64,000 nucleotides of DNA, taken from NCBI RefSeq assembly GCF_037975245.1, contig NC_092576.1:14354611-14418610 (forward strand), written 5' to 3'. The position numbers and the translations under genes were made by a program. This document shows positions 1 to 64,000 of this stretch, in pieces. Under the pieces are notes generated by a model, which searched no databases, was not told where the DNA came from, and was given only the letters and a program-made list of their open reading frames with translations. Numbering within the stretch: the first letter of the stretch is position 1; the number at the start of each line of letters is the position of its first letter. The DNA comes from Apostichopus japonicus (Eukaryota > Echinodermata > Holothuroidea > Aspidochirotida > Stichopodidae).

Positions 1-757
1 AAATAATGAATGGTTTCCGTTCGTGCAATAGTGCAAATATTTCATTCGTTTAAAGATGCAATTTGTTCCATTCAACGAGGCGCAGGAAACCATTCATTAG
101 TTGTAGAATAATAAATAATAAACAATTAGTAACAAAAACCTAAAATGTTAAATATATAGAACCAATAAGGCAAAAATGTAAAAGCCTAAAGCAACAATAT
201 GATAAAAACACGTACTAAACGATAATAAAAAGTAAACAAAAATAAGCCCAAAACATATATAATCAGAAGTATGTAACTAGTAAAATAGATTAAATCCTAG
301 TCAATGTTTAAATATAAATATGTATTGGAACAGTATAAGACAAATATTGTAAAAGCCTAATACAGATAGTAATAAACACCCAATACTAAACAATAATAAA
401 TAGAACCCTAAATGTAGTAAATACAAATGATGATAATAAAATGAACATATAAAAAAATAAAAAATAAAATAAAAGGAACGAGCATATGCACCCCTGCAAC
501 CTCCGATGCACCCCCGTTACCTCCAATACACCCAAAGCTTCTTCCGAATCACACCTGACAGACTATGTAATATATTTTATTTGTAATATTTAGTTTTTCT
601 GCATAAATCCATCTAAATTAGTTTAAGCAAATCAGCTATTGGATATCATTGGACAAATATCTAGTTTATGTTTTGTGGAACAGCACAGCATATAAAAATG
701 TCAAACGATATTATAGCCGATTGAAATAACTGAAAACGAAGAAGAGGAATAAGTTAC
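1..757. other. AT-rich non-coding stretch with diverged direct repeats
   Basis: No gene is seen. The sequence is strongly AT-rich. Two diverged direct repeats of about 70-80 bp begin near 172 and 341 and share the words aaaagcctaa and actaaacaataataaa. A short C-rich triplet (acccctgcaacctccgatg-like) lies at 485-535. Confidence 0.5.
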
Positions 758-859
758 CAATGATTATTTCACGGTTTTCTGCCGTGGTTGAATAAGCACA
801 TGCAACAACCATGTCTCCTCCTTCCGATATGGTTCCCGATGAAGTACTTAAGGTAATAG
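758..859 (-). CDS. Candidate isolated exon, Ig-like domain half (hypothetical)
   Basis: Minus-strand open segment of 102 nt, phase 1 at both ends. It is preceded by a pyrimidine-rich tract ending in CCACAG (acceptor AG at 861-860) and followed by the donor GTAACT from 757. The predicted peptide contains [15 protein letters not shown], which resembles the EGxxVxxxC pattern of an immunoglobulin strand. Symmetric phase-1 exons are usual for extracellular Ig modules. No partner exon was found in the window; the rest could lie beyond the left edge, which is the downstream direction on this strand, but upstream exons should then lie to the right and none was recognised. It could be a chance open frame or a relic exon. 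Confidence 0.33.
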
Positions 860-965
860 CTGTGGATAAAGAAACAAAGAATAGAAGAATGGAAGTGAAT
901 GTATACTGTGTGTGAAATGTGGACTTTTCGTAACATGTATTGGGCATATTAGTATATATCTAGTA

Positions 966-966
966 A

Positions 967-1058
<92 letters not shown>

Positions 1059-1099
1059 TTACATATATATATGTGGATATATGTATATATATATACATT

Positions 1100-1163
<64 letters not shown>
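966..1163. repeat. (TA)n microsatellite
   Basis: Long AT dinucleotide tract, broken near 1055-1105 by tacat/tgtgg variants. It produces fake Ile/Tyr-rich open frames on both strands. Confidence 0.95.
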
Positions 1164-1170
<7 letters not shown>

Positions 1171-1318
1171 GTAGCCTTGGCTTATTACTTCTCGTACAGT
1201 ATGTAGGCCAAGGCATAGTATAAGGCTTGCACTACTACAGTACTAGTACTACTTAGAGTAGGCTACGCCTAAGTTAGGCAAGGGTATTATGGCATGCTTA
1301 AAGGCATTGAACGCTCGC

Positions 1319-1612
1319 CCCAAACGGTTGCCGGACAAATACCCCCCGGACAAATACCCCCCGGACATATACCCCCCGGACTCATACCCCCGGGACAAGT
1401 ACCCCCCGGACAATCACCCCCCGGACAAAAAACCCCGAGGACGAATACCTCCGAGGACAACTACCCCCCGGACAAATACCCCCCGGACATACACCACCGA
1501 GGACAAATACCCCCGAGGATAAGTACCCCCCAGACAACTACCCCCGGGACAACTACCCCCGGACATACATCAACGAGGACAAATACCCCCGAGGACAATT
1601 AACCCCACCCCC
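1319..1612. repeat. C-rich minisatellite, ~17-bp unit (ggacaaataccccc)
   Basis: About 16 imperfect copies of a unit close to CCGGACAAATACCCCCC, with variants such as gaggacaaata and gacaactacc. A similar array lies in inverted orientation at 11205-11510. Pro-rich frames through it are repeat artefacts. Confidence 0.9.
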
Positions 1613-1639
1613 AGCAATTACCTCCGGGAAAACTCTACC

Positions 1640-2250
1640 CGCACAAATACACCAGCACAGATTCCTCACCCAGGTTACTACCCGAACTAAACCAGAATAC
1701 GCCCAGCCCCCCCCCCCCCCTCTACGAGCCCGTTAACCAAGCGGACCTTTAGCTGGTGAACTACGTAGTACGAAAGCCCATTAGGGCCATGAAAGACAAT
1801 TTTCTTAATCTGGTATATCAGATTATTTTTCTGATATATCAGATTATTATTCTGATATGAAACGTTTTTATAACTAGGGAAAATTAAATTGATTTCTTAG
1901 ATTATCATCATTCTTTTTGCAAACAGAATGACCAGAGAATAGGTTTTTTCAAATGGTACTGACGTCGTGGTCTCAAGCCTCTTTCTTTACTTATGTTTCA
2001 TAAAATCGTACATACTATTATGAAACCTTACAGGCAATTCTGTTGGTGTAACGGGCTACACCGTAACCGGGTTTGACTATGATAGCCCAGCGGTCCATGA
2101 AACAATGCATGGGGGTATGGATGATGATCATGCACACTAAACTAGAGGGGTGGACCGTGGTTGTGCTTGCCCCGCCCCTCCCTTCTGCTCCTCCCATCCT
2201 AAAATGGCGTGCACTTACAGGAAAAAATAGCTTAGAATAAGCAAAACAAG
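1640..2250. other. Non-coding stretch, nothing recognised except short palindromes
   Basis: No gene is seen. At 1812-1858 the word ctgatatatcagattatt is repeated two to three times and is self-complementary (CTGATATATCAG). A poly-C run lies near 1706-1720. Confidence 0.4.
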
Positions 2251-2490
2251 AGGAGCGTGGAGGCCGAGTGGCTAATGCTTTTGTTTTATATATAATCCTG
2301 TTATGTTGTGTCCTTGGGCAAGGCACTTTTATCTCGACTGCCCCTATCCATTCAGGTGTATAAATGGGTACCTGTGAGGTAACTAAGCTGTGTGCGCTGG
2401 ATTCTCAGCAGCCAGCCTGATGACCAGGGATTCAAAGTGCTCTGAGATGGCTGTGCCATATAAAGCGCTATACAAAAACTAACATAACAT
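2251..2490 (+). mobile_element. tRNA-derived SINE, degenerate
   Basis: The A-box-like GGCCGAGTGGCTAATGC at 2264-2279 is followed by the body core gtgtccttgggcaaggcac (2309-2327). The rest resembles common marine-invertebrate SINE bodies: caggtgtataaatgggtacc, then gccatataaagcgctatac, and an AACAT-repeat tail at 2478-2490. The B box expected between head and core is missing, so this copy is internally deleted. The core is shared with the SINE at 27515-27885. Confidence 0.7.
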
Positions 2491-2616
2491 AACAAATCAT
2501 CAAGTAAAATTACTCAGAAGAAAACTTGAAAATGGTAAGCCGCAATAAGCCTGAATTGTTCGGAGATTAATAATACAGAATAGTGTCACTATAACAAATA
2601 GTAAATTAATAGTTAC

Positions 2617-2940
2617 CAGGCGCGTATCCAGGGGGCGTTGGGGGCGCGCGCCCCCCGGGTAAGGAAAAGAGGAGAGAAAAAAAGAGAAGAAAAAAGGGAA
2701 AAAGAGGGAGAAAAAAGAAAAGGAGGAGAGGAAGGAAGGGAAAAGAAAAAGAAGAAAGAGAGAAAAAGGAGAAAAGGAGGAAGTAGAAGATAAACGCCAA
2801 GACCTCGGGAAGAGAAAGAGGAACAGTCATAATTACAGCGCTGATCCCTATTATATACACAGGGTAGCCAGTGACAGATCGAAGATTACAGAGGGGACGT
2901 GCGCCTCACCCTACCCCTTACACCGACAACTCCATTTTTA
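2617..2940. mobile_element. Partial copy of TIR transposon, 5' polypurine module
   Basis: Begins with the terminus CAGGCGCGTATCCAGG, followed by a GC-rich stretch and about 120 bp of almost pure A/G, then a unique part ending ccgacaactccattttta. It is nearly identical to 4619-4939, the left module of the full element at 4619-6590. The matching right terminus is not found beyond 2940, so this is a truncated or rearranged copy. Confidence 0.7.
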
Positions 2941-3835
2941 GCTCATACCAGCATGCTGGTGTGAGCTATTGTTACAGTGCGGCGTCTATCACTCTATCCG
3001 TCAACAATTGGTAAAACCGCTCCCACTCACACAGTATTTAATGGAATTTCATGAAACTTGGACCATTGGGTATAGGGCCATCAGAGATGGTCCGAAATTG
3101 GGGTCAATGGTCACCCGTGGGCCGTAATGGGCCATTTTGTGGAAATACGCAAAATGCTTCTTCTCCTACAGATTCCATGGTACAATGTTGAGGGTTTGTC
3201 ACGATAGTACTATGGAAGTTTTACCTTCAGGGTGTTCATGAATTTGAGATCAAAGATCAACTAGGGGTCTTTTGTGGCCCGGGCCGCCGCCCTATATTTT
3301 CAAATTGCTCCTGTTCGTACAGTGTATGGCCAGTTATAATGAAACTTGGTCACAACGTTCCTCGGGATGAGGGTTATGAGGGGTGTTCGGAAAATTGAGG
3401 TCAAATGTCATTTAGGGGGTCATCAGGGGTCATTCTTTGTAATATTTTCAAATATCTCAATCTCCTCAAGATTTTGATGGATCATATTCAAAGTTGAACT
3501 GATGATTGTTGGATTGTGTATGAATAAGATGATGCCTAATAATTTTTGGTCAAAAGTTAATTAATTACAATGAATCCCCATTGTTTAAAAAAATCTGAGC
3601 CTTCACCTTTTGCCAAAGCTCCTTTAATTTGTCTCCCAGTTTCTGCAGTGTTTGTTGACATTTGTGGTTAAGCTCTGCAGAGGCTGTTAGTGGAATTAAA
3701 GCAGGACTGGGAGTTGTTATTAACTGTTGAACTGTAAGCATGAGAGCCCTATAGCCAATCAGCACTTGCCGATTCTTAGAAGTCTTTGAGCCTGAGGTAT
3801 GTAGGCAGCCAGCCAAAAATTTTGGCAAGAAGTGC
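2941..3835. other. Non-coding repeat-like stretch
   Basis: No gene is supported. The part from 3000 to 3560 holds diverged units sharing words such as atgaaacttgg, ggggtca and tctcctcaagatt, which looks like an old degenerate tandem repeat. A hairpin-like word, gctcataccagcatgctggtgtgagc, lies at 2940-2966. Confidence 0.4.
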
Positions 3836-4412
3836 TTCAGTATGGAACGCGAAAAGGGCAACCATATTTCGTTGTCTAAACTAAGTTTGTTGTAGTCTAA
3901 ACTAAAGTTGTTGCTGCTGTTTTACCACGTTGTTGCTCAAACTCACGTTGTTATTTTAACTTCCGTTGTCTAAACATACGTCATTGTCTAAACTTACGTT
4001 GTTGCTATCGGCGCTGTTCAAAATTGCTCAACCGCGTAATGTAAACCAGAATGCAAAATGCATTGAGGTTTCGATGACTTCAGTACACTAGAAAGGTGTT
4101 AGTATAAGCAGAACTAGCTGTTACTATAGAAATGGCCCGAACCACCATTTTGATACATTAAATAAACACAGGTCAGTCTATTGTACGTGGCTATACACAC
4201 CTGCACCAAAAACAATAGGGGTCTTGGAGGTCCAAGTCCATTTGGAGTCACCAAACGCAAACTTGTGGAAACCTTGTTTTATAAGCTACCGTATCTCCCA
4301 CAGCCAGCCTATCAGATAACATGTGCGTTAGTACAACTCATACGAATAGGAGGCTGCACGGTAAACAACTTTTAAAATGTTATAATGTTATACTTATAGG
4401 CTATGCATATAC

Positions 4413-6862
4413 GCTGTGAATGTCGGAAATCAAGTACAACGTCGAGTGTCTAGACAAAGTACCAGCATAAAAATACTGCATTTTTAAACTGATTTCATTG
4501 AGCCCCTCCAACAATGTGTAGAGATAATCTGGGAATGTCGGTAATCAAGTAAAACGAGTGTCGAGACAAAATGCCAGCATAAAATACTGTACTTAAAATT
4601 GAATTATTGAACCATTACCAGGTGCGTATCCAGGGGGGGGCGTTGGGGGCGCGCGCCCCCCGGGTAAGGAAAAGAGGAGAGAAAAAAAGAGAAGAAAAAA
4701 GGGAAAAGGAGGGGGAAAAAAGAAATGGAGGAAAGGAAGGAAGGGAAAAGAAAAAGAAAAAAGAGAGAAAAAGGAAAAAAGGAGGGAGTAGAAGATAGCC
4801 AAGACCTCGGGAAGAGAAGAGGAACAGTCATAGTTAAAGCGCTGATCCCTATAATATACACAGGGTAGCCAGTGACAGATCAAGGATTACGGAGGGGGTG
4901 TGCGCCTCACCCTACCCCTTACACCGACAACTCCATTTTTGACGTTTCCATTTTTCCTCTCTCACTAATGTATCTATATAAATACTATATATGGTCTATC
5001 ATAACGCGTGTGTGTGTATGGACGCCTTAAGCAATTGTACAATTGTGCTATATGGAACCAACTGTGGCTGGTCTTGAACTCAACCGAGTCGTCGGGGTAC
5101 ATGACGCATTTCGGGAAGGGGGCGACCGCCCCCCCCCCCCCGAGCAAATTTTCTTTATGACATCGCTAGTAATTTCAAAATAGACAATGCTTAGATGCAA
5201 CTTACAAGGCCTGGGAAGTGTCATTTCCAGCGATCTGGGAGGCATTTTCGGCCAAAATTTTCCTTGTACGCTTCGCGCCAAACCATGGTGGCGCTTCGCT
5301 TAGATAGTTTGCCTACAGGCTTCGCCCCTCCCTTGGCAATTACTCGCTACACGCCTGTTCGAATTTGTAAAGCAAAGAGCAGATAAAACATCATATCAGT
5401 GAGCATTGAAATGCATGTTCCACGACGAACAGCCTCAAAAACTGTCTATGTGTGTAGTTCAAGGCGTAGGAGCCCAATTGGATTTGGGGGCTGTAATGAC
5501 TTGCCCGAAAAAAAAGCCAAAATTTTTCGCGCGCAAAGCGCGCGTTCAACATATCAATGCATACAATATCATATAAGCAAGCATCGGTCATTACAGTGCA
5601 TAGCATCGTGTACCTTACGGTCCGTCAAAGTTGCAGAGTATACCGATGCTATGTAAACAACCAAATGTCTTATGTAGATGGAGAAAAATCATACAGATCC
5701 ATTTATGTCAAAACTCTTTTACAGTAGTAATGTCGGCCAAGCTTACAACTTTATTTTAATTACCAAGGAGATCCATTTTTAAGCTATTCGTTGCCATTTA
5801 TTTTTCTTCCAGTAGGTGCCTGAAAAAGATGGGGAAAAATTTGGTTGTGGGTTAGGGGTTGGGGAGGGGGGGGGGGGGCTGCAGCCACCGCCTCCTACGG
5901 GACCTACGCCTATGTGTGTAGTGTTCGGTTTCGATAAACCTGATATCGGAAATATCTGCTATTTTTCATTTCCTTCAACCAAGTTTTATAATAGCCGTTA
6001 TAAGAGGTTGCAATATTTCTACACCAATAAATTAACTGTGTCGGAATTTTCCAAAATTTCCTCACCAACATTCTTCAACATACTTTCCTCTACTCGTGCA
6101 ACTTTGACCTGTCTGTTAGGGATTCAAGGAGGTTTTTCTATATTGGTTGTCCATAGATTGAATTTTGTGCAACATTATGGGTATGTTTTGAAGTGATTTT
6201 ATTCACGAGAAATGTGAATTTTCAAATTCTCACCAAATAATGGGCTTAAAACCTTGAAAAGTGGGGCTTTCGGATATTGTGGGCCGTGACGTAGAATCAC
6301 CTACAAAAGCAATGATCCATAGGACATGCAATCAGGTCGAACATGATGTGTGACTGGTGACAATCTGCAAAAAGGTTATGGATGGAAAAAACTTTTGGGA
6401 AACACTTGGTTCTCATGCAAAAGTGTACATCTGGTTGGTCATTTTCAAGCCCGAGAAGTGCTATTTCCGGTGATCTGGGGGGGTATCAAAACCAGAAATT
6501 TTCTTGTACGCTGCGCGCCAACCGATGGTGGCGCTCCGCTTAGATAGTAATTCGCGCCCCCCGGGTTAGAAAATCCTGGATACGCGCCTGATTACATGAT
6601 GTCTGGATATGTTGTGAATGTTGGCAATCAAGTAAAACGTCGAGTGTCTAGACAAAGTACCAGCATAAAAATACTGCATTTTTAAACTGATTTCATTGAG
6701 CCCCTCCAACAATGTGTAGAGATAATCTGGGAATGTCGGTAATCAAGTAAAACGAGTGTCGAGACAAAATGCCAGCATAAAATACTGTACTTAAAATTGA
6801 ATTATTGAACCATTACATGATGTCTGGATATGTTGTGATTGTCGGCAATCAAGTAAAACGAA
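4413..6862. repeat. ~210-bp tandem duplication split by a nested transposon
   Basis: One unit (4413-4618, continuing at 6591-6632) and the next (about 6595-6815) share nearly identical sequence, e.g. gtcgagtgtctagacaaagt and ttgagcccctccaacaatgt. A partial third unit ends near 6862. Each unit is itself two diverged halves, both carrying aatcaagta.aacg. The second unit keeps the uninterrupted junction gaaccattacatgatgtctg at 6807-6826, which is the empty site of the nested element. Confidence 0.82.
4619..6590. mobile_element. Non-autonomous TIR DNA transposon, 1,972 bp, 5-bp TSD
   Basis: Starts CAGGTGCGTATCCAGG and ends CCTGGATACGCGCCTG: 16-bp terminal inverted repeats with one mismatch. It is flanked by ATTAC on both sides (4614-4618 and 6591-6595). 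The intact target is present at 6811-6820 in the neighbouring tandem unit, so the 5-bp duplication is shown directly. The inside is modular: a polypurine block, a segment shared with 8991-10893, a palindrome-bearing cgcgcgcaaagcgcgcg word, and two copies of the conserved core cttgtacgct...cgcttagatagt. No transposase frame is recognisable. CAG-type termini suggest hAT, but the 5-bp duplication is unusual for that superfamily. Confidence 0.82.
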
Positions 6863-8429
6863 TGACAGTAATATTACTAAAGACAAATCTTTTCGTCCCG
6901 ATCGAACACCAATTGCGTTTATTATATGACCTATACTTTTACTAGTGTTTATAGTTGAGAAGATTCGATCTTATCACTGCCTGTACTTTGTGAATTCTCT
7001 ACACAGTATATATATATGGCGGATGCCATCCAGTGCCCTAGCTTCGCTGTTTTACAAGGGCGGCCGTCCGACCTTCATTTCGCCTGCCCTGCCACTCTTT
7101 CCTCCTCTCCAACTCCGTATATAGTACCTCGATGCTTTGACCTGCAGCGATTTCACCAGCTACCCCAACTCTTCAAATATCCCCGCAAATGTAGTGTGCA
7201 TATCTCGCTAAATTCCACGCAATTTGTATTAGGCCTGTTCAAACTTCGGAGTTTCAACTGCACATGCGCATATCCTGAAAATTTGTGGAGAAAAGATCAT
7301 ATCACCTTACCTACAACACATAGCCTTAGTCAAAACTCGAGTGTATCTTGGATGATTCGTTTCTTGCATAACATGTTAGCGGGTTTTTTGGTCTAAAATT
7401 CTTAACAATGCTGAGCGAGATTTGTGTATATTCCATTTACAACACAATCCATTCCGCAAATCGGAACTCCGAACTGGATTGGTCTTACGAATGAACTTGC
7501 TTGGCGGGTTTAGTAAACTAGTTCTGTGAGTCATATTGCCTACGTACTTCAATACTGTGCCCCTCTTGTTACTCACGAAGCGCAGACTACATCCAACCAT
7601 AGAGCAACTGATCCAACATTTACCCTGGATGCTTTTCAGTATTTGGAAACAACCAACTCCACGAAAATTATAGTATTTAAATAACATTTTTACGCAATGT
7701 CGAAACTTCAATGACTACTTTTGACGATGTATGACTGCAGTAGTTTATGCACACGAATTAGTGTTGCACCAGAATCATGACTTGAAGCACGTGGTCAAAG
7801 GGACCGCAAAACTTTACGCAAGTTTGCAACGAAGAAATAACTGTGGTATAAATGCACATTTTACATTATCAACTCTCAATATGGAGAGAACAAAACATAC
7901 TGTGAGATTTAAATTCCTTTTCAGTATCAGAGATGTTGTGGTAGCTTCCCGCAAAATTCATAGATTGTCTCAACTCATAACTTTCTGTGATAAAACAATT
8001 ATTCAAATATGACATTAACAATATAAATGTAAATAACGTCCTCGGAGTTGTATCAACTATCATGTAAATATCGTTAACAACGTGATTTTGTTCGACAAAT
8101 CAGGTTGTTAAGGATATTTACATGGCTGTTGCTACAAATCCGGCATGACATTAACGATTACCCCCCCCCCCCCCTTTTTCGCGTTACATAGTTAAACCAT
8201 CATACTTTGCGTTCATTGAGCACTGAAGATGCAAGCATGTTTGCAGACAATGGGTAAGGGACTATTAACCAAACAAATCTCGGGAAATTTGAGAAAACAT
8301 CATTGGCTGTATTTAGCATGAAAATCTCTGTAATAGATATGTTGTTAGCACTGCACGGAAGCAACTTGCGGTTGATTGTTATAATTTTTTTGAAAAGAAA
8401 GAATGATGTTCGTTCACAATGTGTTCACA
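6863..8429. other. Interior of the foldback-like element, no recognised gene
   Basis: A plus-strand open frame at 7016-7396 (126 codons) and a minus-strand frame at 7376-7711 (111 codons) overlap end to end, but neither shows a recognisable motif or splice context. A palindromic hairpin lies near 8035-8125 (tatcatgtaaatatcgttaacaacgtg against gttaaggatatttacatg). A C-run lies at 8161-8174. Coding is not supported. Confidence 0.4.
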
Positions 8430-8710
8430 ACGGAACTTTAGATAGCAACGAAAGTGTAGACATCAACGTGAGTTTAGACATCAACCGTAAGGTTTAAAAA
8501 TCAACGTGAGTTAGTTTAGACATTAAGGCGCGTTTAGTCGTCAACGTGACTTTAGACATCAACGTAAGTTTAGACATCAACGAACAACAGCAACATGGTA
8601 AACTAGCAGCAACAGCTTTAGTTTAGACAGCAACAAACTTAGTTTAGGCAACGAAACAAACTTAGTTTAGGCAACGAAATACGGTTGCCCTTTTCGCGTT
8701 CCATACTTCA

Positions 8711-8990
8711 AGTCTGCTCAGGTAGAGGGGAGAAAGTTTAATAGGGTAGGTCAGTGGTATTGTTTGAGAGAGTGGGTAAAACAGGATTTAAAGGGGGAAA
8801 ATAGGAATTATAGCCAGTGGTGTGGCCAGTATTCTGCTAACGGAGGAGGGGGGGGGGGGGGTAATCCCTCATGGGCCCAAAATTGGTGGAATCTGAAAAA
8901 TGGCCTGAAATTTGGTGGGCCATAAAGTTTTGTGGGCCCTACATTTTTAAGCTCGAAAAGGTATGAGCTTCTGCACCATTGGTGCTCTAG
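8711..8990. other. Short spacer with transposon-end-like sequence
   Basis: No gene is seen. CAGTGGTGTGGCCAG at 8815-8829 resembles a hAT-type terminus, and a G-run follows at 8848-8861. Its matching end was not identified. Confidence 0.3.
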
Positions 8991-10893
8991 TTGACGTTTC
9001 CATTTTTCCTCTCTCACTAATGTATCTATATATATATACTATATATGGTCTAGCATAACGCGTGTGTGTGTATGGACGCCTTGAACAATTGTTCAATTGT
9101 GCAATGGAACCAACTGTGGCTGGTCTTGAACTCGACCGAGTCGTCGGGGAACATGACGCATTTCGGGAAGGGGCGACCGCCCCCCCCCGAGCAAATTTTC
9201 TCTATGATATCGCTAGTAATTTAAAAATAGACAATGCTTAAATGCAACTTACAAGGCCTGGGAAGTGTCATTTCCAGCGATCTGGGAGGCTTTTTCGGCC
9301 AAAATTTTCTTGTACGCTTCGCGCCAAACCATGGTGGCGCTTCGCTTAGATAGTTTGCTTACAGGCTTCGCCCCTCCGTTGGCAAATTACTCGCTACACG
9401 CCTGTTCGAATTTGTAAAGCAAAGAGCAGACATCACATAATATCAGTGAGCATGAAAATGCATGTTCAAAAATGAACAGCCTCAAAACTGTCTATGTGTG
9501 TAGTCAAAGGCGTAGGAGCCCAATTGGATTTGGGGGCTGTAACGACTTGCCCGAAAAATATAACCAAAATTTTTCGCGCGCGAAGCGCGCGTTCAACATG
9601 TTAATGTCAATAGGCGGAGTGTATAGCCTAGTGGTTAACGCCGGCGTCTCCCAGTCATGAGATCCCCGGTTCGATTCCCCGCCGACAGCAAGGTGTGTCG
9701 TCTGGCAAGGGTGTTGTTCAATAACAACTTCCCGACATGGACGTTAAATGGATGTGTGCCGAGAGATTGGCTTCGGTCAGCTTGCGAGTCTATAAGCCTC
9801 CATGGCTTCTTTCGCGAGTTCCTGCTTGCGGGAAGATCACATATACATACATACATACATACACACATACATACACACATACATACAATATCATATAAGC
9901 AAGCATAGGTCATTACATCGCATGGCATCGTGTACCGTACGGTCCGTGAAAGTTGCGCAGTCATCCGCAGGATGCTAATGTAAACAACGAAATGTCTTAT
10001 GTAGATGGAGAAAAAGCATACAGGTCTAATTATGTCAAAACTCTCTTTTACAGTAGTAATGGCGAATTAGTCTGCCAAGCCTAGAACTTTATTTTAATTA
10101 CCAAGGAGATAATTTTTAAACTATTCATTTATTCTCAGCATATTGCCCGAATTTTCAGGGGAACAAGTTTGGTTGGGGGGGGGGGGGGGCTGCAGCCCCG
10201 CCTCCTACGCCTATGTGTGTAGTGTTCGGTTTCGAAATATCTGATATCGGAAATATCTGCTATTTTTCATTTCCTTCAACCAAGTTTTATAATTGCCGTT
10301 ATAAGAGGTTGTAATATTTGTACACCAATAAATTAACTGTGTCTGAATTTTCGAAAACTTCCTCACCAACATTCTTCATCATACTTCCCTCTAATCGTAG
10401 CAATTTTGACCGGTCTGTTAGGGGTTCAAGGAGGTTTTTCTATATTGGTTGTCCATAGATTGAATTTTGTGCAACATTATGTATATGTTTTGAAGTGATT
10501 TTCTTCACGAGAAATGTGAATTTTCAAATTCTGAACAAATAATGGGCTTTAAACTTTGAAAAGTGGGGCTTTCGGATATTGTGGGCCGTGACATAGAATC
10601 ACCTACAAAAGCAATGATCAACAGGACATGCAATGAGGTCGAACATGATGTGTGACTGGTTACAATCTTCAAAAAGGTTATGGATGAAAAAAAAAAATAT
10701 TGGGAAATACTTGGTTCTCAGGCAAAAGTGTACATCTGGTTGGTCATTTTCAAGCCCGAGAAGTGCCATTTCCGGTGATCTAGGGGGTATCAAAACCTGA
10801 AAGTTTCTTTTACGCTCCGCGCCAACCGATGGTGGCGCTCCGCTTAGATAGTAATTCGCGCCCCCGGGTTAGAAAATCCTGGATACGCCCCTG
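8991..10893. mobile_element. Second copy of the TIR transposon, interrupted by a SINE
   Basis: Aligns end to end with 4939-6590, from tgacgtttccatttttcc to the right terminus CCTGGATACGCCCCTG. It lacks the left polypurine module. Minus the 275-bp SINE at 9607-9881 it is about 1,628 bp, against about 1,651 bp in the first copy. Both copies carry the two conserved core motifs (here 9308-9353 and 10808-10848), so the duplicated core predates the split of the copies. Confidence 0.78.
9607..9881 (+). mobile_element. tRNA-derived SINE inserted in the transposon copy
   Basis: An A-box-like TAGCCTAGTGGTTAACGC at 9622-9639 and a B box GGTTCGATTCC at 9668-9678 are at tRNA spacing. The body contains a hairpin, gttgttcaataacaac, and the tail is an ATAC microsatellite (9841-9881). 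The insertion is shown directly: the first transposon copy runs straight through at 5554-5568 without it. A minus-strand relative lies at 53488-53690. Confidence 0.85.
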
Positions 10894-11204
10894 GTTACTA
10901 CCAGCAGTGAGCAATTCCCAACCCAACCCCCGGGCCTCGGTCCATTGTCAAACCCTATCCAGGAGTTTTGGGGGCTTATATATGAAAAGCTCGAATCTTT
11001 TTAAAAGTCGGGAGGAGGTTATAAGGGCCAGGGCACACGACGACCTAGTGGTGCCAGTTTAACCGTCACCCTGACCCAATTGTAAATATGCTCTCGGAGT
11101 TGCCCGAGGGACCAGTGTATATGTTGAGGCCCGCGGGAAACTAAACTCGAAAAAAGACGGGCGTATCCGTCGCTGTATCCGTCTCCTAAAGTTAACGGCA
11201 TATG
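10894..11204. other. Spacer, nothing recognised
   Basis: No gene or clear repeat. Short C-rich and G-rich segments only. Confidence 0.35.
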
Positions 11205-11510
11205 TCCAGGGGTATATTCGTCCGGGGGTTATTTATCCGGGGGGGTAATTGTCTAGGGGGGTAATTGTCTAGGGGGTATTCGTCCTCGGGGGTAGTTGTC
11301 CGGGTGGGTACTTGTCCGGGGGGTTTTTGTCCTCGGGGGTAATTGTCCGGGGGGTTTCTGTCCGGGTGGTAGTTGTCCTGGGGGGTAGTTGTCCGGGATG
11401 GTATTTGTCCCGGGGGTATCTGTCCGGGTGGTAATCGTCCGGGGGGTTATTGTCTGAGGGGTAATCGTCCGGGGGGTATTTGTCTGGGGGGTATTTGTCC
11501 GGTCACGCCC
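11205..11510. repeat. G-rich minisatellite, inverted relative of 1319-1612
   Basis: About 17 imperfect units near GGGGGGTATTTGTCCGG, the reverse complement of the unit at 1319-1612. The right flank, cgccccaaaccgcgtgccgc (11507-11526), reappears inverted at 49936-49955. Confidence 0.9.
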
Positions 11511-12440
11511 CAAACCGCGTGCCGCGCTTTGGAAAACTTAACATTCCGGTGCTTGCAAATGACGTTTTCTTCTGGTCGCTACAAAATGCAGAACGTAATG
11601 AAACGTGGTACCTTGTTATCTTTGATCTAGACCGGACATCAATTTCTATTGTTCCACTAGTTTCAATTTAGGTTAGATGACAAAGAATCAGTGGCGGCGG
11701 AACCGGGGGGGGGGCTTGGGGGGATCAGCCCCCCATGGAAAAGTTGAGGGGGCAAATGCATGATAAGCCCCCCCCCCCCCCCCCGCAATATTTACCAAGG
11801 CTCCGAAATGTGCATCTGCCCATTTTTCAATGCATACTTGTCGATCTGTCCGATGCACACGTATACTATATAGGTGTAATAATTTTAGTAAATGCTGGGG
11901 GGACCCTCGGCCCGTCCCTTGGCTATAGACCACATTGTCACCCCAACCGCGTCTTCACGCCCCGTGAAAAGTGGAAGCAGTGAGTGTAAAGCAGTGAGTG
12001 AGCGCAACACAACTTCGTCTTAGGCCAATGACTTGCCTCATTTCAGCCAGTTCTCCAACATCCCCTGAAGGATATATCCTTCTAATGGTAGCACATTTCC
12101 CATGGATATATCCTTAAGGTACATTTCCTTCTAATTGGAGATGTATCTTTCGTAGGGTATATCCTTCTAAAGTGCCCTTATATTAAGTGTGATAACTGGG
12201 GTGCTCATTTCATTTGTGCATTGCATATGGAAAAGTTTCGAGGGATTCCTTTCATCAACGACAATCACCGCGATTGTCACAGCGGGAGGGTTTTTTTCTT
12301 ATGACATTTATTTAATTTTTGCATTTAATTGCAAGTAGTAATTTACTACACTAAAACACGTCTTTGCGAGTACACTACGAGTAATAATAGCTACTCTCTT
12401 AAACCACCATCGAATATACAAATTACAATGTTTTTACCAA
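11511..12440. other. Non-coding stretch with transposon debris
   Basis: No gene is seen. CAGTGGCGGCGGAACCGG at 11690-11707 looks like a transposon terminus and leads into G- and C-homopolymers (11704-11784). At 12068-12176 the word gatatatccttctaa is repeated three to four times in diverged form. Confidence 0.4.
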
Positions 12441-12499
12441 TTTTTACGTGCAATCTGAGAAATTGCAGGCTTGAGACCCATATTTTAGGGCTAGGTATC

Positions 12500-12615
12500 C
12501 GCAGCATAAAACACTCGGAAAGTGCCGTTTCCGGCCATCTGGGGGTTCGAAAAACCCAAAATTTTCTTGTACGCTCCTCGCCAACCGACGGTGGCGCTCC
12601 GCTTAGATGGTCTCC
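12500..12615 (+). mobile_element. Solo fragment carrying the shared transposon core
   Basis: Contains aaagtgccgtttccggccatctggggg followed by ttttcttgtacgctcctcgccaaccgacggtggcgctccgcttagat in two parts, matching the core motif of the 4619-6590 and 8991-10893 elements. No termini were identified. A C-run follows at 12624-12637. Confidence 0.6.
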
Positions 12616-13027
12616 ACACATTAGCCCCCCCCCCCCAATAATTTTCCCGTTCCGTCGCGCGTGCAAAGAATATGATGACAACGAAAACAAACAAGTTGAA
12701 TAGACAATGCTTTTGACAACGTTATGTTTGTTTTAGCGCCCGTCAAGTAATTTCGTCATCGTTTGCGTGCGGCGGGACAAAGGCAATATAATTAATCTGC
12801 GGTCATGCATGCAAAACGACTGCCCATGTAAGAGTATAAAGTCTTAGCACAGAACGAGACAGATCATAATTGGCTGGGAAAAAGTTACACATTGAGCTAT
12901 CACATGTTCACTTTCCACCAATCAGATATAGATTAGTATAATTAGTAAGCTAATCTCTTAGTGTGACAACCAATCAGACGAGACTTTAAGCCCTGCACTC
13001 TAGGGAATTAGTCTAGGTTCCAAATGA

Positions 13028-13549
13028 TGGGTGCAATTTGCATATAACCACATATTCATGACTGTTGCAGGCCTGTGAAATTTTACTACACAACACTTGA
13101 TAAGGAAATAAGCATGGGTGCAATTTGCATATAATCACATATTCATGACTGTTGCAGCCCAGTGAAATATTGCTTCACAACACTTGATAAGGAAATAAGC
13201 ATGAGTGCAATTTGCATATAGTCACATATTCATGACTGTTGCAGCCCTGTTGAATATTGCTACACAACACTTGATAAGGAAATAAGCATGGATGCAATTT
13301 GCATATAATCACATATTCATGACTGTTTCAGCCCTGTTGAATATTGCTATTCAAAACACCTGACAAGGAAATAAGCATGGGTGAAATTTGCATATAACCA
13401 CATATTCATGACTGTTGCAGCCCTGTAAAATATTGCTATACAAAGTACCTGATAAGGAAATAAGCATGGGTGAAATTTGCATATAATCACATATTCATGA
13501 CTGTTTCAGCCTTGTAAAATATTCTATAAACAACATATGATATAAGGAA
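13028..13549 (+). repeat. Six-copy ~88-bp tandem array, each with octamer ATTTGCAT
   Basis: Units are spaced 87, 87, 87, 89 and 89 bp. The octamer ATTTGCAT (reverse complement ATGCAAAT) starts at 13036, 13123, 13210, 13297, 13386 and 13475 and is unchanged in all six. Also conserved are cacatattcatgactgttgc and ataaggaaataagcatg; in the last copy the latter has become TATAAGGAAATAAA (13541-13554). The array stops about 50 bp before the structured U2-like RNA candidate. Octamer sites are the classical distal element of vertebrate snRNA promoters, so a promoter role is possible but inferred. Confidence 0.85.
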
Positions 13550-13601
13550 ATAAATCAAGATAACGGTAAGGTATGTGTTAGCTACGAACAACAACTACCA
13601 T

Positions 13602-13796
13602 TCTTAGCGAGTGACCCAAACCACCCTTTTGGCTAAGATAATGTGTAGTATCTGTTCCCTTTTGAGGGGAATGGTGATACACACCTTATGATGATCACAT
13701 AGTCACAGTCCCGATGCAAGGGGACTGGGGTTGAGAGCGGATCGGTCGTTCGGTACTTTGGTTTTCGTGCCAAGGTTCTTTCCTGGGCGACTTTTT
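13602..13796 (+). ncRNA. Structured RNA candidate with U2 snRNA-like branch-point region
   Basis: Positions 13625-13657 match the U2 snRNA stem-I/branch-point-recognition region at 31 of 33 bases: CCTTTTGGCTAAGAT, a 3-nt spacer, then GTGTAGTATCTGTTC. The flanking sequence is not U2: no AUCGCUUCUCGG start and no U2 stem IIb-IV sequence. The segment can still form a row of hairpins: TCTTAGC/GCTAAGA (13602-13608 with 13632-13638), TTCCC/GGGAA (13655-13671), GGTG/CACC (13673-13685), AGTCCC/GGGACT (13707-13726) and ACTTTGG/CCAAGGT (13755-13776). A TTTTT run at 13792-13796 could terminate Pol III. It could be a divergent U2 variant, a U2-derived chimera, a retro-element RNA or a pseudogene. Confidence 0.5.
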
Positions 13797-13829
13797 CTTA
13801 TAAAGTAGTTATCAAAACATAACAAGTGC

Positions 13830-14760
13830 TTAATCAAACCTTTGCAGACGTATATGCAAAGTCGAACGAATTAGTGAGTAAACAAGTATCAACTTGAACG
13901 AAAAGAAGGAATTACAATTTTAAAGTGAACGTTAACAGAAATACGTAATTAAAAATAAATGAGTTGGAACTTACTTGCCGCCCATGAACCCTGGCCTACA
14001 AGAAGGTACAAGAAGAAAGCAAAAAGAAACTTCATCTTGGCAGGCCTAATGGACATTATAGTAAACCAATGCTGTCGTCTGGCTCAGAAGACCTTGCACC
14101 AATGGACTGCTGTCGATAGGACTTCTCTATATATATTCAATCTTTCTTTCCTTAATAAGGAAGTATAAAGGCTAGGTTGGCTTTGTGTCAGTAGAAGAAA
14201 AATGTTTGTACTACTTCTAGGTGCAGATTTTTTTCAAGAACAAGTAAAGGCGCAATTTCACGGTTGAACGTATAGTCTTGTGACTCGTTACTTCTTACTT
14301 AGGCGTGGCGTGACGTGCGGTAAGCAGACACACTATTGTATCCTACCAATAGAAATTGACAATAAAGAAACTCCCACACCAAAACATCGCGCCTTATTGA
14401 ACTTGACCTTGCTTTTTAACATGTATCACTTGCACACTTCGGTGATTTCTTAAGAAAGAAGGTTTGAATAAACGACTGCGTTATTCTCTATATATAAATT
14501 TTGAAATTTGTCTTATTTTCAAAGGAGATCTATAGGCCTACCAGTGACAATAAGGCGTCTTAAAAAATCAGATTGTGATCAAGTTATATTGATTGATAAT
14601 TTGAGGAAAACCATAAGGATATATAGACTTACAAAAATTAAATCTAAACGAAAAATCAAGTTTCAGGCGCATTTCAGTCTCGATGTTCATTATAACATAA
14701 CAATTAATATTTATATAGCGCTATTCCATCTAGATCATAGCGCTTGTGACACAGACACAA
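13830..14760. other. Non-coding stretch, nothing recognised
   Basis: No gene is supported. Small open frames at 13959-14168 and 14508-14765 lack motifs or plausible splice context. Confidence 0.35.
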
Positions 14761-14761
14761 A

Positions 14762-15660
14762 TTAGCATGGAAATAGGTGAGTCTTAAGATTACTACGAAA
14801 TTGAGAGTTATTGTCAGTTTCTCTTATAGTACGAGGGAGATTGTTCCATGACTGTGGACCGGCTACACTGAACGATTTCTGACCCAAGACCTTGTGCGTT
14901 CTAGGAACATTCAAGCGGGTTATGTCATGAGTAGAGCGGAGAGTTCTTTGAGGTGACAGTAGATTGGATAAATAAACAGGTGCAGTATTGTTCATGGATT
15001 TAAAGACAAAAAGACAGAGTTTAAACTGAATCCTTTCCCTTATTGGCAGCCAGTGGAGTTCTTTAAGTGTTGGAGTAATGTGATCTCTCTCATGGATATG
15101 GAATCAACCAACCGGGCAGCATTGTTCTGCAATCTTTGAACTCTGTCCAATTCATGTTCCGTAGCACCAAAAAGAAGAAGATTTCCATAGTCGAGACGAG
15201 AGATGACTAAAGCCCTGACGACATGATGGAGAGTTTCTTTATCAAGATATCTCTTTATTCTCCGGATATTTCTTAATTGGAAATGTGTTGATTGACAGAG
15301 GCTAGATATTTGTTTAGTCATAGTCATATTTGCATCAAACATTATGCCCAAGTTCCGAACCGACTGTGTTGGTTCAATATGTGCATAACCGATTTTCAGT
15401 AACACAGGTGGCAGTTTCTGAAGAAAATAGGGTGATCCAAGCACAATGAACTCAGTTTTGCTCTCATTTAATTTTAACTTGTTGCAAGTCATCCACTCTT
15501 GGATTTCAGCAATACACAGTCGAAGCTTTTCAATAGCATGCATGCCGTGAACCTGGTATTTTGGGGTCAAAAGAACAGTACAACTGTGTGTCATCTGCAT
15601 AGAGATGAAAGTCTAAGGCATGACGACGAATGATTTTATGGCTCCGTTGAGTTTCAGAAA
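14762..15660 (-). mobile_element. 5'-truncated non-LTR retrotransposon, reverse transcriptase relic
   Basis: Minus-strand remains of the C-terminal half of a LINE reverse transcriptase. The catalytic word YADD (in HLYADDTQLYC) is at 15601-15590 but in a different frame from the following 186-codon open segment (15600-15040), so a frameshift separates them. That segment carries LKLNESKTEF, RNLGIMFDANMTM and SRLDYGNLLLFG, typical of the CR1/L2-like RT thumb. A second break leads to the 14995-14762 frame with VPRTHKVLGQKSFSVAGPQ and WNNLPRTIR, the usual RT tail. At least two frameshifts and the missing 5' two-thirds make it dead. Confidence 0.88.
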
Positions 15661-16914
15661 CACGTTTCTCTCTTGGAATAAAAGTCAAATTCTGCTAAAT
15701 TTTCGCCTCCAATATATAATATATATATTAAAATATGACATCAAGATTTCATAATTTCATGGATTCAGAGACACGTTACTCTAAGCCGCGTCATCTATTT
15801 TCCGCATCGGTTTAAAGAAATTTGAAAAAAAGTCGCGATTTTGGTGGAAATTTAAGAAAATCATAAGATTAGGCCTATATAGCCTTACAACATGGAAGTC
15901 TGTTATCAACCCGAAAACAACTATATACAACTAGTTAACAAGTCAAAAGACAAGGATATCGTCAAATGCCTTGTGCACACTCACTGGCTGGCACACACTC
16001 GCTCGCCGTCTTCATGGCCACTGCATATTCGACTAGGCCTATCATAATTCATTGACTGAATACATTTTGAATTTATGATTATAAAACTATCGTAAAAGTA
16101 TCGCAACTCCGAATGTACACAAACACCTCGTACATATGTACATCGGCTACATGTATACAATTAAAAATGCACTGTGTGTTATTGTGTTATATACTATACA
16201 CAGTACAACAGGCTACATTACATGTGTTGTGTAGTGCGGAGTCAAGCGAGTAAACAAACGATCGAGGCCTGCCTATAATGGGCGCAGTAGTTGGAAATAG
16301 TTGCTTCATTGTGTAATTAAGAACACTATATACTTTCGTTCATATATACCTACAAAAGTTCTGGAAAGTTGCTTATGTGAATATCTTGAATTTGTTCGTG
16401 TTGATCATACTGATATGGACAGAGTATGGAGGGATCCACGGGGGGTCTGCCTCGTAAGAGCCTCGGCTTTCTCAGACCTCCTCCACTTACCATATGCATT
16501 TTCTTCTATTATTGTGTTATATATTTTGAATGTGGAAACAAATAAATGAAATGAAATGAAATATCGACAGAGTATGGAGGGATCAATGTTGAATACTAAA
16601 GTATATCACGTGCTCGCTGAGAGCCAATCAGAATCGAGGAAATAATTTCAGTGTCAGTTCAGTTTGGGGAAAAAAAAATCACGCGGCCGGGAACGACAAA
16701 TCTAGCATACAAATAACTATGGAATGCCAAACAACACAACAACGTCGTCACGCAGCTGTTCCAAAACCTTCCTTAAAAATAAGATACATCTATATATTGC
16801 AGGCTGTATACTAGTACTTTCAACTGCGACATACAATGTACCGTAATCAGGAACACCAAGGTCTCAGCTAGGACTAGACATGTTACCTCATAGTAATTGG
16901 AAATAATGCTGTAG
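15661..16914. other. AT-rich non-coding stretch
   Basis: No gene is seen. A short polypurine word, aaatgaaatgaaat, lies near 16545-16561. The phrase gacagagtatggagggatc occurs at 16417-16437 and again at 16566-16584. Confidence 0.35.
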
Positions 16915-17680
16915 CATACAGTCAGGGGCGTCAATCCGATTTGAAACGTGGGGGGGGGGGGGGGACGTGATCGATTCGAGTATTCCGGCTGTAAGTACTA
17001 TCTAAGCGGAGCGCCACCATCGGTTGGCGCGCAGCGTACAAGAAAAATTTTTCTTCTGGCAACCCCCTCAGATTGCAGGAAACGGCACTTCCCGTGCATT
17101 ATGGCAGTACACCCCTAAAATTGATAAAAATTTCCGGCAATTTTTTATTTTGGGAAATATTCTCGAAGGAAGTGATCGCCATTTATTCCTCAGTTTACCA
17201 ATTCCTCGTCTACCAGAAGCGCCTAAAATTTAAGAAATCAAAACATTTTTGTGTTGGCTGATCCATGATCGCCGCCCATGCCCGTGAGAAGTGGTGACTG
17301 GGTGAAGAAAAAGCTATGCCGTTTGAAAACATGGGCAGAAAAAGCGAAAGTAGCGAAACCTAAGGTAAAACGCGCGATAACGAAGTGATTATTTTCCAGG
17401 TTAATTGAGACTGTATCAAACGCGAGCTTAGGACAAACATATTCAAAGGTAATGGTATTACTAATCCCGATATGTCGTCTTTGAGGTGTGTGGAAAATCC
17501 GCAACGACCATCAAAGAGCAATTGAATATTTAGTCTACTTTTCGATTTCGAAAACACATTTTTTTTTAAATTATGACAAAATTTTATGACACCTTTGACA
17601 AAAAAAATTTGGGGGCCTGTGCCCCGGGCCCCAATGGGCATGACGTCACTGACCCCAGGGCCTCAGATAAAGGCCTATTG

Positions 17681-18041
17681 CAGGGGTGGGCAACCTTTTG
17701 AATGGATGGGCCATATTTTAGGAGTGAAAGATTGACAGGGCCGCACCTAACCAACGACCTGCTGTTGATTTCAAACCTTTGATTCCGAGGACGTTCAAGC
17801 AATAGGTGTGTGTACTTAATCTGTATTCACAAAACCATAATGTCAATACAGTCCTGTTGATAATTAATGGTGATAATAGACCAACCTGACAGCATCATTA
17901 GTGCAGATAAATTCTAAGCAGCTAGCTCGTTTTTGGTGATGATGCAAAATAGATTGATTTTTTCTTTTTCTTGAGACATCTCACGGGCCGCAAAAAAATC
18001 ACTGGCCGGGCCGCATGTGGCCCGCAGATTGCCCACCCCTG
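17681..18041. mobile_element. hAT-type MITE, 361 bp, nested
   Basis: Termini CAGGGGTGGGCAACCTTTT and GCAGATTGCCCACCCCTG are inverted repeats of the kind seen in many hAT MITEs, with GGCCGCA-rich subterminal parts. Flanks gcctattg and gtctatag agree at 6 of 8 bases, a worn 8-bp duplication. Confidence 0.82.
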
Positions 18042-19398
18042 GTCTATAGGAACGATGTCCCAAAATTTCCGTGGACATATAGGCGAAGGAAGCTATCCGC
18101 CGCGACTGCATGTGAGTTTCTCGACTTTCCGTCTTGGGAGTCATACCACAAAATGGTGCATGTCCTCATACGCCATTATTAATAATTTAAATAACTAACT
18201 TATAAGGCACAGCCCAGATCCGAGTTCGTATAGCGAGCTTAGCGCAAATTTGGCCAAAAGTCGTCAAACGCCAGCATGTTAAACCAGGTTGCTAGGTCTA
18301 CGATACATTTATATGAAATTTGAAAACAAGGATAGCAAGACAAACCACTTTTATTATGTTTTCAGGACCTCACACATGCGCATGTATCGTCAGACTTAGA
18401 AAAGGTCCCATGTGAGTGGTGGCTAAAGTGATGAAGGCATGAAAATAAATCAGTGGCTGTTAGTTTGGAGTCCTCAAGCAAGTTACCTCGGTTGCTAGGT
18501 GGATCTGCATCTGGTTATCGGGTGAATTCTGGTCGGAGCGTACTATGTAACCACCATGTACCCATGACGTAGCTAAGGCCTGATGATTGGAAGGGGGGGG
18601 GGGGTGTAGTGGCTGAAAAATCGGTTTTGAAGCCAGAAAATTCCGACTGCTGCTTTGTACCCCCACCCTCGCGCTACTCGTCAACGGTACGGTCAGTGTC
18701 AGTCAGAAAACCCAATCTTTCGCGACTGCACTTCTGTTACGAACTTGTTGCGATACATTTGTACCCACTGGCACTTATTTCACAAACTTACTGCCCCCCC
18801 CACCCCAACCAATTATTTTTGTTAAATTCGGGTAATATGCTGATAGCTTTTTGGCACCTACTGAAAGAAAGATAATTTGCAATGTGTTTTTCAGTGAATA
18901 AATTCAGTGAATAAATTGATATTATTATTACCCAACAATTCTTACCAATACGGAGGGGTAATAAGACGGAAAATGATTGTATGCTATTTGCATGCGATGT
19001 AAAAACCGATGCATGCATGTATGATATTCACATTATCATGTGGAATGCGCGCGTAGCGCGCGAAAAAGTTTGGTTATATTTTTCGGGCAAGTCGTTACAA
19101 CCCCCCCCCCCCCCCCCCACACACACACACATATCAAATTGGGCTCCTACGCCTATGACGGTAGTTCTATTAAGCACTTTTTTGTAGTATTCAAAATCAT
19201 ACGAAGTTTTGTACGGTGGAGTATAAGAATCGCCGGATAGTGGCAAGGAAAACGTGGTAAATATGACAGGTTAAAGGTCAATTTTGACCGAAATTTAAAA
19301 AAAAAAATTAGGTCATGCACAATCAGAGGGATAAATGAATAGGCCTAGATAAACTACAGTGCGACAGTCGGAAATTCCGACTGTCGCACTCAAATTTT

Positions 19399-19790
19399 CT
19401 AACTAGCGTCAGTTTCACCAAGTTTGGGGGTGAGACACCCCCACACCCCCTCTGACGACGTCCCTGTGCGGTGAATATGGAACACGATCACATGGTTCAG
19501 CCTCTGTAGAGTCATGGTGCTCCGTAGCCTTGTCTTCAAACGCCTCAGAGCACTAAAAGATTTCTCGGCTTCCGTCGAACTGGCGGGGGAGACGAGGAGC
19601 AACCGCAAGAGAGCTTCGACTTCACCAAACATAGCCCGTACCGCTGGATTCATCGACTTGAATATTTGTCAATACCCTTCAACCGACGACGAATGGAACT
19701 GGCCTCGAATGAAAGGCAGACTAAGCTTAAGATTATTGGTGAGCTCAGGGTACCAACTCACGAGATCTGGGTGGAATTCTCCATTCAGCA
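19399..19790 (-). pseudogene. hAT transposase C-terminal (dimerisation) fragment
   Basis: Minus-strand open frame with LLLVSPASSTEAEKSFSALR followed by RLKTRLRSTMTLQRLNHV, the hallmark of the hAT C-terminal dimerisation region (the SSxxAERxFS...LKxxLRxxMxxxRLN pattern). Upstream in the same frame, FHPDLVSWYPEL and LPFIRGQFHSSS are readable as far as about 19790, with one TGA stop (near 19670) between them and the conserved block. The DDE catalytic region was not found. In living transposases this domain assembles the protein; here it is a relic within the element at 16923-19961. Confidence 0.85.
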
Positions 19791-19969
19791 ACATTGAGTG
19801 ATATTCGAAGATATGAATCCTAAGATGTGTAAGCCGTAACCAAATAGAGCCACGAGACTACTCTTTTTCCAAATGTGTGGGGGGACATTTGATATTGTTT
19901 TTCCCATCCATCGAAATGTGGGGGGACGTGTCCCCCCGTCCCCCCTGGATTGACGCACATGCATACAGT

Positions 19970-20683
19970 AAAATGTGGGACGATGTAAAATACGTCACGT
20001 TGTTATTGTTTCTAACGGTATGTAGCCTGATAGTAATACAACATACTGTACTACTGCCCTCTACCTCATACTGTACTAAGTGTCCAATGTGGAAAGTCGA
20101 CTGCACATACCGGTGGCGTACACATAAGGTAAGGTTTCATAAGGTTGGATGGAAGCCAACTGATTGATCAAATTGGGAGGAGGGGGTGGGGGGGGGGTAA
20201 GGGTTACACATCAAACGGTGCATTCGGAGGCAAATATAGACAATAAATTAGAGCCATATAAGTAGCAATAAATGCAAGGATTTGCTAATAAATACGTTGT
20301 GTGCTGTTTAATAAAAAACAAAGATTGGGAGGGGGGTGGTACAGGGTAGTGTTCTAATTCTTCCCCGGCTGAGTGCCAAAATCCCCCGACTTTTCACCCC
20401 GATTGACAACCGGTGGGTGGGGAAACCGGTACCCTCCCCCACCCACCCCCATTGCGCACGCCACTGATACGTACATAATGGGATTTTTGTTATAGAAAGT
20501 GAAACCACCTGGTATGGACTGTGCTATAACCGACTGACGAAGAACATAGGGGAACCCCCACTCTATCTGCACACACCCCTGCTGTGTTCATCCGCTTTTG
20601 AAAATGAAACGGTATAATGAAATTCTTCTTTACTATAACAAACAAGAAAGGCTTCCAAAGAAAGACAAGGATAACCAAAGCCA
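19970..20683. other. Non-coding stretch with transposon-end debris
   Basis: No gene is seen. G-rich runs lie near 20177-20198 and 20328-20341. A terminus-like gcgcacgccactg ends at 20467 without an identified partner. Confidence 0.35.
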
Positions 20684-21868
20684 TATCCGATTTAATTTGC
20701 AGTTTTATTTCAGAGAATGAGAAAACATGAACCTTTTATTATCGGAAACAATTTTTTGCCAAAAATCCCATCTAACTAGCAAACTGAGAAAAGAAATATG
20801 AACAAGTTTAAAGTTTCTTCAACTTACACAGTTAAAACTAATATCCGCAAAATAAGTTAAGGACATATCCGATTTAATTTGCGGTTTTATTTCAGAGAAT
20901 GAGAAAACATGAACCTTTCATTATATGAAACATTTTTTTTTTTGCCAAAAAAAATACATCTAACTAGCAAACTCAGAAAAGACATTTAAAGTTTCTTCAA
21001 CTTACAGTAACGACTAATATCCGCAAAATAAGTTAAGGACAGCTTGTATCCATTTAATTTCCATCTTAATTAAAGGCATCATCACAGGTAATTGGTGACA
21101 AAATGAAACAGGTGAGGAATAAGTCAACATACCATGAAGGGAAAAACCCAAACAAGCACCCCCCTCCAAATAAACATGAAATTTGTCCGAGCATTTTTGT
21201 ACAAACCTTGCTATCATATTAATCTTAACAGGATCAACTGTTTGATTTATCTTAACAAGGGCTTCCAGGAAGCAGGAATGACAAGGATAACCGAAAACAT
21301 ATCCGATCTTATTTGCGGTTTTATTTCAGAGAATGAGAAAACATAAACCCCTCAATGTCGAAACATTTCGAAAAAAAAATATATATCTTACTAGCAAAAT
21401 GAGAAAAGAACTATGAACAAGTTTAAAGTTTCTTCAACTTACAGTTACAACTAATATCCGCAAAATAAGTTAAGGACATATACAGAGAATGAGAAAACAT
21501 GAACCTTTCATTATCGGAAACATTCTTTTGCCAAAAAAAAATACATCTAACTAACAATCTCAGAAAAGACATTTAAAGTTTCTTCAACTTACAGTAACGA
21601 TTAATATCCGCAAAATAAGTTAAGGACAGCTGTATCCATTTAATTTCCATCTTAAATCAAAGGCATTATCACCGGTAATAGGTGAAAAAATAAACAGGTG
21701 AGGAATGAGTAGAAATACCATGCAGAAGAAGAAGAAAAAAAGCCACAACCTTTCACCCCCCACCCCCCCCCCCCCCAAAAAAAACCATGTAATTTGTCTG
21801 AACGGTTTTGTACAAACCTTGCTATCATATTGAAGTTATGAAAATAATTTTTGTAATGAATAACTGCC
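20684..21868. repeat. Higher-order tandem repeat (two alternating modules)
   Basis: A ~180-bp module (catatccgatttaatttgc, then agagaatgagaaaacatgaac, then actaatatccgcaaaataag) starts near 20684, 20864, 21298 and 21476. A second module (catttaatttccatctta, then aaggcat.atcac.ggtaat) follows at about 21048-21297 and 21632-21868. The order A-A-B-A-A-B indicates duplication of a ~600-bp block. Confidence 0.85.
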
Positions 21869-22618
21869 CCCAAGTCTACCTTAGGCAACACATGTGGCTC
21901 AATGACATCATTTAGAACTGATCAAGTCTACCTTTAGCAGCACATGTGGCTCAATGACATCATTAAGACTTGATCAAGTCTACCTTCAGCAGCACATGTG
22001 GCTCAATGACATCATTTAGACTTGATCAAGTCTACCTTCAGCAGCACATGTGGCTCAATGACATCATTTAGACTTGATCAAGTCTACCTTCAGCAGCACA
22101 TGTGGCTCAATGACATCATATAGACTTGATCAAGTCTACCTTCAGCAGCACATGTGGCTCGATGACATCACTTGGACTTGATCAAGTCTACCTTCAGCAG
22201 CCCATGTGGCTCGATGACATCACTTGGACTTGATCAAGTCTACCTTCAGCAGCACATGTGGCTCAATGACATCATTTAGACTTGATCCAGTCTACCTTCA
22301 GCAGCACATGTGGCTCATTGACATCATTTAGACTTGATCAAGTCTACCTCCAGCAGCACATGTGGCTCAATGACATCATTTAGACTTGATCAAGTCTACC
22401 TTCAGCAGCACATGTGGCTCAATGACATCATTTAGACTTGATTAAGTCTACCTTCAGCAGCCCATGTGGCTCAATGACATCATTTAGACTTGATCAAGTC
22501 TACCTTCAGCAGCACATGTGGCTTGATGACATCATTTAGACTTGATCAAGTCTACCTTCAGCAGCACATGTGGGGCAATGACATCATTTATACTTGATCA
22601 AGTCTACCTTCAGCTTTG
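21869..22618. repeat. 52-bp satellite-like tandem array, ~14 copies
   Basis: The unit GACTTGATCAAGTC + taccttcagcagcacatg + tggctcaatgacatcattta recurs every 52 bp exactly (e.g. atcaagtcta at 21921, 21973 and 22025), with very few substitutions. Each unit carries the 14-bp perfect palindrome GACTTGATCAAGTC and a TGACATCA word. There are no variable spacers, so it is not a CRISPR array. Confidence 0.95.
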
Positions 22619-24590
22619 TGACAGACCGTTAAACATGTGATGTCTCCTCGAATGGAATCAAATTTCTTCCTAGCCGTTTTTGGGGAAGCTATTCACCATA
22701 GTTTATTTACAGCAACTTAATATGATGTTGTAATTGTCTTTTCGAAAATAACTTAAAAAGATTTAAAAAAAGGCAACCCATTACGATTTTTACAGAATAC
22801 ATGGTAGAATATTATTCACTTAATTATCACGTTGAACTGAACGTGCAAATAAAGTTATGATGTCTCCCATACGTCTCTCCTAGCATTAAACTCTTACCCG
22901 ATCTTGTTCGCACGATCTACGACCGAAGATCCATTTCCGACAAAAAAACGTCAATTTTAGTATAAAAATCACGTTGAAAAGCTTAGCTTTAACAAATTGG
23001 AGAAAATGTAAAAATTGCTCCGTACTTTAATTAACAATTCAAAATCTTAAGACAGAAAAATTATGATATTCTCCACGTAAGTTGTACACCTTGTCCAAAG
23101 TCTCAAGTCAAACTTTGAGACAGAAACATTATGATATTCTCCACATAATTTTGTATAAGAAGCCAAACTAACTGTTTTTGTTTTACGCACCTCCAACTTT
23201 TCAAAAATATAAAAAAAATGTGTTTTCGTTCAGAATCTTGAACTCCAGTCAATCGCCTAGCGCGTCTCTACGTAAGTTCACCCGACGTGTTCCCACGCCG
23301 GTGTGAGCGCTCTGAAGCGGGTTGTGTTACTGTGGGAGATGTTCACAGTACTTAGACACCCAATAGGACCTGTATGAAAGCCCCAGTAGGCTGACACATT
23401 GTAGAGTAAGGTGACCAGACGTCCCCGATTTTCGGGGACAGCCCCCGATTACAGTGTGCTGTCCCCAAAAATGTCCCGACTCGTCAAAATGTTCAGGAAT
23501 TTCGAAAATATCCCACATTATTAGTAAAGTAATTGTAAAAACAAAATTTAATCAAGTGTGCAGTGGCAGAACGGAACTTATAACCAGTATTTCAGGTGGG
23601 CCAGTGTAAAGTGGAAACACTGTTAAAATATGCTAGATCGATCTAGCCAAGCACTCTTTCGACGGTATAATTGGCAACCAAGGCGACACAACGACACTTA
23701 TAGTGTGAGCATGAGCAACTCACAAGCTCTCAAAGAACCACGTAAAGTAAGTGAATTTTATCTGAGAAAAAGCTACATTTTTGAAACTAAAATTGATTCA
23801 AAAAGAGCTGCTAAGTATAACCATTTTACATCTAAGCACCTTATGCACTTGAAAATTTTTCCAAAGGGGAAAAGGAAAGAAAATGTACGTGATGATGGAT
23901 CCTAAATTGTGCGACAGTTACATGGGATGATATTTCTGTCCTTTCAAGAAATGTCTAATGCTGGCAAAATTGGATGGCACGGGAACCTATGGAGGGGACC
24001 AGAGCAAATATGGAGCTGCTGGCCGGAAAAGGATGGAGATACATATATGAGCGGTGCAAGGGTCCGCTGACACCCGAATTTCCCCAGGGCCAGGAGAGGC
24101 TCTCACTATGAAAGATGAACAAATTAAATTGTCTTATTCAAAATGGAAGTGGGAAAGGTATTTAAAAAAAAAAAATATTTGAAAAAAAAGCACCTATCTT
24201 TTTCTTGGACTAATGAATGGTATTACTCAGCCATGGCTTAAGAGTCAGAGACAAATATCATATTACTCTCTCCCATAATATATTGGTGAGGTGGGTTTTT
24301 GATTCCTCGCAAAATAAAAAAATAAATAAATAATCGATGGGTTTTAATCCAATAAGGTGTCTCTTTTATCCTCCAATTATAAATCAATTTTTCAAGGTGA
24401 TCCCTAAGGGACGTTGAATCATCAAGCACGGTGATTATACATCTCCAATTTAATTAAACATGTCGGTACTTCTTAAAAGTAATCCTTCTTTAATAAGGCC
24501 AGACAAACGTTTAACTTTTCTTTAAACACCTATTTATCATTACTCAAGCCTAACATCTCTCGCTCATCCACAGCCTCGTCTACGACACAC
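22619..24590. other. Downstream flank of the ZIP gene, no gene recognised
   Basis: A ~70-bp duplication (gacagaaa.attatgatattctccac) occurs at 23050-23085 and 23118-23153. The part at 23405-23510 contains gtgaccagacgtccccgatt, which resembles a hAT MITE end. A plus-strand open frame at 23630-23905 (91 codons) has no motif. Candidate polyadenylation words for the minus-strand ZIP transcript (ATTAAA on the minus strand near 24454 and 24489) are weak. Confidence 0.4.
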
Positions 24591-24633
24591 CCCGGCCTCT
24601 TTAGAGCCGGTATTCTTAATACCGGAGGCCGGG
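24591..24633. other. Strong nested hairpin downstream of the ZIP stop codon
   Basis: CCGGTATT (24607-24614) pairs with AATACCGG (24618-24625) over a 3-nt loop. Alternatively CCCGGCCTC (24591-24599) pairs with GAGGCCGGG (24625-24633). It lies about 220-260 nt past the ZIP stop on the minus strand, so it may sit in the 3' UTR. No function is known. Confidence 0.6.
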
Positions 24634-24852
24634 TGGTCATTTTCCGTTAAAGTCCCCCTGTTCCTACCTAACGGCTCTCGTATTATTCTCTCCGCAGGCA
24701 GCCCCTCGGATAAGATGTTCCCGGTTACATATTAACTGAAACACCAGGAACAGCGTTAAACAAATTGTAAACCTTAAAAAAGAGAGAAAAAAAGGACTCG
24801 CCGATTCTTCACTACTTGTGAGAATCGTCTGTCCTTCTGTCGGCTTCAAAAC

Positions 24853-27800
24853 TTAGTGTGCTAGCGCTTCCTCGAGGAAGCTGATTCCGAGAATGACGGC
24901 CGCGCCGATCAGAAAACCCACGTTCTGGAGGATGAAGATCACTCCTGCATGCTTGGACTTATCTGTTTTAAGAATCTGTGGCATCTGTTCAGATGGAAGG
25001 AGAACAAGAAGAATAAATAAATAAATAAATATATAAAATAGATTATAAAAAATGAAAAAAAAAAAAAAATAGATGAAACAGATAAAAAATAAATTAATAA
25101 ATTAATAAATTAATAGATCATATAGATCAAATAGATCAAATAAATTATAACAAGAGCATCAATGACGCAGTATCTCAATACTGGAAGTTTTAATTTTGAT
25201 TCCTAATTTCAAATCTTTGCTGTCTCTACAATTATCAATATCAATCATGGTACAACAAATATATAACTTGCATTTTTGCTACTAATAGTCTCTGCAGGTT
25301 ACACTTTATTCTGCTAGTCTTGACTTTAGCGCTCATTGCCTGTTAGTTGAAAGAACGACGTTGCAAGGTTTAGTAATGTCATAGAATATTTAAGAACTTG
25401 TTTTTTATGTGGTATCCTTCATCTTGGGTCAGTCTCTGTTGGACTTTTTGGTCATATAGTTTGACGTCAATCACAACGGCCAAATTAAAAAGGGGAACAA
25501 CTCGACCATATTCTTGATGCCTGCCTTGAGACTTGAGAGCTAGGCCTATTGACCTACTGTATGTTACTGTAGACTGTAGTGGTGACTACCATCAAAACTG
25601 TGTCCACTTCTAGATATCAAAACAACCCACGTTTTTCCATCTCAATTTTTCTGACATGAAGATTTCATGGATTTATGACTTGGAAAAAATAATGTAAAAG
25701 AAGATTACAAGTTTTTATATGCAAGTGATGGGTGGCCTCCTCCCCCCCCCCCCCCCCCTAATAGCCACCTCAGTTCCTCTCCATTTTGTTATTTTATTTT
25801 AATTCTTTGTACAATTGATGTCAAACATTACAGGTTCAAAAGAAAGCTAAACATACTTCTTATAACCTTATACATCTTATATCCTTATAAATAAAACATA
25901 ACCTTACACAATTTTTATAGTCTTATAAAAGTTGTGATGCTATGGCCGGCTCCTGTTTCATACGTACCCATCAAACAAACTTACCCTGGTCCTTCCTAGG
26001 AAAAGCTGTCTGAACACCAGTACAATGCTAATGTGGCTATCACTGAAAGCCTAATAGGCCTAGGCCTATATATATATTTTTTAAATGCACTAGGCCTACA
26101 GCAAGTAGCCTTCAGAAATACAAGAATGTGTATACGTAATTATACAAAATACATGAAGGACAATCAAACAAACTTATCATGGCCCTTGCTCTGAAAAGCT
26201 ACCTGAACACCAGTACTATCCTTAAATGGATGCTACAAAAACGAAGGCCTAAAATAAATTAAATGCACTACGTAGAATTCAGCAGTACAGGCTGTGTATA
26301 TGTAATTAGCATGCAATACACACCTCGCGTACCTAACTACAGTATAGAAAATTTGTCGCGAGGGTAGCCATTTTCGTATATAACATGTAGCTGTCATGAG
26401 TCATAGCCAATCTGCTACAAAACAGACTTGGGGGCGGGGCTTAATCATCAAAAACGGACCTTTTTATTAAAAGTAGGGGCGACAGCTCAGTGTTGTTTTA
26501 AGAAAGAAAAATCATTTAAACATCAAATAAAGCAAATAAAAGCCATAAAATGTCATATACAGCTGGTAAAATTCTTAGTAATACCTACCTGTAAACAACA
26601 AATGAAAGTTTAAAATGTTAATAAAATATATAATACATAGGCCCCTACTTTAGACGATACCACTGTTGAAAGACAATTCTATTCTATTCTCTTTCATAAA
26701 ACATAAGTTTTGGAGCGTGTGCAAAACAGGTCTGCCAAAGTGTGTTATCGGCCCGAATTGGCCCGATTTGGACATAAATCGGTGAAAAAGTCACAGAATG
26801 AGATACAATTCTGGAATAAAAAATAGTAACTTTTGTTGGTCTATATGATATATTCTTGCTCTGGAAATTCCAGAGGAAAAGAACTTTGTTTGAAGACGCT
26901 GAAAATTTTTTAAGAGAAGAGAGAGTCCCACTTACTGTTACAATATCTCTATACATGTAATGTATTGAGATAAAAACACAACAGAATATTACAGGTTTAC
27001 TGTCAACTTGTTCTTCGGTCTCTTGGTTCAATGTCTGAATAAATTAAGTTTTAAATTTTCGTTTTTTATTAATCTTCAATAAAAGAGAAAAAAAGAACTG
27101 TCATAAACAGAAAATGAAAATTATGAGCCTAGAATGGCATTTTAAACCCAGTAACATTTACGTTAGGCGCCTGTGTGCTGTACCGACCTATGTAATGCAG
27201 TTGTAACTTGGTCAAGATTCCCAACTACTGTGATGGAGATGGTGTTGGGTGGGTGATGGGGTTGAGTGGGTGATGAGATTGGGTGGGGGATAGGGTTGGG
27301 TGGGGGATGGGGTTAGGTGGGGGTGGGGTTGGGTGGGGGATGGAGCTGGGTTGGGGGAGGGGCACAATTCACACTGCCTCATGCATTAACCGGACGGCCA
27401 CTGCCAACTGGCTTTGTGATTCCTTGCCACGTTTGGTACTATGACTATATATCTGACAACCTGCTATGCAGGGTTCTGGTGTTCACTAAAATGTCTCTTA
27501 TATATAATATATAGGGGAGGCGTTGTGGTCAATGGGAGGTATTGTGGTCAAGGCATTGGACTTGTGATCTAAGGATTGCAGGTTCGAGTCCTGGCCAGAT
27601 CATTGTGTCCTTGGGCAAGGCACATTATCTCTATTGCCTCTCTTCACCCAGGTGTAGACGTGGGGACTAACAAGGTAACTTGTAAATATAGTCGCTTGCG
27701 CCGGTTTGTGGCTGCACCTTATGGGAATTCCCCCAGGGGACACTTGGATGTGGTGCACCAGGGGAGACATTGAATTGTGCACACTTTGGTGTGTGGGTGT

Positions 27801-30800
27801 GACAAGTTACCAATTAACCATTAGTTAAGTTGTAAAGTCATGTGAGAGGGGCCTTGAACAATACTGTAAACCTTAGAATAAAAAATATATATATATACGT
27901 ATATTTACCATATCCACTAATCCTACGTAGAGAAACATGCCGGCCGTGATGGAGAGGATCCACTGGCGTGCTATGAGGGTGCTCCCCACCGCTATGCCGA
28001 TGAAGAAGCCCAAGAAACATGTCAGGGCAGAGAGGAAGTTCAGGAGGAGAGCCCACTTCAAGGACATACCGCTCTTCAAGAGGATGGCAAGGTCGCCTGT
28101 GAAGAGACGCAAACGAGCGTTAATAGCATTTATCATCCTTAATTAACACCGATCGACTGATCGAGCCAGTTGCCGATCTCGATGGTGGCAAAATTTACCG
28201 GACAAAATACTTCCCCGATGTAGAAATAGCTTGACCGATGAATTATGGAACATGTCTAATTGATGTCTGGTCGTGATGTCTAGTTGTTTGATGAGGCAGG
28301 AATAATTCAAATTTTATTTGATTTTTTTTTATAGACAGTCAATGGAAAATTGAAGAGATTAAAATTAAGTTTAGTATGACCTTTTTTCCAAATTTCTTTT
28401 TAAAAATAGTTACCAGACAAGTGCAACTAAAATCAGACAATTTTTTTTCCTCATAAAAAAATCCACTTAACATGGGATGGGGATGGGGATGGGGGGGGGG
28501 GCGTGCAGTTCTAAAATGTTAACCAATTAGTAGCTTAGGCAGATGATGAAAGTGAGGCCTTCTTTTATGTAAAACACAATATAAATATATTATTATTATT
28601 ATAATTATTATTATAGTTATTATTAAATCACTGAACGTCACACTAGCGTGATGCCATATCATAATCACTCCACACTACGTCACACTATACTATGTGATGA
28701 TGGTGGTGATGATGGTGATGATGATGGTGGTGGTGGTGATGATGTTGGTGATGATGATGGTGGTGATGATGATAATGGTGGTAGTGATGATGGTAATGGT
28801 GAGGAAGAGGACTTACCAAGTTCATGCGGTAACTCGTGGCAAAAGATGGCAAAACTGGTGGAGAGTCCTGTGCCAATGCTGGCAGCAAACGATGCGCCCA
28901 TTGCTAGACCATCGCAGAAGTTATGAAAGGCGTCGCTGAGCAATATCATAATAGGCAGTGACCCAAACTCTGTTCAAAGACAATGAAAGGACAAAAGAAC
29001 GTTGTTAGTCCACGAGACGTGTACAGGGTACCCCCACCATTCACAGTTCTATTGTTTAAATTACTTTACATATTATATATTAATATATTATTATATATAT
29101 ATATATTATATATTAAAGGAGTTGTCTGGTGAAAGATTTGGATACATCGCCCCCATAGTTCTTATTTCTCTCTTTCTAACCGTGTGAAAATTTTCCCCAT
29201 TCGGCTTTATCTTCTAGTAGAAATCTGGTCTTCAAATTCACCAGTTTCTCACCAAAAGCACCATTTGTTCGAACCCATCAATTTTTATAATGACGTTGTG
29301 CGGTTTTTGTTGTGACTACCGTAGGAACTGCATGGAGCGTGGGGGTTACGTCGCAATCTGCATTTGCGAAGATGACGTCACCTTCTCTACTGTTCAAAGT
29401 ATATTTGGAATATCCATCCTAAACGATTAACAAATCGTCTCTCTGTCAAACGCAACATGAGTGTTCTCATATTTGGAAAACATCTTTGGAAAATTATTTA
29501 TTTGTTTTTTAAGGTAACTTCTAAGGGCTACCAGACAACTCTTTTAATACCTATTCAAACGCATGAAAATACTACACAATACATTTACCCATGGATAACA
29601 TCTCTGAAGAGAAGTTTTTTTTCCTTTTTTTTTGGACAAAATAAATGCCAAAAGAGAATGTTCATTAACTTTTATTATTTTTAAACTTTTTTGTCTGATC
29701 TTTTGATTCTTTGTCTGAAGAAAGAAGAACACTTTCTAGACATCCCAGAGAACTTGGTCTACGATTTCTACAAAATATCTCCTCTTTGATGTTCTGAAGT
29801 TAACCACAAAATGGGGAAGAGAGGATAGTTAAGCGCTTTTTAATGAATACTCACGAAATATTTGAATCTTTTTGTCCTTTTCCTGACCCACTGGATCTTC
29901 TGGTGATGTCTCAGTCTGTTTTATGGAGATGGAAAAAGAAAAAAAAGAGACGTGAACAAAATTGATAAACCCTAGTTGAGCCCAGAGCGTAATATTTATG
30001 TACCATCCTGGCCTGCTGCCATCACATTAACTGTTCTAAACACCAAAAACCACTTTAATGTTACCATAAAGAGTTCATTCCAGTGCTGTATGAATGCCAC
30101 ATGGTTTGTACCAAAGGAGTTGATAATAGCCCCAAAAAATTACACTGCTGAATAATAAAAATGGTAATACACTTATTACGGGGCTGTGGCCGAGTGGACA
30201 GAGGTGGTGGGCATTTGAAGCAATGAGGCTTAGCAATCGGGAGGTTCGGGGTTCGATTCCCGGCCGGGTCATTAGTGAGGTGGGTTTTTGATCCAAGTGC
30301 AATTTACAGTTTTCCTATCTGGAATGACTTTCTCACCTAAACAGATTCCAAATTTGAATTCAAAATGTTGAATTTGAAGGCACCAGACTTTGTGAAAGTT
30401 GTAGTGGGAGCTTAAAGCATTGTAAAAATAACTGCCTGACTGATTAATTGATTATTCCTCATCTTGATTTGATATCCTTGAAGCATGATCTATAGATCAA
30501 GAAAGTTTGCACTGTATGTTTACACCAAATTCGGGGCACTTTCCAATAGCAATATGCATGTAAGGTCCGATACAAACATTTTGTACTCATGATACTGTAA
30601 ACAGTGCAGCTTGGAACCTTGTACTCCGGTAACACATACCAAGGCATATATCCTACTTGTACTCATGCTGTTGACTCCTACTGTAGGTCTGGGATTTTAA
30701 CCCATTAGGCTCGAACCAACGGGATACATTTTTCTTTTTTACTTTGGTACGGGGTTAAGTAAAAGTGTGATGGTTTGAAAAGAAACTCTTCAATTTGAAA

Positions 30801-33800
30801 TTGACAGAAATGATTCCTTACCGTAGGAACGCTTTCAAAGCGAGCTTGCTCCAAGGCCATGGGTTGAGAGTTGGCCTCGGCATGACCGTGGGTGTGGGTG
30901 TGATGACCACTCTGTAGAAAATCAAAGGGAAGGAAACATAACACTCTATACGGTATCACATCAAAGTAGGACAGCCTACATACTACATAAATCCATACTG
31001 CTCACTCAGATACAGTTACATACAATATAGGAGACACTGCAGGTCTGAGGGCATGCAGCCAGGCTGCATAGTACATATATCCATACTGCTCACTCAGACA
31101 CAGTTACATACAATGGAGACACTGCAGGTCTGAAGGCATGCAGCCAGGCTGCATAGTACATATATCCATTCTGCTCACTCAGACACAGTTACATACAATA
31201 TAGGAGACACTGCAGGTCTGAAGGCATGCAGCCAGGCTGCATAGTATATATATCCATAAGTGCTCACTCAGACACAGTTACATACAATATAGGAGACACT
31301 GCAGGTCTGAAGGCATGCAGCCAGGCTGCATAGTACATACATCCATTCTGCTCACTCAGACACAGTTACATACAATATAGGAGACACTGCAGGTCTGAAG
31401 GCATGCAGCCAGGCTGCATAGTACATACATCCATTCTGCTCACTCAGATACAGTTACATACAGTAGAGACACTGCAGGTCTGAGGGCATGCAGCCAGGCT
31501 GCATAGTACATATATCCATACTGCTCACTCAGATACAGTGCATTCAATGGAGACACTGCAGGTCTGAGGGCTTGCAGCCAGGCTGCATAGTACATATATC
31601 CATTCTGCTCACTCGGATACAGTTACACACAATAGAGACACTGTAGGTCAGAGGGCATGCATGCAGCCAGCCTGCAGAGAGAGGAACGTCTCCCGAACAC
31701 AGCTGAAAAAAGGGAGAAATAAACAGACTTGATCCACTTGGAGAACAACATCCCCATTACCATGGTTAAACCACAGCCTCACATGATACTTACACCGCAG
31801 TGGCTCATAGATACTTCCAGCAGGAAGAACGCATAGATGGACATTAGCGTGGTAAAGGTCTTCCAGATGTAGCTGAGATCATGGTCGTGAGCACCGTGAT
31901 CGTGTCCCCCATGGGCACCGTGATCGTGTGGTCCTTCATGTACATGGAGTCCAGTGGCCTGCGGAGAGAGCCACAAAAAAACAAAAAATGGTCAATCGTC
32001 TGTAACGAATGATGCGACTACATTGGACTGAAGCAAACTTCACAGGACATCAAAGACCAAGTCGTGTAGAAAAATTTGTAGTAATTATAATAAGTATGTA
32101 TCAACAATTTTAAGACAAATCCTTAGGTCTTTAAGGTGAAATGTCGCAAAACAATTGGGGAAACTAATGCACCACTTTAATGGTTCCACCAAACTGAATG
32201 TACTATGCATTCAATGGGGTGGTCAACAACTGAAGATCACTGCATCATATCTCGGGGAAAAATTATTAACGGTCTTCCGAGATGACCATACTTGTGTCCG
32301 CACAACCCCTACACCCCCTCCCCTCTGCCGATAGGTAAAATGATAAGCTGGTATCACCCTCCATCACATCTTGGAAACCCTGAAATTAGAGCAAAACCTA
32401 CTGGTATGCCCATGATGGACCGGGTCCCCACCAGAGTTTTACTGGGGGCCAATGCGTGGTCTTCTATTCATCAGACCTACAGTGTGAAACATTGTCTAAT
32501 ATCGGTCATTCTTTGCGAACAATTCGTCAACATGTGCACCACCTCTTTAGGGACGGCCTAATTTGCTGTTCGGACAGTCACCACACGAAGACCTGGTTTG
32601 GGCATTCGGAAGAAAATCCTTAATTAATTTGCCCTGCGTGTACTGTGAATATCGCACGATTCATGGGAAACCGATGCAAGGTCATCGCAACCCGGTTGTT
32701 GCGAGGTACGGCCCTGAAGCTGGGCACTTGTCTTACCATGGGTATGAGATGTATGAGGGCATCTCCGGTTAGGGTCGAAACGGCCATCGCAATCAAGAGT
32801 CCAAAGACCATGTCCTTGCGATCGTCTCCGAGAATGGGCAGCATGCAGCCTCCGATTACAGCGCAGAGGCTGACCACAAAGACGCTGAGAGTGCCGTACA
32901 GGTAAGCTGTAAGTTGCAAAGAAAAAAAAAAGATTTCCGTCTTTACATGTTTTAACGTAAACTTACACAGGGATGTGCTCAGGAATATTTGAGTGCCGGG
33001 CAGATTGTTCGGTAGTGTGATCCACAACCCCCTGGGAGAGGGATCTCATGGGTGGGGTAACCCCCTTCCCTACTGGACAAGAAATTTTACACATGAAGTA
33101 TGCTTAGGTGGTACTATTTTTGCCTATTCTGTGCCATGTATTCTCCCAGATATTGGTTATGGTAAAATTTGTTAAATTATCATCAAGGAAAGTGCCGGGC
33201 GGAAATGTTTAAAATACTGTTTGTGCTGGGCGGCATTCAGAACTGCTGGGCGCAGCCGCCCGGTGCCGCCTAGTGTGAGCACATCCCTGCTTACAGTTAA
33301 ACGGGTTAAGCTGTAAACAGACAAACGTCATACTTGTAAATAACAATGTTTATGTCTTTACATGTTTTTCAACATACACTTGTATGTGAGCCGGATTGTG
33401 TTTACCTATAAACATATAAAGTTTATATGTTTGCACGGGTTATCTGGGTACCCAGGTACCCGCCCGACGCAATACTACCCGGTTCCTAATTTATTACCCG
33501 AATCCTACACAAAGTGTGATTTAAAAAAATAAAAAAAATTTGCAAACCTACGGTTAGGCAGATTTCCCATTGACTTAATGTGTTGTTAGGCTAACATATG
33601 TGGTCGATATTTATATTATAAACATCATACTGTGATAGTTCCCATTTTTTTTTTTTCAACAAATGAAATTCCAGACCTCTTCTTCGAGGCGATAACAAAT
33701 CCCCCGCCCCGCCCACTCCCTACTGCAACACTGGGTGCTATGTTACCAGGCTCAGCACAATCTCACAATATTCAAACCCATTCATCTATGGTACATCGAC

Positions 33801-36800
33801 CAACAAATAAACTGCAACCAATTGATCTATATAATACACCGTAAAGAATGCCTTACCGTCTGCACCGACCGCATATTCCGAGCCCACTCCATGGTCATGG
33901 TGAGAACATCCGCCAGAGAGCTGCTGTTGGAGAAGAGCCGGACAGACCAAGACCAAATGTTTCTCGGTGAGACCATCCTCTGGGTGCAAGCCGTGGGACA
34001 TCATCAACTCCTCGGCAGAGAAGCACTGCAGAGCGAAGAACGCAAAACAGAACGGGAAGAGAGGTCATTGAAAGGTATGAGACAAAAAATGAGCCACTCA
34101 CTCCACAGAGGAACAACGTTAGAGGGATATGGGTAGCGATTGACCATATGAAGAGACACGGTTATCACATGTGAGAAGCAATGAAGCATTCTCCTACACA
34201 GAGCAGCACTGTACTAGTGAGCAAAACTAGAATGTTAACACACATAACCTTGAGATGCTCCTACAAAGAGCAGCACTCTACCAGTGAGTAAACCTAATGT
34301 TAACACAAGTACATAACCTTGAGATGCTCCGACACAGAGCAGCACAGAACTAGTGACCAAACCTAATGTTAACACACATAACCTTGAGATGCTCCTACAC
34401 AGAGCAACACTGTACTAGTGAGCAAAACTAGAATGTTAACACGTTACCTTGAGATGCTCCTACACAGAGCAAATTGTACTCGTGAGCAAACCTAGGTCTA
34501 CATAACCTTGGGTTACAGTAACTGGTGAAGGATCGTAGGAGGTCCCCCCCCCCCCTTTTCATGATGCTTGCAACTTGTTATGTCGCTAGCTACCTAACCT
34601 TGAGATGCTCCTACACAGAGCAACACTGTACTCGTGAGCAAACCTAGGTCTACATAACCTTGGCTTACAGTAACTGGTGAAGGATCGTAGGAAGTCCCCC
34701 CCCCCCCCCCGTTTAGATGATGCTTGCAACTTGCTATGTCACTAGCTATAGCTTGTACAGTATTCAAAATGTTACATACATGATGTGACGAATTTACACC
34801 CATCTGCCCACAACGTTTTAAACGAAAAGAGTTGTTTATGTTTCATCCGTTCATTTGGTTCTTGGTGGTTTTTCATCTAAACAGGTGGAGTTTATCGCAG
34901 AACGTAGATTTAAGAATTAAACTTACGGAGTGAGCGACAGCTTCTATCCGTGACACGTTAGCGGTATCGTGAACGTGGACATCCTCTGCATGGTCATGAC
35001 CGTGATGGTCATGATCGTGGTGGTCATGGTCGTGGTTATGTTGCACTGCTCGTTTCCTCCGATGGTCGTGACCCTCATGGTCGTGGTGATCGTGATCACT
35101 ATGATCGTGTTCACTATGATCGTGGTCACCATGATCGTGGTCACCATGTACGTCTTCACTGTGTTCATCATGTTCACCATGATCATGTCCACTGTGATCG
35201 TCAGAGCTACCCAGACCCAGCTGACTCATTATAAGTTTAAAATCTGTTTGAAGTTTGAAAAAAAAAAAAAAAAAAACAAGTTAGGTAATTTATTATATTT
35301 TTTTGGACCCTTTCCACAAAATTGATCCATTTCATTTCTGTTTGTAAACCGCTGCCAACTGAAGGGCAGGGGCGGATTGTAAATCTTTCCCCGGGGTGGT
35401 GTATTTATGCTCGGTGACTTCATCTCTGCCGGCGACAGTAGCGCCGAACAGAGTCGTTTTCAGAACCCTTGATAGAACAGAAACCAAACCCCACTTCGCC
35501 AAGAACCAGAAAATATCAAACTCCACGGACGACATGACACGGTTCATGTCGGTCATATCTGCACGGCACGTTTGCGATGCTGTACCAGTTTAACAATTTA
35601 TTCCGTTTTATGAAGGGGAAGTCCTATATACGGGTATATGGAGAACTGATATGACTGATATCCCTAGACCACACGATGTGAATCCGGGAATAGCCTATTT
35701 TGCCCAAAATAAAACTTTCGACCATGGTATGATCCGTCATATCACAACCGCGCGAATGGTTTCGTGACTTTTCCCGACAGAGATATCCTGGACGGTATAC
35801 TCGGGCAGCACTCCTGATAGAACAGAAACCAAAGCCCACTTAGCCAAGAACCAGAAAATACCAAACTCCACTGATGACATGACATGATTGTTGGTCGGTT
35901 CAGCCATATCTGCGCGGCACATACCGGTTTAACGTTCTCTATATTCTCTGTCTAATATAGTTTCTTACCTTCCAGAGGAATGACGCCGTCGTGGCCGTAC
36001 AGGGCGATGACGTCTTGGATGAATGATTCTGGATCGGGGAAATCCGCCTCTCCGATGCAGTAGCCCTCGAGCAGGTAGGCGACGATGAGCGGTGAGAGGT
36101 GCTGCATCTCCCTCAAGGAGGCCCCTAGGTCTCCGTCGTAGACGTCTTCAAACAGGCTCTCTGTGCTGAAACACTACAATTGAGAAACATGTATTTACAG
36201 CAGCGGCAGTTATATTACAACTAAACACTTTTGTTTGTGTGTGTTTTTCAACAGGTTATTGCAGTTCTATTGCAGTTCATGGTACTCATGTAGAATACAG
36301 TACTCAGGACACACAGTACTCATTGCAAGCAGTATCCAGGACACACTGTACTACTGTAAGGCTACACAGCACACATTGCACACAGTACTCATTGCACATG
36401 TTCACTTAGGATACTTAGAATACAGTACCTATGACACACAGTACTCATTGCAAGCAGTATCCAGGACACACTGTACTAAGGCTACACAGCACACATTGCA
36501 CACAGTACTCATTGAACATAGGCTCAGCTCACATGGCACTCGGGTTGCATGGTTCTAACTTAGTGCACACAGTACTCAGCCCAAACAGTACTCATTGCAC
36601 ATGTTCACTTAGGATACTTAGAATACAGTACCTAGGACACACAGTACTCTTTGCAAGCAGTACCCAGGACACACTGTACTAAGGCTACACAGCACACATT
36701 GCACACAGTACTCATTGAACATAGGCTCAGCTCACATGGCACTCGGGTTGCATGGTTCTAACTTAGTGCACACAGTACTCAGCCCAAACAGTACTCATTG

Positions 36801-39800
36801 CACATGTTCACTTAGGATACTTAGAATACAGTACTGTACCTATGACACACAGTACTCTTTGCAAGCAGTATCCAGGACACACTGTACTAAGGCTACACAG
36901 CACACAGTACTCATTGCTCACAGTACTCATTGAACATAGGCTCAGCTCACATGGCACTCGGGTTGCATGGCTGTAACTTAGTGCACACAGTACTCAGCCC
37001 AAACAGTACTCATTGCAATTGTACACTTAGTATACAGTACTCAGGACACACAGTACTCATTGCGAGCAGTACCCAGGACACACTGTACTAAGGCTACACA
37101 GCACACAGTACTCATTGCACACAGCACTCAGGACACATGGTACTAAGGTGACACAGCACACAGTACACTGCACATAGACTCAGCTCACATGGCACTCGGG
37201 TTGCATTAGTGCACTCAGTACCCAGCCCACACAGTACTCAGGACAGCTTCTATCCTAAGCTTTTATAATGATGATTTTACCTTGCCGTGAGTTTGTGGTT
37301 TGTAGTACTCTGAGAATGAAAGCAAGAGTAGCTTCATCTCTTCTTGCGTTATCCTCTCAGGGGTGCCCTCTCTACTCATCAAGCTAGTGAGGTAGTCTTC
37401 GTACGAGCCCAGGTTACCCTCAGAACTACAAGAGAGAGCCAAATTCCTCTCGGACATTCGGACGAGTAGAACCACGGCAGCCTTTTCAAACTGGGCTTCC
37501 TGGAGTCCATCTTCTTTGCTGGATTCCAGAACATCGAACACATGATCAGTGAGGACTGAGGCACACTGTAGGCATGAAATGAAACATCATGAAGCAATTT
37601 GAGTTAGTGTTGTATATAGTGTTTACACAGGTCAAAATATCGGGAACCGGGTACCCGAGAGCCGTTACCCGCCGGGTATCAGGAAAAATTGTTTACCCTC
37701 GTGTATTGCGATTTTCAAGAAATTAACTGCTATAATAAATGAATTATATTCTCCACTGACAGTTTTTCTATGTCCAAATACGTAGGTGTAAGATAAGGTA
37801 TAAAACTGTAGGATTGGGGTAATAAATTAGGAACCAGGTAGTATTGCATCGGGCGGGTATCAGGATACCCCATGCAAACACTAATTGTATTGTACGTAAC
37901 ACTAGGACACCTCCCATGTCAACATTTTGTGAAGGTGAGATCCCAAGATAAAAGGATAAATTTGAGTGCTAGCTAGTACAGTAAATGTATCGGTACTGTA
38001 CCTATAGTATAGAGCAAAATGTTAGGGAAATATTCAGGAAATTAAAATTAACTACGAATTAATTACAATATCTGGAAAGCTCCTTTAAGGCTGACTTGAT
38101 GATGTGACATCTCCTCTATACTGATCTGACTGTTAAAGTTGATCCATTGTTTTATAATTTATAATTACAATACCTGTCTCTTTTATCTTCATAATAGCAG
38201 ACCTCCCAGCGGCTCTTCAACAAATCAGGTTTATTTTAATGGTTGTACAAATGAAGAAATATAGGTCTTTAAAGGCTTCAAACATGAAAATAAAGGTTTT
38301 TAGAGGTCCAAAATGAAGTTAATTTGTAACATAGAGCCATTTTTGGAATAAACGTTTTTTGTAGGATTTCAAAGTTTCACTGCAGGAGGTCTGTCTTTAT
38401 ACATAACAATAGAGCAGCACCATTGTCATTTTAAGTAGACGAAAGCTTTTTTATATTTTTCGTCGAGTTTTGTGAGCACTGCAGATCTGACGAACTGATG
38501 ACCGATAACAGATTTTGTGCACAGTGCATCAGGAACAGTATGCAGTACTTACTACTGTACAGTCAAAAAAAGGCAAGCATAAATGGGCAACTCTATGCAA
38601 AAAGATGGACATGCCCACCTTAAAAAAATATATATGTAAACAAATTTGGTATCAAATTAAAGCTAAAGTGAGACGTTTTCAGAAAAGAAAAATCCAGCAG
38701 TTTTGTTAGTTTAAGTTACTTGTTTTGACAAATTTACATTCCTGCACATTTTGAAATATGCCCTGCTTTCCGCTTCAGTGACCACCTACGCTGTTACCCC
38801 AAAAAACCTAACAGAGTTTTAAAGCAGCATTTTGCGTTGGGTCGCTTTTTTCCACCTTTTTAACATGTGCATCGATTTTTTTAGATGTATCAATCATAAA
38901 ACAGCAAACTAAGATACCCTCCAAGTTTCACCCTGCCAAGAGCGTTAATTAGCGAGTAATTAACGATTTATGTTGATAACGAGTAAAAGTGTCCTCGACA
39001 AAGTTTGCATATCTCCAAATCCACTAGTTTGAATTCCACTAATCAGTGAATAGTATGTTTATTCATGAGCATTTTGCGTTTGGTCGCCCTTTTCTACTTT
39101 TTTGACATGTCCATCAAGTTTTTTACATACTGTACATCAAATCACAAAACTGCAAATTAAGATATTAGCCAAGTTTTTCCCTGCCAAAATCGTTAATTGG
39201 CGAGTATTCCACATACAAATTTAATCCGCATTCAGTTCCCAAACCCACTAGTTTGAATTCAACCAATCAGAGATGCAGGTTTAGTTATGAGCCGTTGCCA
39301 AAAATAGATTCAAGACTTTGCGTTGGTACAACCAGCAGGGAGTTGTTATGCAACTTCTTGGTAAAACTGCCATATAGACTGTACACAAATCAAGCGTGGT
39401 GTTATATTACGTATCTGTCAATGACGTTCGTAGTGTTTAAATATTCATATTATGGGCGAGGTTTATTGGGTTCCCAACGGAAAATATCTTGGAGAACAAC
39501 AAAGTTGAAAGTTGCAATTTTTTCGACTTTTATGCAACCATTTGAAGTAAAATATAAATAGATAAGCTAGTTATGTATGTCGTTATGGCATAGTGGAGTC
39601 AGTGAGGTTGAGAAAAATCATAGAAAAGGACGCAAAATGCTGCTTTAATACTTTGCAAAGTGTACAATTTATTGGAATGAGATAATTTACTTGGAATGCA
39701 ACTCATACTGTACTCCCCACAGGCCTATAACATCCAAGCAAACATGAAAGAAAAAGGATCAAACTATGTCACAGCTGTAATTTTTTCTGGGTAAAGGCAT

Positions 39801-42800
39801 GAAAACTACTGTATAGTGCCCTCCTCTGTGACCCTATCCTTTCATCGAACTGACTTTATATGCAAACATGCCAAAAACTATTCAGTACAGTACATTGCTA
39901 TAACCCTTCACCCTTGAATGAACCCTAACTTCTGAGGTATGTATGGAAATTGTCCTCCTTAGCTCTGCACAGTTGTGTTACTAGGGTAAGTTATCTACCA
40001 ATTCTACAGCAGTTCCAAAGACCAACTGTACATAACTACTGTACATATTTACTGTAATGTGCAGTGATATATGGCTATATCATAAATTGGGCTTTGTTTG
40101 TTGACAAATATAAGGAAACAAAGACAAAGTCCATATTTACTATAAACACCAAACTCAATCAACACAAAAATGTTCCTGCGTTTTCAAGGCACCATACTGT
40201 TCCATACACCGTACAGCTGTACTTGCTATATAAATAAATACTTGGAAATGTGTGAATTATTTACTGAGTGTAATGTGCAGTGATATGGCTATATCATAAA
40301 TTGGGCTTTGTTTATTGACAAAAATAAGGAAACAACTTATAAACAAAGTCCATATTTACTTTACACCAACTCAATCAACATAATATGTTTCTGAGTTTTC
40401 AAGTGCGTTGTGAGTGCATTACAGTATATCAGCCTATATATAGTTTACATACAGAGTCCATTTCATAACTCAACAGTACTTCTGCGTATATTTGTATGAC
40501 ACTGTACATGCACATATATACAGTACGTATGTTGTCATGTATATGTTTTCATTAGTGGTTACACAGGTCCAAAAATCGGGAACCGGGTACCCGAGAGCCA
40601 TTACTCATCGGGTATCCGGAAAAATTTTCAAGAAATTACATATTGGATGCTATAATAAATGAATTACATTCTCCATTGACAATGTTTTCATGTTCATATT
40701 TAAGTAGATAAGGTATAAAACCTTCCTCAATAATTTCTATTTGCTTTTGCTTCTTTTAGTAACTTGTTAATAACTTCATATAATTAACATCATTACTAAC
40801 ATCGCACTGCCGCCGCTACTTATGCTTTGACCATATCAAATTTAGCTCTTAAACAGTGTTTACTACTAGTGATCTATTATGCATGCCCAGGGTTCGCATT
40901 AGTCGGAAGATTGCCAATTGGCGCAATTTGATCACATTTGGAATAAACGTTTCGTAAAAAAGCCACTTGCAATTACTAATTTTTAGTTATTCTGTCTATA
41001 ATCCATTAGTTACATCTTGTAAACCTTGTCAGTCTTTCCTTCTATGAAATAAACGAATGAATACATAATAACTGTGAGAATTCTTTCAATTTCTTCCACA
41101 TGGTAGCCTAACACCACACTAAGTCAATGGGGAAATCTAGCCTAACCATCTGTTTCTTCACTGAAATTGTGACGCAGTTATTACAAGATATCCATGAAAT
41201 ACTTTCATTACAGCTATTATCTTCGATCACATGGTAACCTACTGTAACACCACACTCAGTCAATGGGTTAATCTAGCCTATTCATCTGTTTATTAGCTGA
41301 TATTGTGATGCAGTTATAGATATCCGTGGAATACTGTACTTTCGTTATTGCTGTTATCTTCGACCACATGGTAGCCTAACACCACACTAAGTCAATGGGA
41401 ACATGTATGTACAGTATGTATGTATGTTTTTAACTTTTTATACAGATGTGTGTATGCGTGTACAGAAGTATGTAAACATATAAATATAGTGCAGGTTTCA
41501 AGGTCATGAATATAAATATAAATTGTATTAAGCAAATCAGAAAACAAAGTGTAAGTAAGACAATATTGACGCAGTTCAACGGAACTTTTCACAGTCAGTG
41601 TGATTATTTCATGGTGCTGCTGCACTGATCATGTACAAAGGATGGTGGTTAATTTTTTTGGAGAGAGTCCAACAACAGCAATCTTTTGATTTGACACAGA
41701 ATGACCCAGTCTTCTCAACAACAAATTAAATTTGTGCAGGCCTCAAATTCATACAAGTTCAACGTTTTCAATACAAGGTACCTACTGTTGTTCACTCTCT
41801 AAGGCTGCATTCCTATGAATGATTTGAATCCTACTAGGGCATTATGCAGTACTATCTATTTTAAAAGATCATGTTTACAGTAAAGTATGTCTTCTATCAG
41901 GGTTTTAAAAATGTGTGGGTGTACATGGTTGACGACCTGTCGACCTCCATAACTTGCACTTTTAATCCTGAAAATGAAACCCCTTTTTGTACTGGTCTGC
42001 AGAGGAGCAGTACACACTGCATATCTCCTGTAGCAAGTGTCTGCAGTTGTGCATTACATATGTTCAGCACATTAATGTACAGTACAGTATGTTACTACAT
42101 AGTTCACTGTAGTTCCATGAAACGCTCGTGGGGGGGGGGGGGGGCGGGGTTCAACAGTATCGTTATTGAATGAATTTATATTAATACATGGGTTTCATTC
42201 TTATCTTTTAAAAAGTAAACAACTGTTTATCAGGTCTGCCCAAAGTATAAACAATTGCTGTGGCGTTTAAGAGCACATTACGTAAAAAAACAACAATAAA
42301 AACACTGTTATCAATTTTAATATGAATCATATGAATCATGCTAGATCTTACCAGACACACCTGCGTGGTGATGATTCATTATTTGATACTGGCAGGGTTG
42401 GCATTTTCCCAGGAAAAACCTGTTTTTCCCACTAAGCGGTAAAAACCAGGTAAAAACCGGGAAAAACTGGTAAATACTGGACAGGCATATTTATTGAGTA
42501 TGGGAGTTTCTTAGCTTCATTTTGAGCTATTTTATCACATTCTTATTCTACTTTTTGTGGAAAAAAAGAGTATTTTTCGTATTGCACATGTATAGTTATT
42601 CTGTCACGATCTCTTTAGCAGTATGCATTGCCTATTGCCCAAACCATTATAGGTCTACACTGGGACATTCACCCCTCCTAAATTCTTCAGGCCTATTATG
42701 TGGCATGAACAGCGGAGGATAGAACGAAGTGGCGAACCATGGCATCCAAAGCCTCAAAGGGACAAGGAACCATATAATAATATAATATTATGTGCTCAGA

Positions 42801-45800
42801 CAGTTCATTCCATTAATACAGTAGGCAACAGTCTATTGAGGTGAACTTCAATCCAGGGGGCTCAATAGAAACTGCTTTGAAACTTTGTAAGGCACATGGG
42901 CCCAATTAAAGTATTAAACGCACAATGGCCCTTGGAGCCATTCACACAACCAAACTGTTTACCTTGATGCAAACATGGTCCAATTATTATACAACTTCAT
43001 GCATGAGTGATTAAACACTTTGAGGTGGACAGGTGAGGTGATACTGGGCACTTCCTGTGTATAGGCTAACTGAAGAGGTAGGAGTAACAACAACACAAGT
43101 AACTGTTCCAATTGTTACTTATTCTCAAATTAGTTGATGTCACAACAGTCACTTAGTACAGTGCCTATAAGCAATATAAGCATAGTACAGTGCCTAGTGC
43201 GAAGTGTGAACAGAGTACAATTTATCGCAGACATGAAGTGATCGTTCTTGGATGTGAATCATCATTTGGATCTGAGCGGACTAATGTGGCATGTATAATA
43301 TGACGAACCATAGCCCTAGGAGGCACCAACAGTTTGATACGAGTCCATTCTCTAGATAATGGAATTATGCATCTCGATAGGAAAATAAAGTTGGTTGATT
43401 TGAGCATCCAATATATTATTTATTTGAATTATTTATAATAGTCTAATCGGTAAACTCACAAGTTATAGATCATAGCTGTTCTTTGGATGTAACCCAACCC
43501 CCTACCATAAGATGCCATTTTCTTGTAGATTCTATGCTCCTCCACAAGTTCCACATGAGTTTTTAGGAATTCTATATAATTTGAGGTTTTTCCCGGTTTT
43601 TCCCACTTACAGGTGGGAAAAACCTCCCGGTAAAAACCGGTAAAAAACTTGTTTTTACCGGGCGGTAAAAACCGCCCCGTAAAAACCGGCCAACCCTGGA
43701 TACTGGGTTACTAAAGTGTGACATGCATGTTCAAAAATGAATTACACAAAGGTATCTATTTGAGTGCTGATTCTGGTTCTCCGGTGAATGTCGAACACAA
43801 TTAGTAATGTTAAAAGATATATTTACAGTATTAAGAAAGGTGGATTTGAGGCAAATAAAAAGGACAAGTGATGATGTTAACGTATGTTACTCGGTGTCCT
43901 ACAGTTGTCTATAAACATAGCCCCTTCTCCATTAAAGTGAAAGGGAATATATATGAGCAATGTTAAATGATATCTTATGACACAAAAAAAAATTAAAGTT
44001 CTTATCACATTCCATTGTAAGTTAATGAGGCTGATCATTTAGGACACCATAACATACGTTAACAACACAACAGGAATTTGGAGTTATAGAACTTAGCCAC
44101 TGGCTCAATGACAAATTTCATCAACTAGTTAGATAGAGTACCTTAGAACTACATGGAATGAAGTGTTTCTTAGCATGGAAGTTCTCAGTCTTGTCAATAA
44201 TTTACATTCAAAGTGCATATTGTTAACGTATGTTATGAAGACACCAAAAAATGAGACACCATCACATATGTTAACAGATGTTCTAAAACCATGTTTTAGA
44301 CTCATTGGATGATGGAAATAGTTTAATTCTATTTCAAACATGGTGAAAATTAAGTGAGTTGAATATTCTGTGAGAATTCCTGACATGGGCCTAAAATAGA
44401 TTTTCACAGTTAACGTATGTTATGCAGGCTAGAAATGAGGACACCACACACAAATTGTGACTGATACAGAGGAATTGAACTGCTAGCAGTGAAAGAATTG
44501 TTTACTATCAGTGTATATGGGGTGTTGATCAGTTAAAAATGTTTTGATATTCAAAACTATCAGTTGATAGTGAAATAATGCCCATTTAACGTACATTATG
44601 TTGAGGACACCGAACAATTTGTACAGTTTAACAACCAATAACAAGTTTTTTTCACATGTATTTTTGAATGAATTTGTCCTCTGAGATGCCATTAGACCTA
44701 TTCTCAGCATGAGTAGTGAATTTCTGGGACTTGCAATCCCTAGTACACTACTGTGCAGTGTGTGAATTGTGATTAGGTTATAATCATGAAAAGTTGCCAC
44801 CAGTTAACGTATGTGATGCAGGAGGACACCAAAAATATGTACGTTAACAAAGATGAAGATCTTTATTTTTCAGCAGTTGATGAGCATGGGTGACTGAAAT
44901 TTGCAAGTGTAATTGAAGCTCTGCTTTCACTTGAATAGAAAATGCAAAGTCAAGGCATAATAACATGGGAAAAACTAAGAAAAGTGCATCTCAATTACAG
45001 CCATTTTCATAATGTCACATTTTGGTGTCCAAAATAAAACCCTCATAATTTGGCATCCACCCAATGTATGGTTGAATAACTATCAATGATATCTGATGGT
45101 ACAGTATATTGACACAACCATTGAAAAGGGAAATACAAGCAAAGGGGTATGATGAATGGAAATTTCAGCAAAATGAAAAAAGGGACATAAAATCTCTCAA
45201 GTATCAAATATATGCTTATATACTACCTAGGACAAAATTTGTTTTGAACACCCATCGTGATATCTGACATACTGTACCCATAGTTACCTATAAGACTTAC
45301 TATATTTTAGTTAAAGGACATATATTGATGCAGATTGTACCAAATATGCTAGAAGCCAAATTATGGTCACCTCTATGTATGCCAAAAACATGCAGCCCAC
45401 AACTTAAACCAAAATAGTCCAAATAGTCAAAGCATTTCTCTCACGAATGTCATTTTTTTTACAGACTTACTGTGGCTCTGCCAGGTACTGTAGCATTTGG
45501 CAAGTTGAAATGTCCCACAGTAAATACAGTCTGTAACAGGCTTACACTTGTAAAGTTACAGTGTACAGTGGTTGTGCATAGGCCGCAGCTAGGCCTATCA
45601 GGGTTTATATATATAGTGACTTCATGAAGTCAGTTTAATACCTACAGTAGTAAAGAGTGGGACTACTGTACTTACTGTAGCAAAGCTCAGTACTGTTTGT
45701 CTGGTTTATGTAATATTAATACAGAAAGCGTAACAAATTTATAACTATACATTTATAAAGTACACAGTTTGTGGTTACGTGTGTCCAGGCTAAGCTAGCA

Positions 45801-48277
45801 TGGAATTATACCCCCATACTTCGGCAAGACCTTGGAACCATAGCAGAGATACATGTACAGTATGTATTCTGCAGTAACATTAACAACTCGCTAACAGGAT
45901 ATATTTATACTCCTCCTTAAATTAGGAGGGCCAGTGCTTTCCGGAAAGTGGGGAGGACAGAAAGAACATATTTTCTAAAATGAAATTCTCATGATCAGTG
46001 CAAGTGTGTCTGGAGTACTTAGGCCTAGGCTAGCCTACCTGTATTCAATACTGTAGTCATCAATAAGCACTGGGGTATCCTGCAGTTTAACTGGTGTGGG
46101 AAGGGGATTGGGAGGGTATTGTAGGCTAACTGGCCAGGCCTAATTTGTTTTTTTTATAGGTACCGTTATTCTCTGCACACGGTACTTTCCGCTGACAAGA
46201 AATGGTGCTTTCCGCACACCAAATTTGTCAGCGGAAAACAAATAACCGTTTCTAGGAGGAGCAACTAATGTAGAATGGGACAAACTAAAACGAATGACAG
46301 CGAATGACCGAATGACAATTGACTTTGTACAGGGTAAATTATCATTGGCGAATGACAGCGAATGACAGCGAATGACAACGAATGACAACGAATGACAACG
46401 AAGGACGGTGGTGAGAAGAAATAGAATGAATAACGGAATGGAGTAAATGGGTTTATTGGTTTTCTGAGCAAAAATATGATTTGAGGAAAATCGCATGTTA
46501 CGTGGTTGTAGGGTTTTGGTGTAATTTACGGATAGAAACCACAGGAAAGATTTTGTGTGAGAATGCGCTTGAGTGCTGTGCTTTTTACCTCTGTAGATTT
46601 ATATAGAAAGATAACTGAAGCCGTTTCAAGATTATAGTATTGTTAGTTTCTAACAATTAATATCGGAAAATGACGTTAAATTTACTTTTTAAAATCACAC
46701 TTACAATTTCGCTTGCTATAAGGTGCGTTTTTATCTTGTCCGTACTATACTAGATCTAGATACCCACGAAGTCTGAACTGTGAAATCCAGTTGAAGCAAA
46801 TGTCTGTGCTGTCATTACTGTCATTCGTTTTAGTTAACGCAATTTTTTAGTGTGTACAACATATTGTCATTCGTTACGTGTAACGCAATTGTCATTCGTT
46901 TTAGTAACACCCTGTAGAATGGCTTACCAAACTGATTAGGGAGGATTTATAGGAGGATGGAAAGAACTGGCTGGAGAAGGATATAATTTGGCACCGAGAC
47001 TAGATTCTTGCAACATGGATTAGGTTCGGGAGAGGAATGATGATTTACAGTTACTATTACGAGTGGCAATGATAATTACTTTGGGTTAAAAAAACGCCAC
47101 CATATTTGGCTGCAGTTAACATTAAGGCGTGAAAAAGGTGAAATGTAGCTGCCATATATATGGAATAGTTCGTTCTTGCTAAGTTTCATGAAACTTAGAA
47201 CTTTCCGCTGAAAAATTTCTTGTTAGGAAAACAAATAAAAAAAGATAGAGCCTTTAAATACTTTACTTATTCCATGATTACGTGAGACAACAGGCTAAGA
47301 GAATACATCACTTGTTAAAAACCATCTAATTGGTCTTTCTGCAAAAAATACTCCCTAAAGTATGATGCATCATGCGTAATCATGGAATAAGTTAAGTATT
47401 TAAAGGCTGTATCTTTTTTTATTTCTTTTCCTAACAAGAAATTTTTTGGCAAAAAGTAATCAACAGAAAGCTCAGTGTGTGGAGAAAAACTGAAAAGTAC
47501 TGTTTTCATTAGGGTCTAGGCCTAGGATCTTACGCATAATTAAACTGGCACGATTATGAAGTGGCACTCTTAATCTTCCTCTAAGCTAGTCTAACAACAA
47601 TAGATTACAACTAACGTTACAACTCAACATGAACAAAGGGCACCCTGCCATGTGCAATTATTTGCTACCGTAGTGTATGAAATTAGTAGTGATAGTAATA
47701 CTAGGTCTATTCTAATGCCCGTGGTTCACTAATAAGAAAATAAGGCCAGTAAAATAAGACCTGCATCCAAAACTACAGTACAGTGGAGGGAATGCCTGAG
47801 TTTAGCATAAATTAAAATGCTCGGGGTGGCGGCTAGGCATGTGATCATCGTGATGGCGCTGAGACACGTGCTTACAATTAACATTTATGATTCATAGTCA
47901 ATTTACTAAATCATGTTTAGCCTAAACATTACTTTCTTGTTACTTACCACTGAACAGTTCGTAGAGTGGTCATCCTTCGTTACTCTCTCCGTACAGTTGA
48001 TCCTGCTCAATAGAGTCGACACCACAACGTCTAACTCATCGTAAGAGATAATGGCTGCTTCGTTTTCACTTTCAAAATTTTCTAGTACTGCATTTACCAC
48101 GTGGGTTTTCACCGACAAAAAGGGATCGATATGATCATGGTTTACTGCTCCTTCACCATGGTCATGGCCATGAGAGTGGTGATCGTGGCCATGATCATGT
48201 TGTGCTAAAACTTGGGCCAACAGGAATACTGAATTTAGCGCCGCAAAAATAGTAAAATATCTGCACACGACACCCAT
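24853..48277 (-). CDS. SLC39A4/SLC39A12-like: LIV-1-type ZIP zinc transporter (ZIP4/ZIP12-like), 12 exons
   Basis: Exons (high to low): 48277-47948, 37565-37281, 36173-35969, 35243-34927, 34025-33857, 32906-32737, 31958-31794, 30911-30822, 29915-29855, 28969-28817, 28096-27909, 24984-24853. All junctions are GT-AG and the phases join without a break into 754 residues; human SLC39A4 also has 12 exons. The protein should carry Zn2+ into the cytosol across the plasma membrane. Seen: signal peptide (1-25), His-rich N-terminus, ectodomain cysteines, an Asp/His-rich loop (288-365) containing RRKR (335-338), CPALL (407-411), GDALIH (483-488), His-rich loops between TM2 and TM3 (497-518) and after TM3 (550-557), HNFCD (613-617) and CHELPHE (641-647) forming the metal site, and eight predicted TM segments from about 437 to 745. 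The start is the first ATG before the signal peptide. ZIP4 and ZIP12 cannot be told apart without a tree. Confidence 0.96.
27240..27355. repeat. G-rich minisatellite in ZIP intron 11
   Basis: About six units near GGGTTGGGTGGGGGATG. Several runs of three or more G on the plus strand make quadruplex formation possible; the ZIP transcript would carry the C-rich complement. Confidence 0.85.
27515..27885 (+). mobile_element. tRNA-derived SINE in ZIP intron 11
   Basis: An A-box-like tgtggtcaaggcattgg (27543-27559) and a B box GGTTCGAGTCC (27581-27591) are followed by the core gtgtccttgggcaaggcac and a body ending gccttgaacaatactgtaaa plus an A-rich tail. The core is shared with the SINE at 2251-2490. 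It ends about 25 bp before the donor of ZIP exon 11 and lies antisense to the gene. Confidence 0.82.
28450..28510. repeat. Short G-rich repeat in ZIP intron 10
   Basis: Four ggatgg-like units lead into a G homopolymer (28475-28501). Confidence 0.7.
28694..28800. repeat. GAT/GGT trinucleotide microsatellite next to ZIP exon 10
   Basis: Imperfect gatgatggtggtgatg repeat starting about 16 bp inside ZIP intron 10. It makes spurious His-rich or Asp-rich frames, which should not be mistaken for the real His-rich loops of the transporter. Confidence 0.93.
30180..30275 (+). mobile_element. tRNA-derived SINE head in ZIP intron 8
   Basis: ggggctgtggccgagtgg (30180-30197, A box TGGCCGAGTGG) and GGTTCGATTCCCGG (30250-30263, B box) are spaced as in a long-variable-arm Leu/Ser-type tRNA. 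The ends do not pair into a proper acceptor stem and no anticodon arm could be assigned, so this is a SINE or tRNA pseudogene rather than a working tRNA. Confidence 0.72.
30985..31680. repeat. ~86-bp tandem repeat, 8 copies, in ZIP intron 7
   Basis: The unit contains ctgctcactcagacacagtt, gagacactgcaggtctga and ggcatgcagccaggctgcat and recurs every 84-89 bp. Each unit has the palindromes GCATGC and GCAGCCAGGCTGC. Confidence 0.93.
32968..33289. mobile_element. MITE in ZIP intron 5, 322 bp
   Basis: Termini CAGGGATGTGCTCA and TGAGCACATCCCTG are perfect 14-bp inverted repeats. CTTACA flanks both ends (32962-32967 and 33290-33295). The interior has gtgccgggcg repeats. It ends about 60 bp upstream of the acceptor of ZIP exon 6. 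Confidence 0.85.
33415..33560 (-). mobile_element. Fragment of the 37619-37882 MITE family
   Basis: gtttgcacgggttatctggg, cgacgcaatactacccggtt and cctaatttattacccgaatc match the right half of the MITE at 37619-37882 in reverse complement. It lies in ZIP intron 5. Confidence 0.75.
34195..34725. repeat. ~67-bp tandem repeat in ZIP intron 4
   Basis: ccttgagatgctcctacaca, gagcagcactgtactagtg and agc.aaactagaatgttaac recur at about 34251, 34322, 34389, 34452 and 34600. A larger block (34490-34570) is duplicated at 34635-34715, both copies with a poly-C run. Confidence 0.88.
35437..35930 (-). repeat. Duplicated ~130-bp segment with signal-peptide-like frames
   Basis: Two related segments (about 35450-35590 and 35795-35930) lie in ZIP intron 3. 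On the minus strand both read [20 protein letters not shown] followed by LSxVL, a hydrophobic signal-like start, then diverge. The gene they might start is not recognised, and no downstream exons were found. They are not part of the ZIP reading frame. Confidence 0.55.
36226..37250. repeat. Complex CACAGTACTCA minisatellite in ZIP intron 2
   Basis: A short word, cacacagtactcattgca, is arranged in a ~203-217-bp higher-order repeat (aacataggctcagctcacat at about 36516, 36719 and 36936). It fills nearly all of the intron between ZIP exons 2 and 3. Confidence 0.92.
37619..37882. mobile_element. MITE in ZIP intron 1, ~264 bp
   Basis: Ends AGTGTTTACACAGG and CCCATGCAAACACT are inverted repeats. The flanking word ttgtat appears on both sides. 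The interior has accgggtacccgagagcc near the left end and gggcgggtatcaggatacc near the right end. Partial relatives lie at 33415-33560 and 40553-40760. Confidence 0.75.
38823..39644. mobile_element. TTAA-flanked MITE in ZIP intron 1, 822 bp
   Basis: Starts AGCAGCATTTTGCGTTGGTC-like and ends GACGCAAAATGCTGCT. TTAA flanks both ends (38819-38822 and 39645-39648), typical of piggyBac- or Kolobok-mobilised elements. An internal duplication repeats gcattttgcgtttggtcgcc near 39069. A second copy lies at 50644-51264. Confidence 0.82.
40553..40760 (+). mobile_element. Fragment of the 37619-37882 MITE family
   Basis: gtggttacacaggtccaaaa and gggaaccgggtacccgagag match the left half of the MITE at 37619-37882. 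The right end is absent. Confidence 0.72.
41095..41400. repeat. ~130-bp tandem repeat, 2.3 copies, in ZIP intron 1
   Basis: cacatggtagcctaacacca and ctaagtcaatggg recur at about 41098, 41228 and 41366 with diverged intervening sequence. Confidence 0.8.
42393..43698. mobile_element. hAT-type non-autonomous transposon, 1,306 bp
   Basis: Termini CAGGGTTGGCATTTTCCC and the inverted GGCCAACCCTG at the right. A perfect 8-bp duplication GATACTGG flanks it (42385-42392 and 43699-43706). Both subterminal zones consist of repeated ggtaaaaaccgg words. No transposase is seen inside. It lies in ZIP intron 1. Confidence 0.88.
43870..44850. repeat. Dispersed GTTAACGTATGTTA / AGGACACC motif cluster
   Basis: The paired words gttaacgtatgttatg and aggacacc occur in both orientations near 43878, 44042, 44221, 44255, 44409, 44586, 44802 and 44822-44844, about 165-215 bp apart in most cases. 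It is probably an old diverged satellite in ZIP intron 1. Confidence 0.7.
46279..46912. mobile_element. Inverted-repeat element with GAATGACA arrays, 634 bp
   Basis: A left array of cgaatgacag units (46290-46406) faces a right set of tgtcattcgtt units (46818-46903). Both ends share ACTAAAACGAATGAC in inverted orientation. The 10-bp word TGTAGAATGG flanks it at 46269-46278 and 46913-46922. The superfamily is unknown; foldback-like. It lies in ZIP intron 1. Confidence 0.65.
47205..47455. mobile_element. Palindromic MITE, ~250 bp
   Basis: The arm aaaaatttcttgttaggaaa...tactttacttattccatgat (47211-47280) is mirrored by gtaatcatggaataagttaa...cctaacaagaaattttttgg (47377-47450). The RNA would form a hairpin of about 70 bp with a ~100-nt loop. 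It lies near the start of ZIP intron 1. Confidence 0.75.
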
Positions 48278-48343
48278 TTTTTTTCATTCACAGCTAGCTA
48301 GCTATACACGCTACAATATACGATCGGAGACAACAACAATGCC

Positions 48344-48353
48344 GTGTGCACAC
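48344..48353. promoter_or_regulatory. Possible metal-response-element core upstream of the ZIP start
   Basis: The palindrome GTGTGCACAC holds a TGCACAC word on each strand, fitting the MTF-1 core TGCRCNC, 67-76 bp upstream of the ZIP start codon. A single core site can arise by chance; zinc control is plausible for this family but not shown. Confidence 0.25.
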
Positions 48354-48875
48354 GCAACTTACTACACGAGGAATGAAGGCAAATTATGTTATTTCCGTAC
48401 TTGTGCATCGGGCGTAGTGTGGTATCCGCTCGGCGCAGAAAATATGAATATGTATAATTGAAATGCAGTAATAGGATTGGTGAATGAATGTCTCTGTTTT
48501 GGTGATTAATAAGGCTTCTCGAATGCGCATGTCAGAATTTCACTCCTGCATTACGCCCTCGGAATAAACCAATCACAGTTAAATTTCTGTGAAGCCAATA
48601 AGGGTCTTACAACAAAACATTATCAATGACGTAAGGAATGGCGTTGGCGTACTACTAGAACATTCTTCGGCGCCACCGCCTCCATGCTTCAAATGGCTTT
48701 AACAATTGCAGATTCGTTCTATTGTCAAATTCTATGGTGCTATTTGAAAAATATCCAGCGATAATACCTGTAAATCGTAAAAATTCCTCAATGGAGCTGC
48801 CCAACTGTAAATAATGCTTAATATTTGTATATTGAGAAAAGCATTGGATATGTCATGGTATGAGGGTAGCACGTA
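48354..48875. other. Upstream flank of the ZIP gene
   Basis: Presumed promoter and 5' flank of the minus-strand ZIP gene. No TATA box or coding exon was recognised. Confidence 0.4.
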
Positions 48876-49397
48876 TATGGCAAGCCATGTGGGACAAACA
48901 CTGCATAATATATCCGCGTATTAATTGGAATTTATACGGTTATTAATTGGAATATATACACGTATATATTATTAGCCAATCATATGGCTTAAATATATCC
49001 GCGTATTAATTCGAATATATACACGTATTAATTCGAATATATACACGTATTAATTCGAATATATACACGTATTAATTCGAATATATACACGTATTAATTC
49101 GAATATATACACGTATTAATTCGAATATATGACACGTATTAAATAAAATACATATGGGGATTAAATCCAATATATGCACGGATTAATTAGAATATACACG
49201 AAAAAACCATTTCCGCTCTTGCTGTGTACGGTACATGTACCAACGATACATGTTTTGGCGGGCTCGCGAGATCGCTTCAAAAAGCGAAACTTTATACATG
49301 TAGCCTACAACACATGTATATTTGAATTAATACGCGTATATATTCGAATTAATACGCGGATATATTATGCGGTGTTTGTCCCACATGGCTTGCCATA
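48876..49397. mobile_element. TIR element family A, copy 1, 522 bp, 6-bp TSD
   Basis: Begins TATGGCAAGCCATGTGGGAC and ends GTCCCACATGGCTTGCCATA, perfect at the termini; the TIRs run on through gcataatatatccgcgtatt. CACGTA flanks both ends (48870-48875 and 49398-49403). The interior holds about seven 23-24-bp units (cgtattaattcgaatatata) and a unique part with gcgggctcgcgagatcgctt. Confidence 0.9.
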
Positions 49398-49403
49398 CAC
49401 GTA

Positions 49404-50643
49404 CGGTAGGCTACATACTGATTAGGGAGAAGTACTGTTGACCCGTCTGGGAGGCGTACGCGTTCACTGGGTGACATTCAGTGTGTATAAAGAAGAAATA
49501 TTATTTTTGTAATCTCCGAATCGGCTCATCAAAATCTCGGTGATAAACCTTGTGCATGAGGATCGTGGTCGCTGAAGCTAAATAGGAAGTGCAATTTAAG
49601 AAGTCCAGATGTTACTTAGACGTTTCCTAATTTCTCAATTCCTTTCTTTTCTTCTCCCTTTATTTGATGTTATGGTATTTCTGTATATATGTTGTTTACC
49701 ATCAACAAATACCATCAAACATAATTTATTATCATATAATATAATATATTTATCTACACATTTACTATAAACATAATTTATTAAGACTAACAGAAAATAA
49801 TTGCGTAAGAAATTATTTCATTAAAATAATTTGCATGAGCAACAGGTAGGCCTACTTTCATTACTGTCTGCATTTTGTAGCGACAAGAAGAAAACTTCAC
49901 TTGCAAGCATCGGAAAGTTAACTATATATTTTCAGAGGGCGGCACGCGGTTTGGGGCGGCGAGTCGCCAATGCCTTTATTAAAGTTAACCATGCCGGACT
50001 CTCAACCGAGCACAGCCCTATTGCATCATGACTGTGACTGTGTGATCATCGCCAATGCTGTATTTGACCACACGAGTCCCTTAGGAAAGGAAAAATATAT
50101 ATATATGGGCTGATCATAGCCAATAAGTCCGAGAAGCGAAAGTCCAACCTGTACCGGCGTGACTGATCACGCGGTGTATGCTCCGGCTGATGTTTTAGCA
50201 GGCTGTTGCATTTTGTTTAGCCTGTTACTTTCCCGCCTAAATATATAATGACTCACATTAGAACCTTATTTTTTTCATGCCACGCTTTCAATTCATGATC
50301 ACTGACATAGCAATAGGGATAACCCCCATTTTACTATACTTCCTGCAGCTTCTTGCAACGTATTGCGAAATTATATAGTAGTACTAGTTAGGATGGTTAA
50401 TTGTCATATTATAAACATACAGTTTCATGCGCTAATTAGTTGTGTCGGCTGGAAACAAGAACGCAATAGGCCTTTATATGAATATTCATAACAAAGATAC
50501 TGACCTCACCCAATACTATTGTTGTTATTGTTATCCCATTCCACTAAGGGTCATATCCCCTTCCCAAATCAGTCCGCGGGGGGGATTAAGAATTTTGCTT
50601 ACACATTTGAAATCCCGTACACCTTTCTTCCAGCAAAACTTAA
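49404..50643. other. Intergenic stretch, no gene recognised
   Basis: AT-rich. gcggcacgcggtttggggcg at 49936-49955 matches, inverted, the flank of the minisatellite at 11507-11526. No coding frame is supported. Confidence 0.35.
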
Positions 50644-51264
50644 AGCAGCATTTTGCGTTTGGTCGCCGTTTTCTACTTTTTTGACATGTCCATCGATTTT
50701 TTTACATATATCAATCACAAAACAGCAAACTAAGATATTAGCCAAGTTTTTTTCCTGCCAACAACGTTAATTGGCGAGTAATTAAGGATATTTGCAGATA
50801 ATGAGAAGAGTGTCCTCGACATTCCACTGTTAAAATTAATCGCAAAATACAGTTCCGCCAAACCCACTAGTTTGAATTCAACCAATCAGAGATGCATATT
50901 TAGTTATGAGCAGTTGCTAAAAATAGATTCAAGACTTTGCGTTGGTACAACCAGGGAGATGTATGGAACTTCCTGGTACAACTGCCATATAGACTGTACA
51001 CAAGTAAAGCATGGTGTTGTATTACATAGGCCTATTGGTCAATGACGTTCGTAGTGTTTAAATATTCATGTTATGGGCGAGGTTTATTGGGTTCTAACGG
51101 TAAATATCTTGGAGAAAAACAAAGTTGAAAGTTGCAAATTTTTCGACTTTTATGCCACCATGTGAAGTAAGATTTAAATAGATAAGCTAGTTATGTATGT
51201 CGTTATGGCATAGTGGAGTCAGTGAGGTTGAGAAAAATCATAGAAAAGGACGCAAAAGGCTGCC
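50644..51264. mobile_element. Second copy of the TTAA-flanked MITE
   Basis: Starts agcagcattttgcgtttggt after TTAA (50640-50643) and ends gacgcaaaaggctgcc, a mutated terminus without a right TTAA. The interior matches 38823-39644 (e.g. ctagtttgaattcaaccaat and gtcgttatggcatagtggag), minus a ~200-bp internal duplication. Confidence 0.8.
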
Positions 51265-51987
51265 AGGGGGAGGGTGGGGTGGTTGGGGGTGGGCTGGAGC
51301 ATATGGTGCCTCATGAGCCACCATGGTGTGAATCTGGCATTTCCTTCAGGTACTACTAAAGACAATATGATACCAATTTAAGGGAATATACTCATTAGAT
51401 TAAGATACTGATTTTGCATATGTTGAATCATGTATTGTATGGGGGAGAAGAATGGAGTATGAAAGACAGGCGACCTACATTATTAGTGAGATAGCACAGC
51501 ATTTTTTTTTTTTTTGCAGAATTCATTAGTTGGGATGGGCAATTAATAAAATAGTGAAAAAAGGGTATTAATTGTAACAATTTCATATATTTCTCATAAT
51601 CTCCAATCTTTTTTTTCCAACACAAATAGTCTATGTCAGAGTAATTAACTAGTTAGTAGTTTATGTCAGAGTAATGAACTAATTAGTAGTTTATGTCAGA
51701 ATGAGGAATTCCTTTGTCTATCTCCTTCAAGTTCTTCCTGTCCCCTTCCTGTTCTTGGGGTTAATTATAGTGGGGGTATCATTTTTGCCCCGACTCCTAT
51801 TGCTTGCATACACAATATTCAAGGGAAAGTTCACGAGCTGCAAAATTCGACACCTCCCAACCCCCCCCCCCCCCTCACTTCCCTCACTTCCCCTGCCTCC
51901 GCCCAAGTGACCCAAGAAAAGCGAACAACTTGATTCGGCATTCTCAACCCCAATCTCCTTATCCCCGAGACTGTAACCGTACATATA
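51265..51987. other. Intergenic stretch
   Basis: No gene is seen. A short tandem word, agtttatgtcagagtaatgaa, occurs about three times at 51630-51700. A C-run lies at 51862-51874. Confidence 0.35.
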
Positions 51988-52287
51988 CAGGCGCGTAGCC
52001 AGGGATTTGCCAAGGGAGGGGCGAGACTGTGGATTCGGCATGGCAAACTATCTAAGCGTATAGCGCCACCATAAATTGGCGCGAAGCGTATACAAGAAAA
52101 TTTTGGCTGAAAATGCCTCCCAGATCGCTGGAAATGGCACTTTGAAGGCCTTGTAAGTTGCATCTTAGCATTTTCTCCTTTGAAAATACTAGCGATATCA
52201 TAAAAACATTTAATTTTTTTTTAAATATGCTCAAGGGGGGGGGGCGGCTGCCCCCATCGCCCCCCTCCCCCCTTGGCTACGCGCCTG
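51988..52287. mobile_element. 300-bp MITE with CAGGCGCGTAGCCAGG ends
   Basis: Termini CAGGCGCGTAGCCAGGG and CCTTGGCTACGCGCCTG are inverted repeats. cgtacatat occurs next to both ends (51978-51986 and 52288-52296), suggesting a hAT-like duplication with a small end shift. The interior is a reverse copy of the conserved core (52041-52100) and its neighbours, matching about 5130-5350 of the larger element. Confidence 0.85.
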
Positions 52288-52665
52288 CGTACATATGATC
52301 ATTAGCTATACGATGCGTTAGCTATAGCCTCATGCATTTCATGGAAACGTTTGTCAAACTGAATTACGCCTTTATATTATATCATATACTACTAATAACA
52401 TAGTGGTTACCCGTTGAACAAATGCAATAATATTGCTCACTGATTCCCGGACTGACCTACACGCAGCACTACCAAAAAGTTTGACAAAACTCTTTGGCAC
52501 AAATGAACCACGATTGTATGTATTGATACTTCTCAGTTACCTGCAATATATATAAAGTCCCTTTACTTTGTTTGACATCATTGTATTGTTGCAGATTGCG
52601 TGGGCTAGAGTCACTGATCTGTACACTAACAGATCAGTGGCTAGAGTGCGGTGTGTTTATACGTT

Positions 52666-53091
52666 TATGGCAAGCCATGTGGGACAAACACCGCATAATA
52701 TATCCGCGTATTAATTCGAATATATACGCGTATTAATTGAAATATACATGTGTTGTATACATACGTATAGTTTCGCTTTTTGAAGCGATCTCACGAGCCC
52801 GCCAAAATATTTATCGTTGATATATGTACACAGCAAGGGCGGAAATGTGTTTTCGTGTGCATTCGAATTAATCCGTGCATATTTTGGATTTAATCCCCAT
52901 ATGTATTCTATTTAATACGTGTATATTTTCGAATTAATACGAGGATATATTCGAATTAATACGCGGATATATTTAAGCCATATGATTGGCTAATAATAAG
53001 TACGCGTATATATTCCAATTAATACGCGTATAAATTCCAATTAATACGCTGATATATATTATGCGGTGTTTGTCTCACATGGCTTGCCATA
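52666..53091. mobile_element. TIR element family A, copy 2, 426 bp, 6-bp TSD
   Basis: Begins TATGGCAAGCCATGTGGGAC and ends CACATGGCTTGCCATA. TACGTT flanks both ends (52660-52665 and 53092-53097). The unique interior (tttcgctttttgaagcgatc, then agcaagggcggaaatg) is inverted relative to copy 1, so the middle flipped or the copy reads from the other end. Confidence 0.9.
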
Positions 53092-53487
53092 TACGTTCGT
53101 TTAGATTGAACAAACATATACTTACCGTTGTAACGTCACTTTTCCAAGAATTAACTGTATACAGTATAAAGCGCAACACAGTATGTTGGCAAAGTGCCAA
53201 TAGGGTCAAAGAAAGTTAATGCACCAATATGTCAGAACGTATACCCGGGTAATTGTACTTACGTTAAAACTAGGACAATTTATGATTGTACGATGGCTTC
53301 GAGGTGACCTTTCACCTATAAAATGTAATAGGCCTTGGCAGGAAAACTATCATTTTCAATATTTGTTACATCGACATGGCCTGATGGGAGTGGGTCATTG
53401 GGACGCACGTGTGTGTGTGTGGGGGGGGGGGGGTGTGCAAGAGGGTGCTACAGCCAGGCAGCTGGATGCAATACGGGGTCCCGGGAA

Positions 53488-53690
53488 TATGTATCTTAGA
53501 TCCTCCTGCAAGCAGAAACTCGCGAAGAAGCCTCATTGGCTTATCAAAGCCGCAAGCTGACCGAAGTCAGTCTCTTACATTCATATTTAACGTCCATGAT
53601 TATGAATTGTTAATTGTTAACAACTCTGTAACTGGACGACATACATTAATCTGGGAGTGACTCGTACCGGGGACCTTACGATTGAATATG
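53488..53690 (-). mobile_element. Minus-strand relative of the 9607-9881 SINE
   Basis: In reverse complement it shares the SINE body of 9607-9881: ctgcaagcagaaactcgcga, gccgcaagctgaccgaagtc, a tttaacgtccatg word, the ttgttaattgttaacaa hairpin and a degraded B box near 53665-53680. The copy is diverged. Confidence 0.75.
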
Positions 53691-54378
53691 TGGAGATGAC
53701 GCGAAAAAATATGGAATAAACATTTTTATAGGCCTATATTAAAAGTCTCAGTTCCCAAATATACTAGCCTGGCTACGTTAAAAGAAAAACGAAGAGTTCA
53801 AATAGGGGTCGCCGTCACCTAACCGCTCGGCGCCGACATCGCTCCTGGCGAATCTCTAGATAATCAAGGACATTGAAGTTATCGTTTCGATCTGCTATGG
53901 ATCGACTTTATTTATCCTGTATAGCTTCGAATATTATCTGTTGTCCGATAAATGATCATTTGGACATCTTATTACATCTTACCATCACCGCCGAGCTCTC
54001 AAATGTAAGTTGGTTATAAGCGAGATGACAAACAGCATGTGGCATAATTAGCTTCTTACTATATCATAACATTTCTTATAACAATCTCACGTTTTTTAGA
54101 AGTTTTCAGGCTATTTTAATGACGCCTCAATTGAAAATTTCTCTCCATTACTTTGGGTATAGCCTATCATTACTATCGATGTATGGCAAAATAGTAAAGT
54201 CCATCAGAGAGATCTTACGTCGCTTCACAAACTGTATGGGTTTGATTATAGAGAATATGCATCGCGCGCATGTCTACATACGGTTCTGTTAGTACACAGA
54301 GCAACGCTAGAGCGCAATTTGAAACACTGTACAGTGAAGCTGTTCGACGATTGAGTTACGTGAAAGCTGATTAAGGCA
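53691..54378. other. Intergenic stretch
   Basis: No gene or clear repeat was recognised. Confidence 0.35.
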
Positions 54379-54990
54379 ATGTGCTATTATCATTCTGATA
54401 TGAAGTTATCGCACATTCTTCACACACACGCGCGTATTATCACCAAACAATCTCCATAGTTACCTCAGCAGAGGTGTTGGATACTCGTATACAATTGTCA
54501 ATGTCGTACTCTGCTCCAGCGTCTTGATCTACGAGTATAAATTATTTTATGAAAGGAAGTGCGAAAGAATTTTCGTAACGGTTTGCCACGCGCGTTCACG
54601 GGACTGCGCGTTCATTTTACATAAAATGACATGTCAATGTGCTATTATCTGATGTTATTCTGATATGAAGTTATCGCACATTCGGCAGACACGCGCGTAT
54701 TATTACCAAACAATCTCCATAGTTACCTCAACAGAGGTGTTGGATACTCGTATACCATCATGCGTCTTGTTCTACGAGTATAAATCATTTTATGAAAGGA
54801 AGTGCGCGCGTGACTACCTTGCTTGGAAAAATAAAGTCGCAATTCAAGGACATTAATATTACAAATTTCGAGGAAGCAATAAACCTTGCGCAAGATCGTG
54901 ATACGTGGCGGAGGTTAATCACTGAGCATGTCGGATAGACGAGACTCAACTTACTACTAAGTGCGCGCGTTCACGGGACTGCGCTTTCAT
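54379..54990. repeat. Duplicated block upstream of the thyroglobulin-domain gene
   Basis: A segment starting atgtgctattat (54379) with ctccatagttacctcagcag and ggtgttggatactcgtatac returns at 54638-54800. A third, shorter piece with gcgcgttcacgggactgcg occurs at 54590 and 54962. It lies 350-950 bp upstream of the start codon at 55322, so it may duplicate promoter-proximal sequence. Confidence 0.82.
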
Positions 54991-55321
54991 TTTACCGTGC
55001 GCGTGAAACACTGTGATATATTCTAGTCAATGACGCACTATCTTGGCGCCTAATGTATGAGAGATATGTTTAGTGTAGATCAGTGGTTTACAGCCCTGAA
55101 GGCGCTAGGCTATACAAACTCCTTGACTACCCGACGCTATAATTTCGAAAAGCGCGTCATATTCAAAGTAGAACAGTTTGTTTTGCTAGCTATAGTTTAT
55201 ATTGAAACAGCAGTGCGAAGCGTACAAATGCTTGTAGGCACACTTCAATTTGTATACGAACTTTGAATTCCAGCCAAACGTTTCACACTTGATAAACATT
55301 CGTAGTACACTTCTCAGCAGA

Positions 55322-62740
<7,419 letters not shown>

Positions 62741-63390
62741 AACCTGAACGCTATGGACTTAACTTAGGGAGCGGAGATGATACGCAGACAATGTGAAACT
62801 ATATATGTCAACGCATAGTCCCATAGGAGTAGGCGAAACTGCCGCAGGAAGTTACATTCCAGAGCATTTAAACATCTTTTTAAGCAATTTTTTTTTGGCT
62901 TGTGGGAATTATTTGATCCCTTCATAATTCACATCATTCCGAATCGGTATATCTTGGGCCGTGGGTATATACTTTAGACTGACGGGTTGCAAACTACGCA
63001 GCCTGGGCGCAATCTATATGAAATATCTTGTCATGTGGGTCACATCATGTCTTCCACGTGTTCGGGAAATGTAAACAGTTTTCATAGATTTGTCTATGGA
63101 GATCAGTAAAGTCCATTTCAACATCACGTCCACAGTCAAAAATATGTTTCATGTATTCTGAGCATGCATTCTGAGGGGTAGGGGGAAGGGGAGGGGTGTC
63201 TGATGGTTCGTGGTTGAGTCCTCAAGGAATATCAAAGGTCGTTGGAATAACCGCTAAGTTAGATCGGACGATGGTTTTAAGCATTACTATATACTAGTAT
63301 AATGTAAATATATACTGTTGTACAAACAACATGATAAATTCCAAAGTCAAAAGTCAAAGTCAAATTTCAAGAAGTCAACATTGTTTTGAT
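62741..63390 (+). other. Probable 3' UTR of the thyroglobulin-domain gene
   Basis: Sequence between the stop codon and a polyadenylation signal candidate. No further coding exon was recognised. Confidence 0.45.
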
Positions 63391-63396
63391 AATAAA
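63391..63396 (+). promoter_or_regulatory. Candidate polyadenylation signal AATAAA
   Basis: AATAAA about 650 nt after the stop at 62740, on the same strand. This would give a 3' UTR of ordinary length. Confidence 0.45.
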
Positions 63397-64000
63397 ATAT
63401 GGGCAATGCCGCACGACATTTTTCTTTTAACTTGTGCTTTATATTGTATTTGTCTCGAACAAAGATATGAACTATGAAAATCTTTGCCCTAAAAGCATTG
63501 TTCCTAATAAGTTACTAATGCTGCAGCCTGCAGGAAATTTGGTTCATGTATGTGAATTTACTAAAAGCCTGAGAGATACACATTTACTGATAAACTGTTC
63601 AAGGCAAAGGGACAAAAAGAGTGATACCCGTCTAAGTTGCTGTGAAGTGGAGAGATGGATATATAATAATTGACACACACCTTCTTCTCGCAAAGCTTAC
63701 CATGCACTTGAAATATGAATATTCATTACTGGAATTAATATGCAATATGTTTTAATTATCAAAAGATTTGAGAGAACATTGGTATTTATTAACGTCTTAA
63801 TTCCCCGTAAATTTTTAATATTGCTGAAAGTAGCCTTACATTATGTTCTGTACTCCATTATTAATATCACTTCATAGCTACAGTACAGGTGAATGTAGAG
63901 AATTACAACATGTTTCCTTTCATTTAATTTATTATATTTTGATAAAGGGTTCGTAGTGTTTTTGAGTTTGCATAATTTTCTCGATACTATTATCAGTTTT
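63397..64000. other. Right edge, nothing recognised
   Basis: AT-rich. A 79-codon open frame at 63434-63673 has no recognisable motif. Confidence 0.35.

Follow-up and report, generated by a model that had tools for sequence, protein, structure and literature searches.

A SINE family with a U2 snRNA head in the sea cucumber Apostichopus japonicus, and its copies within U2 genes

SINEs with an snRNA at their 5' end are puzzling, because snRNA genes have their promoters ahead of the transcribed part, and such a promoter is not expected to move along with the RNA. U2 is a Pol II gene, and the heads of the SINEs known as SINEU derive from U1 or U2. Among other mobile elements, those of the R2 type are site-specific and are co-transcribed with the host RNA gene. 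SINEU elements are snRNA-headed SINEs known from crocodilians, as cited in PMC5753468 and PMC8010984, and snRNA heads of SINEs are also named in a passage of PMC7245038. According to passages of PMC4640811, the 3' boundary of Utopia and Keno in U2 is nt 39, Keno has an APE-like endonuclease, and Utopia occurs in sea urchins and in a starfish. A literature search on U2-headed SINEs and on SINEs or LINEs in U2 genes, mostly among open papers, gave no report of the sea cucumber family described here among the papers listed, which is weak evidence of novelty.

The window, that is, the whole stretch of 64,000 nucleotides that was analysed, lies on contig C16 of the genome that we searched (671,581,487 bases, 35 contigs). 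It contains the following features:

13625..13807, plus strand: SINE copy A, without the first 12 nt and ending AAAGTA
13625..13657, plus strand: U2-derived head of copy A, corresponding to U2 nt 13-45
13658..13807, plus strand: non-U2 SINE body of copy A, with inverted repeats, e.g. CAGTCCC/GGGGACTG, and the tail ACTTTTTCTTAtAAAGTA
13792..13796, plus strand: TTTTT run, the 5' arm of the tail hairpin in the SINE consensus (ACTTTTTCTTAAAAAGTA); the element continues past it
13602..13624, plus strand: flank outside the element, with TCTTAGC at 13602-13608; most genome-wide matches start at 13625
49999..50139, minus strand: SINE copy B, a second and much older copy starting TCGCTTCTCGG (from U2 nt 2), with 71.8% identity to the consensus in 142 columns
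51942..51977, minus strand: possible SINE body fragment, not established, from a weak match (E 0.22) in the window search

The preliminary description of this locus had drawn attention to 31 of 33 bases at 13625-13657 that match U2, and both blastn and an ungapped scan recovered the same 31/33 identities with U2 nt 13-45. This match is beyond chance: the second-best place in the window reached 20/33 in the scan, and the maximum over 20 first-order Markov windows was 22/33. The GTAGTA word is present, and we agree that neither flank is U2. Copy A matches the host U2 better than human U2, because the host gene reads GATCATG (in all 20 of the 20 fetched U2 loci, the SINE agreeing with it) where human U2 reads GATCAAG. 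In most rows of the genome search, similarity begins at position 66 of the 271-nt query, which corresponds to 13625 and is the 5' limit of copy A. Because the repeat copy spans 13625-13807, TCTTAGC is flank and its pairing with GCTAAGA is accidental; we rejected this stem, which had been thought to replace U2 stem I, as an artefact of the 5' truncation. The TTTTT run described as ending the segment does exist, but the element extends to 13807 and the run is not its terminus. No TSD was evident by eye around this copy. Just upstream, at 13027-13553, lies a tandem repeat of six copies of 87-90 bp. Elsewhere in the window, copy B scored 16.7 bits with the Rfam U2 model; two 30-nt stretches, at 11506-11535 and, downstream of copy B, at 49929-49958, are 90% identical (CGCCCCAAACCGCGTGCCGC...). 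By eye, ORFs at 14762-15612 on the minus strand resemble a LINE reverse transcriptase in its 3' part, and histidine-rich frames (HDHGHDHG...) at 34873-35280 and 47906-48283, also on the minus strand, look like ZIP zinc transporter exons.

When 13560-13830 was searched against the genome, the best 40 of 2,113 candidates yielded 44 matches: the window itself, 39 rows of 90-95% identity starting at query positions 63-72 (mostly 66), and four weaker ones. Moreover, a 41-nt motif of the body has 1,588 genome-wide matches at up to 3 mismatches, the reversed pattern used as a control having none. We preferred this count to the 499 matches of the head followed by CCC (up to 2 mismatches), which was left unused because it probably includes intact U2 genes, whose TGTTCTT end is two mismatches away. 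Relative to the consensus of the 44 copies (matches below 160 nt left out), copy A is 94.0% identical over 183 nt. It is a 5'-truncated, roughly 6%-diverged, decayed member of a recently active SINE family. The preliminary description had named many decayed, truncated genomic copies as a finding that would tell against its proposal, and the genome search found them; of its three options, the RNA head of an unknown SINE was the right one. The other two, a new U2 variant and a U2-derived regulatory RNA or decoy, amount to a functional RNA at the window locus and could draw on the strong local U2 match and on the fold. Indeed, 13602-13796 has a folding energy of -67.2 kcal/mol (z -2.47 against 200 shuffles, 2/200 being equally good), with four hairpin loops predicted, one of which uses TCTTAGC. 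Against this stand the many dispersed copies, the truncation of copy A and its distance of about 6% from the family consensus, and the dependence of the first hairpin on the flank. In addition, the covariance search that had been suggested gave copy A only 19.6 bits with the Rfam U2 model, below the gathering score of 46, and copy A is not a complete U2. Judged from its sequence, the locus looks like one among many decayed repeat copies; we rejected a functional U2 variant or decoy on the strength of these copies, and a functional RNA here seems to us scarcely credible.

The anatomy of the family is best seen in its young form. The young element is 191 nt long and consists of U2 nt 1-45 and a 146-nt body ending AAAAAGTA; in order, it reads U2 nt 1-45, TTCCCTTAGGGAA, the inverted repeats CAGTCCC...GGGGACTG and CCCAGG...CCTGGG, and ACTTTTTCTTAAAAAGT. 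Its head is identical to host U2 nt 1-45 at 45 of 45 positions, the U2 genes in all 20 fetched loci agreeing with the SINE over this stretch, and fuller copies begin with the normal U2 5' end, ATCGCTTCTCGGCC. In the 40 fetched loci L009-L048, window included, TCTCGG still precedes CCTTTTGG in 24, the rest of the U2 stretch being near-exact, and the tail CTTAAAAAGTA is found in 28, the others being truncated or altered there. The family is thus short (191 nt), non-coding and dispersed (1,588 body matches), with TSDs in 30 of 40 close copies, as expected of a SINE. ARAGORN found no tRNA gene in the three loci scanned (L069, L070 and L129), and a tRNA origin was rejected. The T4 run of the head and the T4 and T5 runs of the body would be awkward for Pol III. 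The consensus sequences of the older and the array subfamilies differ at 0/45 head and 6/138 body sites (Fisher p 0.34), and divergence among the 44 copies is similar in head nt 14-45 (0.028) and body (0.031); head-versus-body variation does not discriminate between models. SINE copies also occur in head-to-tail runs, some with nested insertions (L023, L026, L044 and C5:22560164-22560907).

The U2 genes themselves proved to be a home of this SINE. Among the 46 Rfam U2 matches listed, at least 42 lie in an array on C16, made of many 645-bp units of which some are interrupted, and at least 4 lie on C15. In three array loci (L058, L069 and L070) the upstream region is followed by U2 to nt 45, the SINE body, and U2 resuming at nt 39, so that SINE copies in U2 genes are flanked by U2 nt 45 and nt 39, a 7-nt duplication. 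The stretch of U2 nt 1-45 carries a single change in L058. In L058, L069, L070 and L124, all 220 nt ahead of U2 +1 are the same as in an intact unit; in L116 this holds for 187/188. Genome-wide, an A-rich tail is joined to U2 nt 39 in 23 places, 22 on C16 at 30.97-31.16 Mb and one on C20; these junctions of tail and TCTGTTCTTTTCAGC are of the SINE in 7/23 (L058, L069, L070, L115, L116, L124 and L129) and LINE-like in 16/23. Of the array copies, L115 and L124 are 5'-truncated, the 5' boundary of L124 lying deeper in U2 (TGTTCTTTTCAGC), and L116 has a truncated copy ahead of a fuller one. Array-type junctions read TGATCCC in L058 and TGTTCTTTTC/CGGGAATGG in L106. Over a 190-nt query, L069 shows 100% identity with at least 17 further places (best 40 of 2,725 candidates), which are spread over 9 chromosomes and lie away from the array. 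This suggests, as far as identity of sequence can indicate a source, that array copies are the apparent source copies of dispersed ones. A genome search for progeny of the U2-body junction of L124 matched only L124 itself.

One further U2-SINE combination lies on C20 (L129/L130, about 14.906 Mb, minus strand), where a U2 head, itself preceded by part of a second one, is followed by a diverged SINE and by U2 from nt 39. Its U2 3' part runs a few nt past the end of the Rfam model and is identical at 149/166 positions, and the array-type promoter is absent. It may be a retrocopy of a read-through U2-SINE-U2 RNA; a duplicated U2 gene of some age that carries an insertion is equally possible, because its 3' flank shares letters (by eye) with a C15 U2 gene. 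Tandem double U2 heads are seen both there and in the upstream flank of L027, suggesting repeated 5' additions or template jumps. One could imagine from such occasional double heads that every copy arose anew, by template switching of the reverse transcriptase from the repeat RNA to U2 snRNA, leaving no heritable composite. However, a heritable composite is needed to account for the constant junction at U2 nt 45 and for at least 18 places that share the same 190 nt, and the identical copies already contradict such independent chimeras for the young subfamily; we find this origin very unlikely.

The same site in U2 is used by LINEs. The 16 LINE-like array junctions end ACTTGAAAGAAA(A)GTA, and other array LINEs (L060, L111 and L112) end AAAAGAAA/TCTG. 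L112 codes for two proteins, one of 410 aa with a CCHC knuckle (ORF1) and one of 1,157 aa in which Exo_endo_phos (APE) and RVT_1 score above cut-off and zf-RVT just below. With these domains and its junction ...AAAAGAAA/TCTGTTCTTTTC, L112 is an APE LINE in U2 with a 3' flank from nt 39, as is Keno. In L053 a LINE 5' end lies in U2, with a CCHC-like frame seen by eye. The SINE and the 16 LINE-like 3' ends have only the terminal AAAAGTA or AAAGTA in common, and L112, the element whose proteins were read, ends differently from the SINE (AAAAGAAA). When the SINE body was compared by blastn with up to 300 nt before 27 junction rows, just 9-12 nt matches to LINE ends were found, and a derivation of the body from the array LINEs was rejected on this result.

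Dispersed copies carry traces of the same site. TSDs were sought in 40 copies from 39 fetched loci, selected as near-complete matches (those below 150 nt left out), and a duplication above the score cut was found in 30 of them. In this sample, pre-selected to be near-complete, copies start at U2 nt 1 (22 copies), 2 (11), 3 (2) or 4 (5). For the 30 copies with a placed nick (the 10 of 40 without a clear TSD being dropped), the targets have A at -1 in 25, T or C at +1 in 26, C at +2 in 15 and T at +3 in 19. This tally resembles U2 GTA^TCT, the A at -1 being confounded with the element's own terminal A. Furthermore, junctions of a SINE tail with U2 nt 39 and then CCC occur 12 times in the genome (up to 1 mismatch; control 0), 11 outside the array and one inside. 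Three of them were read, array L116 and the dispersed L097 and L108; in these two the SINE is followed by TCTGTTCCC..., i.e. it is inserted in the U2 head of another copy. L106 is likewise nested in a U2 head, with TCTGTTCTTTTCCGGG, and L104 is nested in the body of another copy, away from the U2 site. By a hand estimate, well under one nested match is expected under random insertion. The SINE is placed by U2-site-specific machinery, in U2 genes and in SINE heads alike. We infer that this machinery is a Keno-like LINE, on the basis of the common site and the common AAAAGTA end.

A likely scenario can be drawn from these observations. A Keno-like U2-specific LINE would nick U2 at GTA^TCTG (nt 38/39) and reverse transcribe the SINE RNA there. 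The body, now within a U2 gene, would be transcribed by the U2 promoter, and the SINE RNA would thus begin at U2 +1 and be headed by U2 nt 1-45. The LINE machinery could then put this RNA into another U2 gene or, with relaxed specificity, insert it at TA^TCT-like sites genome-wide. That SINE RNAs are made from the U2 promoter is suggested, at the level of sequence, by several features: the upstream region is intact and dispersed copies start at +1, the head has the length of the part of U2 that precedes the inserted body, and some dispersed copies have the very sequence of an array copy. Dispersed copies, that of the window included, lack a U2 promoter and are probably dead ends. Altogether, we think it fairly probable that a 191-nt U2-headed SINE is mobilised by U2-specific LINEs and transcribed from the U2 genes that it enters. 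We are evenly divided on the proposition that the SINE is promoterless and renews its head in each cycle, entry into a U2 gene by means of a U2-specific LINE being obligate, so that it borrows the promoter, the start site and the first 45 nt and spreads to U2 genes and to U2-like sites, its own heads among them. The lack of progeny of L124, the uninformative head variation, the little tail sequence shared by SINE and LINEs, and the position of L104 off the U2 site count against our proposal.

A more conventional U2-headed SINE must be weighed here, in which the head was captured once, an internal or read-through promoter drives the dispersed copies, and a U2-specific partner LINE leaves copies in U2 genes as by-products. 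It would agree with the dispersed position of most copies and with the absence of progeny from the truncated array copy L124; moreover, such a SINE, once inserted into U2, would end up behind the same head and give the same picture. On the other hand, the head agrees with host U2 at 45/45 positions, exactly as far as the point where array copies are inserted; at least 17 dispersed copies have the sequence of an array copy; no tRNA gene was found in the three loci scanned; and the T4 and T5 runs inside the element would be an obstacle to Pol III. We consider this model possible and rather doubtful, and we prefer transcription from the entered U2 genes. With apparent sources lying in U2 genes, the upstream region intact and LINEs of the same site beside them, this preferred reading offers a testable route by which a SINE may gain and keep an snRNA head. 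There is also a practical side to it: a young copy (L069 527-610, minus strand) scores 53.3 bits with the Rfam U2 model and so by itself exceeds the gathering score of 46, and snRNA counts may be inflated accordingly. The A. japonicus annotation reported in a passage of PMC10344927 assigns 0.02% to SINEs, and it probably misses much of the U2-headed family.

Of the systems described so far, SINEU is the nearest known kind. The sea cucumber SINE is likewise a short, non-autonomous, dispersed element with an snRNA-derived 5' head, in this case 45/45 identical to host U2 nt 1-45, a comparison in which SINEU is known from the papers that cite it. It belongs, however, to another animal phylum, and the likeness lies in the head. 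What may set it apart is that copies lie within U2 genes at the site of U2-specific LINEs, one of them exactly matching dispersed copies. With Keno and Utopia, as far as passages on them describe these elements, it has in common the U2 3' boundary at nt 39, and the array LINE with its APE endonuclease resembles Keno. Those are autonomous LINEs, whereas 191 nt leave the SINE no room for such proteins, and the common end is only AAAAGTA. Finally, the R2-type elements likewise sit in a tandem RNA gene and are expressed when that gene is read through; in the sea cucumber, in contrast, the target is U2 snRNA, and the host 5' sequence is kept as the head of the dispersed copies.
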